Assembly: GCF_900106035.1 (NCBI RefSeq)
Contig: NZ_FNUC01000004.1
Coordinates: 1,674,001 to 1,738,000 of the forward strand
Length of the DNA: 64,000 nucleotides
Source: Jiangella alba
GTDB taxonomy: Bacteria; Actinomycetota; Actinomycetes; Jiangellales; Jiangellaceae
Direction of reading: 5' to 3'
Notes under the pieces: model-generated
What the model was told of the DNA's origin: nothing
The model's input: the letters and a program-made list of their open reading frames with translations, nothing else
Databases searched by the model: none
Program-made: the position numbers and the translations under genes
Shown here: positions 1-64,000 of the stretch, one piece after another
Layout: every line of letters starts with the position of its first letter
Position numbering within the stretch: position 1 is the stretch's first letter

Positions 1-2078
1 CCTGCCTGGTGCTCGACCTGGACACGCCGTGGCTGCCGCGGGTGCTGCACTGGGGCGCTGACCTCGGCCCCGGCGTCGACGCCGCGGCGCTGCGGGCCGT
101 GGCGGTCCCCGGCCGGCGTGGCGGGGCGCCGGCCGACCCGGCGGCGCCGTCGCTGCTGCCCGCGCAGGCCGACGGCTGGGCCGGGCGGCTGGGCGTCGAG
201 GGCGCGCGCGACCGTGCCTACCCGCACCTGCGGCTGGCGCCGGTCGGCGTCGCCGTCGCCCCTGACGGCGGCGGCGTCGAGGTGACGTCGCGCGATTCGG
301 CGGCGGAGGTGTCCGTCGTCAGCTCGCTCGTCCTCGACGACGCCGGTGTGCTGCGGCTGCGGCACACGCTCACCAACGAGGGTTCCGGTGCGTGGACGGT
401 CGGCGGGGTGCGTGCCGTCCTGCCGGTGCCCGACCACGCCGCCGAGCTGCTGCACTTCAGCGGCCGCTGGGGGCTGGAGAAGATCCCGCAGCGCGAGGCG
501 TTCCTGCCGGGCATCCGGTCGCTGGAGACCCGGCGCGGGCGCACCGGCCACTCGCACACCGGGCTGCTGGTGGCCGGGTCGGCCGGGTTCGGGTTCGGGT
601 CCGGCGAGGTGTGGGGTGTGCACGCCGGCTGGAGCGGCTGGACGGTGCACGACGCCGAGCGGGTCGCCGAGGGCTGGTCGACGCTGGGCGCCGGTGAGCT
701 GCTGGCGCCCGGCGAGGTGGTGCTGGCGCCGGGGGAGTCGTACGCGACGCCGGACGTCCACTTCGTGTACTCCGACTCCGGCCTGGACGGGCTGTCGGCG
801 CGGCTGCACGCGTCGCTGCGTGCGCGTGCGTCGCACCCGTCGACACCGCGGCCGCTGGTGCTCAACACGTGGGAGGCGGTCTACTTCGACCACGACCTCG
901 CGCGCATGAAGGGGCTGGCCGACGTCGCGGCCTCCGTCGGCGTCGAGCGCTTCGTCGTCGACGACGGCTGGTTCCTCGGCCGCCGCAACGACCTCGGCGG
1001 CCTCGGCGACTGGTACGTCGACCCCGACCTGTGGCCCGACGGGCTGCACCCGCTGGTCGATCACGTGCGTTCGCTGGGCATGCAGTTCGGCCTCTGGGTC
1101 GAGCCGGAGATGGCGAACCCGCGGTCGCGGCTGGTCGAAGAGCACCCCGACTGGCTGCTCAACGACCCGTCGCGGGTGCCGCGGGAGTGGCGCCACCAGC
1201 ACACCGTCGACGTCGCCAACCCGGAGGTCTACGCCTACCTGCTGGAGCGGCTGGACAAGCTGGTCGGCGAGTACGCCATCGACTACCTCAAGTGGGACCA
1301 CAACCGCGACCTGCTGGAGGCCGTCCACGACGGCCACGCCGGCGTCCACGAGCAGACCGCCGCGGTGTACCGGCTGCTGGACGAGCTGCGGTCGCGGCAC
1401 CCGTCGCTGGAGATCGAGTCGTGCTCGTCCGGCGGCGCCCGGGTCGACCTCGGCATCATCGAGCGCACCGACCGCGTGTGGGCGTCGGACAGCAACGACC
1501 CGCTGGACCGCCAGGCCATCCAACGGTGGACGTCGCTGCTGCTGCCGCCGGAGCTGATCGGCGCGCACGTCGGGCCCGGCCACACGCACGTGTCCGGGCG
1601 GGTCACCGAACTGCAGCTGCGCTGTGCGACGGCGCTGTTCGGCCATGCGGGCATCGAGTGGGACATCACCGAGTGCTCGCCGGCCGAGCTGTCGCTGCTC
1701 TCCGACTGGGCCGCGACCTACAAGCGGCTGCGTCCCCTCCTGCACACCGGCCGCGTCGTCCGCGCCGACACCGACGACGCCCACGTGCTGCACGGCGTGG
1801 TGGGCCCGGGCCAGGCCGTCTTCGCCTACGTCGCGCTGCAGACGATGACCGCGGACATCCCGCCGCGGCTGCGGCTGCCCGGCCTCGACCCGGCGGTGAC
1901 CTACCGGGTGACGCCGCTGGCCGGGCTGAGCAGCGCGTTGCCGCGGTGGGCGCGGCCGGCCGCCTGGCTGGAGTCGGGTGCGGTGGAGCTCCCCGGCCGC
2001 GTGCTCGCGACGGTCGGCCTGCAGGCGCCGCCGCTGAACCCGGGCCAGGTGCTCACGCTGGAGCTCACCGCCGTCTAA
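1..2078 (+). CDS. alpha-galactosidase, GH36 family (5' end probably outside window)
   Basis: Glycoside hydrolase family 36, hydrolysing terminal alpha-galactosides such as melibiose or raffinose. Counting from the first GTG (position 9), an N-terminal beta-sandwich is followed by a TIM barrel. The barrel carries KWDHNRD with the predicted nucleophile Asp430, and SDSND with the predicted acid/base Asp494. WVEPEM and SCSSGGARVDLG are also typical. The frame stays open to the left edge (residues C-L before the GTG), and family members normally have a few more residues before the LDL..LPxVLHWG start, so the true start is probably upstream. No signal peptide is visible, suggesting a cytoplasmic enzyme. 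It ends in a 4-bp CTAA overlap with the convergent GNAT gene. Confidence 0.92.
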   Translation, partial: CLVLDLDTPWLPRVLHWGADLGPGVDAAALRAVAVPGRRGGAPADPAAPSLLPAQADGWAGRLGVEGARDRAYPHLRLAPVGVAVAPDGGGVEVTSRDSAAEVSVVSSLVLDDAGVLRLRHTLTNEGSGAWTVGGVRAVLPVPDHAAELLHFSGRWGLEKIPQREAFLPGIRSLETRRGRTGHSHTGLLVAGSAGFGFGSGEVWGVHAGWSGWTVHDAERVAEGWSTLGAGELLAPGEVVLAPGESYATPDVHFVYSDSGLDGLSARLHASLRARASHPSTPRPLVLNTWEAVYFDHDLARMKGLADVAASVGVERFVVDDGWFLGRRNDLGGLGDWYVDPDLWPDGLHPLVDHVRSLGMQFGLWVEPEMANPRSRLVEEHPDWLLNDPSRVPREWRHQHTVDVANPEVYAYLLERLDKLVGEYAIDYLKWDHNRDLLEAVHDGHAGVHEQTAAVYRLLDELRSRHPSLEIESCSSGGARVDLGIIERTDRVWASDSNDPLDRQAIQRWTSLLLPPELIGAHVGPGHTHVSGRVTELQLRCATALFGHAGIEWDITECSPAELSLLSDWAATYKRLRPLLHTGRVVRADTDDAHVLHGVVGPGQAVFAYVALQTMTADIPPRLRLPGLDPAVTYRVTPLAGLSSALPRWARPAAWLESGAVELPGRVLATVGLQAPPLNPGQVLTLELTAV

Positions 2079-2635
2079 CCGAGGCGCCGGACGTACCGCC
2101 GGCACACGTGGACCCGGCGGAACCGGGCGCGCAGCTGCGCTTCCCGTTCGATCGGGGCATGGGCGAAGACACGCACGGGCGTTCCGAGGCCGTCGGGCGC
2201 GGTGAACCCGGCGTCGCGCTCGTCCCAGTCCTGGTAGACGTGCAGGTAGCGGTGGTCTTCGCGAAAGCCGTTGCGGCGGTACCACGCGTTGGCCGCCGGG
2301 TCCTCCCGCGTCCACGCGTCGAGGGTTCGGAGCTTCCGTTGCTCGAGCTCGGGGAGCGCGGCATGCAGCAGCCGGGTGGCGATGCCCGACCGCGAGTGCT
2401 CCGGCAGGACCGCCACGGTCTCGATCGTGGCGGCGTCGGCGCCGATGCTCACGTCGAGGATCCCGACGACCTCGGTGCCGGCGGCCGCCACCAACTGGAT
2501 CGACGGCCCGTCGAAGCGCGGCCGCTGGGTCACGACGTCGTCGTAGTACTGGGTGGCGAAGAAGCTCAGGAGCCGGCAGCGCAGCCAGCTCGCCGCGTCG
2601 GCGTCGTCGTACGGGCGGATGTGCGCAGGCTGCAT
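2075..2635 (-). CDS. GNAT family N-acetyltransferase
   Basis: 186 aa with the GNAT fold. The acetyl-CoA-binding motif A is VAVLPEHSRSGIATRLL at about residues 74-90, followed by the WYRRNGF motif B segment near residue 118. The substrate is unknown. It lies two bases downstream of the MocR regulator on the same strand, so the two are probably co-transcribed. Its stop codon overlaps that of the alpha-galactosidase gene on the other strand. The 50-residue C-terminal extension after the GNAT core has no function I recognise. Confidence 0.85.
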   Translation of the reverse strand: MQPAHIRPYDDADAASWLRCRLLSFFATQYYDDVVTQRPRFDGPSIQLVAAAGTEVVGILDVSIGADAATIETVAVLPEHSRSGIATRLLHAALPELEQRKLRTLDAWTREDPAANAWYRRNGFREDHRYLHVYQDWDERDAGFTAPDGLGTPVRVFAHAPIEREAQLRARFRRVHVCRRYVRRLG

Positions 2636-2637
2636 GG

Positions 2638-4056
2638 TCAGGGCAGCGTCTCACGGAGGCGGGCGAGGCCGGCGGCGATGCGGTCCTCGGCGATGGCGCC
2701 GTAGCCGAGCGCCAGCCCCCGGACGGGGTGCGTCACCGCCAGCGGCGACAGCGGCAGCACCTCGACCCCGGCCGAGCGGGCGCGGGCGGCGACCTCGACG
2801 TCGTCGGCGGAGGGGTCGGTGAGCAGGGCGGTCACGTGCAGGCCGACCAGCGACGGGACCGGCTCGAGCCGGCCGGCGAAGTCGCGGCGCAGCAAGGACG
2901 TGACCAGATGGTGCCGCCGCGCGTACACCCGGCGCATCGCCTTGAGGTGCCGGGCGAACAGGCCCTCGTCGATCAGCTCGGCGAGCGCCGCCTGGGCGGG
3001 CACGGCGGTGTGCCAGTCGAGCAGCTGTTTGGCCTTGTGCATGGCGTCGCGCAGCGACCGCGGCGCGACGACGAAGCCGAGGCGCAGGGTGGGCAGCAGC
3101 GTCTTGGAGAACGAGCCGACGTAGGCGACGTGGCCGGCGGCGCCGAGCCCGGCCAGTGGCTCGAACGGGCGCCCGGCGAACCGGAACTCGCTGTCGTAGT
3201 CGTCCTCGACGATCAGGGCGCCGGTGCGCCGGGCCCACTCCAGCAGCGCCAGCCGCCGGCCCAGCGACATCGACGGGCCGAGCGGGAACTGGTGCGACGG
3301 CGTGACGTAGACCAGGCGGGCGGCGTCGGGCAGCGCGCCGACCACCAGGCCGTCGCCGTCGACCGGGACCGGAACGACGGAGTAGCCGGACGCCGTCAGC
3401 AGCTTGCGCGGCAGCGGGTACCCCGGGTCCTCGACCGCGACGACGTCGCCGGGGGCCAGCAGGACCCGGGCGAGCAGGTCGACGGCCTGCTGGCTGCCGC
3501 TGGTCACGATCACGTCGCCGGCCGACGCCGGGACGCCGCGAGCGACGGCGACGTGACGGGCGATGGCGGCCCGCAGCGCCGGGTGCCCGGCCGACGCGAT
3601 GTGCGCGCCGGTCCCGACCGCCGACGCGCGCAGCTGGCGGGTCGTCACCCGCCGCCACGCCGCGTACGGGAACAGCGTCGCGTCGGGGACACCGGGACGG
3701 AAGTCGTACTCGGCGTCGGCCGCGGCGAGGTCGGCCGCCTCGGGCAGCCCGGCCCACACCGCCCGTGGCGCGAGGGCGACCTGGTCGCCGTCGTCGCCGG
3801 GCGGCCCGTCCTGGGCGAGGCCGTCGGCAACGAACGTGCCGACGCCGGGGCGGGCGGTGAGGAAGCCCTCGGCGGCCAGCCGGTCGTAGGCCATGCTGAC
3901 GGTGTTGCGCGCGATGCCGAGGTCGCCGGCCAGCTCGCGCGTCGGCGGCAGCGGCTGCCCGGCGGGCAGCCGTCCGGCCAGGATCGCGGCGCGGACCTGC
4001 CGGTACAGCTGCCCGGACAGGTCGCCCCGGCCGTCCAGCCGCACGTGCAGGTCCAT
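2638..4056 (-). CDS. MocR/PdxR-type transcriptional regulator (GntR HTH + aminotransferase domain)
   Basis: 472 aa. Residues 1-75 form a GntR winged helix (LAGRLPAGQPLPPTREL, then LGIARNTVSMAYDRL). The rest is a fold-type I aminotransferase domain with the PLP lysine in SFSKTLLPTLR and the aspartate motif DDYDSEF. MocR proteins use the PLP domain as a ligand sensor; many control pyridoxine or GABA genes. No pdx or gab gene is adjacent here, so the target is unknown; the GNAT gene two bases downstream is the likely co-transcribed partner. Confidence 0.88.
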   Translation of the reverse strand: MDLHVRLDGRGDLSGQLYRQVRAAILAGRLPAGQPLPPTRELAGDLGIARNTVSMAYDRLAAEGFLTARPGVGTFVADGLAQDGPPGDDGDQVALAPRAVWAGLPEAADLAAADAEYDFRPGVPDATLFPYAAWRRVTTRQLRASAVGTGAHIASAGHPALRAAIARHVAVARGVPASAGDVIVTSGSQQAVDLLARVLLAPGDVVAVEDPGYPLPRKLLTASGYSVVPVPVDGDGLVVGALPDAARLVYVTPSHQFPLGPSMSLGRRLALLEWARRTGALIVEDDYDSEFRFAGRPFEPLAGLGAAGHVAYVGSFSKTLLPTLRLGFVVAPRSLRDAMHKAKQLLDWHTAVPAQAALAELIDEGLFARHLKAMRRVYARRHHLVTSLLRRDFAGRLEPVPSLVGLHVTALLTDPSADDVEVAARARSAGVEVLPLSPLAVTHPVRGLALGYGAIAEDRIAAGLARLRETLP

Positions 4057-4183
4057 GGAGCCTGAGCTTAGGGCGTCACCGTGCCGTGACCGGCTCAGTG
4101 CGGAACCCCTCGCTGTGGCCCAGCGGGCGTCGTCCGGGCCTGGCTAGCGTGCCGGGCATCGGCAGGAACTCGGAGGGGTGACG

Positions 4184-4669
4184 ATGCAGAAGAACACGGT
4201 ACGGACGCTCGCCGCGGTGCTGGCCGCGGGTGCGGTGGCGCTGCCCGGCATCGCGGCGGCGACCGACGGTGCAAGCGGCGAGAACCGCGGGTGCGCGGCG
4301 AGGTTCGACGAGGCGCAGCGCGCCGACATGGAGTCGTTCCGCGACTTCGACGCCGAGACCTGGCGCGACGGCCACCACGAGGACGCCGTCAGCGTCTTCG
4401 CCAGCGGGCACCGGTTCTCGGGCATCGACGCGATCATGGCCGCGCAGAAGAGCCACTTCGAGAACCGCGAGGCGATCTGGACGTGGACCGAGATCGACCG
4501 CCACGTCCACGGCTGCAAGACCGCGACCATCGAGTACGACGCCACCTACGAGCTGCCCAGCATCGGCTTCAAGTCGCGCGCGCTCACCGTCGTGACCTAC
4601 ACGTTCGAGCGGGGCCGCTGGCTGTCGATCTACGACCAGGGCACCGCGTTCCCGGCGCCGGCGCAGTAG
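4184..4669 (+). CDS. secreted NTF2-like (SnoaL/DUF4440-type) protein
   Basis: 161 aa with an N-terminal signal peptide (hydrophobic stretch about residues 8-24, then Ala-rich cleavage region). The mature part has the length and pattern of a small NTF2-like cone: helical start with an ESFRDFDAETW segment, then beta strands ending in TYTFERGRWLSIYDQG. I chose the ATG at 4184 because GGAGG at 4172-4176 sits 7 bases before it, whereas the in-frame GTG at 4178 would be only one base from it. Function is not known. The SRPBCC gene follows after 3 bases. Confidence 0.68.
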   Translation: MQKNTVRTLAAVLAAGAVALPGIAAATDGASGENRGCAARFDEAQRADMESFRDFDAETWRDGHHEDAVSVFASGHRFSGIDAIMAAQKSHFENREAIWTWTEIDRHVHGCKTATIEYDATYELPSIGFKSRALTVVTYTFERGRWLSIYDQGTAFPAPAQ

Positions 4670-4672
4670 CCC

Positions 4673-5050
4673 GTGATCGACACGGTGGAGCACGGCTCCA
4701 TCGAACGCGTCATCCACGTCGAGGCGCCGCCGCACGTGGTCTACGAGGTGCTCAGCCGGCCCGAGCACCTGCGCCGGTGGTGGCCCGACGACGCACGGTT
4801 CGAGCCGGTCGTCGGTGCGCGGGGCGAGCTGATGTGGCGTAACACGGCCACGGCCGGGACGGAGACGGTCGCGCTCGCCGTCGTCGACGCCGACCCGCCG
4901 CGGCGCATCTGCTACCGCTCGTCCTCACCCGAGTTCGGCGGACGGCCGTCGCTGCTGGTCGCGTTCGCCCTGGTCCCGGAGCGCGGCGGGACCCGGGTGC
5001 ACCTCACGCAGACCGCGTTCCTCACCGACGGGGCGCCGTCGCCGGCGTGA
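4673..5050 (+). CDS. SRPBCC/AHSA1 domain protein
   Basis: 125 aa. It matches the activator-of-Hsp90-ATPase-homologue (AHSA1, START-like) family: an opening strand IERVIHVEAPPHVVYEVLS, then the RWWPDDARFEP segment typical of the family, and a C-terminal strand/helix. Bacterial members bind hydrophobic small molecules in a cavity, and their substrates are mostly unknown. The GTG start is 3 bases after the preceding stop, so it is probably in an operon with the secreted NTF2-like gene. The convergent TetR gene ends 6 bases away. Confidence 0.75.
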   Translation: MIDTVEHGSIERVIHVEAPPHVVYEVLSRPEHLRRWWPDDARFEPVVGARGELMWRNTATAGTETVALAVVDADPPRRICYRSSSPEFGGRPSLLVAFALVPERGGTRVHLTQTAFLTDGAPSPA

Positions 5051-5056
5051 CGAGGG

Positions 5057-5800
5057 TCAGCGCAGCCGGCCGGCGACGCCGTCGAGGAGGAGGTCCAGCG
5101 ACAGCCGCATGACGGCGTGCGGGTCGCCCGCGCCGGCCGCCTCGCCGGCTGCCGCGCCGACCCGTCCCGCCAGCGGGAAGCGGGACTCGCCCATCGAGCG
5201 TGCGAGGGCCGGGCTCACCGTCGCCCACCAGTCGAGGTCGCCGCCGGCGGCGCGCACGCGGCCGAGCCCGACCTGCTGCCGCGCCGTCGACTCGACCAGC
5301 GCGAGCACGCCGCACAGCACCTGGTCCATCTCGAGGTCGCTCAGCCCGATGCCGTCCAGCGGCGCCAGTTCGAGCTCGTACTTCGCGGACACGCCCGGCC
5401 CGAGCACCGGCCGCCCGGGCACCATCTCGACGGTCCACGGGTGCCGCAGGTGGTGGCGCCAGTTGCGCTCGGCGATGTGCCGCAGCCCGGCCCGCCAGCC
5501 GTCCTGCTCGCCCGGCAGCGCGCCGTCGGCGTACGCCTCGACGGCGACGGCGTCGAGCATCAGCTCGACCAGCTCCGGCTTGCCCGGGACGTGGGTGTAG
5601 AGGGTCATGGCGCCGACGCCGAGGCGGTCGGCGACCCGCCGCATGGTCAGCGCGCCGAGGCCCTCGGCGTCGGCGATGGCGATGGCGTTCTCGACCACGG
5701 CCTGCTTCGTCAGCCCGGTGCGGCCGGGCCGGTCGGACGGTTCCCAGAGCAGCGAGACCAGCCGGCTGGGGTCGGACGGGCGCGGGGCGTTCGAGGGCAC
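5057..5800 (-). CDS. TetR family repressor, likely controlling the divergent drug-efflux operon
   Basis: 247 aa. The N-terminal TetR helix-turn-helix (about residues 30-75) has the LTKQAVVENAIAIADAEG start and RVADRLGVGAMTLYTHVPGK recognition segment; the rest is a tetracycline-repressor-like C-terminal domain that would bind an inducer. It is divergent from the ABC exporter/UvrA-like operon, with a 69-bp intergenic region that contains a 27-bp dyad. Drug-induced derepression of that operon is therefore the likely role; this is inference from context. Confidence 0.87.
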   Translation of the reverse strand: MPSNAPRPSDPSRLVSLLWEPSDRPGRTGLTKQAVVENAIAIADAEGLGALTMRRVADRLGVGAMTLYTHVPGKPELVELMLDAVAVEAYADGALPGEQDGWRAGLRHIAERNWRHHLRHPWTVEMVPGRPVLGPGVSAKYELELAPLDGIGLSDLEMDQVLCGVLALVESTARQQVGLGRVRAAGGDLDWWATVSPALARSMGESRFPLAGRVGAAAGEAAGAGDPHAVMRLSLDLLLDGVAGRLR

Positions 5801-5819
5801 GGAAATATCCTCTCACCTT

Positions 5820-5846
5820 CCGTACGTTGTACCGTACACTGTACGG
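5820..5846. promoter_or_regulatory. TetR-type operator dyad
   Basis: A 27-bp near-perfect dyad. The inner part TGTACcGTACA is a perfect palindrome around base 5833, and the outer arms CCGTAC (5820-5825) and GTACGG (5841-5846) match exactly; only two base pairs between inner and outer arms are mismatched. It lies 20 bases upstream of the TetR start and 24 bases upstream of the drrA-like GTG, so one bound dimer pair could shut both promoters. Confidence 0.7.
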
Positions 5847-5869
5847 GAAATCGGGAACGAGGAGGGTGA

Positions 5870-6814
5870 GTGGACGCAGCCATCGAGGCGCGGGCGGTGC
5901 GCAAGCACTACCGCGGGGCAGAGCGGCCGGCGCTGGACGGGTTCGACCTGCGGGTCGCGGCCGGCACGGTGTGCGCGCTGCTGGGCCGCAACGGCGCGGG
6001 CAAGACGACGGCGGTGCGGATCCTGACGACCCTGCTGGCCATGGACGACGGCACGGCGGTGGTGGCGGGCCACGACCTGCGGGCCGACGGCGACGGCGTG
6101 CGGCGGGCCATCGGGCTGGTCGGGCAGAACGCCGCCGTCGACGAGATCCTGGGCGGCCGGGCCAACCTGGTGCTGTTCGGACGGCTGCGCGGGCTGGCCA
6201 AGGTGGCGGCGCGGGCCCGGGCGGACGAGCTGATCTCGCGGTTCGGGCTGTCCGACGCGGCGGAGCGGGCGGTCGGGACGTACTCGGGCGGCATGCGGCG
6301 CCGGCTCGATCTCGCCGCGAGCCTGGTCGTGCCGCCGTCGGTGCTGTTCGTCGACGAGCCGACGACCGGCCTCGACCCGGACGCGCGCCGCGAGGTGTGG
6401 GCGACGGTCCGGCGACTGGTCGGCGACGGCGTCACGGTGCTGCTCACCACGCAGTACCTGGAGGAGGCCGACGAGCTGGCCGACCACGTCGCCATGCTCC
6501 GCGACGGCCGGGTCGTGCTGGAGGGCAGCCCGGCCCAGCTGACGTCGCTGGTGGGGGACACCCGGGTCGAGGCGCGGTTCGGTTCGGCGGACGACGCCGC
6601 GGCGGCGGGGCGGGCGGCCGGGCCGTACGCCGTCGGGCCGGTCGACGTGTCCGGCGCGGGCGTCGCGGTCCCCGTGGCCGACGCGGGCGGCATCACCGGG
6701 TACTGCGCGGCGCTGGCCGGGGCCGGCCTGGCACCCGTCGACCTCGCCGTCCGCCGGCCCACGCTCGACGACGTCTTCGTGCACGTCAACACGGTCTCGG
6801 AGGAGGCGCGATGA
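5870..6814 (+). CDS. ABC transporter ATP-binding protein, DrrA-type drug exporter
   Basis: 314 aa. Walker A GRNGAGKTT (about residue 40), signature YSGGMRRRLDLA (about 137-148), Walker B VLFVDEPTTGLDPDA, and the LLTTQYLEEADELAD stretch characteristic of daunorubicin-resistance (DrrA/CcmA-like) ATPases. It has the extended C-terminal domain with the LAVRRPTLDDVF ending shared by that family. The GTG start has a strong GGAGG-type site (gaggagggtga). It overlaps the permease gene by 4 bases (ATGA). Expected to power export of a hydrophobic antibiotic or toxin. Confidence 0.93.
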   Translation: MDAAIEARAVRKHYRGAERPALDGFDLRVAAGTVCALLGRNGAGKTTAVRILTTLLAMDDGTAVVAGHDLRADGDGVRRAIGLVGQNAAVDEILGGRANLVLFGRLRGLAKVAARARADELISRFGLSDAAERAVGTYSGGMRRRLDLAASLVVPPSVLFVDEPTTGLDPDARREVWATVRRLVGDGVTVLLTTQYLEEADELADHVAMLRDGRVVLEGSPAQLTSLVGDTRVEARFGSADDAAAAGRAAGPYAVGPVDVSGAGVAVPVADAGGITGYCAALAGAGLAPVDLAVRRPTLDDVFVHVNTVSEEAR

Positions 6815-7590
6815 GTTCGCTGGTCCACGGTTCGCTGGTGCTGGCCGGCCGCACGTTCGGGCACTGGCGGGCGCAGCCGGTGCCGTTCCTGGTGACGTTG
6901 CTGTTCCCGGTGCTGATCGTGCTGATGATGGGTGGCCTGTTCGGCGGCGCGATCGCCGGCAGCGCGGGCGACTACGTCCCGTTCGTCGTGCCCGGTGTGC
7001 TGGCGCTGACCATGCTGTTCGGACTCGAGACCACGATGATCGCGATCGCCACCGACGCGTCGCGCGGCGTGACCGACCGGTTCCGGTCGCTGCCGCTGCA
7101 CAGCGGGTCGGTGGTCGCCGGGCGGTGCCTCGCCGACCTCGCCGCGTCGGTGGCCGGGCTGGCCGCGATGACGCTCGCCGGGTTCGCGCTGGGCTGGCGG
7201 TGGTCGGCCGGCCCGGGCGAGGTGCTGGCGGCGTACGGGCTGCTGCTCCTGCTGCGGTTCGGGCTGCTCTGGGTGGGCGTGTGGGCCGGGCTGAAGGCGC
7301 CCGGTCCGGAGGCCGTCGCGGCGGTGCAGATCATGGTCTGGCCGGTCGCGTTCCTGTCCACGGTGTTCCTCGACCCGGCGACGATGCCGTCGTGGCTGGG
7401 CGCCGTGGCGGAGTGGAACCCGCTCTCCGCGACGGCCGACGCGGTGCGCGAGCTGTTCGGCAACCCCGGCGTCGCCGGTGGAAGTTGGCCGGCGGATCAC
7501 GGACAGGAGTTGTCAGTGATGTGGCCGATCCTGATGGTGGCGGTGTTCGCGCCGCTGTCCGCTGCTGCCTACCGGAGATCGAACCGATGA
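6811..7590 (+). CDS. ABC-2 type permease, DrrB-like
   Basis: 259 aa with about six hydrophobic segments: the first near residues 25-45 (VTLLFPVLIVLMMGG), then VVPGVLALTMLF, DLAASVAGLAAMTLAGFAL, LLLLLRFGLLWVGVWAG, IMVWPVAFLSTVF, and a last one at the C terminus. The motif LDPATMPSWLGAVAEWNPLS before the last segment is typical of the ABC-2 drug exporter permeases. It overlaps the ATPase gene upstream and the uvrA-like gene downstream, each by 4 bases, so the three proteins are translationally coupled. Confidence 0.92.
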   Translation: MSSLVHGSLVLAGRTFGHWRAQPVPFLVTLLFPVLIVLMMGGLFGGAIAGSAGDYVPFVVPGVLALTMLFGLETTMIAIATDASRGVTDRFRSLPLHSGSVVAGRCLADLAASVAGLAAMTLAGFALGWRWSAGPGEVLAAYGLLLLLRFGLLWVGVWAGLKAPGPEAVAAVQIMVWPVAFLSTVFLDPATMPSWLGAVAEWNPLSATADAVRELFGNPGVAGGSWPADHGQELSVMWPILMVAVFAPLSAAAYRRSNR

Positions 7591-10007
7591 CGTTGGACGA
7601 CACGCCCCACCCGCCGACCCCCGAGACGTCCGCCGTCGACGCGCGTGCCGAAGACGTAGCCCGCCCGGCCGGGTGGGAGGCCCACCCTACGGGCGGGCGC
7701 CGACAAGGTCCGCACGGCCAACGTCCGCAAAGCCCGCCCGGGCGACGTCCGCGGCACGGCTTCATCGAGGTCCGCGGCGCGCGTGAGCACACGCTGCGCA
7801 ACATCGACGTCGACATCCCGAAGCTGCACCTGACCGTCGTCACCGGCGTGTCCGGGTCGGGCAAGTCGTCGCTGGTCTTCGACACCCTCGCCGCCGAGTC
7901 GCAACGTCAGCTCAACGCCACGTTCAGCGCGTTCGCGCGGAACCGGCTGCCCAGCTACGGCCAGCCCGACGTCGACCGCATGGCGCACCTGTGCGCCGTC
8001 ACCGTCGTCGACCAGAAGCGGCTCGGCGGCGGCGCGCGGTCCACCGTCGGCACCGCGACGGACATCGGCGCCCGGCTGCGGCTGATCTTCTCCCGCGCCG
8101 GCCGGCCGTTCGCCGGGTACTCCAACGCGTTCTCGTTCAACGACCCGCAGGGCATGTGCCCGCGCTGCCAGGGTCTCGGCGTCGTCAGCGTGGTCGACGA
8201 GACGCAGCTGGTCGACCGCGACCGGTCGCTCGACGACGGCGGGCTGACGTTCCCGGCGTTCGGCGTCGGCGGCTGGTTCTGGCGGTCGTACGCACGCAGC
8301 GGGTTCTTCGACCCGTCGCTGCCGCTGCGCGAGTTCAGCGACGAGCAGTGGCGCATCTTCATGTACGCCGAGCAGGGCGAGCTGAAGGCGCCGAACCCCG
8401 ACGTCACCAGCTACGAGGGCGTCGTCGCTCGGTTCAACCGGCTCTACCTGCACAAGGAGCCCGACGCGTACAAGGGCAAGGCGCGCGAGGCGTTCGAGCG
8501 CATCGTCACGCGCGGGGTGTGCCCCGACTGCGCGGGGACGCGGCTGGCGGAGGGCGCTCGGTCGTCGCTGATCGACGGCCGGTCCATCGCCGACCTCAAC
8601 GCCCTGCAGGCCGACGAGCTGGCCGGCGTCATCCGGGCCATCGACGACCCGTCGGTCGCACCACTCGTGGCCGACGCCGCCGACCAGGTGGAACGGCTCG
8701 GCATCCTCGGACTCGGCTACCTCAGCCTCGACCGCGCCACGTCGACGCTGTCCGGTGGCGAGTCGCAGCGGGTGAAGATGGTCCGGCACCTCGGCAGCAG
8801 CCTGTCCGACCTGCTGTACGTGTTCGACGAGCCGACGGTCGGGCTGCACCCGCGCGACGTGCACCGGCTCGGCTCGCTGCTCGAGGAACTGCGCGACCAG
8901 GGCAACACGGTGGTGGTCGTCGAGCACGATCCGGAGATCATGGCCATCGCGGACCACTGCATCGACATGGGGCCGGGGGCGGGGCGGGCGGGTGGCGCCG
9001 TCACGTACGAGGGGTCCTACGACGGTTTGGTGAAGTCCGAGACGCGGACCGGGCTGGGGCTGCGGGCGGCTCGGGTGACGCGCGACGCCGGCGCCGTGCG
9101 GACGCCGTCGGGGCACGTGCGCATCGAGCACGCGTCGACGCACAACCTGCGCGACGTCACCGTCGACCTGCCGCTGGGGGTGCTGACGGTCGTCACGGGG
9201 GTGGCGGGGTCGGGGAAGAGCAGCCTGATCCGCGGCCACCTGCCCGCCGTCCGCCCCGACGCCGTCCTGCTGGACCAGAGCCCGGTGCGCGGGTCGCGGC
9301 GGTCCAGCCCGGCGACGTTCACCGGCGTGCTCGACCCCATCCGGTCGCTGTTCGCCCGGACGACGGGCGCGCCGGCGGCGTTGTTCAGCCCGAACTCCGA
9401 CGGCGGCTGCCCGGAGTGCCAGGGCGCCGGGGTCATCTTCACCGACCTCGCGTTCATGGACGGCGTCACGACGATGTGCGAGGTCTGCCGCGGCCGCCGG
9501 TTCAAGGACGAGGCGCAGCAGCACCTCGTGCGCGGCCGGTCGATCGCCGACGTGTTCGAGCTGAGCGTCGCCGAGGCGCTGGAGTTTTTCACCGAGAAGG
9601 CGATCCGGCCGACGCTGCAGCGCCTCAGCGACGTCGGCCTCGACTACCTCACGCTCGGCCAGACCCTCACCACCCTGTCCGGCGGCGAACGGCAGCGGCT
9701 GAAGCTGGCCAGCGAGTTGGTCGTCGGCGGCAAGTTCTACGTGCTCGACGAACCCACCACCGGCCTGCACCTCGCCGACGTCGAGCACCTGGTCGCGCTG
9801 CTGCACCGGCTGGTCGACGACGGCAACACCGTCATCGTCATCGAGCACAACCTCGACGTCGTCGTGGCCGCCGACTGGGTGATCGACCTCGGCCCCGGCG
9901 CCGGCCACGACGGCGGCCGGGTGGTGTTCGAGGGCACGCCCGCCGCCCTCGCCGCCGACGGGTCGACGTACACCGGTGAGTACCTGGCCCGCTACCTCGC
10001 CGACTGA
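7587..10007 (+). CDS. UvrA-like protein, probable drug self-resistance paralogue (DrrC-like)
   Basis: 806 aa, shorter than the canonical excinuclease UvrA of about 950 aa. It has two ABC units: Walker A GVSGSGKSS near residue 87 and GVAGSGKSS near 538; signatures LSGGESQRVKM and LSGGERQRLKL; Walker B FDEPTVGLHPRD and LDEPTTGLHLAD. Zinc-finger cysteine pairs are present (CPRC, CPDC, CPEC, CEVC). Short UvrA paralogues linked to DrrA/DrrB exporters (DrrC of daunorubicin producers) protect DNA from intercalating drugs, and the coupled position here fits that. Residues 1-53 before FIEVRGAREHTL are unlike UvrA and contain an intergenic-type repeat. General excision repair is a less likely role. Confidence 0.88.
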   Translation: MTLDDTPHPPTPETSAVDARAEDVARPAGWEAHPTGGRRQGPHGQRPQSPPGRRPRHGFIEVRGAREHTLRNIDVDIPKLHLTVVTGVSGSGKSSLVFDTLAAESQRQLNATFSAFARNRLPSYGQPDVDRMAHLCAVTVVDQKRLGGGARSTVGTATDIGARLRLIFSRAGRPFAGYSNAFSFNDPQGMCPRCQGLGVVSVVDETQLVDRDRSLDDGGLTFPAFGVGGWFWRSYARSGFFDPSLPLREFSDEQWRIFMYAEQGELKAPNPDVTSYEGVVARFNRLYLHKEPDAYKGKAREAFERIVTRGVCPDCAGTRLAEGARSSLIDGRSIADLNALQADELAGVIRAIDDPSVAPLVADAADQVERLGILGLGYLSLDRATSTLSGGESQRVKMVRHLGSSLSDLLYVFDEPTVGLHPRDVHRLGSLLEELRDQGNTVVVVEHDPEIMAIADHCIDMGPGAGRAGGAVTYEGSYDGLVKSETRTGLGLRAARVTRDAGAVRTPSGHVRIEHASTHNLRDVTVDLPLGVLTVVTGVAGSGKSSLIRGHLPAVRPDAVLLDQSPVRGSRRSSPATFTGVLDPIRSLFARTTGAPAALFSPNSDGGCPECQGAGVIFTDLAFMDGVTTMCEVCRGRRFKDEAQQHLVRGRSIADVFELSVAEALEFFTEKAIRPTLQRLSDVGLDYLTLGQTLTTLSGGERQRLKLASELVVGGKFYVLDEPTTGLHLADVEHLVALLHRLVDDGNTVIVIEHNLDVVVAADWVIDLGPGAGHDGGRVVFEGTPAALAADGSTYTGEYLARYLAD
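7660..7720 (+). repeat. dispersed repeat embedded in the uvrA-like coding sequence
   Basis: A GC-rich segment able to form a hairpin (CCCGCCC at 7660-7666 pairing with GGGCGGG at 7691-7697, around CCCACCCTAC). It closely resembles 19997-20060, which is intergenic. The shared core is CCCACCCTACGGGCGGG, and similarity continues through a CCGACA..GTC.GC.CG.CC.ACGT tail. In this copy it encodes about residues 25-45 of the UvrA-like protein without breaking the frame. Confidence 0.7.
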
Positions 10008-10009
10008 AT
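9966..10009 (+). repeat. 3' end of uvrA-like gene, copy 1 of a direct repeat
   Basis: 44 bp covering the last 13 codons, stop and two following bases of the uvrA-like gene (ACGTACACCGG...GACTGAAT). It recurs at 10699-10742 with a single T/C difference. A few bases upstream (gggtc) also match if one base is gapped. Confidence 0.85.
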
Positions 10010-10026
10010 TCGGCGGGCAGGTGGGG

Positions 10027-10592
10027 CTACATGCCGCGCCTGGAGACGGCGGTGACGACGGCGACCAGTTCCGTAGCCTCCGACGGAGTGCTGACCATCT
10101 CCTGCTCGTCCACGGAGTAGGTGGCGCCGGTGATCTGGAGTGTGTTGATGCGGGTGTCCTCGCCCCCTTGGACCTCGTAGGTGAGCTCGTAGGTCGCGTT
10201 CGGGTCGACCTCCTCGAGGTAGAGCGACGTCACCTCGATTCGGTACGTGACGTTGCACCCGGCGCTGCCGAAGCAGGATTGTTCGAGGACCTTGATCGTC
10301 AGCAGGTAGTCCTCGGGCAACGGCTCGTAATAGGTCGGTTCGGTTCGGGCTCGGGTATCGGAGTCGGGGTAGCCGCCGCCGCGGCTGTTTCGTCGACGTC
10401 CTCGCTGGGTGCGGCGGTCGCAGTGTCCGGGTCGGAGTCGTCGATGACGACACCGACCAGCACCCCGACGGCGAACGCCCCGACAATCGCTGCCGCCACC
10501 ACCAGGCGGCGTACGGTCTTGGGTGACACGGTGGAGCCGGGTGTCGATGGCGGCTGTGGTGCTGGTGAGTCTGGTTCGATGGGCATGGTCAT
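10027..10592 (-). pseudogene. frameshifted membrane-anchored hypothetical protein
   Basis: Two overlapping reading frames make up one protein. The first starts at ATG 10592 behind an AAGGGGGG site, has a Pro-rich N terminus, a transmembrane helix (VVAAAIVGAFAVGVLVGVVI, about residues 31-50), then a Thr/Pro/Glu linker. The second frame encodes a roughly 75-residue beta-rich domain with two cysteines (CFGSAGC) that runs to 10027. The switch lies within 10333-10348 in a CCGAACCGAACC tract, as expected from loss of one base by slippage. I do not recognise the family. It could instead be a sequencing error. Confidence 0.6.
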
Positions 10593-10698
10593 GGTGCGAA
10601 TCCCCCCTTGCGCTGCGTCCCGCCGTGGGCATCACAGCGGCGCTGCGCGATCGTGCCACGGTGTTCGGACAGTTGCCGGGCACGTCGGTCATGGGGTC

Positions 10699-10742
10699 AC
10701 GTACACCGGCGAGTACCTGGCCCGCTACCTCGCCGACTGAAT
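10699..10742 (+). repeat. 3' end of uvrA-like gene, copy 2 of a direct repeat
   Basis: Second copy of the 44-bp uvrA 3' end, 733 bp downstream of the first and outside any gene (42 bases before the phosphodiesterase start). The two copies bracket the frameshifted gene, implying that this piece was inserted or duplicated at the end of the uvrA-like gene. Confidence 0.85.
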
Positions 10743-10784
10743 CAGGCCGGGTGGCGTTCATTCCGGGTGGGAACGCTGTGCGGC

Positions 10785-12092
10785 ATGGAGATCCCCTCGT
10801 CCGGACGTTCCGTCAGCCGTCGTGCCGTGCTCGCTGCCGGCGCCGGGACCGCCGCCGCCCTCGCGCTGCCCTCCATCGCCGACGCGGTGGAGGGCAGCGG
10901 CCGCGGCCGGGCGCGGCACGTGGTGCTGGTCGGGTGGGACGGGTTCGACCCGGCCTACCTCGACCTGGTCGAGACGCCGCATCTCGACGCGCTGGCCAGG
11001 CGCGGCGTCGTGGGCACCACGACCGGCTGCTTCCCGTCCATCACGAACACGTCGTGGGCCAGTGTCGTCTCGGGCGCCTGGCCGCGCACGCACCTGAACA
11101 CGCCGTACTTCCTCGACCCCGCCACCGGGCGGGCGGTCAGCCAGAGCAGGACGCTCGAGGCGCCGACCATCGCCGAGGCGGTGACGGCGGCCGGCGGGAC
11201 GGTCGCGTCGGTGCAGTTCTTCATCCTGCAGAACCACGGCGTCGTGTTCGGCGACCCGCGGGCGCTGTACGTGCAGCCGGGCGGCACCGGGCCGTCGCGG
11301 CTGGACGTCGCCGCCGACATCCTGCACGGCCGCCCGGTGCAGTCCGGCTCGACGACGGTCACCGTCGAGCGGCCGCCGACGCTGCTCGCGGTCTACGCCG
11401 ACGACCTCGACGCGCTCGGGCACGCCGAGGGCGCGGAGTCGCCCGGCATGGCCGGCCGGCTGGCCGCGCTGGACGCCGCGCTGGGCCGGCTCGTCCAGGC
11501 GACGAAGGACGTGGGCACGTACGGGAGCACGGCGTTCGTGCTGCTCGGCGACCACGGCATGACGACGTTCACCCGCGCGTTCGGCGGCGACGTGCTGGCC
11601 GCGCTGACCGCCGCCGGGTTCACGCCGGAGTTCGTCGCGCCGGGCGCCGCGCCCGCGCCGTCGACCGACGTCGCGATGGTGGTCGGCGGGGTCGCCAACG
11701 TGTACCTGCTCGGCGCCGCCCGGACGCCGGACGGCGTCGCGCGGGCCCGCGCCGCGCTGGAGTCGGTCGAGGCGGTGGAACGGGTCCACGACCGCGCGGC
11801 CCTCGACGCGTTCGGCGCCAGCCCGCTGCTGGGCGAGCTGGTGGCCGAGCCGGTCGCCGGCTGGTCGTTCGGGCTGACCGACCCGGACGGCCCGCGCGGC
11901 TACCACGGCCGGACCGGCGAGCGGGAGGCCGCGCTGCTGGTCGCCGGGCGGGGCGTCTCGCCGCGGGCCCGGCTGGACGGCGCGCGGCACGTCGACGTCG
12001 CGCCGACGATCGCCGCGCTGCTCGGCATCCCCGCCCCGTCACGGGGTGAGGGCCGGGTGCTCACGGAGGCGCTGCATACGATGCCGGGGTGA
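10785..12092 (+). CDS. Tat-exported alkaline-phosphatase-superfamily phosphodiesterase/nucleotide pyrophosphatase
   Basis: 435 aa. The N terminus is a twin-arginine signal (SRRAVLAAG then a hydrophobic stretch to about residue 32). The core has metal-binding features of the nucleotide pyrophosphatase/phosphodiesterase family: VLVGWDGFDPAYL (metal Asp), the nucleophile region TTTGCFPSITNTSWASVVSG with a Thr/Ser in the loop, LLGDHGMT (Asp-His pair), and GYHGRTGEREAALLVAGRGV (distal His). It would hydrolyse phosphodiester or pyrophosphate bonds outside the membrane. The kinase gene that follows starts inside its stop codon (GTGA). Confidence 0.85.
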   Translation: MEIPSSGRSVSRRAVLAAGAGTAAALALPSIADAVEGSGRGRARHVVLVGWDGFDPAYLDLVETPHLDALARRGVVGTTTGCFPSITNTSWASVVSGAWPRTHLNTPYFLDPATGRAVSQSRTLEAPTIAEAVTAAGGTVASVQFFILQNHGVVFGDPRALYVQPGGTGPSRLDVAADILHGRPVQSGSTTVTVERPPTLLAVYADDLDALGHAEGAESPGMAGRLAALDAALGRLVQATKDVGTYGSTAFVLLGDHGMTTFTRAFGGDVLAALTAAGFTPEFVAPGAAPAPSTDVAMVVGGVANVYLLGAARTPDGVARARAALESVEAVERVHDRAALDAFGASPLLGELVAEPVAGWSFGLTDPDGPRGYHGRTGEREAALLVAGRGVSPRARLDGARHVDVAPTIAALLGIPAPSRGEGRVLTEALHTMPG

Positions 12093-12994
12093 GTCTCGAC
12101 GCGGCGTCGGCCGCCCTCGTCACCTCCTACGGCCTCGACGACTCCGGACGGGCCTGGCTGGCGGACCTTCCGCGGCTGCTCGCCACGTCCCTGGAGCGGT
12201 GGGAACTGCATCCTGACGGACCGGCCGGGAACGGCATGGCGGCGCTGGTCCAGCCGGTGGTCCAGGCCGACGGCACGCCCGCGGTGCTCCGGCTGCAGCC
12301 GGCCAACGAGGAGTCCGCGGCCGCCGTCGTCGGGCTGCGCACCTGGGACGGCGACGGTGTGGTGCGGCTGCTCGCCCACGACGGCGGCGCGATGCTGCTG
12401 GAACGGCTCGACGGCGACCGGCCGCTGTCGTCGGTCCCGTCCGACGACGCCGCGATGACCGTGCTGGGCGAGCTGCTGGCCCGGCTGACCGCGCGGCCGG
12501 CGCCGGACGGCCTGCCGCGGCTGGCCGACATCGCCGCCGCGATGGTCGCCGACGCCCCGTCGGCCGCGCCGTCGCTGGCCGACCCGGCCGAACGCCGGCT
12601 GGTCGCGACCTGCGCGGCCGCCGTCGCGGAGCTGCTGCCGGAACCGGGCGACCGCCTGCTGCACTGGGACCTGCACGCCGAGAACGTCCTGGCCGGCGAG
12701 CGGGAGCCGTGGCTGGCGATCGATCCCGTGCCGCTGGCCGGCGACCCTGGCTTCGACCTGTGGCCGGCGCTGAACAGCCGCTGGGACGACGTCGTCGCCG
12801 GCGGGGTCGAGCGGGTCGTGCTGCGCCGGTTCGACCTGCTCGGGGAGCTGACCGGCGTCGAACGACGGCGGGCCGCGGGCTGGACGCTGGGCCGCGTCCT
12901 GCAGAACGCGCTCTGGGAGATCGAGGACGGCAAGGCCGCGCTGGACCCCGCCGACGTCGCCCTCGCCGACGTCCTGCTGCGGCACCGGGTGTGA
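12089..12994 (+). CDS. aminoglycoside/hydroxyurea phosphotransferase family protein (APH(6)-like)
   Basis: 301 aa. It belongs to the APH_6_hur family, which includes streptomycin 6-phosphotransferases and hydroxyurea kinase. The catalytic loop is LLHWDLHAENVL (catalytic Asp about residue 194, Asn about 199), and the metal-binding segment is AIDPVPLAGDPGFDL. The glycine-rich strand near the N terminus is weak, as is usual for this family. It is translationally coupled to the phosphodiesterase gene (4-bp overlap). Its true substrate cannot be read from sequence. Confidence 0.83.
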   Translation: MSLDAASAALVTSYGLDDSGRAWLADLPRLLATSLERWELHPDGPAGNGMAALVQPVVQADGTPAVLRLQPANEESAAAVVGLRTWDGDGVVRLLAHDGGAMLLERLDGDRPLSSVPSDDAAMTVLGELLARLTARPAPDGLPRLADIAAAMVADAPSAAPSLADPAERRLVATCAAAVAELLPEPGDRLLHWDLHAENVLAGEREPWLAIDPVPLAGDPGFDLWPALNSRWDDVVAGGVERVVLRRFDLLGELTGVERRRAAGWTLGRVLQNALWEIEDGKAALDPADVALADVLLRHRV

Positions 12995-13060
12995 TCCACG
13001 GTCCTGTCGGACGTCGCGGGTAGGGTGCCGGGAGTTCGTTCGTCGAAGGGAGAGGTGTTC

Positions 13061-13714
13061 GTGCTCGCGAAGTACGCCGGCCGGTGTGGTGCGTGCGGTG
13101 GAGACATCCATCCCGGCGACGAGCTCGAGAGCTCGGGCAGCGGCCGCAACCGCGCCTGGGTGCACGCTGCCTGCGCCGGCGCGCCCGCCCTCATCCCGGT
13201 CCCCGGCGACGCCGAGGCGGCGCTCGTCCCGGCCGCCGCGACACCGGCCCGCGCCAAGCGGCCCCGGCCGCCGGCCATGGTGGCGCCCGAGGGCGCGGTC
13301 GAGGTCTACACCGACGGCGCCTGCTCCGGCACGCCCGGCCCCGGCGGCTGGGCGTGGGCCATCTCGCGCGAGCGGTTCGGGTCGGGGTCCGCGCCGAGCA
13401 CCACCAACCAGCGCATGGAGATCACGGCGGCGCTCGAGGCGGTCAAGGCGATGTCCGGCCCGCTGGTCGTCGTCAGCGACTCCGCCTACGTCGTCAACTG
13501 CTTCCGCGACGGCTGGTGGCGCAACTGGCGCACCCGCGGCTGGGTCACGTCCAGCAAGTCGCCGGTGGCCAACCGCGACCTCTGGGAGCCGTTCGTCGAC
13601 CTCGTCGAGGAACGCGGCGACGTCGTCTTCCGCTGGGTCAAGGGGCACTCCGGCGACCCCATGAACGACCTCGTCGACGAGTTGGCGGTCGCCGCGAAGA
13701 TCGCGCAGAGCTAG
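13061..13714 (+). CDS. ribonuclease H with N-terminal zinc-ribbon domain
   Basis: 217 aa from GTG 13061, chosen because GAAGGGAGA at 13045-13053 is well spaced from it; the GTG at 13055 is too close. Residues 8-40 form a small zinc-binding module (CGACGG and later WVHAAC). After an Ala/Pro linker comes an RNase HI domain with the DEDD residues Asp85 (YTDGAC), Glu120 (QRMEIT), Asp140 (VVSDSAYV) and Asp206 (LVDELA). It would remove RNA from RNA/DNA hybrids. It ends in a CTAG overlap with the PL8 lyase gene. Confidence 0.9.
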   Translation: MLAKYAGRCGACGGDIHPGDELESSGSGRNRAWVHAACAGAPALIPVPGDAEAALVPAAATPARAKRPRPPAMVAPEGAVEVYTDGACSGTPGPGGWAWAISRERFGSGSAPSTTNQRMEITAALEAVKAMSGPLVVVSDSAYVVNCFRDGWWRNWRTRGWVTSSKSPVANRDLWEPFVDLVEERGDVVFRWVKGHSGDPMNDLVDELAVAAKIAQS

Positions 13715-16239
13715 CCGCGCAGGGTCACCTCGAACGAGCGGCCGTAGGCCTGCCGGGTCGCGACGCTCAGCAGCGTGCCCTCGGCCGTGTGCCGCACGGT
13801 GACGGCGCGGTCGCCGGCCACCCGGGTCAGCCGCCGTCCGGTCACCAGCACCTCGACGACGTCGCGGTCCATCGTCGGGTCCGAGACGGCGACGGTGGTG
13901 AGCCGGCCTGCCCGCGTCCGCGCCAGCACCGACGCCGGTCCGTCGACGCTCAGCCCACCGGCCTCGTGCCGTCCGGCGGTGAACGTGTTGACGCCGGTCA
14001 GTTGGAGCCCGGCGTGGCGCACGGCCTGGACGTCGGTGGTGTTCGCGAGCACTTCCAGCGGGCCGTCCGCGTACGCCGTCAGCGCCGCCTCCGTCGCGTG
14101 CGGGACCAGCGCGTACGCGTGCGACGACGGCGCCGCGCCGGCCGGGTGGTCGATCGTCACGCCGAGGACGCGCTTGGTCACGGCGGTGTCCGGGTTCGCG
14201 GTGCGCACGACGCGGCGGCTGCGGGTGACGGTGTCGAGCCCGACGCGCACCGGCTGCGCGGAGAGGAACACGTAGCCGACGGCGGCGTCCTGGGCCGGGT
14301 TCGCCCAGCGCAGCCAGGCGAGGTCGGCGGTGCCGGGCCCGGTCCACGCGCCGCCGTCCCGCAGCGCGCCGACGGCCGTCACCGGGTCGGCCGCCCCCGC
14401 GATGCGCGCGTCGACCGACGTCGTCGCCGCCCGGCCCGCGTCGCCCCCGACCCCCGCCGCCAGCACGACGATCTCGTCGTCGAACAGGAACCACGACTTC
14501 GTCGCCTTCGCGTTGCGATACACGACGAAATCGTCCGGCAGCACGCCGCGCTGCTGGTCGGCCCACGCGACGTCGCTGGAGAGCACCAGGGCCGCGGCGC
14601 CGTACGCGTCCAGCGTCGCGCCGCCGGAGTGGGTGTTGGTGCCGCGCGGGAAGTAAACGTACGTGTTCTGCGACGTCGACGACGACGTGAAGTTCAGCGG
14701 GTGGCCCGGGTTGTCGTAGTACGGCGTGCCGTAGAGCTGCGGGATCGTCCGTCGCTCCTCGACCGGCGCCGTCACGCCCGCGAGGCCGTACGGCGACACC
14801 GTCGTGAAGTAGTCGACGCCGAACGCCTGCGTCTGGTCGCCGCCGGAGAGGTACAGGTAGTGCGCGCCGTCGCCCTGGAACCACGGCATGAGGTTCTCGC
14901 CGCTCATGTACTCGTACTTGCTGATGCGGTCCGAGCTGCGGGCCAGCGCGAACGTGTAGCCGGGGCGGCGGTGCACCGTCTTGTCCATGGCGTTGAAGGC
15001 GACGCAGCGCTCGGGCGGGTTGAGGTCGGCCGGCTCGACGGTGTCGTCGGCGATGAGGTCGGCGAAGCGCGCGACGCTCACCGGCGAGACGAACGTCGCC
15101 GGGTCCAGCGCCGCCCGCGACGTCGACCGGATGAACTTCACGTACCCGCGCAGCGGTGCAGGGTCGGGCACGTGGCCGGTGAGGTCGACGACGGCCTCGA
15201 CCACCTGAGCGACGTCGGTGTACCCCGTCGACGTGCGCGAGACCGACCGGCCCTTGACGATCTCCATCATCCAGCCCTCGAAGATCAGCGGCGCGAACCC
15301 GTCGGTCACCCACCGCTGCACGATCGGGCCCAGCGCGGCGCCGTCGGCGAACCCCGTCCCTTCCAGGATCTTCAGCGTCTGCACGACGCGGGTCAGCAGC
15401 GCGCGGCCGTACGCGCCGGTGTAGGCGACGGAGTGGTGCTGGATGAACGAGCCGTCCGCGTAGTAGCCGTCGGTGTTGCCGTGCCGCAGCGCGTACGGGT
15501 CGATCGTCGCGAAGACGGTGAGCTGGTCCTCGATCGCCTTGCGGATGCGCGCCTCGTCGCCGAGCAGGGCGCCCTGGATCATCCGGTTGGTCGTGATGTC
15601 GGCGAGGTTGGCGCCGGTGTGGAAGCGGGAGTCCAGGTTCACGTCGCCGTCGGTGCCGTTGCGCAGGTAGGCGTCCATGGAGGCGACGTAGGTCCGCACG
15701 AGGTCGCCGGTCTCACCCAGCAGGGCGAGGGTCTTGCCGACGTGCGTCGAGACGCCGATCTCCCAGGTGAACCAGTTGCCGTAGTAGCCGGCGGCCTGGT
15801 CGCCGTAGTAGTGGTCGTGCAGCCACACCAGGCCGTCGCGCACCTGCGTCCGGGCGGCGGCGTCGCCGTGCAGGGCCGCGCCCGGGGTAGCAGTGGCCAG
15901 CGCGATCTCGTAGAGGTGCTGGTAGGTCGCGTTGAGGTTCGGGTCGCTGGCGCCGAGCGGCAGGCCCGCGAACAACTCGCCCGCCCCCGCGCCGTCGAGG
16001 GCGGTGCGCCAGGTGGCGGCGGTCCGGTCGATCGCGGCCAGCTTGGCCGCCACCGCCGGGTGCGCGTTGACGTCCGGCGTGCCGGCGAAGATCGTGGCGG
16101 TGTTGGCGAGCAGCCGGTCGGTGCCGATGGTGGCCGGTGCCACGCCGGCCGGCGTCGCGCCTGCTCGCGGCGGGTGGACGACCGCGGCCAGGCCCGCGGC
16201 GGACAGCATCGACAGCACTCGGCGGCGACTGAGCTCCAC
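13711..16239 (-). CDS. polysaccharide lyase family 8 (hyaluronate/xanthan-type lyase), Tat-secreted
   Basis: 842 aa. I chose GTG 16239 because GAGGAGGG lies just upstream and the protein then opens with a Tat signal (SRRRVLSMLSAAGLAAVV). The helical toroid domain contains the PL8 aromatic patch (GNWFTWEIG, Asn155-Trp156) and predicted catalytic residues Asn211 (HTGANLAD), His268 and Tyr277 (IQHHSVAYTGAYG). C-terminal beta-sandwich domains follow. PL8 enzymes cleave hyaluronan, chondroitin or xanthan by beta-elimination; which substrate is used here is not decided by the motifs. The promoter region holds two regulatory palindromes. Confidence 0.9.
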   Translation of the reverse strand: MELSRRRVLSMLSAAGLAAVVHPPRAGATPAGVAPATIGTDRLLANTATIFAGTPDVNAHPAVAAKLAAIDRTAATWRTALDGAGAGELFAGLPLGASDPNLNATYQHLYEIALATATPGAALHGDAAARTQVRDGLVWLHDHYYGDQAAGYYGNWFTWEIGVSTHVGKTLALLGETGDLVRTYVASMDAYLRNGTDGDVNLDSRFHTGANLADITTNRMIQGALLGDEARIRKAIEDQLTVFATIDPYALRHGNTDGYYADGSFIQHHSVAYTGAYGRALLTRVVQTLKILEGTGFADGAALGPIVQRWVTDGFAPLIFEGWMMEIVKGRSVSRTSTGYTDVAQVVEAVVDLTGHVPDPAPLRGYVKFIRSTSRAALDPATFVSPVSVARFADLIADDTVEPADLNPPERCVAFNAMDKTVHRRPGYTFALARSSDRISKYEYMSGENLMPWFQGDGAHYLYLSGGDQTQAFGVDYFTTVSPYGLAGVTAPVEERRTIPQLYGTPYYDNPGHPLNFTSSSTSQNTYVYFPRGTNTHSGGATLDAYGAAALVLSSDVAWADQQRGVLPDDFVVYRNAKATKSWFLFDDEIVVLAAGVGGDAGRAATTSVDARIAGAADPVTAVGALRDGGAWTGPGTADLAWLRWANPAQDAAVGYVFLSAQPVRVGLDTVTRSRRVVRTANPDTAVTKRVLGVTIDHPAGAAPSSHAYALVPHATEAALTAYADGPLEVLANTTDVQAVRHAGLQLTGVNTFTAGRHEAGGLSVDGPASVLARTRAGRLTTVAVSDPTMDRDVVEVLVTGRRLTRVAGDRAVTVRHTAEGTLLSVATRQAYGRSFEVTLRG

Positions 16240-16255
16240 GGGCCCTCCTCGGCAG

Positions 16256-16267
16256 AGGTCTAGACCT
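16256..16267. promoter_or_regulatory. DasR-type dre-like operator
   Basis: The 12-bp perfect palindrome AGGTCTAGACCT lies 17 bases upstream of the PL8 lyase start. Its core GGTCTAGACC matches the published DasR-responsive element core (TGGTCTAGACCA). DasR is the GntR regulator of GlcNAc metabolism in actinomycetes. Control of a lyase that may release GlcNAc-containing oligosaccharides is plausible but inferred. Confidence 0.55.
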
Positions 16268-16301
16268 GACAGAGCGGAGTCAAACAGACGAACCGCCCGG
16301 C

Positions 16302-16315
16302 GGCAAGCGCTTGCC
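16302..16315. promoter_or_regulatory. LacI-family-type operator
   Basis: GGCAAGCGCTTGCC is a perfect 14-bp palindrome. The centre AAGCGCTT, with a central CG, is the classic LacI-family operator form. It lies 63 bases upstream of the PL8 lyase start. Confidence 0.5.
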
Positions 16316-16360
16316 CGTGCGCTGCGGCAGTCCAGTGCTCGGGCTGTGGTGATTCGACCT

Positions 16361-16397
16361 GGTGACCTGAGCGCCAACTGTTGGCGTTCAGGTCACC
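16361..16397. repeat. 37-bp inverted repeat between PL8 lyase and methyltransferase
   Basis: The arms GGTGACCTGAGCGCCAAC and GTTGGCGTTCAGGTCACC pair over 18 bp with one mismatch and a single central base (16379). There is no T-run. With almost no loop it looks more like a protein-binding site than a terminator. It lies between two divergent genes. Confidence 0.6.
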
Positions 16398-16501
16398 TGT
16401 CCCGCCAGGTACCACCCGCTTCGGCCGCTCAGGAGTCGATGCGCCGTCGCTGGCGCTGCTGCGGGACGAGGCTGTCGGTGGCGGCGGCTAGCGTCGGGTG
16501 G

Positions 16502-17146
16502 GTGACCGAACCCGCCTTCCTCGCCGCCGTCAGCAGCTCCTACGACACCGTCGCCGACACGTTCGCCGAGCGGTTCCCGCCGTCGCGGCTGGGGCCGCTC
16601 GGCCACGCCATGCTGCGCGCGTTCGCCGAGGTCGTGCTGGCCGAGAGCAACGGCCCGGTCGCCGACGTCGGGTGCGGGCCGGGCGGGTTGACGGCCGAGT
16701 TGGCGGGGCACGGGCTGGACGTGTCGGGCGTCGACCTCTCGCCGCGCATGGTCGAGCTGGCCCGCGCGGCGCACCCTGAGCTGACGTTCACGGTCGGCTC
16801 CATGACGGCACTCGACCTCCCCACCGGCGGGTTGGGCGGCGTCGTCGCGCACTTCTCCACGCACCACACACCGCCCGAGCACCTGCCGGCCGTGTTCGCC
16901 GAGTTCCGCCGAGTGCTCGCGCCCGGCGGCCACCTGCTGCTGGGCACCCACCTCGGCGCGGACGAATACCTGCGCCCGACCGAGGCCTACGGCGGGCACC
17001 CGGTCTCGTACGAGGCGTATCTCCTGCCGGGCGAGCGCATCGCCGCGCTGATCGAGGGCGCCGGGCTGACGATCACCGCACGGCTGGACGAGCCGAACCC
17101 GAAGGGTGGCGGCCGCTCGTTCGCCTACTTCTTCGCCAGGAACTAG
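16502..17146 (+). CDS. class I SAM-dependent methyltransferase
   Basis: 214 aa. The SAM-binding motif I is VADVGCGPGGLTAELA at about residues 55-70, with the acidic motif II residue in SGVDLSPRMVELA and a motif III-like strand RVLAPGGHLLLGTH. It resembles the ubiE/COQ5-like small-molecule methyltransferases. The substrate is unknown. The GTG start follows an intergenic region of 262 bp shared with the PL8 lyase gene; the gene ends in a CTAG overlap with the convergent lipoprotein gene. Confidence 0.87.
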   Translation: MTEPAFLAAVSSSYDTVADTFAERFPPSRLGPLGHAMLRAFAEVVLAESNGPVADVGCGPGGLTAELAGHGLDVSGVDLSPRMVELARAAHPELTFTVGSMTALDLPTGGLGGVVAHFSTHHTPPEHLPAVFAEFRRVLAPGGHLLLGTHLGADEYLRPTEAYGGHPVSYEAYLLPGERIAALIEGAGLTITARLDEPNPKGGGRSFAYFFARN

Positions 17147-17754
17147 TCGACGATGAACCAGTCGCCGTCCTGGTAGGCGAGGACGGTGTCGCCGAGGTCC
17201 TCCTCGGTGAAGGTGGCGTCGGCCACCACGGCCTCGATCGGGATCGTCACCTGGCTGGGCGTGCTGTCGTCGACCAACTCGGGGTCGATGGTGGCGGTCG
17301 CCAGGGCGGCCAGCTGCTCGGCCGACGGCAGCGTGGCCATGATCGCCATGGTCGACTCGCACGGGCCGAAGCCCTCCGCCTCGGCCTGCGCGGCCGCCGG
17401 GCCGGCGATGGCGCACATCGTCGGGACGTCGGCGGCGCCGAGGGCGTGCAGGAACGTCTCGAACCGCGTGATCGCCGCCTCGGTGGTCTCCGGCGACCCC
17501 GACCCATCGGCCGGCGGCGCGGCCGGGGTCTCGGCGGGGGTTTCGGCGGGTGGCTCGGACGGTTCCGCCGGCGGCTCGGTCGTCGGGTCTGTCGTCGGGT
17601 CGGCGGACGCGTCCGTCGACGGCTCGGCCGAGGTCGGCGCCGGGGTGTCCGACCCGCCCGCCGACGGGTCGTCGTCGGAGGAACCGCAGGCGGTGAGGGC
17701 GAGCACGGCGCCGGCGCAGAGCAGCGCGGCGCGGCGGACGAACGACAACGACAT
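17143..17754 (-). CDS. putative lipoprotein with Ser/Thr/Pro-rich linker
   Basis: 203 aa. The lipobox LTAC places the lipidated cysteine at residue 23 after a hydrophobic signal (RRAALLCAGAVLALTA). About 70 residues of Asp/Ser/Thr/Pro/Glu-rich low-complexity linker follow, then a globular domain of about 100 residues with a cysteine pair (MCAIAG..FGPCES). The domain has the helix-then-strands pattern of small NTF2-like or DUF4878-type lipoproteins. The start was chosen from the signal peptide; no good ribosome site is visible. Confidence 0.7.
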   Translation of the reverse strand: MSLSFVRRAALLCAGAVLALTACGSSDDDPSAGGSDTPAPTSAEPSTDASADPTTDPTTEPPAEPSEPPAETPAETPAAPPADGSGSPETTEAAITRFETFLHALGAADVPTMCAIAGPAAAQAEAEGFGPCESTMAIMATLPSAEQLAALATATIDPELVDDSTPSQVTIPIEAVVADATFTEEDLGDTVLAYQDGDWFIVD

Positions 17755-17855
17755 GGGGACGTCCCAGCAGGAGGTGGCAGAACCGCGCGGCAGGCTAGCA
17801 CGCGCCCGCGACGAACCAGGGGACAATCGCCGAACGCCGAGAGAGGGGCCCTGAC

Positions 17856-18521
17856 ATGGAACGCCAGCGGTTGCTGGAATCGGTCGCGACGACGCTGCGG
17901 GCGCTCGACCCCGGCCACCCGGTCCGCGTCGCCGTCGACGGGCCGGACGCGGCCGGGAAGACGACGTTCGCCGACGAGCTCGCCGCGACGCTCGAGGGCG
18001 CCCGCCCGGTCCTCAGGCTCGGCGCCGACGACTTCCACCAGCCGCCGGAGTTGCGGTCGCGGCGCGGTGCGCTGTCGCCGGAGGGCTACTACCTCGACGC
18101 GTTCGACGTGGTGGCGATCCGCGACGGCGTGCTCCGCCCGCTCGGCCCCGGCGGCGACCGTCGCTACCTGCGGTCGACGTTCGACCACCGGTCCGGGCAG
18201 CCGACGGAGCCGGCCGTCGCCGTGGCGCCGCCTGACGCCGTCGTCATCGTCGACGGGGTGCTGCTGCTCCGCCCGGAGCTCCGCGACGCCTGGGAGCTCA
18301 GCATCTACCTGCACGTCAAGCCGGACGAGACGCTGCGCCGCGCCGTGGTCCGCGACAGCGACCTGTTCGGCGGCGAGCAGCAGGTCATCGAGCGGTACAC
18401 GCACCGCTACCTGCCCGCCCAGGCGCTCTACCGCGAGCGCGACCGGCCGCTGGACCGCGCCGACCTCGTCGTCGACCACACCGACCCGGCCCAGCCGCTG
18501 ATCCTCGCCGACCGCCGCTGA
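17856..18521 (+). CDS. uridine kinase-like P-loop NTPase
   Basis: 221 aa. The P-loop is VAVDGPDAAGKTTFADEL at about residues 25-42. Further features of the uridine kinase/phosphoribulokinase superfamily are LGADDFHQPPELR (substrate Asp), YYLDAFD, and VVIVDGVLLLRPEL. It would phosphorylate a nucleoside or small alcohol; this actinobacterial branch is uncharacterised. It is a single gene, with the MFS exporter gene beginning about 50 bases later. Confidence 0.8.
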   Translation: MERQRLLESVATTLRALDPGHPVRVAVDGPDAAGKTTFADELAATLEGARPVLRLGADDFHQPPELRSRRGALSPEGYYLDAFDVVAIRDGVLRPLGPGGDRRYLRSTFDHRSGQPTEPAVAVAPPDAVVIVDGVLLLRPELRDAWELSIYLHVKPDETLRRAVVRDSDLFGGEQQVIERYTHRYLPAQALYRERDRPLDRADLVVDHTDPAQPLILADRR

Positions 18522-18571
18522 TCACTGGCCGCGGCCCGTCCGTCGTGCCAGCATCGAGGCAGGGGTGCACC

Positions 18572-19990
18572 GTGGCCGAGCACACGACGTCGTCGGACCG
18601 GCCGTCGAAGGCGCTGCGGAAGGTTCTGGTCCCGCTCGCGCTCGCGCAGTTCATCTGCAGCTTCGCCGGCTCGAACATGAACGTGATGATCAACGACATC
18701 AGCCGCGACCTCGACACCAGTGTTCAGGGCGTCCAGGTCGCGATCACCGTGTTCCTGCTGGTGATGGCGGCGCTGATGATCCCGGGCGGCAAGCTGACCG
18801 ACAAGTACGGGCGCAAGCTGTGCTTCCGGGCCGGCCTGACGATCTACGGCGTCGGCGCGCTGCTCAGCGCGGCGGCGCCCGGACTCGGCCTGCTGATCCT
18901 GGGCAACTCGATCCTGGAGGGCGTCGGGACGGCGTTGTTGATCCCGCCGGTCTACATCCTGGCGACGCTGCTGTTCACCGAGGTGACGTCGCGGGCGCGG
19001 GCGTTCGGCCTGATCAGCGCGATGGGCGGGGTCGGCGGCGCGGCCGGGCCGCTGATCGGCGGCCTGATCACGTGGGCGATCAGCTGGCGCGCGGCGTTCG
19101 TGTTCCAGGCACTGGTGATCGCCGTGATCATCTGGCTCAGCCGTGACCTGCGCGACCCGCTGCCGCCGGACCCCGACCGGCCGTTCGACGTGCGCGGCGC
19201 GGCGCTGTCGGCGGCCGGGCTGACGGCGCTGGTCATGGGGATTCTGGCGGCCGACAACAGCGCGGCGCTGATGGTGCTGCTGCTGGTCGCCGGTGCGCTG
19301 CTGCTGGCGGGGTTCGTCTGGTCGATCCGGGCGAAGGAGCGGGCCGGCGAGGAGCCGTTGCTGTCCACCGCGGTGTTCCGCAGCCGGACGGCGAACCTCG
19401 GGCTGGTCACGCAGAACGTGCAGTGGCTGCTGCTGCTCGGCACCTCATTCGTCGTCGCGACGTTCCTGCAGGTGGTGCGCGGGTACGACGCCATCGAGAC
19501 GGGCGTGATCTTCACCGCCGCGACGGCCGGCCTGCTGGTGTCGTCGCTGGCGGCGGAGCGGCTGGCCCGGCGGCGGGCCCAGCGCACGCTGATCCTCGGC
19601 GGGTTCGTGCTGGCGATCGTCGGGATCGGGGTGCTGCTGGCGCTGGTGATCGGGGCGCCGTCGGTGTGGGCGTTCGCGCCGGGCTTGCTGGTGATCGGCC
19701 TCGGGCTGGGCCTGATGCTGACGCCGTCGGTGAACGTCGTGCAGTCAAGCTTCGGTGAGAGCCTGCAGGGTGAGATCTCCGGGCTGTCGCGCAGCGTCTC
19801 GAACCTCGGCTCGACCCTGGGCACGGCGATCGCCGGCACCGTGCTGGTGGCCGGGCTGACGGCCACGCCGGATCGTGCCTACGGGCTCGCGATGGCCGTG
19901 CTGGCGGCGGCCGGGCTGATCGGGCTGCTGGCCGCCTGGCGGTTGCCGCGGACACCGGCGCCGGGCGGCGTCGGCGCGACCGAGGGGTAG
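18572..19990 (+). CDS. MFS transporter, DHA2-like
   Basis: 472 aa, with the hydrophobicity of about 14 transmembrane helices. The loop 2-3 motif is GGKLTDKYGRKLCF, and motif C-like sequence GGVGGAAGPLIGG marks a drug:H+ antiporter. GTG 18572 is preferred because a GGCAGGGG site precedes it; the GTG at 18545 would add a polar leader. It is followed by a GC-rich hairpin repeat that may act as a terminator. Confidence 0.86.
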   Translation: MAEHTTSSDRPSKALRKVLVPLALAQFICSFAGSNMNVMINDISRDLDTSVQGVQVAITVFLLVMAALMIPGGKLTDKYGRKLCFRAGLTIYGVGALLSAAAPGLGLLILGNSILEGVGTALLIPPVYILATLLFTEVTSRARAFGLISAMGGVGGAAGPLIGGLITWAISWRAAFVFQALVIAVIIWLSRDLRDPLPPDPDRPFDVRGAALSAAGLTALVMGILAADNSAALMVLLLVAGALLLAGFVWSIRAKERAGEEPLLSTAVFRSRTANLGLVTQNVQWLLLLGTSFVVATFLQVVRGYDAIETGVIFTAATAGLLVSSLAAERLARRRAQRTLILGGFVLAIVGIGVLLALVIGAPSVWAFAPGLLVIGLGLGLMLTPSVNVVQSSFGESLQGEISGLSRSVSNLGSTLGTAIAGTVLVAGLTATPDRAYGLAMAVLAAAGLIGLLAAWRLPRTPAPGGVGATEG

Positions 19991-19996
19991 GTATGA

Positions 19997-20060
19997 CCCG
20001 CCCCTCGAGGGAGGGTGCCCACCCTACGGGCGGGGACCGACAGACTCTGCGCGACCGACG
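19997..20060 (+). repeat. dispersed GC-rich hairpin repeat (possible terminator)
   Basis: CCCGCCC (19997 onward) pairs with GGGCGGG at 20028-20034, enclosing AGGGTGCCCACCCT. It shares a long core and tail with 7660-7720. It sits between the convergent MFS and beta-helix genes, where it could terminate transcription from either side. Confidence 0.6.
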
Positions 20061-20090
20061 TGGCGGAACGGCGGGCCGGGGGAGCGGCGC

Positions 20091-21899
20091 CTAGGTCTGG
20101 GCTCCCACCACCACGCCGTCGGTGTCGGACGTGAAGCGGGAGTCCTTGATGCGCAGCACCCCGGATCCGTCAGCGTGCAGGGCGCCGCCACCGAGGGGGA
20201 TCAGGTTCGCCCCGTCCGCCGCGAGACCGGTGTTGCCGAACGCGGCGCTGGCGTAGAGGCTGCCGCCGTCGAAGGTCATGGTCGCGCCGGACTCGAACGT
20301 GTTCAGCGTCGCGACGACGGAGGCCTCGGCGGTCACCACCAGACGCCCGGCCGCCGACCCCGCCACGTGGTTGCCGGTGAAGACGTTGTCCGGGCCCTCG
20401 AACCGCCCGGCGAACGGCCCGGCCGGGGTGCGGAAATGGTTGCCCGCGACGTGCGCCTGCGCGCCCTTGATCCGGAACGCCGCCGCGGCGGCGGACACGA
20501 ACGTGCAGTCGGTGAGCTTCAGCCCGACGCCCGCCGGCGGCGCGTTCAGCACGTAGTGCGACGCGCACTCGGCGACGTGCAGGCCGGTGATCGTGGCGTC
20601 GGCGCCGGCCACCAGCACGGCCTCGAGCGCGGCCGCGTTGCCGTGCCTGAACGAGACGTCGGCCAGCCGGATCCGGGTGCCGCCGATCCGCACCGCACGG
20701 CCGTCGGCGCCGGTACCGGTCGTCGACCCGAACCGCAGGTCCGAGAACGTGCACGCGTCGGCCAGTTCGCCGATCTCCAGGAACCGCCGCGCCGTGTCGC
20801 CGCCGCGCACACCGCGGACGTGGCTGTCCCAGACCTTCCGGGTGAAGATCACGAACGACCCGGCCCCGGCGGTGTCGCCCAGCGCGAGGCCGTCGAACCG
20901 GACCCGGTGCGCGTTGGAGACGACGACGTAGTTGTAGCCGGTCGAGTGGCAGCTGATGTCGCTGAACGCGATGTCGTGGACGTCGGCGCCGCCGAGGTCC
21001 TCGGTGCTGGTGGTGCCGCCGGGATAGTAGGAGAGGTCGACGCCGGCGGTCTGGCCCTCGATGCTGATGACGGCGAACGTGGACCGCGGCTCGGTGGCCG
21101 CCTCGAACACCGTCACGTCGCGGCAGCGGATGTTCGAGCAGTGGTACTGGAACGTCAGCGCCTTGCGCCCGATGCGGGAGAAGTAGAGGTTGTCGACCTG
21201 CACGTCGCGGCAGAACGAGCCGCCGAGGCCGTTGTCGTTCGACCCGTTGCCGGTGTCGAGGTGCAGCCCGCTGACCCGCACGCCCCGCACGTAGCGCTGC
21301 GGCGGCCCGGACGGCGTCGACGGCGCGGCGCCGTGGATCCCCAGCAGTTCGCCCGCCCCGCCCGGCCCCGACGCCAGCGTGATCCGCGACCGCAGCCCGT
21401 CGCCGAACCAGTACGTGCCGTCGGCCAGCAGGCTGATCGAGTCCGTCGTCAGGTACGCGCCGTCCACCCCCGGCACGTACACCGTCCCGCCTCGCCGGGC
21501 GGCCGCCTGAAGCGCGAGGGTGTCGTCGGTCCCGGTGCCGGCCGCCACGTCGTAGTCGCCGACGGCGCCCAGCGCCTTCACCGACACCACGTCGTCGGCC
21601 AGCTCCCACCAGGCGCCGTCGCGGGTGCGCAGGTGCCAGCGGTCCGGCTCGGCCGGCGCCGCGTCGAGCCGGCGGTACAGCGCGCCGCCGCCGTCGCCGG
21701 CCTCGGCGTAGCCGAACGTGCGCAGCGCCCGCGCCCGGCCGTTGACGATCGCCTGCTCCGCCGCCGCCCGCGACGACACCGTCAGCGCCTCGCTCCCGGC
21801 CGGGTCGGCGGCGAAAGCCGGCCCCGCGGCCGCCGCACCCGCACCCACCGCTCCCGCGGCTCCCAGCAACGAACGTCGGGTCATCGGCGACACGGACAT
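20091..21899 (-). CDS. Tat-secreted right-handed beta-helix protein (pectate lyase superfamily)
   Basis: 602 aa. Twin-arginine signal TRRSLLGAAGAVGAGAAAAG at the N terminus. The segment VSVKALGAVGDYDVAAGTGTDDTLALQAAA is the opening strand of the pectate-lyase-3 family, followed by about 400 residues of short repeating beta coils (for example VRVSGLHLD, VQVDNLYFSR, CRDVTVFEA). Such proteins bind or cleave acidic or complex polysaccharides. I cannot assign catalytic residues. The FadR-type regulator gene lies 93 bases upstream on the same strand. Confidence 0.8.
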   Translation of the reverse strand: MSVSPMTRRSLLGAAGAVGAGAAAAGPAFAADPAGSEALTVSSRAAAEQAIVNGRARALRTFGYAEAGDGGGALYRRLDAAPAEPDRWHLRTRDGAWWELADDVVSVKALGAVGDYDVAAGTGTDDTLALQAAARRGGTVYVPGVDGAYLTTDSISLLADGTYWFGDGLRSRITLASGPGGAGELLGIHGAAPSTPSGPPQRYVRGVRVSGLHLDTGNGSNDNGLGGSFCRDVQVDNLYFSRIGRKALTFQYHCSNIRCRDVTVFEAATEPRSTFAVISIEGQTAGVDLSYYPGGTTSTEDLGGADVHDIAFSDISCHSTGYNYVVVSNAHRVRFDGLALGDTAGAGSFVIFTRKVWDSHVRGVRGGDTARRFLEIGELADACTFSDLRFGSTTGTGADGRAVRIGGTRIRLADVSFRHGNAAALEAVLVAGADATITGLHVAECASHYVLNAPPAGVGLKLTDCTFVSAAAAAFRIKGAQAHVAGNHFRTPAGPFAGRFEGPDNVFTGNHVAGSAAGRLVVTAEASVVATLNTFESGATMTFDGGSLYASAAFGNTGLAADGANLIPLGGGALHADGSGVLRIKDSRFTSDTDGVVVGAQT

Positions 21900-21992
21900 G
21901 GCAACTCCTCGAAGGCATCGATGCGAACGGAAGAGAGCAGCGTGCGGCCGAGCACGGACCGCGAACGGCCGGTGCTCGAGAAGAGGGAGAAC

Positions 21993-22718
21993 CTAGAGCG
22001 GCCTGGTGCGGTCGAGCCGGGTCAGGATCGGCGCGTAGTGGTCGGACAGGGCGTCGTGGACGGCCGCGACGTCGCCGTCGAGCACGGCCCGGTAGATGGC
22101 GTCGTGCTGGCGGTAGGTGTCGGACGGCCGGTCGTCGGCGATCTCGGCGCGCTGCGACACCGCGCGGCTCATCGTCAGCCAGAACGCGTCGAGCAGTTTG
22201 AGCGCGACGGCGTTGCCGGCGTCGGCGAAGAGGGTGCGGTGGAACCGGCGGTCCTCGTCGAGGACGTCGGCGCCGCGGTCGGACTTCTCCTTCATCTCGC
22301 TGACGATCTGCTCGAGCTCGGACCGGGTGCGGTCGGTCATGTCGCGCACGGCCCGCTCGATGAGGTCGTTCTCGACGGCGCGGCGCACCTCGAGCAGGTC
22401 GGCCAGCTCGCTGAAGTCGAACAGCAGGTTGAACGGGAGGTTGTCGATGAGCAGGGACAGCGAGAAGTCCTTGACGAACACGCCGCTGCCACGCCGGGTC
22501 TCGAGGATGCCGAGGGACACCAGCCCCTTGACCGCCTCGCGGACGGAGTTGCGGCTGACGCCGAGCTGCTGGGCCAGCGCGCCCTCGGCCGGTAGGCCGT
22601 CGCCGGCGCGCAGTCCGTTGGTGAGGATGTAGTCGCGCAGCGCCGCCTGCACCGACTCGTGCAGGCTCGGCGGCCGCGGCAGCGCCGTCAGTTGCGTGAG
22701 CTGGTCCCCCTGGGCCAC
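21993..22718 (-). CDS. FadR-subfamily GntR transcriptional regulator
   Basis: 241 aa. Residues 15-80 form the winged helix (GLPAEGALAQQLGVSRNSVREAVKGL, RRGSGVFV). The C-terminal all-helical FCD domain holds the metal/ligand residues of the family: Asp/Arg in LLEVRRAVE, His in EDRRFHRTLF, and His in YRQHDAIYRAV. GTG 22718 is chosen for its GGGAGGAG site. It probably controls the downstream beta-helix gene and itself; a TTTGTAGGATAAC sequence at 22746-22758 could be a half-site. Such regulators usually respond to sugar acids. Confidence 0.85.
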   Translation of the reverse strand: MAQGDQLTQLTALPRPPSLHESVQAALRDYILTNGLRAGDGLPAEGALAQQLGVSRNSVREAVKGLVSLGILETRRGSGVFVKDFSLSLLIDNLPFNLLFDFSELADLLEVRRAVENDLIERAVRDMTDRTRSELEQIVSEMKEKSDRGADVLDEDRRFHRTLFADAGNAVALKLLDAFWLTMSRAVSQRAEIADDRPSDTYRQHDAIYRAVLDGDVAAVHDALSDHYAPILTRLDRTRPL

Positions 22719-22807
22719 GTGAAACTCCTCCCGGCATGGCGTTGATTTGTAGGATAACCGAGCAATGTCCGGGACCACAAGCGCGCCCGGACCCCACCCA
22801 TAAACGA

Positions 22808-22842
22808 CGACGCTGCAGGTGGACGGGCCACCTGCAGCGTCG
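22808..22842 (-). terminator. strong hairpin downstream of HPr gene
   Basis: A perfect 15-bp stem (CGACGCTGCAGGTGG / CCACCTGCAGCGTCG) with loop ACGGG. On the minus strand it starts 15 bases after the HPr stop and is followed by TCGTTTAT, giving a weak U-run. It would separate HPr transcription from the FadR promoter. Confidence 0.8.
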
Positions 22843-22856
22843 CGCGAGAGTACGGA

Positions 22857-23123
22857 CTACTCGTCGAGGTCGCGTTCCAGCAGCGCGACGAGGGCGTCGA
22901 GGGCGTCGTCGGCCTTCTCGCCCTCGGCGGACAGGATCACCTGGTCGCCCTGCTCGACACCGAGCGTCATGATCGACAGGATGCTCGACGCGTCGACCGG
23001 GTCTCCGTCGGGTTTGCGGATCGACACCTTGGTGGGCTGTTCCGCGGCGGCCTTGACGAAGACCGCGGCGGGCCGGGCGTGCAGACCGGCCTTGCTTGCG
23101 ACGACTGCGGTGCGCTCAGGCAC
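22857..23123 (-). CDS. ptsH: phosphocarrier protein HPr
   Basis: 88 aa, the usual HPr length. GTG 23123 puts the phospho-accepting histidine at residue 15 (GLHARPA), as in all HPr proteins; a GAGGAG site precedes it. Ser46 is in the regulatory position (DASSILSIM). HPr carries phosphate from enzyme I to sugar-specific PTS EIIA components. No other PTS gene is in the window. It stands alone, ending in a strong terminator, and diverges from the truncated ATPase. Confidence 0.95.
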   Translation of the reverse strand: MPERTAVVASKAGLHARPAAVFVKAAAEQPTKVSIRKPDGDPVDASSILSIMTLGVEQGDQVILSAEGEKADDALDALVALLERDLDE

Positions 23124-23185
23124 GGCGTCTCCTCTGCTGAGCTCGTGGGTAAAGCGACCCCCAGCATATCCGCAGGTCCTGCCCA

Positions 23186-24397
23186 GTGTCGCAGCTCCAC
23201 GGTCCACGCGCCGCGGGCAAGACGACATCGGCCATGCGGCTCGCGGCGAGCGTGCTGCGGCTCGACACGCCGGCCGTGGCTCAGGTGGTCCAGGCCGACC
23301 CCGACGCCGCGCTGCGGCGCATGGACGAGCCGCTGCTCATCGACGAGTGGCAGGAGGTGCCGGCCGTCCTCGGCGCCGTGAAGCGCGCGGTCGACGCCGA
23401 TCCCCGGCCCGGCCGGTTCCTCCTGACCGGCAGCGTCGACGCCGATCCCGCCGCGACCACGTGGCCGGGGACGGGGCGCGTGGTGCGGCAGGCGATGTAT
23501 CCCATGGCTCGCCGGGAGATCGACGGGACCGCTGACGGCGCCGGGCTGCTGGCCGCCGTCGTCGCTGGGAATCTCGACGAGGTCCGGGTCCCCGCCGGCG
23601 CGGCCGACCTCGACGAGTACGTGGACCTGGCGCTGCGGGGCGGCTTCCCGGAACCGGTGTTCCGGCTGCCCGAGCGGCTGCATCGGGAATGGTACGACGG
23701 CTACGTCGACCAACTCGTCACTCGCGATGCGAAGCAGATCGCCGACCGCAGGCCGGCGCTGTTGCGGCAGTACCTCGAGGTGCTGGCGCTGTCGACGGCC
23801 GGGCTGCCGGCCGGCACGACCCTGTTCGAAGCCGCGGGCATCAACAAGGAGACCGCGCGGGCCTACGACGATCTCCTGCAGAGTCTGTTCGTCTACGAGC
23901 CGGTCCGGCCCTGGCTGTCGAACCGTCTGAGTCGGCTGCTGAAGCGGCCGAAGCGCTATCTGCTCGACGCCGGGCTCGCCGCGGCCGCTGGCCGATTCGA
24001 CGCCTCGGCCGTCCTCAGCGACGCGGATCTGCTCGGCCGGACGTTGGACACGTTCGTGGCGGCCCAGCTCAGGCCGGAGTTGATGACCGTCGCTGGAAGG
24101 CCGAGACTGCACCACCTGCGGGCCGAGGGCGGGCGGCGGGAGGCCGCTCTGGTCGTCGACCTCGGGAACGGGCGCGTCATCGGCATCGAGGTCAAAGCGA
24201 CCTCGGCGCCGACGTCACGAGACGCGCGGCACCTGGCGTGGTTGCGCGAGCAACTCGGTGAGTCGTTCGTCCGAGGCGTCGTCCTCCACACCGGACCGCT
24301 CCCGTTCGAGCTCGACGAGCGCATCTGGGCGATCCCGATCTGCGCGTTCTGGGGGACGCCCGCGGACGGGTTTCGCGTTACCACCGGGTTACAGTGA
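23186..24397 (+). pseudogene. 5'-truncated AAA ATPase with DUF4143 domain
   Basis: 403 aa remain. The frame begins almost inside the P-loop (HGPRAAGKTTSA at residues 5-16). Full-length members have 30 or more residues before it (a helix and the strand leading to the loop). The rest is family-typical: Walker B LLIDEWQE, sensor FLLTGS, the DUF4143 region LRGGFPEP..., YLEVLALSTAG, and a nuclease-like C-terminal segment GIEVKAT. The 62 bases upstream are the HPr promoter region. Probably a decayed gene from a mobile or toxin-antitoxin-like locus; expression is uncertain. Confidence 0.6.
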
Positions 24398-24484
24398 ATA
24401 CTGGGCCTGACATGCGTGCCCCCCGTAGACGTGGGGCTGAGCCCGGGCGGCTGGGTACTGCCGCCCGACCGGAACGGAGCGTCT

Positions 24485-27268
<2,784 letters not shown>

Positions 27269-27278
27269 CGCCTCCGGC

Positions 27279-28178
27279 TCAACCTCGGTGGGGCTCGCCG
27301 AGCCCGGTGAGGTCGAGGGTGGCCAGCCGCTCGGGATCGGACAGGATCTCGATCGCGCTGATCCTGCCGTTGGTGACGGTGAGGCTCATGACCGAGAGCA
27401 GTTCGCCGTCCAGGGTGTTGACCAGCCCTGCCGTCCCGTTGACCAGCGCCGGACGGCTGGTCGCCAAGGTCGCCATGCGGTGGAAGACGGCCGCCTGGCC
27501 GGACACCGCTTCGCTGCCGCTGAGGACTCGCATGCCGCCGGGCCGGGCGCTGCCGCCGTCGACGCGCAGCACGACCTCGGGGTCGAGGACGGCCACGAGG
27601 GCGCCGAAGTCGCCGTTGCGCGCGGCAGCGAGGAAGGCGTCGGCGACACGGCGCTGAACGACCGGGTCGGGCTCGGGTTCGGGCACGCTGCCCTGGAGCC
27701 GTAGCCGGGCTCGGCTGGCGAGCTTGCGGGCCGCGATCGGGGAGCGGTCGACGATGCGGCCGATCTCGTCGAACGGGACACCGAACATGTCGTGCAGGAC
27801 GAAGGCCAGCCGTTCGGGAGGGCTCAGCGAGTCCAGGACGACCAGCAGGGCCAGCCCGACCGAGTCGGCGATCACCGCCTGGTGCTCGGGGTCGGTGGCC
27901 GGTTCGCTGACGATCGGGTCCGGCAGGCGGGGCTCCAGCGGGAGCTCGCCCCGCTTCGCGCGGGAGCGCAGCATGTCCAGGCAGACCCGGCCGACGGCGG
28001 TGGTCAGCCAACCGCCGAGGTTGCCGATCGAGTCGAACTCGGAGCGGACGAGCCGCAGCCATGCCTCCTGGACGGCGTCGTCGGCCTCGGCCAGGGAGCC
28101 GAGCATCCGGTAGCTCACTGTCCTGAGACGCGGGCGGTGCTCTTCGAAAAGTCCGGCCAGGACGTCGTGCTCGTTCAT
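27279..28178 (-). CDS. ECF sigma factor with C-terminal SnoaL-like domain (ECF41/SigJ-like)
   Basis: 299 aa. Sigma region 2 (about residues 5-70) and region 4 (about 105-160, with ERLAFVLHDMFGVPFDEIGRIV) are followed by an NTF2/SnoaL-like extension of about 120 residues. The RVDGGSARPGG segment resembles the conserved DGGG motif of ECF41 sigma factors, in which the extension controls activity in place of an anti-sigma factor. ATG 28178 is preceded by GGAGAGAGG. It is divergent from the serine hydrolase/MFS pair, which may be its target, although ECF41 targets are more often redox proteins. Confidence 0.88.
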   Translation of the reverse strand: MNEHDVLAGLFEEHRPRLRTVSYRMLGSLAEADDAVQEAWLRLVRSEFDSIGNLGGWLTTAVGRVCLDMLRSRAKRGELPLEPRLPDPIVSEPATDPEHQAVIADSVGLALLVVLDSLSPPERLAFVLHDMFGVPFDEIGRIVDRSPIAARKLASRARLRLQGSVPEPEPDPVVQRRVADAFLAAARNGDFGALVAVLDPEVVLRVDGGSARPGGMRVLSGSEAVSGQAAVFHRMATLATSRPALVNGTAGLVNTLDGELLSVMSLTVTNGRISAIEILSDPERLATLDLTGLGEPHRG

Positions 28179-28318
28179 GGTCCTCTCTCCTGCCGCCGAC
28201 GCGGCACCTGCATCTCTGACGTTCTGCGGGCCGCCGGTGTGACCGCGTCCGGTCACGTTCGCCGTCACCGGTTCGACATAGCCGTGACCGACGAACCGAG
28301 ACGGAAGAGATGAGCGAG

Positions 28319-29458
28319 ATGGAGATCTACGGGACGGTGGCCGACGGCTTCGAAGCGGTGCGGGACGAGTTCGCCGCCGCGATGGCCGCCGGGGGCGATG
28401 CGGCCGAGGCGCAGCTCTCCGCGTACCTGAACGGCCGGAAGGTGGTCGATCTGTGGGCCGGCGAAGGGGTCACGGGCGACACGCTCACCGGGGTGTACTC
28501 CTCGACCAAGGGCGCGGCGACGCTGCTGGTGGCGCTGCTGACGCAGGAGGGTGTGCTCGACCTGGACGAGCCCGTGGCCACGCGCTGGCCCGAGTTCGCC
28601 GTTGCCGGCAAGGCCGGGATCACGTTGCGCGACGTGCTCTCGCACCGGTCCGGCGTGATCGGGGTCGACGGCGGGCTGACGGCGAGCGAGCTCGCCGATG
28701 ACCAGGTGATCGCGGCGCGACTGGCCGGGCAGCGTCCCTACTGGCGCCCGGGCACCGCCTGCGGCTACGGCGGGTTCGTGTCGTTCGCGATCGTCGGCGA
28801 GGTGGTCCGGCGGGCCACCGGCCGGTCCCTGCAGGAGCTCTTCGAGGAACGCGTCCGCGCACCCCACGGGCTCGACGTCCATCTCGGCCTCCCGGAGGCA
28901 CTGGAGCACCGGTACCGGAAGGTGCTGCCGGGACTGGCCGACCCCGAGGAGCTCGCCGCGTTCTGGGCGAACGTCCCGGGCCCGCACAGCATCACCGGCA
29001 TCGGGTACGGCCTCAACTCCACGCCGCCACTCGACCAGGTCGCCTTCCTCAACACCCGGCGGGTCAGGGCGCTGGGCCAGGCGTCCGCGGGCGGCGTGGG
29101 TAGTGCACGGGGGCTGGCCGGCATGTATGCGGTGGCCGTGTCCGGGCTGGACGGCCGTGCCCCGCTGCTCGGGCCCGACATCGTCGACGAGTTCAGCATG
29201 CTCCACTCGACCGGCGGCGACCTGGTCGTCGGTGCTCGAGGCCAGTACTCGCTGGGGTTCCAGGCCAAAGGGTTGCGTTACACCTTCCTGAGCGCTCGGG
29301 CGTTCGGCCACAACGGCTCGGCCGGCTCCGAAGCCTTCGCCGATCCGCGCAGTGGGCTCACCTTCGGCTACACCCGCCGCCGATTCTCCTTCGACTGGTC
29401 CTATCCCGAACACGACCGGCTGGCGGTCGCGGTTCACCGCGCCGCCGCCGGCTCCTGA
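28319..29458 (+). CDS. serine hydrolase (class C beta-lactamase/EstB-like esterase)
   Basis: 379 aa from ATG 28319; an ATG at 28310 is also in frame but would abut the GGAAGAG site at 28303-28309, whereas 28319 is 9 bases from it. The SxxK catalytic motif is YSSTKGAAT; the LSHRSGV segment and a GYGLN tyrosine motif are typical of the beta-lactamase-related family. There is no signal peptide, so it is more likely a cytoplasmic esterase than a secreted beta-lactamase. The drug exporter gene follows after 15 bases. Confidence 0.85.
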   Translation: MEIYGTVADGFEAVRDEFAAAMAAGGDAAEAQLSAYLNGRKVVDLWAGEGVTGDTLTGVYSSTKGAATLLVALLTQEGVLDLDEPVATRWPEFAVAGKAGITLRDVLSHRSGVIGVDGGLTASELADDQVIAARLAGQRPYWRPGTACGYGGFVSFAIVGEVVRRATGRSLQELFEERVRAPHGLDVHLGLPEALEHRYRKVLPGLADPEELAAFWANVPGPHSITGIGYGLNSTPPLDQVAFLNTRRVRALGQASAGGVGSARGLAGMYAVAVSGLDGRAPLLGPDIVDEFSMLHSTGGDLVVGARGQYSLGFQAKGLRYTFLSARAFGHNGSAGSEAFADPRSGLTFGYTRRRFSFDWSYPEHDRLAVAVHRAAAGS

Positions 29459-29473
29459 CGAAGGCGGCGCCCG

Positions 29474-30916
29474 ATGAACTCGCACACCCTTGCGCGCCCC
29501 GAGGACGGGAAGACCGGCCGGGCCCTCCTGGTGATCGCGGCGGCGCAGCTGCTGATCGTGATGGACGGCACCATCGTGACCGTCGGCCTGCCGGTCATCG
29601 GCTCGGGCCTGGGTATCGCCCGGGCCGACCTGGACTGGGTGCTGACGGCCTACGCGCTGGCCTTCGGCGGGATGCTGCTGGCCGGCGGCCGCGCCGGTGA
29701 CGTCTTCGGCCGCCGCCGTCTGTTCCGCGCCGGGCTGGTGGTGATCCTGCTGGCGTCCCTGCTGGGCGGTGCCGCCCAGGACGGCGCCACGCTCATCGTC
29801 GCGCGAGTGCTGCAGGGTGTCGGCGGTGCCGTCGTCGCCCCCGCGGCCCTGTCGCTGCTCGCCGACACCTTTCCCGCCGGCCCCCGGCGCAACCGAGCAC
29901 TCGGCGTGTACGGGGCGATGGGTGGCCTGGGCTCGGTGGTCGGCCTGCTGCTGGGCGGCGCGCTGACCGAGTACCTGGGCTGGCGATGGATCATGTTCAT
30001 CAACGTCCCCCTCGCGCTGGCGGTGCTCGCCGGCACGTTCACCCTGATCCCCGGCACCCGCAAACGCGGCGGCATCGACCTGCCCGGCGCCGTCACCGTC
30101 ACGCTCGCGCTCGGTTCGCTGGTCTATGCGATCAGCCGAGCCGGATCCGACGGTCTGACCGACGAGCTGACTCTGGCCTTCGCCGCGATCGCCCTGGTGC
30201 TGGGGTTCGCGTTCGTCGTCATCCAACGCAGCGTGCGTACCCCGATGCTCCCGGCGAGCGTGCTGGCCGACCGCGGCCGACTCGGCGCCAACCTGGTCAT
30301 GTTGCTGATGGGCGCCGGCCAGCTGGCCACCTTCTACTTCCTCACCCTCTACATGCAAACGATCAAGGAATACTCGCCGATGCTCACCGGGCTGGCCTAC
30401 CTGCCGTTCGCACTCGGCATCGGCATCGGCTCCGGGGCCGTCGGCCCCCGGCTGCTGGCCCGCACCTCCCCTCGCGCCGCCCTGGGTGCCGCCATGACCG
30501 TGGCGGCCGCCGCGATGGTCTGGTTCAGCATGCTCACCCCCGACCAGAACGCCCTGACCGTGCTGCTGCCTGCTCAGCTGGTCGCAGGCATCGGCCTGGG
30601 CATCGGGTTCGTGGCGGCCACGATCGGGGGCGTGCAGGACGTCGCTCCCGACGATTCGGGCATCGCATCCGGACTCATCAACACCAGTCAGCAGATCGGC
30701 GGCGCGCTGGGCCTGGCCGCGCTGGCCAGCGTTGCCGTCAACGCCACCGGGCGCCAGCCCGCGACTACAGCACTCCCGGAAGCGCTCGCCCACGGCTACA
30801 GCGCCGGCCTGCTCGGTGCCGCGGCGTTCTACCTGGCCGCCGTGCTCGCCGCCGTCCTGCTGATCCGCCCACGCTCGCGCAGGCCGCGTTCACTCGTCAC
30901 GGGGAACGACGTCTAG
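29474..30916 (+). CDS. MFS drug exporter, DHA2 family (EmrB/QacA-like)
   Basis: 480 aa, about 14 transmembrane helices. The N terminus has LLIVMDGTIVTVGLPVIG, the family D1 motif; motif A is GGRAGDVFGRRRLF; motif C is GAMGGLGSVVGLLLGG. Expected to export toxic compounds by proton antiport. It forms an operon with the serine hydrolase gene and faces an ECF41-like sigma factor. It ends in a CTAG overlap with a convergent GNAT gene. Confidence 0.9.
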   Translation: MNSHTLARPEDGKTGRALLVIAAAQLLIVMDGTIVTVGLPVIGSGLGIARADLDWVLTAYALAFGGMLLAGGRAGDVFGRRRLFRAGLVVILLASLLGGAAQDGATLIVARVLQGVGGAVVAPAALSLLADTFPAGPRRNRALGVYGAMGGLGSVVGLLLGGALTEYLGWRWIMFINVPLALAVLAGTFTLIPGTRKRGGIDLPGAVTVTLALGSLVYAISRAGSDGLTDELTLAFAAIALVLGFAFVVIQRSVRTPMLPASVLADRGRLGANLVMLLMGAGQLATFYFLTLYMQTIKEYSPMLTGLAYLPFALGIGIGSGAVGPRLLARTSPRAALGAAMTVAAAAMVWFSMLTPDQNALTVLLPAQLVAGIGLGIGFVAATIGGVQDVAPDDSGIASGLINTSQQIGGALGLAALASVAVNATGRQPATTALPEALAHGYSAGLLGAAAFYLAAVLAAVLLIRPRSRRPRSLVTGNDV

Positions 30917-31506
30917 GTCGTCGGACGGCCCATCGTGCGGCCGTTCGGCGACTGGTACAGCGTCTGGAAGCCCATCCGCTCGTAGAACGCGATGGCGCGG
31001 GTGTTGCCCGCGCCGACGCCGAGGTGGACGGCGGGCGCGCCGGCCGCGTGCAGCGCCGCCAGCAGCCGTTCCATCAACGCCCGGCCCATGCCCTGGCCCT
31101 GCGCGCGGGGCAGCAGGTCGATGTGCAGGTGGGCCGGGTACTTCGCGACGATCTCGGGGTCGGCCGTGTGCGACTCGTACAGCCGCTGGACGTAGGCGGC
31201 GTCGCGGGTGCCGGCCGGGAACGAGCCGGGCGGGTACTTCTCCCGCAGCGGCGGCCACCACTCCCGCTCGCAGACCCGCTCGAACGCCGGGGTGTCGCGC
31301 ACGCCCAGCACGTAGCCGGCCGGTGCGCCGTCGTCGATGACGAAGGCCAGGTCCGGCTCGTAGCGCAGGTACGGCCCGACGAAGTGCTCGCCGAGCAGCC
31401 GGGGGTCGGCGAACTGGCCGGTGGCGTCGCCGCCGTTGTCGCCGGTGCGCAGGCAGATGTCGTAGAGCGCGTCGGTGTCGGCGGGCTCGTACGGCCGGAT
31501 GGTCAC
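30913..31506 (-). CDS. GNAT family N-acetyltransferase
   Basis: 197 aa. The acetyl-CoA loop is LLPRAQGQGMGRALMERLL near residues 131-149, and VGAGNTRAIAFYERMGF gives motif B. The insertion between the two halves (FERVCEREWWPPLREKYPPG) is seen in GNATs related to the O-GlcNAcase-linked acetyltransferase domain. The substrate is unknown. It diverges from the next GNAT gene, with only 50 bases between the starts. Confidence 0.85.
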   Translation of the reverse strand: MTIRPYEPADTDALYDICLRTGDNGGDATGQFADPRLLGEHFVGPYLRYEPDLAFVIDDGAPAGYVLGVRDTPAFERVCEREWWPPLREKYPPGSFPAGTRDAAYVQRLYESHTADPEIVAKYPAHLHIDLLPRAQGQGMGRALMERLLAALHAAGAPAVHLGVGAGNTRAIAFYERMGFQTLYQSPNGRTMGRPTT

Positions 31507-31556
31507 GCGGTGGTCCCTTCTTCGGTCGAGTCTCGACGGTAGGCGAAGATGGGCAC

Positions 31557-32144
31557 GTGTCCATCATCGCCGCCGTCCCGCTGGCCAACGCCTGGATCGA
31601 GCTGGAGCCGCTGTCGTCGGCGCATCTCGGTGACCTCGAGGCCGCCGTGTCCGAGCCGGACGAGCTGTTCCGCTGGGTGTCCGCGTGGCGGCCGGGGCCG
31701 GACGGGCTGGCCGGAGCGCTGGACCGCGCGCTGGCGATGGCCGCTCACGGCGACCTCGCGCCGTGGGTGATCAGGCGCCGCGCCGACGGCCGCGTCGTCG
31801 GGGCGACGTCCTACCTCGACATCGATGCCGGGAACCGGCGGGTCGAGGTGGGCGCCACCTGGATCGGGCCGGCGTGGTGGCGCACCGAGGTCAACACCGC
31901 GACGAAACTGCTGGTCATCGGGCACGCGTTCGAGACGCTGGGCCTGGAGCGGGTGGCGCTGAAGACCGACCACCTCAACGTCCGGTCGCAGCGGGCGATC
32001 GAGCGGCTCGGCGCGCGGCGCGAGGGCGTGCTGCGTCACCACATGCGCCGCGCCGACGGCAGCTGGCGCGACACCGTCTACTACTCGATCCTCAGCGCCG
32101 AATGGCCCAGGGTGCGGGAGACCCTCCTCACCGCTTTGCAATGA
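31557..32144 (+). CDS. GNAT acetyltransferase, RimJ/RimL-like
   Basis: 195 aa. It matches the RimJ/RimL type that acetylates protein N termini or small molecules: LANAWIELEPLSSAHL start, VGATSYLDID strand, EVGATWIGPAWWRTEVNTATKLL acetyl-CoA region, and LKTDHLNVRSQRAIERLGARREG. The last residues (LQ) and the stop codon lie within a REP-like palindrome that begins at 32134. Confidence 0.85.
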   Translation: MSIIAAVPLANAWIELEPLSSAHLGDLEAAVSEPDELFRWVSAWRPGPDGLAGALDRALAMAAHGDLAPWVIRRRADGRVVGATSYLDIDAGNRRVEVGATWIGPAWWRTEVNTATKLLVIGHAFETLGLERVALKTDHLNVRSQRAIERLGARREGVLRHHMRRADGSWRDTVYYSILSAEWPRVRETLLTALQ

Positions 32145-32206
32145 GCACCGATACGCACCACCTGACGGCTCGGGCGTGACGGTGCGTATTGGTGCTCATT
32201 GCAAAG
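32134..32206. repeat. REP-like palindromic repeat, copy A
   Basis: Two 26-bp arms (CTTTGCAATGAGCACC..., 32134-32159; complement at 32181-32206) pair with one mismatch around a 21-base loop. The outer 15 bases, TTTGCAATGAGCACC, are identical to the palindromes at 61744-61793 and 61912-61961. It overlaps the stop codon of the upstream gene and lies between convergent genes. Confidence 0.85.
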
Positions 32207-32246
32207 CACGACGAAACGCGGCAGTGCTGGCCCGCTGACGCCGGCG

Positions 32247-33023
32247 TCAGCCGACCAGCCGGGTACGCAGCGCGGCGGTCTCGGCGTCGGTCCAGCCGTG
32301 CCGCGCCAGCCAGCCGGCCGGACTGCCGAACTCGGTGTCGATGAAGTCGAGGAACGTGTGCATGGACTCGGCACGCGGCAGGTTCGCGTCGTTGGGACGC
32401 CCCTCGAGGTCGGCGGCGTAGGTGGCCGTGGCCTTGAGGCGGGTCATGATGGCGTCGACCCGCTCGCCGGTCTGGACGTAGTCGTCGACGACGGCCTGGC
32501 GGTCGACGCCGACGACGGACAGCGCCAGCGCGCACACGACACCGGTGCGGTCCTTGCCGGCCGCGCAGTGCACCAGCGTGGAGCCGCCGGACGTCGTCAT
32601 GGTGCGCAGCGCCGCCACGACGTTGCCGGGCCGGTGCCGCAGGTAGTTGGTGTAGTAGACGCCGGCGTTCACCCAGATGGCCTCTTCGTCGTCCTGGCCG
32701 GTCCACGGCAGCACGCTGTCGGCCTCGACGTCGGTGGTGGTGCCGACCTCGGGGTAGAGGGAGAGGTGGTGGATGGTGACGTCGGGGACGCGGGTCAGCG
32801 GGCCGGGGCCCTCGGACGTCACCTCGTACGTCGTGCGCAGGTCGACGACGTCGCGCAGACGGTGCTCGCCGGTGAGCCGGTCGATGTCGTCGCCGATGAG
32901 GTCCTGCAGGTTGTCCGAGCGCAGCACCTGGCCGAACCGGGTGGCGCCGCCGTCGGTGGTGGGCAGCCCGCCGAGATCGCGGACGTTGACCGCGCCGACG
33001 AGGTCGATCCATCGTTCGCTCAT
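32247..33023 (-). CDS. tyrosine-protein phosphatase (Y_phosphatase3 family)
   Basis: 258 aa. The catalytic loop HCAAGKDRTG (CX5R; Cys near residue 153) matches the bacterial PtpB/IphP-like phosphatases. VNVRDLGGLPT at the N terminus is the family signature, and VDLRTTYEV also fits. Some members act on phosphoinositides or are secreted by pathogens; no signal peptide is seen here. It is translationally coupled to the LysR gene upstream (TGATG). Confidence 0.9.
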   Translation of the reverse strand: MSERWIDLVGAVNVRDLGGLPTTDGGATRFGQVLRSDNLQDLIGDDIDRLTGEHRLRDVVDLRTTYEVTSEGPGPLTRVPDVTIHHLSLYPEVGTTTDVEADSVLPWTGQDDEEAIWVNAGVYYTNYLRHRPGNVVAALRTMTTSGGSTLVHCAAGKDRTGVVCALALSVVGVDRQAVVDDYVQTGERVDAIMTRLKATATYAADLEGRPNDANLPRAESMHTFLDFIDTEFGSPAGWLARHGWTDAETAALRTRLVG

Positions 33024-33904
33024 CAGCGTCCACCGTAGTCGATGATGTCGGGTCCGCCGAAGGCCGCCACCAGCCCGGCCCGGCAGTCCGCCGGCGTCCG
33101 CGCCGACGTCACGACGACGCCCGGCAGCGGCAGCGGCGGATCGAACCGGACGGTGCGCACGCCGGCGGGCGGCGGCGGCCCGCTGGCCGGGATCGGAGCC
33201 CATTGGTCGCTGCTGCCGGCCAGCTCCAGCAGGGTCCGTTCGACGGTGCCCGCCGGGCGGTCCGGCAGCGGCCGCACCCCGGCGCCGGCCAGCAGCCGGT
33301 GGAACGGCCCGTCGCACTGCGGCGCGGGCAGCCGGGCCGGGTGACCGGCGAGGTCGGCGACGCGCACGGCGTCGGCGCCGGCCCGCGGATGCCCGGCCGG
33401 GAGCGCCGCCACGACCTCGTCGGACCACGCCTGCGTGGCGACCAGGTCGTCGTCGCTCTCAACGGCGCCGCGGAGGAGGACGGCGTGCAGGTCGCCGCGG
33501 CGCAGCGCGTCGAGGTGGGCGCTCACCGGGCCGTCGGCGAACGTCACCGCGAGGTCCGGCCGGTCCGCCCGCAGCGTCGTCAGCCCGCGCTCGACCCGTC
33601 GCTCCAGCCCGGCGCCGGCGCCGAGGCGCAGCACGCCGGAGCGTCCGGCCAGCTCGGCCGCCAGCGTCGCGGTGTCGGCGGCCGCGGCCAGCACCAGGCG
33701 GGCCCGCTCGAGCAGCCGGCGGCCGTCGTCGGTCAGCCGCACGTGGCGCGACGAGCGGTCGAACAGCCGCACGCCGAACTCCCGCTCCAGCCGGCCGATC
33801 TGCTGGCTGACCGCGGGCTGGACGATGTGCAGCCGCTCGGCGGCGCGGCCGAAGTGCAACTCCTCGGCGACCGCGACGAAGTACCTGAGCTGGCGCAGCT
33901 CCAC
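33023..33904 (-). CDS. LysR family transcriptional regulator
   Basis: 293 aa from GTG 33904, which has GGGAGG before it. The helix-turn-helix is at residues 1-60 (LRQLRYFVAVAEELHFGRAAERLHIVQPAVSQQIGRLE), followed by the two-lobed effector-binding domain. It is divergent from the LLM oxidoreductase gene, the usual arrangement for a LysR target, and overlaps the phosphatase gene downstream. The inducer is unknown. Confidence 0.9.
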   Translation of the reverse strand: MELRQLRYFVAVAEELHFGRAAERLHIVQPAVSQQIGRLEREFGVRLFDRSSRHVRLTDDGRRLLERARLVLAAAADTATLAAELAGRSGVLRLGAGAGLERRVERGLTTLRADRPDLAVTFADGPVSAHLDALRRGDLHAVLLRGAVESDDDLVATQAWSDEVVAALPAGHPRAGADAVRVADLAGHPARLPAPQCDGPFHRLLAGAGVRPLPDRPAGTVERTLLELAGSSDQWAPIPASGPPPPAGVRTVRFDPPLPLPGVVVTSARTPADCRAGLVAAFGGPDIIDYGGR

Positions 33905-33922
33905 GCTCGACCTCCCGGCGCC

Positions 33923-33939
33923 GATCACCGGACGTGATC
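33923..33939. promoter_or_regulatory. possible LysR-type binding site
   Basis: The inverted repeat GATCAC-N5-GTGATC sits in the 92-bp region between the LysR and LLM oxidoreductase starts, 19 bases upstream of the LysR start. Dyads of this size are typical LysR recognition sites. Binding is inferred from position only. Confidence 0.4.
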
Positions 33940-33996
33940 GCTGCACAGCACAACTGGCCGTTGGTCCGGCCTGTTCCGCCGGCTTTGACTGGGCCC

Positions 33997-34902
33997 ATGC
34001 GAATCGGAGTGTGGATCGACGATGACGGCGTGAGCGTCGCGACCGTGGCCGAACGGGCCCGGGCGGCCGCCGCGGCCGGGTACGAGACCGTGTGGCTGAG
34101 CGAGCGCTCCGGCTGGGATCCGCTGACGCTGCTGACGGCGATCGGCCCGGCCGTGCCGGACGTGCGGCTGGGCACCGGAATCGTCCGCACCCATCCGCGG
34201 CACCCGCTGGCGCTGGCCGCCCAGGCACTGACGGCGCAGGCGGCGACCGGCGGGCGGCTCGTGCTGGGCGTCGGGCCGAGCCACGCGCCGATCATCGAGG
34301 GGCAGTACGGGCTGTCGTTCGAGCGGCCGGCCCGGCACACCCGCGAGTACCTGACGGTGTTGCGGCCGTTGCTGCGCGGCGAGCCGGTCGCGTACTCCGG
34401 CTCCACGCTGACGGTGAACGGGCAGGTGGGCGTGGCCGGGACGGTGACGGCGCCGCCGGTGCTGGTGGCCGCGCTCGGACCGGCGATGCTGCGGGTGGCC
34501 GGCGAGCTGGCCGACGGCACCGTCACCACCTGGGCAGGGCCCCGCTCGATCGGCGAGCACGTCGTCCCGGCGCTCACCGCCGCCGCTGCCGCGGCCGGGC
34601 GCGAACGGCCCGCCGTCGTCGCCGGGGTGTGCGTCGCCGTGACCGACGACCCCGGCGGCGCCCGCGACTGGGTGCAGCAGTACTTCGGCATGGCCGGCGA
34701 CCTGCCGGCCTACCGGGTCCAGCTGGACCGCGAAGGCGTCCGGACCCCCGCCGAGACGGTGATCGCCGGTGACGAGGCGACCGTCCGCCGGGCGTTCCGG
34801 GCGCTCGCCGACGCCGGCACGGACGAGCTGCAGGTGCTCCCGGTCGGGTCGGCGACGGACCAGGTGCGGACACTGGAAGTGGCGGCGCGACTGGCCCGAT
34901 AG
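33997..34902 (+). CDS. LLM class flavin/F420-dependent oxidoreductase
   Basis: 301 aa TIM-barrel protein of the luciferase-like family. [11 protein letters not shown] start, [36 protein letters not shown] and [10 protein letters not shown] are the conserved segments of the F420-dependent subgroup related to the mycobacterial MSMEG_4879-type enzymes. The substrate is unknown. No clear ribosome site precedes ATG 33997. It is likely regulated by the divergent LysR protein. purD starts 11 bases later. Confidence 0.85.
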
Positions 34903-34913
34903 GGTCGGCGTCC

Positions 34914-36152
34914 GTGAAGGTACTCGTCATCGGTTCCGGCGCCCGCGAGCACGCCCTGGTGCGCTGCCTGCTGCGCGACCCCGAGGTGTCCGAGGTGCAT
35001 GCCGCGCCGGGCAACGCCGGGATCGCCGCGGACGTCGCCGTCCATTCCGTCGTCGCCGACCAGCCCGAGGCCGTGGCCGACCTCGCCGCCCGGCTCGACG
35101 CCGACCTCGTCGTGGTGGGGCCCGAGGTGCCGCTGGTGGCGGGCGTCGCCGACGCCGTCAAGGCGCGCGGCATCGCCTGCTTCGGGCCGTCCGGGCGGGC
35201 CGCCCGGCTGGAGGGGTCGAAGGCCTTCGCGAAGGACGTCATGGCCGCGGCCGAGGTGCCCACCGCCATGGCCGTGGTCTGCGAGACCCGCGCCGAGGCC
35301 GAGGCCGCGCTGGACCGCTTCGGCGCGCCGTACGTCGTCAAGGACGACGGCCTGGCCGCCGGCAAGGGCGTCGTCGTCACCGACGACCGCGCGGCCGCGC
35401 TCGCGCACGCCGAGGCCTGTGGCCGCGTCGTCATCGAGGAGTACCTCGACGGCCCCGAGGTGTCGCTGTTCTGCGTCACCGACGGCCGGGTCGCCGTGCC
35501 GCTCACCCCGGCGCAGGACTTCAAGCGCGCCTACGACGGCGACGAGGGCCCCAACACCGGCGGCATGGGCGCGTACACGCCGCTGCCGTGGGCGCCCGAG
35601 GGCCTGGTCGACGACGTCATGGAGCGGGTCGTCCGGCCGACCATCGAGGAGATGCAGCGCCGCGGCACCCCGTTCGCCGGCCTGCTGTACGTGGGGCTGG
35701 CGCTGACGTCGCGCGGCGTTCGCGTCGTCGAGTTCAACGCCCGGTTCGGCGACCCCGAGACGCAGGCCGTGCTGGCCCGGCTGCGGTCCGGGCTGGGCGG
35801 GCTGCTGCGGGCCGCGGCCACCGGCACCCTCGCGCAGCACCCGGAGCCGGTGTGGCGCGACGGCGCCGCGGTCACCGTCGTCGTCGCGGCGCACGGGTAC
35901 CCGGCGTCCCCGCGCACCGGCGACCCCATCGGCGGGCTGGACGACGCGGCCGCCGTCAAGGGCGTCGAGGTGCTGCACGCCGGCACCCGGCTCGACGCCG
36001 GCGGCGCCGTCGTCTCCAGCGGCGGCCGGGTCCTGTCGGTCACGGCGGTCGGCGACGACATCGACGAGGCGCGCGCCCGCGCGTACGAGGCGGTCGGGCA
36101 CATCACGCTCGACGGCAGCCACCACCGCACCGACATCGCGTTGCACCGATGA
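34914..36152 (+). CDS. purD: phosphoribosylamine-glycine ligase
   Basis: 412 aa, full length. ATP-grasp enzyme of the purine pathway (second step: phosphoribosylamine plus glycine plus ATP). Conserved features are [11 protein letters not shown] at the N terminus, [17 protein letters not shown], the ATP-grasp segment [16 protein letters not shown], and [10 protein letters not shown]. It overlaps folP by 4 bases (ATGA), joining purine and folate synthesis genes in one operon, which is metabolically sensible since purine synthesis uses formyl-folate. Confidence 0.96.
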
Positions 36153-37009
36153 GCGCCGGCCGCCCGGAGCGCTACGTCGCGGGCCTGCCGCGGCCGGACC
36201 GCACGCTGGTCATGGGCGTCGTGAACGTCACGCCCGACTCCTTCTCCGACGGCGGCTTCTGGTACGAGCCCGGCGACGCGATCGAGCACGGGCTGCAACT
36301 GATAGAGCAGGGCGCCGACATCGTCGACGTCGGCGGCGAGTCCACCCGGCCCGGCGCCGCACGCCCGTCGCCGGACGAGGAGCGCCGCCGGGTGCTGCCG
36401 GTGATCCGCGAGCTGGCCGCCGCGGGCGCCGTCGTCTCCGTCGACACCATGCGCGCCGAGGTCGCGGCACCCGCGCTGGAGGCCGGTGCGCGGCTGGTCA
36501 ACGACGTGTCCGGCGGGCTGGCCGACCCTGACATGCTGCGCGTCGTCGCCGCGGCGGACGTGCCGGTCGTCCTCATGCACTGGCGCGGGCACTCCGACCA
36601 CATGCAGGAGCGGATCGCCTACGAGGACGTCGTCGCCGACGTGCTCGCCGAGCTGCGGCCGCGGGTCGACGCCGCCCTCGCCGCCGGGGTGAAGCCGGAG
36701 CACGTCGCCGTCGACCCCGGGCTCGGCTTCGCCAAGACGTGGGACCACAACTGGACGCTGCTGGCCCGGCTGGCCGAGCTGCACGCGCTGGAGCTGCCGC
36801 TGCTCGTGGCCGCGTCGCGCAAGACGTTCCTGGGCGAGCTGCTGGCCGATCCGGCGACCGGGGAACGGCGCCCGCCGGCCGGCCGCGATGCCGCCACCGA
36901 CGCGTTGTCGACGACGATCGCGCTGGCCGGAGCCTGGTGCGTCCGCGTCCACACCGTCCCCGCGACGCTCGACGCCGTGCGCGTCGCGGCCCGGCTCGCG
37001 CAAGGGTGA
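36149..37009 (+). CDS. folP: dihydropteroate synthase
   Basis: 286 aa TIM-barrel enzyme condensing 6-hydroxymethyl-dihydropterin pyrophosphate with p-aminobenzoate; the sulfonamide target. Both signatures are visible: [15 protein letters not shown] (pyrophosphate loop) and [29 protein letters not shown] and [11 protein letters not shown] (catalytic Lys/Arg) complete the site. The start overlaps purD, and folB begins 68 bases downstream. Confidence 0.97.
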
Positions 37010-37077
37010 CCGACCGTGGCCAATCCCACCCTCGTCCGAGTGCACGATGAGCGGGTGCGGGCCGCTAGGGTCGTGGG

Positions 37078-37440
37078 GTGCCTGACCGTATCGAGCTGCG
37101 CGGCCTGACCGCGCGTGGACATCACGGCTGGTTCCCCCACGAACGGGAGAACGGCCAGCTGTTCCGCGTCGACGTCGCTCTGAGCGTCGACACCCGTGCG
37201 GCGGCCCAGAGTGACGACCTGACCGACACCGTGGACTATGGCAGTCTTGCTGAACGGGTGGTCGGCCTCGTCTCGGGGGAGCCGGTCCGGCTGGTCGAGA
37301 CCCTCGCCCAGCGCATCGCGGACCTCTGCCTGGACGATCCCAGGGTGGAGGCGGCGGAAGTGACCGTGCACAAGCCGGAGGCGCCAGTGACGGTGCCGTT
37401 CGACGACGTGACCGTGACGATTCGAAGGGCCCGAACGTGA
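37078..37440 (+). CDS. folB: dihydroneopterin aldolase
   Basis: 120 aa, the usual size. The RIELRGLTARGHHGWFPHERENGQLF start is the family signature, with catalytic Tyr in VDYGSLAERV and Lys in VTVHKPEAPV. It converts dihydroneopterin to hydroxymethyl-dihydropterin plus glycolaldehyde. It overlaps folK by 4 bases (GTGA). Confidence 0.96.
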   Translation: MPDRIELRGLTARGHHGWFPHERENGQLFRVDVALSVDTRAAAQSDDLTDTVDYGSLAERVVGLVSGEPVRLVETLAQRIADLCLDDPRVEAAEVTVHKPEAPVTVPFDDVTVTIRRART

Positions 37441-38003
37441 CCAATGTCCCCAACCCCAACGTGGTCGACGCCGACACGCTGACGGGTGATCTGCGCCCGC
37501 TGCGGCGCACGGCGTTCGCGCTGGGCAGCAACCTCGGCGACCGCCTCGAGTTCCTGCAGGCGGCCGTCGACACCCTCACCGACTCCTCCGAGATCGTGCC
37601 CGTCGCGGTCTCGCCGGTGTACGAGTCCGAGCCGGTCGACACCCCCGACGGCTCGCCGAACTTCTTCAACGCCGTCCTCGTCGTCGACACCACGCTGTCG
37701 CCGCGCTCGCTGATGGAACGGGCCCAGTCCACCGAGACCGCCTACGGCCGCACCCGCGACGTCCCGAACGGCCCGCGCACGCTCGACATCGACGTGCTCG
37801 CCGTCGGCGACGTCACCTCCGACGACGACGACCTGCACGTGCCGCACCCGCGGCTCGCCGAGCGGGCGTTCGTGCTCATCCCGTGGGCCGACATCGACCC
37901 CGACTTCTCGGTGCCCGGCCTCGGCCGCGTCGTGGAGCTGAGCTCGGCCGTCGACGCCACCGGCGTGCGCCGGCTGGACGAGGCGCTCGAGATCCCGGCC
38001 TGA
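37437..38003 (+). CDS. folK: 2-amino-4-hydroxy-6-hydroxymethyldihydropteridine diphosphokinase
   Basis: 188 aa. FALGSNLGDRLEFLQAAV, YESEPVDTPDGSPNFFNAV and GPRTLDIDVLAVGDV (catalytic Asp pair) are the hallmarks of HPPK, which pyrophosphorylates the pterin for FolP. The next gene, DUF3180, starts 20 bases later as in other actinobacterial fol clusters. Confidence 0.96.
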   Translation: MTNVPNPNVVDADTLTGDLRPLRRTAFALGSNLGDRLEFLQAAVDTLTDSSEIVPVAVSPVYESEPVDTPDGSPNFFNAVLVVDTTLSPRSLMERAQSTETAYGRTRDVPNGPRTLDIDVLAVGDVTSDDDDLHVPHPRLAERAFVLIPWADIDPDFSVPGLGRVVELSSAVDATGVRRLDEALEIPA

Positions 38004-38023
38004 CCCCCGGGTCGCGGCACACT

Positions 38024-38497
38024 GTGCAACGGACGAAGATCGGCTCGCTGATCTGGGTCGCCGCGGTGGCGGTCCCGGCCGGGTGGTCGATCGGCCGCAT
38101 CGTCGACGCCGCGTCGGGTGCGCTCCCGCCGATCCCGTGGGTGCTGCCGCTGCTGCTGCTCTTCCTGGCCGCCGGCATGTTCGCCGGCGCCCGGGCGGTG
38201 CGCGGCTGGATCACCGAGCGGCGCTTCGACCAGCGCATCGACGCACTCCGGGTGGCCCGCTCCGTCGCCCTCGCCAAGGCGTCGGCGTACTTCGGCGCCC
38301 TGCTCACCGGCGTCTACACCGGACTCGGCCTGCTGGCGCTGGGCCTGCTCGACTCCCCGATGGGCCGCAACCGCGCCGTCCTCTCCGCCGTCGTCGTCGC
38401 GGCCGCGGTCGTGCTGACGGTGGCCGCCGTCCGGCTGGAACGCGCCGGCGAGGTCCCGCCGCCGTCCGACGAGGAGAACGGCGCCCACCCGGCCTAG
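38024..38497 (+). CDS. DUF3180 family membrane protein
   Basis: 157 aa with four predicted transmembrane segments in two hairpins: residues about 9-28 and 40-60, then about 85-110 and 120-142, separated by a polar RGWITERRFDQRIDALRVARS linker. It matches DUF3180, a family normally encoded next to folK in actinobacteria. The function is unknown. The gene ends in a CTAG overlap with the convergent GNAT. Confidence 0.87.
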   Translation: MQRTKIGSLIWVAAVAVPAGWSIGRIVDAASGALPPIPWVLPLLLLFLAAGMFAGARAVRGWITERRFDQRIDALRVARSVALAKASAYFGALLTGVYTGLGLLALGLLDSPMGRNRAVLSAVVVAAAVVLTVAAVRLERAGEVPPPSDEENGAHPA

Positions 38498-38985
38498 CGG
38501 ATCGTGAGCTCGAACCAGCTGCCCGGCTGGCCGCCGACCTCGTCCGAGTCGGCCGGTCCGGCCAGGACGAACCCGGCCTTGGCCAGCACCTTCCGCGACG
38601 CGACGTTCGTCTCGGCGACGGCCGCCCGCACGGTGTGCACCCCGTGCCGCGACGCCGCCAGGCGGCACAGGTCGCGGACGGTCGCGGTCGCCACGCCACG
38701 GCCCGCGACGTGCTGCGCGACCCGGTAGCCTAGGATCGCGGTGCCGTCCTCGATGTCGAGCAGGTTGAACCGCCCGAGCACCGAGCCGTCCGAAGCGACG
38801 AGCACGTGGAAGGCGCAGACGCCGGCCTCCTGCTCGGCCAGCAGAGCGTCGAACCGCTCGGTGAAGTGCTCGAAGTACGCGTCGCCGCGGTCGGAGACGA
38901 AGTCGGCGAAGTAGGCGCGGTTGGCCAGCTCGAAGGCCAGGACCGCCGGGGCGTGGTCAGCGCGCAGCCGCTGCAGCTCGGGCAC
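38494..38985 (-). CDS. GNAT family N-acetyltransferase
   Basis: 163 aa, RimJ-like. ILGYRVAQHVAGRGVATATVRDL is the acetyl-CoA-binding segment (about residues 85-107), and VAETNVASRKVLAKAGFVLAG is motif B. The substrate is unknown. The hydrolase pseudogene lies 9 bases away on its downstream... upstream side, meaning the GNAT is transcribed after it on the minus strand and the two may share a promoter. Confidence 0.85.
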   Translation of the reverse strand: MPELQRLRADHAPAVLAFELANRAYFADFVSDRGDAYFEHFTERFDALLAEQEAGVCAFHVLVASDGSVLGRFNLLDIEDGTAILGYRVAQHVAGRGVATATVRDLCRLAASRHGVHTVRAAVAETNVASRKVLAKAGFVLAGPADSDEVGGQPGSWFELTIR

Positions 38986-38994
38986 CGTCCGACC

Positions 38995-39851
38995 CTACCC
39001 AGCCGGTGCGGCCAGGAACTGCGTCAGCAACGTCGTCACCTCGGCCGGGCGCTCCACCGGCGGCAGGTGGCCGGTGTCGTCGAGGTCGACCCGCCGGGCG
39101 CCCGGGATCCCGTCCGCCAGGAGACCGGACACCTCCTGGATGTACGGCAGGTCGGCGCGGCCGTTGACCACCAACGCCGGCTGCACGACGTCGGCCAGCC
39201 GCGGTTTCGCCGGCGGGTCGGCGGGCAGCTCGGTGTGCGCCGGGCCGGTCCACTCGCGCTCGAACACCAGCCGGCACATGCGCACCATCTGCTCCCACGC
39301 GTCCGGGTCCAGGTCGGACGGCTCCCGCCCCGGCCCGACGGCGGTCAGCCGCAGCTGCGCCTCGGCCATCGCGGCGACGTCGGCCGGGTCGACGTCGCCG
39401 GCGGTGTGCTCGCGGTAGCGCGCCAGCCGGTCGGCCGGAACCGCGGCGAGGATCCGTTCGCGGGCCAGCGCGCCCATCTCGGCCGGCCACTCGTGCCCGG
39501 ACAGCCCGGACGCGATCAGCACCAGGGCCGTCACCCGCTCCGGCGCCGCCAGCGCGACGTCGACGGAGTACGCGCCGCCCATCGAGCAGCCGACCAGCGC
39601 CGCCCGCTCGATGCCGAGCGCGTCCAGCAACGCCAGCAGGTCGGCGTGGTGCGAGAACTCCCCGGCGGCAGGGCTGGACTCGCCGTGCCACGCCAGTCGT
39701 AGCGCACCACCCGGTGCCGTTCCGCGAGCGCGGCGACCTGGTGGTCCCACATCCGCCGGTCGGCCAGGCCGGCGTGCACGAGCACCACCGCGGGCCCGGC
39801 CCCGGCGTCGTCATGGGCGAGGTCGGCGCCGTTGGCGCGCACGGTCGGCAT
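38995..39851 (-). pseudogene. frameshifted alpha/beta hydrolase
   Basis: Begins at ATG 39851 (MPTVRANGADLAHDD..., oxyanion region VVLVHAGLADRRMWD). The frame is lost at about 39687, where RYDWRGTAS should read RYDWRGHGESS; a GGCAC in place of GGCCAC indicates one missing base. The remaining 230 residues continue in the next frame with the nucleophile elbow VGCSMGG, a catalytic Asp region VVNGRADLPYI, and the final His in DDTGHLPPVERP. Without the frameshift it would be a normal 285-residue hydrolase. A sequencing error cannot be excluded. Confidence 0.75.
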
Positions 39852-40254
39852 GCCGGCAGCGTAGCCAGGCGGCACCCGACGACGAGAGCGGCGGCGCCCG
39901 CCCGGCCCGAAATCCAGATGACGCCCGGGCACCCGTCCTGGATCATCGAGACATGACCGCCCCACGTGTGCTGCCGCCCGGAAGCGCGACGAGTGGGCTC
40001 GCGCTGAGCCGCACCCGCGTCCCGCACGAGCCGCCCGTGCCGTGGCGGGCCCCGGCCGCGTGCCTGCGCCGGCCGCGTGCGCTGGGTGCGGCCCGGCGGG
40101 CCGTCGACCACGCCGCCGACGCCCGTCGACTCCGGGGCCGAGCGGCCCGGCAGTGACACCGCGACGGCGGTCGCGGCGTGGGTGAAACACGGGACGGAAG
40201 TTCCCGGTGTGGCGCGGCGTGTGAAGTCCGATTCGCGCCGTACAAGAAGGTACG
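39852..40254. other. 403-bp stretch without a well-supported gene; possible 67-aa ORF
   Basis: Between the divergent hydrolase pseudogene and the coiled-coil membrane protein gene. The only candidate is an ORF at 39953-40156 (+), starting ATG ACC GCC and encoding an Arg/Pro/Ala-rich 67-residue peptide with strong G/C bias at third positions but no clear ribosome site and no family I recognise. I see no hairpin terminator or repeat in the rest. Confidence 0.3.
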
Positions 40255-40851
40255 GTGACGCCCATGGCCTCCGTCCGTCACCGCCGCCGTCTGACCGCTG
40301 TCCGTCTGCTCGCCGTCGCCGCACCCGCGGCGGCCATCGCGCTGACGGTCGCCGCCATGGTCCTGGACGGGCCGTGGCCGCGCATCGCGGCGGCCGCGGG
40401 CGCCGTCGGCGCGGCGGTCCTGGGCGCGTTCGTGCTCCGGCTCGAGCGGCGGCTGCGGGTCGAGGTGGCCACGGTCCGCGCCGAGCAGGCGGCGGAGTAC
40501 TCGCAGGCGCACGCCCGCTACTCCGAGGAGCACCGCGAGTTCACCGACCACATGGTCGGCCTGCTCGACGTCGCCTCCGAGCGCATCGACGTCATGCGCT
40601 CGAAGCTGGACCTGCTGGAGGCCGAGATCGCGGCCGCCCGCAGCGCCCGTCCCGGCGCGTCCACCCCCAGCGTCGAGCTGGCCCGGCTGGCCGAGGGCGC
40701 GGAGTGGAACGACCTGTGGCCCGACCTCTCCGAGGCGCCGACGGTGGTCGACCTCATCAAGTGGGAAGACAAGAACACCGACCTGCTGCCCGAGGCCGAC
40801 CGCAAGAAGAAGTCCGCCCCGGTCGAGCAGCGCCAGGAGCGCAGCGCCTGA
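40255..40851 (+). CDS. membrane protein with cytoplasmic coiled coil, unknown function
   Basis: 198 aa from GTG 40255 (AAGAAGG 4 bases before; an ATG at 40264 is the alternative). Two transmembrane helices at about residues 15-37 and 43-63 are followed by a charged helical region (about 65-135, RRLRVEVATVRAEQAAEYSQ onward) with heptad-like character, then an acidic tail ending in a Lys/Arg/Glu-rich stretch. No family is recognised. It ends one base before the convergent OpuCA-like gene. Confidence 0.65.
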   Translation: MTPMASVRHRRRLTAVRLLAVAAPAAAIALTVAAMVLDGPWPRIAAAAGAVGAAVLGAFVLRLERRLRVEVATVRAEQAAEYSQAHARYSEEHREFTDHMVGLLDVASERIDVMRSKLDLLEAEIAAARSARPGASTPSVELARLAEGAEWNDLWPDLSEAPTVVDLIKWEDKNTDLLPEADRKKKSAPVEQRQERSA

Positions 40852-40852
40852 G

Positions 40853-42007
<1,155 letters not shown>

Positions 42008-42031
42008 CGGTTCTTCGGTAGCGTCAACGGA

Positions 42032-42736
42032 ATGGCGCTCTCCGGGCCCGTTCATACCGCAACCCTGACCGACAACTGCCTCGTGCGCAACGACTGGGTG
42101 TGTGGCGAGTACGTCCGTACCCGCTGGGACGAGATCATGGAGGCGCTCGGCCAGCACGTCACCATCACGGTGGTGTCCGTCGTCATCGGCTTCGCCCTCG
42201 CGCTCGTGCTGGCGGTCATCGCCCGGCGGGTCGGCTGGCTGCGCGGCGCGATCCTGGGCACGTCGACGGCCCTGTACACCATCCCGTCGCTGGCGATGTT
42301 CTCGCTGCTGGTACCGCTCACCAAGCTCACCGCGACGACGGTGGTGATCGGGCTGGTGCTGTACTCGCTGACCATCCTGGTCCGCGGCATCCTCACCGGC
42401 CTGGACGCGGTTCCGGGCGACGTCCGCGAGGCGGCGGTCGGCATGGGTTACGACGGCTTCCGGCTGCTCCGCAAGGTGGAGCTGCCGATGGCCATGCCGG
42501 CGGTGTTCGCCGCGCTCCGGGTCGCGACGGTGTCCACCATCGCGCTCACGACCATCGGCATGATCGTCGGCCACGGCGGCCTCGGCAACCTGATCGCCCG
42601 CGGCCAGCGCAGCAACTTCCACGCCGAGGTGCTGACGGCGTCGGTGCTCTGCGTCGTGCTCGCGCTGGTCGCCGACGTGCTCCTGCTCGGCCTGCAACGC
42701 TGGCTCACGCCGTGGCGACGGGGGGTGCGCGCATGA
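42032..42736 (+). CDS. glycine betaine ABC transporter permease (OpuCB-like)
   Basis: 234 aa with about six membrane helices. The transporter coupling motif is in GMGYDGFRLLRKVELPMAMPAVFAALR (EAAxxxG-like: REAAVGMGYDG). TIPSLAMFSLLVPLT and TIALTTIGMIVGHGGLG are typical of ProW/OpuCB permeases. It begins 24 bases from the divergent ATPase gene and overlaps the second permease by 4 bases. Confidence 0.9.
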   Translation: MALSGPVHTATLTDNCLVRNDWVCGEYVRTRWDEIMEALGQHVTITVVSVVIGFALALVLAVIARRVGWLRGAILGTSTALYTIPSLAMFSLLVPLTKLTATTVVIGLVLYSLTILVRGILTGLDAVPGDVREAAVGMGYDGFRLLRKVELPMAMPAVFAALRVATVSTIALTTIGMIVGHGGLGNLIARGQRSNFHAEVLTASVLCVVLALVADVLLLGLQRWLTPWRRGVRA

Positions 42737-43470
42737 ACGGGCTGGTCGACGGCATCAACTGGCTGCTCGACGGCGACAACTGGTCCGGTCCGACGGGCGT
42801 CGGCACCCGGTTGACCGAGCACCTGTGGATCACGGTGCTGTCGATGGTCATCGCCTGCGCCGTCGCGCTGCCGATCGCGCTCTGGCTGGGACACCTCGGA
42901 CGAGGTGGCGCGCTCGCCGTCAACATCAGCAACGTCGGCCGGGCGGTGCCGACGTTCGCGATCCTGGCGATCCTGTACATGACCCCGCTCGGGCTGTCGA
43001 TCTGGACGACCGTCATCGCGCTGGTGCTCTTCGCGATCCCGCCCATCCTCACCAACGCCTACGTCGGCATGCGCGAGGTCGACCGCGACGCCGTCGAGGC
43101 GGCTCGCGGCATGGGGATGAGCGGCTTCCAGCTGTTGCGCCGCGTCGAACTGCCGCTGGCGGTGCCGCTCATCCTGGGCGGCATCCGGCTGGCGACGGTG
43201 CAGGTGGTGGCCACGGCGACGCTGGCCGCCGTCATCTCCGGGCCGGGCCTGGGCCGCATCATCACCAGTGGCTTCAACCGGCAGGACGTGCCCGAGCTGA
43301 TCGGCGGCGCGATCATGGTCGGCCTGCTGGCGCTGGCGATCGAAGGGGTCATGGCGCTGCTGCAGCGGGCGGTCGACCCGATGCGACGGGCCACGCGGCA
43401 AGGACGGTCGAAACGCGATCGTGACCGGGGAATGCCGCTCGTCACGGACGAGGTTGTCAGTGGCGCGTAG
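42733..43470 (+). CDS. glycine betaine ABC transporter permease (OpuCD-like)
   Basis: 245 aa, six predicted membrane helices. The coupling loop is EAARGMGMSGFQLLRRVELPLAVPLI. VPTFAILAILYMTPLGLS and ISGPGLGRIITSGFNRQD fit OpuCD/ProW-type permeases, giving the transporter a heterodimeric membrane part with the preceding gene. It is coupled to that gene by an ATGA overlap; the binding-protein gene follows after 90 bases. Confidence 0.9.
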   Translation: MNGLVDGINWLLDGDNWSGPTGVGTRLTEHLWITVLSMVIACAVALPIALWLGHLGRGGALAVNISNVGRAVPTFAILAILYMTPLGLSIWTTVIALVLFAIPPILTNAYVGMREVDRDAVEAARGMGMSGFQLLRRVELPLAVPLILGGIRLATVQVVATATLAAVISGPGLGRIITSGFNRQDVPELIGGAIMVGLLALAIEGVMALLQRAVDPMRRATRQGRSKRDRDRGMPLVTDEVVSGA

Positions 43471-43560
43471 TTGACTGATTCCACGCGGGCGCTATGAGGG
43501 TGCTCGCCGGACACGCGTGCGGGGCTCGGCGCCCGGCACGGGACACAGAAGGTGACACCG

Positions 43561-44553
43561 GTGAAGACCATGACCATGCGGAGACGAGCGGCCGTGCTGG
43601 CGACCGCGGCCGGCCTGGCGCTGTCGCTGGCGGCGTGCGGCGGCGACGATGACGATCCGTTCGAGGACGGCGACGGCGGCGGCTCCACCGCCACCGACGG
43701 CGGTGGTGGCGGCGGCGACTTGACCGTCGGCGGCGCCAACTTCACCGAGATGGTGATCATGCAGGAGATGTACGCGGCGCTGCTCGAGGACGCCGGGTAC
43801 ACCGTCGACATCCAGTCGGTGGCCAACCGCGAGATCTACGAGCCGGCGCTCGAGAGCGGCGAGATCGACGTCGTGCCCGAGTACCTGGCCACGTTCGCCG
43901 AGTTCCTCAACGGCGCCGTCAACGGCCCCGACGCGCCGTCGACCGCGCCCATCGCCACGTCCGACGCCACGGAGACGGTCGACGCGGCCCGGCCGCTGGC
44001 CGAGGAGCGCGGGCTGACCATCCTCGACCCGGCCGAGGCGGCCAGCCAGAACGCGTTCGCCGTCTCGCAGGAGTTCGCCGACGAGAACAACCTCACCACG
44101 CTCTCCGACCTCGCCGCGCTGGGCCAGCCCATCACGCTGGCCGCGGTCGAGGAGTGCCCCGACCGGCCGTTCTGCGAGCCGGGCCTGGAGTCGGTGTACG
44201 GGCTCGACATCGTCGACCCGCCGCTGGCCACCGGGTTCAGCACCAGCGAGACGAAGACGGCGGTGCAGCGCGGCGACGCGCAGCTGGGCCTGGTCGGCAC
44301 CACCGACGGCACGCTCGACCAGTTCGGTCTCGTGGTGCTCGAGGACGACAAGGGGCTGCAGGCGGCCGACAACCTGGTGCCGGTGGTCAACACCGAGTCC
44401 GCGGGCGACCCCGCCATCGCCGACGCGCTCAACCAGCTGGCCGCGGTGCTCACCACCGACGACCTCGCCACGCTGAACGCGCAGGTCGACGCCGAGCGCC
44501 AGCAGGCTCCCGACGTCGCGCGGGCCTACCTCGAAGACAAGGGGCTGCTCTGA
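43561..44553 (+). CDS. glycine betaine/choline-binding lipoprotein (OpuCC-like)
   Basis: 330 aa from GTG 43561 (AGAAGGTGA site 6-7 bases upstream). Signal and lipobox LAAC give the lipidated Cys26, followed by an Asp/Gly-rich linker. The mature part is an OpuAC-type periplasmic-binding fold: VGGANFTEMVIMQEMYAALLEDAGY, EIDVVPEYLATFAEFL, and a C-terminal DVARAYLEDKGLL. It would deliver quaternary amines (betaine, choline, carnitine) to the permeases encoded upstream for osmoprotection. Confidence 0.92.
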   Translation: MKTMTMRRRAAVLATAAGLALSLAACGGDDDDPFEDGDGGGSTATDGGGGGGDLTVGGANFTEMVIMQEMYAALLEDAGYTVDIQSVANREIYEPALESGEIDVVPEYLATFAEFLNGAVNGPDAPSTAPIATSDATETVDAARPLAEERGLTILDPAEAASQNAFAVSQEFADENNLTTLSDLAALGQPITLAAVEECPDRPFCEPGLESVYGLDIVDPPLATGFSTSETKTAVQRGDAQLGLVGTTDGTLDQFGLVVLEDDKGLQAADNLVPVVNTESAGDPAIADALNQLAAVLTTDDLATLNAQVDAERQQAPDVARAYLEDKGLL

Positions 44554-45179
44554 CCTCGATCAGCGCGCTCGACGTCCTGGACTGGCGGCGGCGGGTCCAC
44601 GTGCTCTACTCCGCCGTCCGGGACACGAGCGAGGCAGATCCGGCCGGCGCCCACGAGCAGTGGGCGGCCGGCCGCGACGACCTGGTGCGCACGCATCCCG
44701 CGTCGCCGGTCCCGCCCGAGGCGCGGGCCGGCTTCGCGGGGCTGCGGCACGCGCCGTACGACCCCGCCCTGCGGTTCGTGCTGCCGGTCGACCCCAACGT
44801 CGAGCCACGGCGGCTCGAGGTGCCCACGGCCACCGACGGCGTCGTGCCGTTCGTGCTGGCCGGACGGCTGCACCTGCCGCTCGGCGATCTCGACGTGTGG
44901 TGGCTCGACTCCTACGGCGGCGGCGTGTTCGTGCCGGTCAAGGACGCGTCGGCCGGCCGGGCCACGTACGGCGGCGGGCGCTACCTGCTCGACACCGTCA
45001 AGGGCGCCGACCTCGGCGGCTCGGTGCACGACGCGCTGGTCGTCGACCTCAACTTCGCCTACAACCCGTCCTGCGCCTACGACCCCGCGTGGACGTGCCC
45101 GCTGGCGCCGCCCGGCAACACCCTCGGCGTCGACGTCGCGGCGGGCGAGTACGTGCCGCCCACGGGGTCCGGGGACTGA
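44550..45179 (+). CDS. DUF1684 family protein (start codon uncertain)
   Basis: About 209 aa. The core is clear DUF1684: HASPVPPEARAGFAGL-like region (THPASPVPPEAR), YDPALRF, WWLDSYGGGVFVPVKDASAG, YGGGRYLLDTVKGAD, VVDLNFAYNPSCAYDPAWTCPLAP. Family members begin with an LDWRRRV segment, present here at about residues 9-15, yet no ATG, GTG or TTG lies upstream of it outside the preceding gene. A CTG at 44550 overlapping the transporter stop (CTGA) is the best candidate; the first normal start, GTG 44601, would delete the conserved N terminus. Function unknown. Confidence 0.7.
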   Translation: MTSISALDVLDWRRRVHVLYSAVRDTSEADPAGAHEQWAAGRDDLVRTHPASPVPPEARAGFAGLRHAPYDPALRFVLPVDPNVEPRRLEVPTATDGVVPFVLAGRLHLPLGDLDVWWLDSYGGGVFVPVKDASAGRATYGGGRYLLDTVKGADLGGSVHDALVVDLNFAYNPSCAYDPAWTCPLAPPGNTLGVDVAAGEYVPPTGSGD

Positions 45180-45250
45180 CCGGCTGACACACGGTACGCT
45201 CACCTCCGACAGATTGTCGCAATGGAACCTTTCTGCGCGAGGTGGGCGGA

Positions 45251-45874
45251 ATGCGGATACGGGGAATCGCCGTCGGCGCGGCGGCGTCGGCCGTGCTGCT
45301 GGCGGGGTGTGAGGCGCCCGGCGATCCGCCGCTGGGCCTGCTGGACGTCGACGGCGCCGAGACCGGCACGGTCACCGGCGAGCCTCCGACGGGTGACCCG
45401 TCCGAGCCGCCCACGGGTGACCCATCCGCCCCGGCCGAGAGCGACTGGGCGCTCGATGTCGCCGGCGAGGCGCCGGAGGAGCCGGCCGACCTCGCGGTGT
45501 TCGAGGCGTACCTCGACTTCTGGCGCGCCGACCTCACCGCGGTGAGCCTGCCCGACCCCGCCCACCAGCCGCTCCTCGACCTCTCCGCCGACCCGCAGCG
45601 CCAGCGCGTCGTCGACGTCGCGGAGCAGCTGCTGGCCGACGGTCACCGCACCATCGGCACGCTGCGCCTCGAACCGGCCGTGGTCTCGGTCAGCGGCCCG
45701 ACGGCGGCCGTCCAGGACTGCCTCGACGGCCGCGAGACCTTCGACGTCGACGCCGAGGGCGCCGAGGTCGCCGACAGCCGCGGCGACCTCCTGCCGGTGC
45801 TGGTCCAGCTGGTCGCCGACGGCGACTCCTGGATCGTCGCCGACGTGCAGGAGTCCGACCATGACTGCGGTTGA
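45251..45874 (+). CDS. putative lipoprotein, unknown function
   Basis: 207 aa from ATG 45251 (GAGGTGGGCGGA site). Lipobox LLAGC puts the lipid on Cys20. A short repeated linker (EPPTGDPS twice) precedes a domain of about 140 residues with helix VFEAYLDFWRADLTAV and strands ending DGDSWIVADVQESDHDCG, the general plan of small NTF2-like lipoproteins. The interrupted secreted-protein gene starts 55 bases after its stop and may be co-transcribed. Confidence 0.72.
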   Translation: MRIRGIAVGAAASAVLLAGCEAPGDPPLGLLDVDGAETGTVTGEPPTGDPSEPPTGDPSAPAESDWALDVAGEAPEEPADLAVFEAYLDFWRADLTAVSLPDPAHQPLLDLSADPQRQRVVDVAEQLLADGHRTIGTLRLEPAVVSVSGPTAAVQDCLDGRETFDVDAEGAEVADSRGDLLPVLVQLVADGDSWIVADVQESDHDCG

Positions 45875-45929
45875 CCGCACGGCCGCGACCAGCCTCGACG
45901 GCCGAGTGACACCCGTACGGGAGACGGCG

Positions 45930-46175
45930 ATGCGACGCGCACGAGTGGCCCTGCTCACCGCCGTGACGACCGGCGCCCTGGCCCTGCTCGGCACGGCGCC
46001 GGCCCTCGCCGGAGTGGGCGACGACCAGGTCGGCGGCGACGCCGACGAAGGCGGGCTGACCGCCGTCGCCGTCTCGCTCACCGGCAACGGCCTCGACGGC
46101 GGCGACGGCTCCGGCGGCGACGGTGGCGGAGTGTCCGTCAGCGTCCGGGGTGTGTCTCCCGGGTCTCGGCCGTAG
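45930..46175 (+). pseudogene. 5' half of a secreted-protein gene interrupted by a short element
   Basis: Starts at ATG 45930 behind GGGAGA. Signal peptide RRARVALLTAVTTGALALLG ending in APALAG, then a Gly/Asp-rich low-complexity stretch. After GVSVSV (46131-46144) the frame runs into a 167-bp inverted-repeat element and stops at 46175. Removing 46145-46313 joins this frame to 46288-47136 and yields an uninterrupted 345-residue protein (VSVSV followed by PSPCYWEVME). Confidence 0.8.
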
Positions 46176-46311
46176 CGAGCGGCGTTCAGGTGTATGCCTC
46201 GCAAGGCCGAGGAGGGAGTCATAGCGGGGTTCTATGACGACTGACGAGAACGCAGCGAGGCGCCGCCTGGGCGTCGCGCAGTAGGCCATGGACCCGGGAG
46301 ACACACCCCGG
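46145..46311. mobile_element. MITE-like 167-bp element with perfect 21-bp terminal inverted repeats
   Basis: The left end 46145-46165 (begins CCGGGGTGTGTCTCCCGG) is the exact complement of the right end 46291-46311. The flanking dinucleotide GT occurs on both sides (46143-46144 and 46312-46313), as expected of a 2-bp target duplication. There is no coding capacity. The interior has a CATA-N9-TATG hairpin (around 46220-46236). Excision of element plus one GT (169 bp) restores the host reading frame. The right end supplies the ATG for the downstream fragment. The parent transposon family is not recognised. Confidence 0.8.
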
Positions 46312-47136
46312 GTGCCGTCGCCCTGCTACTGGGAGGTCATGGAGTTCGCCACCGGCGAGTGGGCGTACCAGAACTGGGCGCTGGAGTACGACGACCTCGA
46401 CGACCCCGTCGGCCCCGGGAACGAGCAGACCTTCGTCTACCCGCCGCTGGAGGAGATCGAGGCGCACCGCGACGAGCCCGGTCACTGGGCCTTCGGCACG
46501 CTGCTGAACGTCGACGGCGACTTCGACGCGGCCGGCGAGTGCTTCGATCAACTGGTCGCGGCCAACGGCGGGGCGCACACCCTCTGGGTGCCCGAGGGCA
46601 GCACGCCGCCGCAGCCGCCCACGCCGCCGGTTCCGCCGGAGCTGCTGGCCGAGGTGGCGTTCGAGCATCTCGCGATCCCGGCGCCCGACACCCTGCGCAA
46701 CCCGGCGGCCAGCTCCTACGTCAACCTCGCGACCTGGTTCTGGGTGGCGCCCGGCGACGGTCCGCGCGACGGGTTCGTCCGGCTCGAGGTCACGGCCACG
46801 GCGGGCGACAACTCCGCCACCGTCGTCGCCGACCCCGAGCGCCTCACGGTCCGTTCGTCGGCGGGTCCGTCGGCGGGCTGCACGGCCGAGCAGGCCCGCA
46901 CGTCCTACGCGGCCGGCACACCCCAGTCGGCCGGCTGCAGCCTGCTGCACACCCGCTCGTCGGCCCGGATGCCGGGGCTCGCCTACACCGTCACGGCCAC
47001 CGGCGCCTACGCCGCGTCGTGGTCCGGGCAGGAGGGCGGCACCCCGGTGGCGGGCGGCGGCCTGGGCGCCGTGGTCTCGCCGCCGACGTCGCTGGAACTG
47101 CCGGTCGCGGAGGTCCAGACGGTCGTCATCCGCTGA
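46288..47136 (+). CDS. 3' part of the interrupted secreted protein (282-aa reading frame)
   Basis: The ATG 46288 lies inside the right end of the inserted element, so the first 8 residues (MDPGDTPR) are element-derived. The genuine protein resumes at VPSPCYWEVMEF. It contains acidic and aromatic segments (GEWAYQNWALEYDDLDD), a Pro-rich stretch PPQPPTPPVPPE, then a beta-rich domain (AVAFEHLAIPAP..., SYVNLATWFWVAP, VRLEVTATAGDN) with two cysteines. This resembles ATP/GTP-binding-protein-type secreted proteins common in actinomycetes, but I cannot name a family. Without its signal peptide it is unlikely to be exported. Confidence 0.6.
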   Translation: MDPGDTPRVPSPCYWEVMEFATGEWAYQNWALEYDDLDDPVGPGNEQTFVYPPLEEIEAHRDEPGHWAFGTLLNVDGDFDAAGECFDQLVAANGGAHTLWVPEGSTPPQPPTPPVPPELLAEVAFEHLAIPAPDTLRNPAASSYVNLATWFWVAPGDGPRDGFVRLEVTATAGDNSATVVADPERLTVRSSAGPSAGCTAEQARTSYAAGTPQSAGCSLLHTRSSARMPGLAYTVTATGAYAASWSGQEGGTPVAGGGLGAVVSPPTSLELPVAEVQTVVIR

Positions 47137-47178
47137 GCCGCGCCGCCGCGCGATGAGCAGCGGGGTAGCCTCGACGCC

Positions 47179-47673
47179 GTGGACCAGGAGGAGCTCTTCG
47201 CGCCGCCCGGCGAGGCCTGGCAGCAGGTGTCGCGCAAGCTCGTCGACCTGCGCCGGCTGGTGCTGCTGATCACGGTGACGCTGGTCGCCGGCGGCGCCGG
47301 GGTCGTGCTGGGGCTGATCTTCGGGCCGGCCGGCGTGCTGCCGGTCGTCGCCGCGGCGCTCATCGCGCTGGTGTGGGGGCTGTGGCTGATCCCGCGCAAC
47401 TGGCGCGCCTGGGGCTACGCCGAGCGGCTGGACGACCTGCTGGTCACCCACGGCGTCATGTACCGCCGGCTGACGGTGGTGCCGTACGGCCGCATGCAGT
47501 TCGTCGACGTCGCGTCGGGGCCGCTGGAGCGGCGCTACGGCCTGGCCACCGTCCAGTTACACACCGCCTCGCCGGCCACCGACGCGAAGATCCCCGGCCT
47601 GCCGGCCGCCGAGGCCGCACGGCTGCGTGACCGGCTGTCGGCGCTCGGTGAGGCCCAGGCGGCTGGTCTGTGA
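47179..47673 (+). CDS. PH domain-containing membrane protein (YdbS-like)
   Basis: 164 aa. Two membrane helices (about residues 28-48 and 52-74) precede a bacterial PH domain (bPH2) with LLVTHGVMYRRLTVVPYGRMQFVDVASGPLERRYGL, the hallmark segment. B. subtilis homologues YdbS/YdbT affect envelope stress and resistance to bacteriocins. It overlaps the next PH gene by 4 bases (GTGA). In actinobacteria such pairs often lie near fol and pan genes. Confidence 0.88.
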   Translation: MDQEELFAPPGEAWQQVSRKLVDLRRLVLLITVTLVAGGAGVVLGLIFGPAGVLPVVAAALIALVWGLWLIPRNWRAWGYAERLDDLLVTHGVMYRRLTVVPYGRMQFVDVASGPLERRYGLATVQLHTASPATDAKIPGLPAAEAARLRDRLSALGEAQAAGL

Positions 47674-49115
47674 CCACCACGCCGGGGAGCGAGGCAGACG
47701 GCAGCAAGGCCGCCCGGGTCGATCCGACGCCGGAGCACTTCCGCCGCCTGCACCCGCTGACCCCGCTGCTGCGCGGCTGGGGGTTCCTCGCCCTGGCCAT
47801 CGGCATCGGCGGCCAGGACGCGCTGCGCTCCGGCGAGATGGGCCGGTTCGGCCTGACGGTGCTCGCGTTCGCCGTCGTCGGGATGATCGTCGGGCTGCTG
47901 TCGTGGTGGTTCACCCGGTACGGCTTCGACGGCGACGCGCTGCGCATCGACTCCGGCATGCTGAACCGCCGGTCCCGGCGGGTCCGGCTGGACCGCCTGC
48001 AGGCCGTCGACATCAACCGTCCGCTGGCCGGCCGGTTGCTCGGCGTCTCGGAGCTGCGGCTGGAGGTGGCCGGTGGCGGCAAGGCCGAGGCGCCGCTGCA
48101 GTACCTCGCCGTCGACGACGCGGTGCGGCTGCGGGCCGAACTGCTGGCGCGGGCGGCCGGCATCGACGCCGACACGCCGGAGGCGCCGGAGCGGGTCGTG
48201 CACCAGGTGCCGCTGGACCGGCTGGTGTGGTCGACGGTGCTGTCCGGCGCGTTCGTCACCGGCGTGGTGTTCATCGTCGGCATCGGCGTCGCGTTCCTGT
48301 TCTTCCGCGACAGCCAGGTCACCGTCGGCGTGCTGTCGTCGATGCTGCCGGGCGTCATCGCCATCGGCGCCGCGCTGTGGGGGCAGCTGGGCCGCAACTT
48401 CGCGTTCGTCCTGGCCGAGTCGCCCGACGGCTACCGCATCCGCAAGGGCCTGCTCGACACCCAGCACCAGACGGTCCCGCCCGGCCGGGTGCAGGGAGTA
48501 GCCATGCGCCAGCCGTTGTTGTGGAGAGGGAAGGGCTGGGTGCGGCTGGACGTCGACGTCGCGGGGTACAGCGGCGAGTCGTCCGACGACAGCCAGCGCA
48601 CGTCCACGCTGCTGCCGGTGGCGACGTACGAGGAGGCGGCCGAGGTGTTGCGGCACGTACTGCCGGGGACCGACCCGCTGTCGGTGCCGCTGACGCACGC
48701 CCCGCGACCGGCCCGCTGGCTGCGCCCCTTCGGCTGGAAGCGGCTGGCATACGGCGTCGACGAGCACGTGGTCGTGGTGCGCGAGGGTGTGCTCTACCGC
48801 AACCTCACCACCGTCCCGCACGCGAAGACGCAGAGCGTGCGCATCGTGCAGGGGCCGCTGCAACGCCGCCTCGGGCTGGCGTCGGTGCACGTCGACACCA
48901 CCCCCGGACCGGTCGACGCCGTCATCGCGCACCGGCGGCCGGCCGAGGCCCGCGTCATCGCCGAGGAACAGGCCGAACGGGCCCGGCTGGCACGCAAGAC
49001 CGATGTTCCAGAACAATGGATGGCGAGGTACCGGCAGCAGTCGGCACCCCGACCCGACGGCCACGCCGACGGTGACGGCCCTCCGGCCGCATCGAGCGAG
49101 CGAGACCAGGAGTGA
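47670..49115 (+). CDS. PH domain-containing membrane protein (YdbT-like), tandem bPH2
   Basis: 481 aa with three bPH2 repeats: [30 protein letters not shown] (about residues 90-120), the repeat around [31 protein letters not shown] (about 250-285), and the repeat [38 protein letters not shown] near the C terminus. Membrane helix pairs separate them. It forms an operon with the YdbS-like gene and is followed 4 bases later by panD. Confidence 0.88.
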
Positions 49116-49119
49116 GCTC

Positions 49120-49542
49120 GTGTTCCGCACCATGATGAAGGGCAAGATCCACCGCGCCACCGTCACGCAGGCCGACCTGCACTACGTGGGATCGGTCACC
49201 GTCGACGAAGACCTCCTCGACGCCGCCGACCTCCTGCCCGGTGAGCAGGTCGACATCGTCGACATCACCAACGGCGCGCGCCTCACCACGTACGTCATCC
49301 CCGGCCAGCGGGGCTCCGGCGTCATCGGCATCAACGGCGCCGCCGCCCGGCTCGTGCAGCCCGGCGACCTCGTCATCCTGATCAGCTACGGATTGGTCGA
49401 CGACGCCGAGGCGCGCGGGTTCCAGCCGCGGGTGGTGCACGTCGACGCCGCCAACCGCGTCGTCGCGACCGGCGCCGACCCCGCCGAACCGGTGCCCGGC
49501 GCGGCGGCCCAGGTGCGCGGCGACACCGTCGCGGCCGGCTGA
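49120..49542 (+). CDS. panD: aspartate 1-decarboxylase
   Basis: 140 aa. GTG 49120 (AGGAGTGA site) gives the canonical numbering: Lys9 and the self-cleavage site Gly24-Ser25 (YVGSVTVD), where Ser25 becomes the pyruvoyl cofactor. Tyr58-type region [20 protein letters not shown] is conserved. The enzyme makes beta-alanine for pantothenate and coenzyme A. panB and panC are not in the window. Confidence 0.95.
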
Positions 49543-49550
49543 CCCGGCGA

Positions 49551-49989
49551 CCCTGACGCACATGGCGGGCGGCCCCGAGGCACGGTCGCGGCCCGGTGCC
49601 TCACGATGGGTTGAGCGGGTGTGCCGGCGACCCTGACGCACGCGGCGGGCGGTCCCGAGGCATTGTCGCGGCCCGGTGCCGATGCCGCCGAGTCGGTGTA
49701 CCGGCGGCCCTGACGCACATGGCGGGCGGCCCCGAGGCACTGTCGCGGCCCGGTGCCGATGCCGCCGAGCCGGTGTGCCGGCGACCCTGACGCACATGGC
49801 GGGCGGCCCCGAGGCATTGTCGCGGCCCGGTGCCGATGCCGCCGAGCCGGTGTGCCGGCGGCCCTGACGCACATGGCGGGCGGCCCCGAGGCACTGTCGC
49901 GGCCCGGTGCCGATGCCGCCGAGCCGGTGTGCCGGCGACCCTGACGCACATGACAAGAGGCCCCGAGGCATGATGGGCCGGTGCCTCAC
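49551..49989 (+). repeat. 77-bp tandem repeat array, about six units
   Basis: Units begin (at CCCTGACGCA) at 49551, 49631, 49708, 49785, 49862 and 49939; the first period is 80 bp and the others are exactly 77 bp. Two variants alternate: one with GCGACCCTG and GGCATTGTC, the other with GCGGCCCTG and GGCACTGTC. The last unit runs into the start of the DUF885 gene, and the first unit carries a copy of that start (GGTGCCTCACGA). It fills the 438-bp gap after panD; ORFs in it on both strands are artefacts of the repeat length. Confidence 0.92.
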
Positions 49990-51660
49990 GACGACGCCGA
50001 CACCCCCCGGAAGATCGCGGACCGCTACGTCGAGACCATCGCCGACCTCAACCCGCTGGTCGGGACCGCGCTCGGCATCAGGCCGGGCGTCGACGCGATG
50101 CCCGATTACTCGCCCGACGGCCGCGAGGTCGTGGCCGACGCGGCGCGCGGCACGCTGGCCGAGCTGGACGCCGCCGAGCAGGCGGCCGGCGACGGCGGGC
50201 TGCCGGTCGAGGAGCGCCGCGCGGCCCGGCTGCTGCGCGAGCGGCTGACGGCGTCGCTGGCGCTGCACGACGCTGGTGAGGGGCTGCGAGAGTTGAGCAA
50301 CCTGTTCTCGCCGGTGCAGTCGATGCGCTCGGTGTTCCTGATGATGCCGACCGCCACCGACGACGACTGGGCGGTCGTCGGCCGGCGGCTGCGCAACATC
50401 CCGGCGGCCGTCGCCGGGTTCCAGGCGTCGCTGGACGAGGGCGCCCGCCGCGGCCTGTACGCCGCGCCGCGTCAGGTCGACACCGTCCTCGAGCAGCTCG
50501 ACACCTGGCTCGAGGCCGACTGGTACTCGTCGTTCGTCGCGAACGGCCCCGACGCCCAGCGCGACGAGCTGACCGCCGCGGCCGCCGTCGCCGGCGGGGG
50601 CCTGGCCGAGCTGCGCGAGCACCTCGCGGGCTACCGCGCCGGCGCCGAGGGCACGCCCGACGCCGTCGGTCGCGAGCGCTATACGACCGCCGCGCGCTAC
50701 TGGACCGGCTCCGACCTCGACCTCGAGGACGCCTACGCCTACGGCTGGTCCGAGTTCCACCGCATCGCCGACGAGATGAAGCAGGCCGCCGACGCCGTCC
50801 TGCCCGGCCACACGCCGCTGGCCGTCATGCGCCACCTCGACGAGCACGGCGAGGCGATCGAGGGCGTCGAGGAGGTGCGGGTCTGGCTGCAGGGTCTGAT
50901 GGACCGCGCGATGGCCGACCTCGACGGCACCCACGTCGACCTCGCCGAGCCGATCAAGCACGTCGAGGCGATGATCGCGCCGCCCGGCAGCGCCGCCGCT
51001 CCGTACTACACCCGCCCGTCGCTCGACTTCAGCCGGCCCGGCCGCACCTGGCTGCCGACGCTGGGCGAGACCCGGTTCCCGGTGTGGGGCCTGGTCAGCA
51101 CCTGGTACCACGAGGGCGTTCCGGGCCACCACCTGCAACTGGCGCAATGGGTGCACGTCGCCGGCCGGCTGTCGCGCTACCAGGTGAGCCTCGGCTCGGT
51201 GAGCGCGATGTCCGAGGGCTGGGCGCTCTACGCCGAGCGGCTGATGGACGAACTGGGCTACCTCACCGACCCGCCGATCCGGCTCGGCTACCTCGACGCG
51301 CAGATGATGCGAGCGATCCGGGTGATCATCGACATCGGCATGCACCTGCGGCTGCGCATCCCGAACGGCGAGGCGTTCCACCCGGGCGAGGTGTGGACGC
51401 CCGAGCTGGCCCGCGAGTTCTTCGGCGCGTTCAACGGCCGCGACACCGCGTTCCTCGACTCCGAGATCGTCCGCTACCTGGGTGCGCCGGGGCAGGCCAT
51501 CGGCTACAAGCTCGGTGAGCGGGCGTGGCTGGCCGGTCGCGACGCCGCCCGGTCGGCGCAGGGTGCGAACTTCGACCTCAAGGCGTGGCACATGGCCGCG
51601 CTCTCGATGGGCTCGCTGGGGTTGGACGACCTCACCGACGAGCTGGCCCGGCTCCCGTGA
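49981..51660 (+). CDS. DUF885 family metallo-peptidase-like protein
   Basis: 559 aa. The DUF885 hallmark YHEGVPGHHLQLAQ (about residues 376-389) resembles an HExxxH-type zinc site, and SAMSEGWALYAERLMDELGY follows with a conserved Glu. YLGAPGQAIGYKLGERAW is another family block. No signal peptide. Proteins of this family are predicted zinc carboxypeptidases or oligopeptidases; the substrate is unknown. The GTG start lies at the end of the 77-bp repeat array. Confidence 0.88.
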   Translation: MPHDDADTPRKIADRYVETIADLNPLVGTALGIRPGVDAMPDYSPDGREVVADAARGTLAELDAAEQAAGDGGLPVEERRAARLLRERLTASLALHDAGEGLRELSNLFSPVQSMRSVFLMMPTATDDDWAVVGRRLRNIPAAVAGFQASLDEGARRGLYAAPRQVDTVLEQLDTWLEADWYSSFVANGPDAQRDELTAAAAVAGGGLAELREHLAGYRAGAEGTPDAVGRERYTTAARYWTGSDLDLEDAYAYGWSEFHRIADEMKQAADAVLPGHTPLAVMRHLDEHGEAIEGVEEVRVWLQGLMDRAMADLDGTHVDLAEPIKHVEAMIAPPGSAAAPYYTRPSLDFSRPGRTWLPTLGETRFPVWGLVSTWYHEGVPGHHLQLAQWVHVAGRLSRYQVSLGSVSAMSEGWALYAERLMDELGYLTDPPIRLGYLDAQMMRAIRVIIDIGMHLRLRIPNGEAFHPGEVWTPELAREFFGAFNGRDTAFLDSEIVRYLGAPGQAIGYKLGERAWLAGRDAARSAQGANFDLKAWHMAALSMGSLGLDDLTDELARLP

Positions 51661-51671
51661 CGGGCTGACCC

Positions 51672-52037
51672 ATGGTTGCCGTCGTCGACTGGGCCGTCAT
51701 CGTCGCCTCGCTGGCCTACGCCGCGTGGGCGCTGGTGGCGGTCGTGCGCAACCAGCCGCCGCGCGAGCCGTACGTCATCGGCGCCGGGGTGGTCGAGCTG
51801 CTGCTCCTCGTCCAGGCCGGGGTGGCGATCGTGCTGATGGTCGCCGACGGCGCGCCGGACGAGACCGCGACGTTCGTCGGGTATCTGCTGATGACGCTCA
51901 TCATCCTGCCGCTCGGGCTGTTCTGGGCGCTCGCCGAGAAGTCCCGCTGGGGCACGTCGGTGCTGGTCGTGGCCGCTCTGGTGGTGCCGGTGCTGGTCGT
52001 GCGCATGCAGCAGCTCTGGGACGCGGGCGCCGGGTGA
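51672..52037 (+). CDS. small four-helix membrane protein
   Basis: 121 aa with four predicted transmembrane helices (about residues 5-24, 35-57, 68-86, 94-111) and little else. No family recognised. It starts 11 bases after the DUF885 gene and overlaps the next membrane protein gene by 4 bases, so the three genes probably form one operon. A similar small-membrane-protein pair is often seen in actinobacterial genomes, but no role is known to me. Confidence 0.75.
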   Translation: MVAVVDWAVIVASLAYAAWALVAVVRNQPPREPYVIGAGVVELLLLVQAGVAIVLMVADGAPDETATFVGYLLMTLIILPLGLFWALAEKSRWGTSVLVVAALVVPVLVVRMQQLWDAGAG

Positions 52038-52447
52038 GCACGACGGCCCAGCGCTCCAGCGGTCCCGGCCGGCTGCTGATCGCCGTCTACGCGGTGTTCG
52101 CGCTCGCGGCGTCGGCCCGGGCCGCCGTCCAGATCGCGACGAAGTTCGACGAGGCGCCGGTGGCGTACCTGCTGTCGGCGTTCGCCGCCCTGGTGTACAT
52201 CGTCGCGACCGTGGCGCTGGCCCGTCCGGGCGCGACGGCCCGCAAGGTGGCGCTGACCGCCGTCACCGTCGAGCTGGTCGGGGTGCTGACGGTGGGCGCC
52301 GTCACCGCGTTCGACCCGGGCGACTTCCCCGACGACACCGTGTGGTCGCTGTTCGGGCGCGGCTACGGGTTCGTGCCGCTGGTGCTGCCGGTGCTCGGCC
52401 TGCTCTGGCTGCGCCGCACCCGTGGCACCGAGGGCGCCGGCCGGTAG
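52034..52447 (+). CDS. small four-helix membrane protein
   Basis: 137 aa from GTG 52034. Four hydrophobic helices (LLIAVYAVFALAASARA, AYLLSAFAALVYIVATVAL, VALTAVTVELVGVLTVGAV, and a C-terminal FVPLVLPVLGLLWL). A conserved-looking VWSLFGRGYGF precedes the last helix. Function unknown. It is coupled to the gene before it and runs 85 bases into the convergent dihydrofolate-reductase-like gene. Confidence 0.75.
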   Translation: MSTTAQRSSGPGRLLIAVYAVFALAASARAAVQIATKFDEAPVAYLLSAFAALVYIVATVALARPGATARKVALTAVTVELVGVLTVGAVTAFDPGDFPDDTVWSLFGRGYGFVPLVLPVLGLLWLRRTRGTEGAGR

Positions 52448-52968
52448 CGAAGCCGCTCCGCGAGCCGGGGGTCGTCGCCGCTGCGGGCCAGGTGGACGAG
52501 CTCGCCGCCGGGCGCGTCGTAGAGCCTGACGCCGTCGCCGAGCAGGACGGGCGCCACATGGACGTCGATCTCGTCGACCAGTCCCAGCTGGAGCAACTGC
52601 CGGCCGATCGTCGGGGAGAACACCTGCAGGTTCCGGCCCCGCGCCGCGTCCAGGCCGATCCGCACCGCTTCCTCCACAGGGCAGCTGAGCACCGTGGCGC
52701 CGTCCGCGGTGCGGACGTCCTCGGGGTGGTGGGTGAGGACGAAGATCGGCCCGCTCCACGCGCCTCCGTAGGGCCGCAGGTCACCGCCGGTGCTGTCGTA
52801 GCCGTCGCGTCCGGCCAGGATCGCGCCGGTGCTCTCGATGAGCTCCCGGTGCACGCCGTCGCGCACCGTGGTGCCGTCCATGAAGTCCATCGTGTGGCCG
52901 GGGCCGGCGACGAAGCCGTCCAGCGACATCATGAACGCGAGCTGGACCTTTCCCGTAGTGGTCTCCAT
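52363..52968 (-). CDS. dihydrofolate reductase family protein (RibD C-terminal-like)
   Basis: 201 aa from ATG 52968. VQLAFMMSLDGFVAGPG at the start, ILAGRDGYD, and QLLQLGLVDEIDVHVAPVLLGDGVRLYD are the usual blocks of the small RibD/DHFR-like reductases. The family normally ends soon after the LxRFR-like segment (here LAERLRYRP); the last 28 residues are Ser/Arg/Pro-rich and are encoded opposite the 3' end of the membrane protein gene, which suggests an acquired C-terminal extension by stop-codon loss. Confidence 0.82.
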   Translation of the reverse strand: METTTGKVQLAFMMSLDGFVAGPGHTMDFMDGTTVRDGVHRELIESTGAILAGRDGYDSTGGDLRPYGGAWSGPIFVLTHHPEDVRTADGATVLSCPVEEAVRIGLDAARGRNLQVFSPTIGRQLLQLGLVDEIDVHVAPVLLGDGVRLYDAPGGELVHLARSGDDPRLAERLRYRPAPSVPRVRRSQSRPSTGSTSGTNP

Positions 52969-53068
52969 AGCAGGCAGTCTCGGCGACGCGGTCCTGGCGC
53001 GGTAGCGTTTCGGGCCGAGGCGAAACGTCGGGCGGCGCGAGAGGGCGTGGCGAGCTAGCCTGCTCACC

Positions 53069-54250
53069 GTGAGGCGCAGGGACCGGCTCTACGCATGGGT
53101 GCGCCGGCATCCCGTGGTGCCGGACGCCGTCATCGCGCTGGGCGTGTTCGTCACGATGGTGCTGTTCTCGGCGGCCGCGTTCGACCCCGCCTGGGCGCAC
53201 TTCGTCCTCGGGACGGTCATGTGCGCCGCGCTGGTGTTCCGGCGGGTGCGGCCGATCGAGTCGTTCGGCGTGCTGGTGGCCGCCGGGCTGGTGCAGTGGG
53301 CCACCGGGCTGCAGCTGACCCCGTACGACGTCGCGCTGCTGCTCGGCCTGTACGCCGTCAGCGCCTACGGCCCGCGGTGGGCCAGCCGGGCCGGGCTCGC
53401 GGCCGGGTTCCTCGGCGTCGTCCTGGGCACCATGCGCTACGTCCCGTCGATCGAGGAGAGCGCGGAGGCGTTCGTGGCCAGCGCCATCGGGCTGTCCGCG
53501 ACGGTCATCGGCGCCTGGGCGATGGGCGACGTGCGGCGCACGCGGCAGGCCTACGTCGCCGAGCTGGTCGAGCGGGCGCACCAGGCCGAACGCGAACGCG
53601 ACCAGCGGGCCCAGCTCGCGGCCGCCGAGGAACGCTCGCGCATCGCCCGCGAGATGCACGACGTCGTCGCGCACAACCTGTCCGTCATCGTCGTGCAGGC
53701 CGACGGCGGTCGCTACGCCGGCGACCACGACCCGCAGGCCGCGCTCGACGCGCTCAAGACGATCGGCGACACCGGTCGCGGCGCCCTGGCCGAGATGCGC
53801 CGGCTGCTCGGGGTGCTCCGTACGGCCGACGGCGACGACGACGGCTCGGTCCGCCCGCAGCCCGGGCTGGGCACGCTGCCCGAGCTGGTCACGTCGGTGC
53901 GCCAGGCCGGGCTGCCGGTCGAGCTCGACGTCGCCGGCCCGCCGCGGCCGCTGCCGCCGGGGCCGTCGCTGGCGGTGTACCGCGTCATCCAGGAGGCGCT
54001 GACCAACGCCCTCAAGCACGCCGGACCGGCGGCCCGTGCGAAAGTGGCGCTGGTGTTCGGCACCGACCGGCTGACCGCTGAGGTCAGCGACGACGGCCGG
54101 GGCGCGGCCGCGGCGAGCGACGGGCTGGGCCAGGGACTGGTGGGCATGCGGGAGCGGATGACGATGTACGGCGGCACGGTGACGGCGGGACCGTCGTCCG
54201 GCGGTGGCTGGCGGGTCGACCTCGACCTGCCCTACGGCGAGGGGAAGTGA
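53069..54250 (+). CDS. NarL-type sensor histidine kinase
   Basis: 393 aa. Four or more N-terminal membrane helices (residues about 20-150) form the sensor part. The HisKA_3 dimerisation domain contains RSRIAREMHDVVAHNLSVIV with the phosphorylated His197, and the ATPase domain has the N box EALTNALKHA and G box DDGRGAA...GLGQGLVGMRER. It overlaps the response regulator gene by 4 bases, so they form a cognate pair. Confidence 0.92.
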   Translation: MRRRDRLYAWVRRHPVVPDAVIALGVFVTMVLFSAAAFDPAWAHFVLGTVMCAALVFRRVRPIESFGVLVAAGLVQWATGLQLTPYDVALLLGLYAVSAYGPRWASRAGLAAGFLGVVLGTMRYVPSIEESAEAFVASAIGLSATVIGAWAMGDVRRTRQAYVAELVERAHQAERERDQRAQLAAAEERSRIAREMHDVVAHNLSVIVVQADGGRYAGDHDPQAALDALKTIGDTGRGALAEMRRLLGVLRTADGDDDGSVRPQPGLGTLPELVTSVRQAGLPVELDVAGPPRPLPPGPSLAVYRVIQEALTNALKHAGPAARAKVALVFGTDRLTAEVSDDGRGAAAASDGLGQGLVGMRERMTMYGGTVTAGPSSGGGWRVDLDLPYGEGK

Positions 54251-54921
54251 GCGTGCAGCCGGTCAGGGTCTTCCTGGTCGACGACCAGCAGCTGGTCCGG
54301 GCCGGGTTCCGGATGGTCATCGACTCCCAGCCCGACCTCGAGGTGGTCGGCGAGGCCGGCGACGGCGACGCCGCGCTGCACACGCTCGCCGTCACCGCGG
54401 CCGACGTCGTGCTGATGGACGTGCGCATGCCCGTCCTCGACGGCGTCGAGGCCACCCGTCGGCTGCGCACCCGCGACGACGCGCCGAAGGTCATCGTCCT
54501 GACGACGTTCGACCTCGACGAGTACGCGTTCGCCGCGATCAAGGCCGGCGCCAGCGGGTTCCTGCTCAAGGACGCGCCGCCGCCGACGCTGCTCGACGCC
54601 GTCCGCACGGTGCACTCCGGCGACGCCGTCGTCGCGCCGAGCACCACGAAACGGCTGCTGGAACGGTTCGCGGGGCACCTGCCCGAGGACGCCACCCCGC
54701 CCGACGCCGTCTGGGCCGAGCTGACCCAGCGCGAGCACGAGATCGTCCGCGAGGTGGTCCGGGGCCGGTCCAACGCCGAGATCGCGGCGACCCTGTTCGT
54801 CACCGAGGCGACGGTGAAGACGCACATCGGCCGGGTGCTGGCCAAGGTCGGCCTGCGCGACCGCGTGCAACTGGTGGTGCTGGCCTACGAGACCGGGCTG
54901 GTGCGGCCGGGCGCCTCGTAG
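54247..54921 (+). CDS. NarL/LuxR-type response regulator
   Basis: 224 aa. Receiver domain: acidic pair DDQQ, phospho-acceptor Asp58 in VVLMDVRMP, Thr in VLTTFD and Lys in FLLKDAPP. The C-terminal LuxR helix-turn-helix (about residues 158-215) has LTQREHEIVREVVRGRSNAEIAATLFVTEATVKTHIGRVLAKVG. The target genes are unknown; the adjacent VOC gene is 20 bases downstream. Confidence 0.93.
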   Translation: MSVQPVRVFLVDDQQLVRAGFRMVIDSQPDLEVVGEAGDGDAALHTLAVTAADVVLMDVRMPVLDGVEATRRLRTRDDAPKVIVLTTFDLDEYAFAAIKAGASGFLLKDAPPPTLLDAVRTVHSGDAVVAPSTTKRLLERFAGHLPEDATPPDAVWAELTQREHEIVREVVRGRSNAEIAATLFVTEATVKTHIGRVLAKVGLRDRVQLVVLAYETGLVRPGAS

Positions 54922-54941
54922 CGTCGGCTACCCTGCCGCGG

Positions 54942-55349
54942 ATGCGCATGCTGCACCTCGGCCTCCGGGTCACCGACCTCGACCGTTCGCTCGCGTTCTA
55001 CACCGCGCTCGGCTACGTCGTGCGGGGTCGTGTCCCCGAGACGCCGTTCGGCAGCCTGACCATGCTGCAGCTGCCGGGCGACCCGTTCGTCAGCCTCGAG
55101 CTGGTGCACGACCCCGCGCGGCCGGTCACCGACACCGGCGCCGTGAACCACCTCGTCGTACAGACCGACGACCTGGCGGCGACCGTCGCCGGCCTCGCGG
55201 CGAAGGGCCTCACGGCCGAGCCGCCGGCCGACCACGGCGAGGGCATGTCGACGTCCTGGCTGACCGATCCCGACGGCTACCGCATCGAGCTGGTGCAGTG
55301 GCCGCCCGGCCACCCGGCGGGCATGACCGCCGCCGACTTCGAGGCCTAG
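54942..55349 (+). CDS. VOC family protein (glyoxalase I-like)
   Basis: 135 aa. Two beta-alpha-beta-beta-beta modules: LHLGLRVTDLDRSLAFYTALGY and VNHLVVQTDDLAATVAGLAAKG. Possible metal ligands are His5, Glu in VSLELVHD, His in VNHLVV and Glu in YRIELVQW, the same pattern as glyoxalase I. ATG 54942 is used; ATG 54948 is equally possible. It ends in a CTAG overlap with the MFS gene. Confidence 0.85.
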   Translation: MRMLHLGLRVTDLDRSLAFYTALGYVVRGRVPETPFGSLTMLQLPGDPFVSLELVHDPARPVTDTGAVNHLVVQTDDLAATVAGLAAKGLTAEPPADHGEGMSTSWLTDPDGYRIELVQWPPGHPAGMTAADFEA

Positions 55350-56572
55350 TCGCCGACCTCGACCCGAGCCGGATGCTCCTCGCGGGCCGCGGGGGAGACC
55401 AGCCCGAGGACGGTCGCGGCGACGGCGACGGCCAGCAGCGCGTTCAGCACGCCCTCGTGGTCGCCGAGCCAGCCGAGGATGGGCGGGCCAGCGAGGAACG
55501 CGGTGTAGCCGACCGATGCGATGACGCTGACCCGCGCGGCCGCCCGCCGCGGGTCGTCGGCGCCCGCGCTCATGCCGAGCGGGAAGCCCAGCGCGGCGCC
55601 GAAGCCCCAGACGATGCTGCCGGCCAGCGCGACCCACAGCGACCCGCCGAACACCACGAGCAGCACGCCGCCGGTGGCCAGCACCGCGCTGACGCGCAGG
55701 ATCGGCAGCCGGCCGAACCGGTCGACCAGCTGGGTGCCGGCCATGCGGCCGATCGTCATGGCGGACAGGAAGATCGCGAAGCCGATGGCGCCGACGGTGT
55801 TGCTGACCTCGTAGCCGTCGACGAGGCCGAGCGCCAGCCAGTCGTTGGCGATGCCCTCGACCAGCGCGGCGCACATCACCATGAGGCCGATGAGCAGCGT
55901 GCGCGGCTCGCGCCAGGCGGTGAGGACGGAGATCTTCTCGACCGGCGTACCGTCCTCGTCCTCGACCTCGGCGGCGTGCGGCAGGAAGCTGCGGGTGGCG
56001 ATGATGGTGACGATCATCGCGATGGTGCTGACGGTGGCCAGGTGCGCCACGACGGGGACGCCGACGGCCGCGATGCCGGCGCTGAGGCCGGCGCCCGTCA
56101 CCGTGCCGAGGCTGAACGCGGCGTGGAACCGGGGCATGATGGTCCGCCCGAGCAGCCGCTCGACGGCGGCCCCCTCGACGTTCATCGCGACGTCCCAGGA
56201 TCCCGAGCCGTAGCCGAACAGCACCAGCCCGGCCGCCACGACGGCGACGACACCCGCGGTGTCGGCCCCGACGCCGGCCAGGGTGAGGCCGAGGGCCACC
56301 AGCACCGAGCCGCCGGCCACCGTGCGGGCCGCGCCGATCTTGCTGACGACGAACCCCGACGTGGGCAGCGCGATGAGCGAGCCCACGGCCAGCGCCAGCA
56401 GCACCCGGCCGATCTCGCCGGGGGTCAGGCCGAGCAGGTCGCGCACCTCGGGGATGCGCGCCATCCAGCTCGCGAGCGCCAGCCCGTTGAGGGCGAACAC
56501 TGTGGCGACGGCGTTGCGGGCACGGACGGCCCTGGCCAGTTCGGGCGACGGGGCCGGAGCGGAGTGGTTCAC
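55346..56572 (-). CDS. MFS transporter, likely controlled by the divergent LacI regulator
   Basis: 408 aa, about 12 membrane helices. FALNGLALASWMARIPEVRDLLGL at the N terminus and NVEGAAVERLLGRTIMPRFHAAFSLGTVTGAG in the middle mark a subgroup related to fucose permease and YbjJ-like MFS proteins. It is divergent from a LacI-family gene, and the 128 bases between them hold a 28-bp operator, which suggests sugar or sugar-derivative transport. The GTG start lacks a strong ribosome site. Confidence 0.85.
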   Translation of the reverse strand: MNHSAPAPSPELARAVRARNAVATVFALNGLALASWMARIPEVRDLLGLTPGEIGRVLLALAVGSLIALPTSGFVVSKIGAARTVAGGSVLVALGLTLAGVGADTAGVVAVVAAGLVLFGYGSGSWDVAMNVEGAAVERLLGRTIMPRFHAAFSLGTVTGAGLSAGIAAVGVPVVAHLATVSTIAMIVTIIATRSFLPHAAEVEDEDGTPVEKISVLTAWREPRTLLIGLMVMCAALVEGIANDWLALGLVDGYEVSNTVGAIGFAIFLSAMTIGRMAGTQLVDRFGRLPILRVSAVLATGGVLLVVFGGSLWVALAGSIVWGFGAALGFPLGMSAGADDPRRAAARVSVIASVGYTAFLAGPPILGWLGDHEGVLNALLAVAVAATVLGLVSPAAREEHPARVEVGD

Positions 56573-56614
56573 GGAGCATCCCCAGGGGTCATGAACTCGT
56601 CAGGATTTCGGCGG

Positions 56615-56642
56615 TCGAATCGATTCGATCGAATCGATTCGA
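56615..56642. promoter_or_regulatory. 28-bp palindrome made of two LacI-type operators
   Basis: Two copies of the perfect palindrome GAATCGATTC (56617-56626 and 56631-56640) separated by GATC make a fully symmetrical 28-bp block. The central CG is typical of LacI-family sites. It lies 58 bases before the LacI-type gene and 42 bases before the MFS gene, placed to control both. Confidence 0.75.
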
Positions 56643-56700
56643 TATTCTGCTATGGACCAGGATCGGATGCAAGCGTGAATTTCCTCGGAGGGGAGCTGCC

Positions 56701-57756
56701 GTGGGCGAGCACCGGGCGACGCTGGCGGCGGTGGCCGCGCGGGCCGGCGTGTCCCCGTCCACCGCGTCGCTGGCGTTCAGCGGCTCCGGTCCGGTGGCCG
56801 AGTCCACCCGGGAACGGGTGCTGGCCGCGGCCCGCGAGCTGGGCTACGCCGGGCCCGACCCGCTGGCCAGGTCGCTGCGCCGCGGCCGCTCCGGCATCGT
56901 CGGCGCGGTGGTCGGCGAGCGGCTGCTGTACGCGTTCCGCGACCCGGTCGCCGTCGCGCTGCTCGACGGCATCGCCGAGGCGCTCAGCCCGTCCGGCACC
57001 GGCCTGCTGCTGCTCTCCGGCGACGCCCAGCACGGCAGCCCGACCCCGGAGCAGGTGTCGCGCATGCCGGTCGACGCCGTGGTGTTCGCCACGTGCGGCC
57101 GCGACGACGACCCGCTGCTCGACCTCTTCATCGGCCGCGGCGTGCCGGTGGTCGCCATCGACGGGCCGGACCGCCCCGAGGTCACGCTGCTGCGCATCGA
57201 CGACTACGGCGGCGCGCTCGACCTCGCCAAGCACGTCGCCGGGCTGGGTCACCAGCGCGTTGCCGTCGCCGCGCTGCCGCTGCGCCTCGACGGCCGCAGC
57301 GGGCTGGTCGACGACGCCCGCCGGGCCGTCGTCGGGTTCGCCGACTGCCGGGCCCGGCTCACCGCCACCGAGGACGTCTTCGGGCGGGTGCCGGTCGCCG
57401 AGGCGCCCAGCAACGTCGTCGAGGAGGGTGAGCGGACCGGCCGGTTGCTGCTCTCGGCGCCGCGGCGGCCCACGGCGATCATCGCGCAGAGCGACCTGCT
57501 CGCCGTCGGCGTCATCCGGGCGGCCGAGGCGCTGGGGCTGCGGGTGCCCGACGACCTCACCGTCGTCGGCTACGACGGCATCGACACCCCCTGGTTGGGC
57601 GATCGCGTCCTGACGACGGTGGTGCAGCCGATGGTGGAGAAGGGCCAGCTGACCGGCCGCATGGTCACCGAGCTGCTGGCCGGGCGGCGTCCGGCCGACG
57701 TGCACCTGCCGGTCCACCTGCGGGTCGGCGCCACGTCCGCCCCGCCGCCGGCCTAG
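56701..57756 (+). CDS. LacI family transcriptional regulator
   Basis: 351 aa. The N-terminal helix-turn-helix TLAAVAARAGVSPSTASLAFSGSGPVAESTRERVLAAARELGY has the LacI signature, and the hinge is GPDPLARSLRRGRSG. The periplasmic-binding-like ligand domain follows (VVAIDGPD, LTVVGYDGIDTPW). GTG 56701 has a GGAGGGGAG site. It probably represses the divergent MFS gene and itself through the palindrome. It ends in a CTAG overlap with the adenosine-deaminase-like gene. Confidence 0.92.
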   Translation: MGEHRATLAAVAARAGVSPSTASLAFSGSGPVAESTRERVLAAARELGYAGPDPLARSLRRGRSGIVGAVVGERLLYAFRDPVAVALLDGIAEALSPSGTGLLLLSGDAQHGSPTPEQVSRMPVDAVVFATCGRDDDPLLDLFIGRGVPVVAIDGPDRPEVTLLRIDDYGGALDLAKHVAGLGHQRVAVAALPLRLDGRSGLVDDARRAVVGFADCRARLTATEDVFGRVPVAEAPSNVVEEGERTGRLLLSAPRRPTAIIAQSDLLAVGVIRAAEALGLRVPDDLTVVGYDGIDTPWLGDRVLTTVVQPMVEKGQLTGRMVTELLAGRRPADVHLPVHLRVGATSAPPPA

Positions 57757-58733
57757 TCCGCGAGCCAGGCGTCCACGCCGTCCAGCAGCGTTTCGCGCAG
57801 CGGTGACGGCGCCGCCGACGACGTGATCGAGGCGCGGGCCAGCGCGGCCAGCTCGGCGTCGGCCAGACCGAGCGCGTCGCGGCACAGCGCGTACTGGCCG
57901 GCCAGCCCGACGGCGAACAGCAGCGGGTCGTCGCTGCCGACCGTCACCGGGACACCGGCCGCGAGCAGCGTCCGCACCGGCAGCTCGTCCAGCGCGTGCA
58001 CCCCGAACGGCGGGTACGACGACGGGCACAGCTCCAGCGCCACCCCGCGCTCGGCCAGCAGCGCCATGACGGCGGGGTCGGCGACGGCGGACGTGCCGTG
58101 CCCGATCCGGGTGGCGCCGAGCACCTCCACACACGCCCGCACGTGCGCCGGCCCGGTGAAGAAGCCGCCGTGCGGGGTGCGCAGCAGCCCGGCGTCGGCG
58201 GCGATGCGGAACGCCGGGGCGAAGTCGTCGACCCGGCCCAGCCGTTCGTCGTTGGACAACCCGAAGCCGACGACGCCGGCACCGGCGTAGCGGGCGGCCA
58301 GCCGTGCCAGCGTCGCCGCGTGCTCGCCGGAGCGGGCCCAGCTGGAGGCCACGACGACGCCCATCGGCAGCGGCGCCGCCGCGGCCGCCGTCAGGACCGC
58401 CTCGACCGCCGCCTCCAGCCCGCCCAATGCCGGCGCGTACGACGTCGGGTCGACCTGCAGTTCGGACCAGCCGCAGCCGCCGGCGGCGTCGTCCTCGGCC
58501 GCCTCGCGGACCACCCGCGCGACGTCGTCGGGGGTGCGGATGGCCGCGCGCGCGGCGTCGTAGCGGCCCTGGAAGACGGCCCACTCGTACGGTCCGCCGG
58601 TCAGCGCGGCCAGCGGCGGCACCGCGATGCCGTGCCGTGTGGCCAGCTCGTCCAGCGTGGCTGGGCGCATCGCCCCGGTGAGGTGCAGGTGCGACTGGAC
58701 CTTCGGCAGCGTCTCGACGGGACGGATCGGCAC
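57753..58733 (-). CDS. adenosine deaminase-like metal-dependent hydrolase
   Basis: 326 aa TIM-barrel amidohydrolase. The first metal motif is QSHLHLTGAMRP (near residue 15), and RIGHGTSA plus VTVGSDDPLLF hold other metal/catalytic residues. In true adenosine deaminases the strand TxHAGE provides a catalytic Glu; here the sequence is TPHGGFFTGP, with Phe191 at that place. It may therefore act on another aminopurine or pterin-like substrate, or use a different proton donor. The gene is alone on its strand. Confidence 0.78.
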   Translation of the reverse strand: MPIRPVETLPKVQSHLHLTGAMRPATLDELATRHGIAVPPLAALTGGPYEWAVFQGRYDAARAAIRTPDDVARVVREAAEDDAAGGCGWSELQVDPTSYAPALGGLEAAVEAVLTAAAAAPLPMGVVVASSWARSGEHAATLARLAARYAGAGVVGFGLSNDERLGRVDDFAPAFRIAADAGLLRTPHGGFFTGPAHVRACVEVLGATRIGHGTSAVADPAVMALLAERGVALELCPSSYPPFGVHALDELPVRTLLAAGVPVTVGSDDPLLFAVGLAGQYALCRDALGLADAELAALARASITSSAAPSPLRETLLDGVDAWLAD

Positions 58734-58819
58734 GGGAACCGACCCTACGACCTTCGTCGTACGCCGGGTCCACTCGCAGGTCCGACGATTCGCGGCGGCG
58801 TTCTCGCGACGCTGGGACC

Positions 58820-59590
58820 GTGAGCCTGCCTACCACGATTCCCTCCGGCGCCCCGGGCGCCGTCCTCGCGCCGGCGGTCCGCGCCGTCGGCCTGACCAAG
58901 CTGCACGGCAGCGGCGACACCGCCGTCCGCGCCCTCGACGCCGTCGACGTCGCGTTCGCGGCCGGGCGGTTCACCGCGATCATGGGACCGTCCGGGTCCG
59001 GCAAGTCGACGCTCGTGCACTGCCTGGCCGGGCTGGACACCGCGACGTCGGGCCGGGCGCTGCTCGGCGACACCGATCTCACTGCGCTCGACGACACCGA
59101 GCTGACGCTGCTGCGGCGCGAGCGGCTGGGCTTCGTCTTCCAGGCGTTCAACCTGCTGCCGACGCTGGACGCGGAGGCCAACGTGCTGCTGCCGCTGAAG
59201 CTGGCCGGCAAGCGGCCGGACCGGCGCTGGTTCGCCGAGATCATCGACGTGCTCGACATCGGCGACCGGCTGCGGCACCGGCCGAGTGAGCTGTCCGGCG
59301 GCCAGCAGCAGCGGGTCGCCGTCGCCCGGGCGCTGATCAACCGGCCCGAGGTGATCTTCGCCGACGAGCCCACCGGCAACCTGGACTCCCGGTCCGGCGG
59401 CGAGGTGCTGGCGATCCTGCGCACCAGCGTGCGCGAGCTCGGCCGGACGGTCGTCATGGTGACGCACGACCCGGTCGCGGCGTCGTCGGCGGACCGGGTC
59501 GTCATGCTCGCCGACGGCCACGTCGCCGGCGAGATCGCCGACCCCACGCCCGACGCCGTCATCGACGGCCTGCGCCGGCTGGGCGGCTGA
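58820..59590 (+). CDS. ABC transporter ATP-binding protein (LolD/MacB type)
   Basis: 256 aa. Walker A GPSGSGKSTL (about residue 56), the MacB-family Q-loop FVFQAFNLLPTLDAEANVLLP, signature LSGGQQQRVAVARAL, Walker B VIFADEPTGNLDS, and H-loop MVTHDP. Paired with the FtsX-like permease gene 3 bases downstream. Such systems move lipids, peptides or antibiotics out of the membrane, or act as mechanotransmitters. Confidence 0.93.
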   Translation: MSLPTTIPSGAPGAVLAPAVRAVGLTKLHGSGDTAVRALDAVDVAFAAGRFTAIMGPSGSGKSTLVHCLAGLDTATSGRALLGDTDLTALDDTELTLLRRERLGFVFQAFNLLPTLDAEANVLLPLKLAGKRPDRRWFAEIIDVLDIGDRLRHRPSELSGGQQQRVAVARALINRPEVIFADEPTGNLDSRSGGEVLAILRTSVRELGRTVVMVTHDPVAASSADRVVMLADGHVAGEIADPTPDAVIDGLRRLGG

Positions 59591-59593
59591 CTG

Positions 59594-61729
59594 ATGCGAT
59601 CGATCGTGCTGGCGGGGCTGCGCGCCCATCTGCTGCGGCTGGTGCTGACCGGCCTGGTCGTCGTGCTGTCGGTGGGCTTCACCGCGGCGACGCTGATCCT
59701 CACCGACTCGCTGGACGCGGGCACCCGCAAGGAGCTGGCCGCCGACGCCGAGGGGGTGGACCTCGCGGTGCTCGCGCCGGACGGCGCGACGTTGTCGCCG
59801 GACGAGATCGCCGCCGTCGCCGAGGCCGGCGGGGTGGCCGCGGCCGCGCCGCGGAGCGGGGTGAGCGTGCACACCGTCGACACCGACGGGCGGATCGACC
59901 CGTTCGCGACCGCCCGGCTGCTGGCCGCGCCGCTGGGCGCCGACGTGCCGGACGGCGGCGTGCTGCTGGACCGGCGCTCGGCCGACCGGCTGGGCCTGGC
60001 CGAGGGCGACGAGATCACCGTGGCGGCCGAGGGCACGGCCGACCTGACCACGCTGCCGATCGCCGGCCTGACCGAGCTGTCCGCCGACGGCATCGACGAC
60101 CTCGAGCTCACCGCGGGCTGGGACCTCGTCCGCGAGTTCGCCGACCCGCCCGGCGCCTCGCGGGTGGACCTGCGGCTGGAGGACGGCGCCGACGCGGCCG
60201 CCGTCCGGGCTGCGCTGCCCGGCGGGTACGACGTCGTCACCGGGAGCGAGCTGGCGCAGCAGCTGATGGACTCCTCGTCGCAGCGTGAGGCGCTGCGGAT
60301 CCCGCTGCTGATGCTCGGCGCGGTGTCGCTGATCGTGGCGGCGTTCGTCATCGCGAACACGTTCCGGATCCTGGTCGCCCAGCGCACCCGGGAGCTGGCG
60401 CTGCTGCGCACCGTCGGCGCGACCCGGCGCCAGGTGCTGCGCGGCGTGCTGGCGGAGTCGCTCGCGATCGGGCTGGCCGGCAGCCTCGTCGGCGTCGGGG
60501 CCGGAGCGCTGACGGCGCTCGTGACGGGCTCGGTGCTGGGCGAGTCGATGGTGCTGACGGTCACCGCGGCGACGGTGGCGTGGTCGGTCGCGATCGGCGT
60601 GCTGATGACCGTCGGGTCGGCGCTGCTGCCGGCCCGGGCCGCGACCCGGGTGGCGCCGCTGGCCGCGTTGCAGACGGTGCCCGACGGCGCCGACAGCCGC
60701 ACCACGGGACGGGCCCGGATCACGTTCGGCGTGCTGGGGCTGGTGGTCGGCACGCTGATGCTGCTGGCCGGCGCGGCGTCGGGGACGTCCGGCGGCGGAG
60801 CCGGGCTAATCCTCGTCGTGTTCGGTGCGGCGGTCTGCTTCCTCGGCCTGCTGATCCTCGGCCCGAAGGTGGTGCCGCCGCTGGTCCGCGCGATCGGCGC
60901 GGTGGCCGCCCGGCTGTCCGGTGGTTCGCGGTCGACGGCCGAGCTGGCCACGGCGAACGCGGTGCGCAACCCGCGCCGGGTGGCGGCCACGACGGCGGCG
61001 CTGCTGATCGGCGTCACGACGGTGGCCGGCTTCCTCACCGTCGTGGAGTCGTCCCGGCAGAGCGTGGGCGCGGTCGTCGACGGCCGGATACCGGCCGACT
61101 TCGCCGTCCGCACCGCCACCGCCGACCCGATCCCGGACGACGTCGCGCGGGCGATCGAGGCGCTGCCGGAGACCGGCTCGGTGGTCCAGGACGGCGCCGA
61201 CCTGCTGGCCGTCAACGCGGCCGACGGCGTGGACGACGACGATGCGCGGTCGGCGATCGTCGACGCGACCGCGGAGCACCCCGAGTTGTCCGTGCAGAGC
61301 TTCGCCCAGCGGCGCGCCGAGTTCGAGGAGAACCTGAACGAGGCCGTCAACCTGGTGCTGGCGATCCTGGCGCTGGCGCTGGTGATCGCATTCATCGGCA
61401 TCGCCAACACCCTGTCGCTGTCGGTGCACGAGCGGACCCGCGAGATCGGGCTGCTGCGGGCGCTCGGCCTGACCCGCCGGCAGACCCGGGTGATGCTCGG
61501 CGTCGAGGCGGCGCTCATGGGCGCGGTGGCGGCGGTGGTCGGGTCGGTGGCCGGCGCGGCGTTCGCCTGGGCCGCCGTCTCCAGCCTCGAGGAGCTCGGG
61601 TTCGTCGTGCCGTGGGGGCAGCTGGCGATCAGCGCCGCCGTCGCGACCCTGCTCGGCGTGCTGGCCTCGATCGCCCCCGGCCAGCGGGCGGCGCGCACCT
61701 CACCGGTCATGGCGCTCGCGGCCGAGTGA
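59594..61729 (+). CDS. ABC transporter permease, FtsX/MacB family
   Basis: 711 aa with two FtsX domains. Helix 1 near residues 12-35, a large extracellular domain, then three helices (about 235-260, 290-320, 330-350) with the TRELALLRTVGATRRQVLRGVLAES motif; the second half repeats the layout with TREIGLLRALGLTRRQTRVMLGVEA near the C terminus. The last 29 codons and the stop are included in a 169-bp segment that is tandemly duplicated downstream. Confidence 0.92.
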   Translation: MRSIVLAGLRAHLLRLVLTGLVVVLSVGFTAATLILTDSLDAGTRKELAADAEGVDLAVLAPDGATLSPDEIAAVAEAGGVAAAAPRSGVSVHTVDTDGRIDPFATARLLAAPLGADVPDGGVLLDRRSADRLGLAEGDEITVAAEGTADLTTLPIAGLTELSADGIDDLELTAGWDLVREFADPPGASRVDLRLEDGADAAAVRAALPGGYDVVTGSELAQQLMDSSSQREALRIPLLMLGAVSLIVAAFVIANTFRILVAQRTRELALLRTVGATRRQVLRGVLAESLAIGLAGSLVGVGAGALTALVTGSVLGESMVLTVTAATVAWSVAIGVLMTVGSALLPARAATRVAPLAALQTVPDGADSRTTGRARITFGVLGLVVGTLMLLAGAASGTSGGGAGLILVVFGAAVCFLGLLILGPKVVPPLVRAIGAVAARLSGGSRSTAELATANAVRNPRRVAATTAALLIGVTTVAGFLTVVESSRQSVGAVVDGRIPADFAVRTATADPIPDDVARAIEALPETGSVVQDGADLLAVNAADGVDDDDARSAIVDATAEHPELSVQSFAQRRAEFEENLNEAVNLVLAILALALVIAFIGIANTLSLSVHERTREIGLLRALGLTRRQTRVMLGVEAALMGAVAAVVGSVAGAAFAWAAVSSLEELGFVVPWGQLAISAAVATLLGVLASIAPGQRAARTSPVMALAAE

Positions 61730-61743
61730 CCCCTCCGCGCCCG

Positions 61744-61793
61744 TTTGCAATGAGCACCCATAGGCACCGGTGCGTAGAGGTGCTCATTGCAAA
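61744..61793. repeat. REP-like palindromic repeat, copy B
   Basis: A 50-bp palindrome with no loop. Outer 15 bases TTTGCAATGAGCACC and their complement are exact; the inner ten pairs include three mismatches. It lies 14 bases after the permease stop. Same outer arms as the copy at 32134-32206. Confidence 0.85.
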
Positions 61794-61911
61794 GTCGGCC
61801 GGGCGTCTGCCGCGACCCTGCTCGGCGTGCTGGCCTCGATCGCCCCGGCCAGCGGGCGGCGCGCACCTCACCGGTCATGGCGCTCGCGGCCGAGTGACCC
61901 CTCCGCGCCCG

Positions 61912-61961
61912 TTTGCAATGAGCACCCATAGGCACCGGTGCGTAGAGGTGCTCATTGCAAA
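61912..61961. repeat. REP-like palindromic repeat, copy C
   Basis: Identical to the 50-bp palindrome at 61744-61793; it is here because the whole 3' segment was duplicated. Confidence 0.85.
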
Positions 61962-62027
61962 GTCGGCCGGGCGTCTGCCCGCGACGGCTCCGCCGTGAGC
62001 GGGGCGTGGGTGATCTAGCCTGGTCCG

Positions 62028-62921
62028 ATGACGGAGGAACGGCCGGCGCGGCTCGACGTCGGCGTCGTCGGTACCGGGCGGGTGGGCGCGGTGCTCGGCG
62101 CGGCGCTGGCCCGGGCCGGGCACCACGTGGTCGCCGGCTACGGCGTCTCGCTCACCAGCCGCACCCGGGCCGGTGCGCTGCTGCCGGACGTGCCGCTGGT
62201 CGACGTGCCGCAGGTGTTCGCCCGCGCCGGGCTGGTGCTGCTCGCCGTCCCCGACGACGCGCTGCCGGCGCTGGTCGAAGGGCTGGCCGCCACGAACACC
62301 GTCCGGCCCGGCCAGCTGGTGGTGCACACCAGCGGCCGGTACGGCGTCGGCGTGCTGGAACCGGCGACGAAGGCCGGCGCGCTGCCGCTGGCGCTGCACC
62401 CGGCCATGACGTTCACCGGCACGTCGGTCGACCTCCAGCGGCTGTCCGGCGCGACGTTCGGGGTCACGGCGCCGGAGCCGCTGTGGCCGGTGGCCGAGGC
62501 GCTGGTCGTCGAGATGGGCGCCGACCCGGTCCGCGTCGCCGAGGAGCACCGCGCGCTGTACCACGCGGCGCTCTCGCACGGGGCGAACCACCTGGTCACA
62601 CTGATCAACGAGGCCATGGACCTGCTCCGCTCGGCCGGCGTCGCCGAGCCCGACAAGGTGCTGGCGCCGCTGCTCTCCGCGGCGCTCGACAACAGCCTGC
62701 GCCAGGGCGACGACGCGCTGACCGGTCCGGTCTCGCGCGGCGACGCCGGCACCGTCGCCAGCCACCTCGCCGAGATCGCCGCGGCCCGGCCGGAGTCGGT
62801 GAGCACGTACGTCGCGTTGGCGCGGCGCACGGCGGGCCGGGCGCTGGCCGCCGGGCGGCTCAAGGCCGGCGACGCCGAGGCGCTGATCGACGTGCTCGCC
62901 GAGCCGCCGTCCGCGCTCTGA
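62028..62921 (+). CDS. Rossmann-fold and DUF2520 domain protein (dehydrogenase-like)
   Basis: 297 aa. The NAD(P)-binding motif is VGTGRVGAVLGAALARAGH (about residues 11-29). LPLALHPAMTFTGTSVDLQRL and ALYHAALSHGANHLVTLINEA are the characteristic DUF2520 blocks, in which the C-terminal helices resemble those of ketopantoate and pyrroline-5-carboxylate reductases. In many actinobacteria this gene precedes panC, so a role near pantothenate synthesis is often proposed. The convergent HxlR gene abuts it exactly (TGATCA). Confidence 0.87.
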   Translation: MTEERPARLDVGVVGTGRVGAVLGAALARAGHHVVAGYGVSLTSRTRAGALLPDVPLVDVPQVFARAGLVLLAVPDDALPALVEGLAATNTVRPGQLVVHTSGRYGVGVLEPATKAGALPLALHPAMTFTGTSVDLQRLSGATFGVTAPEPLWPVAEALVVEMGADPVRVAEEHRALYHAALSHGANHLVTLINEAMDLLRSAGVAEPDKVLAPLLSAALDNSLRQGDDALTGPVSRGDAGTVASHLAEIAAARPESVSTYVALARRTAGRALAAGRLKAGDAEALIDVLAEPPSAL

Positions 62922-63440
62922 TCAGGACGTACGCAGCGGCTCGAGCAGCCGGTGCGGTTCGCGCAGCGCCACGCTGACGGCGTCGGTGCGGGTCTGCGTG
63001 GCGCCGGGGCCGGGCCGCACCTCGACGTCCTCGGGCCGGACGACCCCGCAGGTGGGGCAGCTGCCGTTGCGCAGCTCCGAACCGCACGGCAGGTGCGTGT
63101 AGACGCGTCGTGGCCCGTGCTCGCTGAGGTGCCGCTCGCCCCACTGGCTGAGCAGGTGCAGCGCCGGCCACAGGTCGCGGCCCATGGCGGTGAGCACGTA
63201 CTCGTCGCGCGGCGGGGCGTCCTGGTACCGCTCCTTCGTCATGACGCCGGCGTCGACCAGGGCCTGCAGCCGGGTGGCGAGGACCGCGCGCGGGATGTCG
63301 AGATGGTCGAGGAAGTCGCGGTAGCGGCGCACGCCGATGAAGGCGTCGCGGAGGATCAGCGGCGTCCACCGCTCGCCGACCAGCTCCAGCGCCTTGGCCA
63401 GCGAGCAGTCCTGGCCGCCGTAGTCGGTTCCGAGCGCCAC
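62922..63440 (-). CDS. HxlR family transcriptional regulator
   Basis: 172 aa from GTG 63440. HxlR winged helix at residues 13-105 (CSLAKALELVGERWTPLILRDAFIGVRRYRDFLDHL, then ATRLQALVDAGVMTKERY). The C-terminal tail has four cysteines in LPCGSEL and GSCPTCG, a possible zinc knuckle not present in every family member. It is divergent from an MFS gene; repeated dyads in the intergenic region are the likely binding sites. Confidence 0.9.
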   Translation of the reverse strand: MALGTDYGGQDCSLAKALELVGERWTPLILRDAFIGVRRYRDFLDHLDIPRAVLATRLQALVDAGVMTKERYQDAPPRDEYVLTAMGRDLWPALHLLSQWGERHLSEHGPRRVYTHLPCGSELRNGSCPTCGVVRPEDVEVRPGPGATQTRTDAVSVALREPHRLLEPLRTS

Positions 63441-63461
63441 GTTGGTCAGTTTACACCCCTG

Positions 63462-63517
63462 GGTTCATTCATCGAACTGACAGGCGTAGAGTTCCCTAGG
63501 TTCAGTCACCGAACTCA
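63462..63517. promoter_or_regulatory. two direct-repeated dyads between HxlR and MFS genes
   Basis: GGTTCATTCATCGAACTGA (63462-63480) and GGTTCAGTCACCGAACTCA (63499-63517) are direct repeats 37 bp apart; each has a small GTTC...GAAC dyad. They occupy the middle of the 90-bp divergent promoter region, as expected of HxlR operators. Confidence 0.6.
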
Positions 63518-63530
63518 GGAGTGCGCCGCC

Positions 63531-64000
63531 ATGACCTCGCCGTCCGCCACCCTCCAGGCCAGCGCCGCCGCCACCGGCCGGCCGCCGCGGGTGACCCTGC
63601 TCGTGGCCAGCGCCGCCACGCTGCTGGTGCTGATGAACTACACCGCCCCACTGGCGACGCTGCGCGACATCGGGGCGAGTCTCGACCTCGGCCATGCGGC
63701 GGTGACGTGGACGCTCAACGGCGTCCCGCTCGGCCTGGCCGCGCTGAGCCTCGCCGCGGGCAGCGTCGCCGACGACTACGGCCGCAAGCGGGTGTTCCTG
63801 GTCGGCCTCGGCGTGCTGGCCGCCGCGATGGTGGGCGGCGCGATGGCCCCGACGGCGACGGTGTTCGTCGTCGCCCGCGTGGTCCAGGGCGCCGCCAGCG
63901 CCGCGCTGCTGGCCAGCAGCCTCGGCCTGATCGCGCACGCCCACCCGGACGGCCACGCGCGGCTGCGCGCCACCACCGTCTGGGGTGCGACGGTCAGCGC
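63531..64000 (+). CDS. MFS transporter, N-terminal part (runs off the window)
   Basis: 156 codons to the window end. ATG 63531 is preceded by CAGGAG (63516-63521). Four membrane helices are visible so far, starting near VTLLVASAATLLVLMNY; motif A is AAGSVADDYGRKRVFLVG, and VARVVQGAASAALLASSLGLI is helix 4. A drug exporter of the DHA type is likely. It is divergent from the HxlR gene and probably under its control. Confidence 0.88.
   Translation, partial: MTSPSATLQASAAATGRPPRVTLLVASAATLLVLMNYTAPLATLRDIGASLDLGHAAVTWTLNGVPLGLAALSLAAGSVADDYGRKRVFLVGLGVLAAAMVGGAMAPTATVFVVARVVQGAASAALLASSLGLIAHAHPDGHARLRATTVWGATVS

What the first reader, a model, noticed from the sequence alone, without database searches (positions are those of the whole stretch)
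45930..47136. A 167-bp inverted-repeat element splits a secreted-protein gene, and removing it restores the frame exactly
Perfect 21-bp terminal inverted repeats (46145-46165 and 46291-46311), a GT duplicated at both edges, no coding capacity, and a host ORF that becomes one open 345-codon frame when 46145-46313 is removed. This is a clean, probably recent insertion of a MITE-like element. The right end even supplies the ATG and first codons for the downstream half. The parent transposase, and whether the element can excise or splice at RNA level, are unknown.
Basis: partly seen in the sequence, partly recalled or inferred. Interest (0 to 1): 0.82.

Follow-up and report, generated by a model that had tools for sequence, protein, structure and literature searches.

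The report
Mobile hairpin element with swapped ends
A 161-base mobile DNA element has broken a secreted-protein gene in an actinobacterium, and it belongs to a large group of mobile hairpins that keep one intricate folded core while their ends come to resemble those of different, unrelated jumping genes.

Summary
The insertion is real: a MITE of 161 bp (46148-46308) flanked by a 2-bp CG duplication, not 167 bp with a GT duplication. Four intact Jiangella orthologues show that removing 163 bp, not 169, gives the ancestral length. The genome has 16 near-full copies; in 9 of 16 a predicted gene ends exactly at the element's edge. The ends match an IS5-family element of a sister Jiangella at 14 of 18 bases. 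No IS with these exact ends was found, and this genome gave no PF13358, PF13359 or PF13340 transposase.

Beyond the finding: the middle of the element, about 90 nt, recurs in 80 of 296 sampled genomes of the class, 24 of 114 genera, inside MITEs with many different ends. Some of those ends match IS5, and one matches IS630 closely. The core folds into a hairpin whose loop of alternating G-C and G·A steps has a central pair that flips G-C to C-G in register (38 of 39 clusters paired). The same strand folds better in 39 of 39. My reading: a strand-specific structured module, probably RNA, kept while ends change. Its function is untested.

The parts
46148..46308 (+). MITE repeat unit, 161 bp
   Evidence: alignment of 16 own-genome copies
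46146..46147 (.). left copy of the 2-bp duplication (CG)
46309..46310 (.). right copy of the 2-bp duplication (CG)
46148..46165 (+). left terminal inverted repeat, 14 of 18 to the IS5-family element L230
46291..46308 (-). right terminal inverted repeat
46182..46274 (+). conserved structured core (model R1, 104.6 bits)
46201..46215 (+). left strand of the internal loop, GCAAGGC-X-GAGGAGG; X is C at 46208
46218..46238 (+). apical stem-loop
46239..46256 (+). right strand of the internal loop, ...CGA-Y-AACGCAGC; Y is G at 46248
45930..46147 (+). 5' part of the split secreted-protein gene, with the signal-peptide-like start (an ATG at 45861 is also in frame)
46309..47136 (+). 3' part of the split gene
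46288..47136 (+). 282-aa ORF that starts at an ATG inside the element; no Pfam or NCBIfam family

Best explanation
This is a non-autonomous transposon (MITE) that a transposase with IS5-type end specificity moved in trans, usually to CTAG-like sites with duplication of TA. This copy landed inside an open reading frame and cut the signal peptide off a secreted protein. It belongs to an actinobacterial superfamily of MITEs held together by its core and not by its ends: a hairpin with an internal loop of alternating G-C pairs and G.A steps, carried by MITEs whose ends resemble IS5 and, in at least one case clearly, IS630. I infer that selection keeps the core as a folded single strand, most likely as RNA at the 3' end of host transcripts, because many copies sit at stop codons. 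There it would make insertions tolerable or useful (transcript end, stabiliser) while the ends diverge or are exchanged to follow the transposases at hand. Shown: repeat family, edges, empty sites, stop-codon siting, varied ends, core conservation, covariation, strand asymmetry. Inferred: the mobilising transposase, selection on the folded strand, RNA as the active form, the 3'-end role.
For: 16 near-full copies in the genome and strong matches in 7 of 12 Jiangella genomes. Four intact orthologues without the element. In 9 of 16 copies a predicted gene ends exactly at an edge; at 8 such gene ends, 18 of 18 orthologue comparisons stop 0 (13) or 1 (5) codon away. Window ends 14 of 18 to an IS5-family element present five times in G010, 0 of 3000 shuffles as good. 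Core in 80 of 296 genomes and 24 of 114 genera. 15 diverse elements: 92.7% of cells pair, against 72.1% in shuffles and 33.9-46.8% slid; 32 of 43 pairs change on both sides. Loop pair X-Y standard in 38 of 39 clusters (30 G-C, 7 C-G, 1 G-T), 0 of 20000 permutations as good; the same strand folds better in 39 of 39, mean 17.7 kcal/mol. Ends close to IS5 in L064, L066, L169 (15-16 of 18) and to IS630 in L103 (17 of 18).
Against: No IS with exactly the window's ends was found, and the own genome has no PF13358, PF13359 or PF13340. Of 19 MITE ends tested against IS ends, 7 had no match better than chance at 0.05, and only L103 matches IS630 strongly. TA stands on both sides of only 5 of 16 copies, and this copy has CG; 5 of 9 sites compared gave no clean TA empty site. 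No expression data were available. G.U against A.C changes do not clearly favour RNA (12 against 4). With DNA parameters the strand gap is only 3.5 and 5.0 kcal/mol in the two elements tested. Shared ancestry is not removed from the permutation tests.
Confidence: 0.65

Rival explanations
1. The core has no role as a folded strand. All these MITEs descend from one old palindrome, DNA-level processes such as hairpin-templated repair keep the arms complementary, and ends change by drift and recombination.
For: Inverted repeats can stay complementary without selection on a strand (general knowledge). Outer stems and ends covary as well as the core does.
Against: Loop bases that are not complementary stay nearly fixed while stems change. 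One strand folds better in 39 of 39. The X-Y pair flips within one end type (L070 and L072) and within one genus (L161 and L168, L162 and L163).
Confidence: 0.2
2. The core works as DNA: a strand-specific hairpin or protein-binding site that helps transposition with whichever transposase binds the ends.
For: The core is found in mobile elements with different ends, so a transposition aid that does not depend on the ends would be selected. The loop could also form in single-stranded DNA.
Against: None of 85 transposase-bearing loci scanned has the core inside an IS; one strong hit lies 1.7 kb outside the IS and one weak hit (E 0.07) also outside. IS ends were located in only part of those loci. 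Predicted DNA folds show a small strand gap.
Confidence: 0.13
3. The insert is removed from RNA like an intron, so the protein is still made.
For: Both halves of the frame are open, and the long stem would bring the two junctions together.
Against: No Rfam intron or ribozyme. Most other copies lie at gene ends, where removal would serve no purpose. A recent insertion also leaves open halves.
Confidence: 0.02

Closest known systems
IS5-related bacterial MITEs, e.g. MITEPsy1 of Pseudomonas syringae (PMC3189936, passages seen)
   Same: Short, no genes, terminal inverted repeats like those of an IS5-family element, insertion at CTAG or YTAA.
   Different: MITEPsy1 is 100 nt with 18-nt repeats and the paper derives it from one IS by its ends; the passages seen describe no conserved folded core shared by elements with other ends.
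IS630/Tc1-mariner-derived MITEs (recalled, e.g. Correia elements)
   Same: Palindromic, TA duplication; several core-bearing MITEs start with GTG or AGAGG in CTA/TAG context, as IS630 elements here do.
   Different: The window element's ends are IS5-like (14 of 18) and not IS630-like (7 of 18).
REP/REPIN elements (recalled)
   Same: Many palindromic copies, often beside gene ends.
   Different: REPs are much shorter and depend on single-strand RAYT transposases; these have 18-bp or longer terminal repeats and a 2-bp duplication. RAYT genes were not searched for.
Structured RNAs of Rfam 15
   Same: Conserved stems with compensatory changes and a fixed internal loop.
   Different: No family above its gathering score in the window stretch or in 15 loci with divergent cores; one chance-level hit (sul1, E 0.6) in the window.

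Membership tests
MITE | short, repeated, no transposase gene | tested here: met
   161 bp; 16 near-full copies; ORFs over it are open-frame accidents that run in from the flanks
MITE | terminal inverted repeats | tested here: met
   21 bp perfect, 18 within the unit
MITE | target-site duplication and empty sites | tested here: met
   CG here; four intact orthologues give the exact empty length; 5 of 16 own copies keep TA on both sides; TA once in at least one empty site for 4 of 9 copies compared
MITE | ends shared with an autonomous IS | tested here: inconclusive
   similar (14 of 18) to an IS5-family element in a sister species, none identical found
IS5-family derivative | IS5-type ends and CTAG/TA target | tested here: inconclusive
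   ends similar; CTAG empty sites for some copies; the window site is not TA
IS630-family derivative | IS630-type ends | tested here: not met
   7 of 18 for the window ends; no PF13358 in the own genome
Known structured RNA or intron (Rfam) | score above the family's gathering threshold | tested here: not met
Structured RNA (new) | compensatory changes beyond controls | tested here: met
   relatedness is not fully removed
Structured RNA (new) | transcription of the conserved strand | not testable with these tools
   no expression data held

The most novel reading that the evidence does not exclude
The core is a new class of mobile structured RNA: a G.A-stepped hairpin module that spreads through actinobacteria on the ends of at least two unrelated transposase families, settles at stop codons and acts at the 3' end of many host transcripts, so that what persists is the RNA and not the ends.
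Probability: 0.35. Interest if true: 0.82.

Novelty: new variant of a known kind. Interest (0 to 1): 0.62.

Why it matters
MITEs are normally read as shrunken copies of one IS, known by their ends, with expendable middles (general knowledge). Here the middle is the conserved part and the ends vary. This gives a testable case of a non-coding module that outlives its mobiliser. If the core works as RNA, many actinobacterial genes, Streptomyces included (44 plasmid records), carry an unrecognised structure at their 3' ends.

Tried and rejected
Parent transposase in the own genome: PF13358, PF13359 and PF13340 gave none. PF01609 gave 10 copies of two IS types; a scan of those loci for the window-type terminus found no pair bounding them. 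Other transposase families were not searched.

Partial hits as a parent: L088-L090 are short remnants, and L091-L094 and L101 are variants (about 205-285 bp where both ends are seen) with other hairpins inside; no transposase between ends. A lone terminus in L086 stands at the end of a predicted gene.

Hammerhead-like reading of CTGACGAG near the loop: rejected by eye, because divergent copies lose it.

G.U against A.C changes as a test of RNA against DNA: inconclusive, 12 against 4 outside two conserved positions.

Phages: no match for the window element or a Streptomyces element. Viral contigs: 3 stretches with the core pattern, fetched and not read. Plasmids: 1 record with the window element, 44 Streptomyces records with a Streptomyces element, 7 Streptomyces records with an element of G064.

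Literature: ten searches; no listed title or abstract opening describes this family. The library lacks most subscription papers. One paper was seen in passages (PMC3189936); none was read whole.

Limits of the core statistics: the first 52 cores came from a pattern that fixed GC.AGGC and AACG..G and allowed only G or C (or GCC) for X and C, G, T (or GC) for Y, with no link between X and Y; the other 29 came from model R1. So bases fixed by the pattern cannot count as conserved, and variants with a longer X-Y insert (L069, L103) are outside the count. 81 parsed cores were cut to 39 clusters by an 88% similarity limit. One search uses a MAFFT alignment, but its structure was predicted from the same alignment. 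The slid control was run in one direction only.

Full report
1. What is in the window. Copies share a 161-bp unit, 46148-46308. This genome (7.68 Mb, 4 contigs) holds 16 near-full copies at 92-100% identity and 11 partial matches. The genus is Jiangella: the orthologue scan names J. muralis and J. ureilytica, whose contig lengths equal those of sister genomes G009 and G011 (inference). Strong matches occur in 7 of 12 Jiangella genomes, weak single ones in 3, none in 2.

2. Edges and duplication. The host gene has five close orthologues in the genus (L129-L133, 79-95% identity over the 3' part). Four are open across the site and lack the element; they read GTG-CAG-GTG, GTC-GAG-GTA, GTC-CAG-GTG and GTC-CAG-GTC where the window reads GTC-CGG-GTG after removal of 163 bp. 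The fifth, in J. muralis, has a deletion across the site that shifts the frame (read). Among own copies, 5 of 16 have TA on both sides, the window copy has CG on both sides, and 10 differ in one or more of the four flanking bases. Nine copies were compared with sister genomes: for L002, L003, L007 and L014 at least one empty site has a single TA; for L006, L008, L010, L011 and L015 the empty sites are not clean TA sites, and the right side of L014 lacks the A. L002 is also occupied in G010. A 2-bp duplication, normally TA, fits best but is not proven for each copy.

3. Where copies sit. With a simple coding-score gene caller, 9 of 16 own copies have a gene ending exactly at an element edge. 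At eight such gene ends (seven copies) all 18 orthologue comparisons have the stop codon 0 (13) or 1 (5) codon away; three further gene ends a few bases from an edge gave 6 of 6 at 0. So these are insertions at stop codons, not truncations. A simple reason: CTAG in a GC-rich genome is often the end of a TAG codon, and TA plus the element's leading G restores TAG (inference). The window copy lies inside a frame and is an exception.

4. Which transposase. IS ends in related genomes are of two kinds. IS630 (PF13358; L111 is NF033545) begins GTG, AGAGG or CTGA in TA context. An IS5-family element (PF13340; L230 is NF033580) begins GGGAGTGTCTGACGGATC between CTA and TAG, with five copies in G010. 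The window ends match the latter at 14 of 18 (0 of 3000 shuffles as good) and IS630 ends at no more than 7 of 18. The own genome has no PF13358, PF13359 or PF13340, so the copies are stranded here or were moved by something I did not search.

5. The core. In sister families the window element matched only by its middle. Reading those places showed the same middle inside other ends: CTAGTGTC, CTAGTGGTCGG, TAAGAGGCCGCG, CTAGGGCGTGTCTGA and more. A covariance model from 15 cores (R1) found the core in 80 of 296 genomes of the class and 24 of 114 genera, with at most 14 candidates scored per genome. With up to 150 scored, 28 genomes chosen because they were positive held 1 to 33 matches. Named Streptomyces plasmids carry it, 44 records. 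Of 19 MITE ends compared with IS ends, seven match with fewer than 1 in 1000 shuffles as good: six with IS5 (the window, L064, L065, L066, L165, L169) and one, L103, with IS630 (17 of 18). Five are weaker, and seven show no match better than chance at 0.05. So the IS630 side rests firmly on one element, with weaker support from L170, L160, L068 and L069. None of 85 transposase-bearing loci has the core inside an IS; the one strong hit (L243) is 1.7 kb outside, and IS ends were located in only part of these loci.

6. Why I call it structured. On 15 diverse whole elements 92.7% of cells pair, against a shuffled mean of 72.1% and 33.9-46.8% when partners are slid; 32 of 43 pairs change on both sides. 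On 39 clusters from 81 cores the outer helix has 246 of 312 standard pairs in register, against 99, 165 and 146 when slid by 1, 2 and 3. The loop alternates single G-C pairs with GA/GA steps. Its X-Y pair is G-C in 30, C-G in 7, G-T in 1 and broken in 1; 0 of 20000 permutations reach this, relatedness not removed. Both states occur within one end type (L070 and L072) and within one genus (L161 and L168, L162 and L163), so the flip happened more than once. RNA folding favours the same strand in 39 of 39, by 17.7 kcal/mol on average; with DNA parameters the gap is 3.5 and 5.0 kcal/mol in two elements. These 39 are not independent, since the loop is shared. Still, a plain double-stranded palindrome has no reason to prefer one strand.

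7. Verdict. The insertion itself is an ordinary MITE event. The family is unusual: it is held together by a folded core while the ends change. Function is open; my leading guess is a 3' RNA structure, with a DNA signal or no function as rivals. Rfam shows no family above threshold, and ten literature searches listed no description (named in Tried and rejected).

Noticed in passing
L091-L094, L101 (G009): Variants of about 205-285 bp keep the left-end half of the element but carry other hairpins (CAGGTGAC...GTCACCTG) in place of the core's right side.
   Followed up: partly
L125, L130 (J. muralis): The host gene has a deletion across the insertion site, between imperfect direct repeats, that shifts the frame: a second, independent loss of the gene.
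   Followed up: partly
L123 (own genome C4, next to copy L012): An IS of the 309-aa PF01609 type sits directly at the CTAG edge of a MITE copy.
   Followed up: no
L230 (G010): The autonomous IS5-family element itself lies between two ORFs whose stop codons coincide with its edges.
   Followed up: no
L020 (own genome C4:2701492-2701615): The own genome also holds a core-bearing MITE of another end type.
   Followed up: partly
L064, L095-L099 (G020): Runs of N inside or beside several core-bearing elements, perhaps assembly gaps at strong hairpins.
   Followed up: no
window 49544-49970: Tandem array of a 77-bp unit, 5.5 copies, 90% matches, in which ORFs stay open on both strands.
   Followed up: no
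L283-L285 (viral contigs): Three viral contigs contain the core pattern.
   Followed up: no
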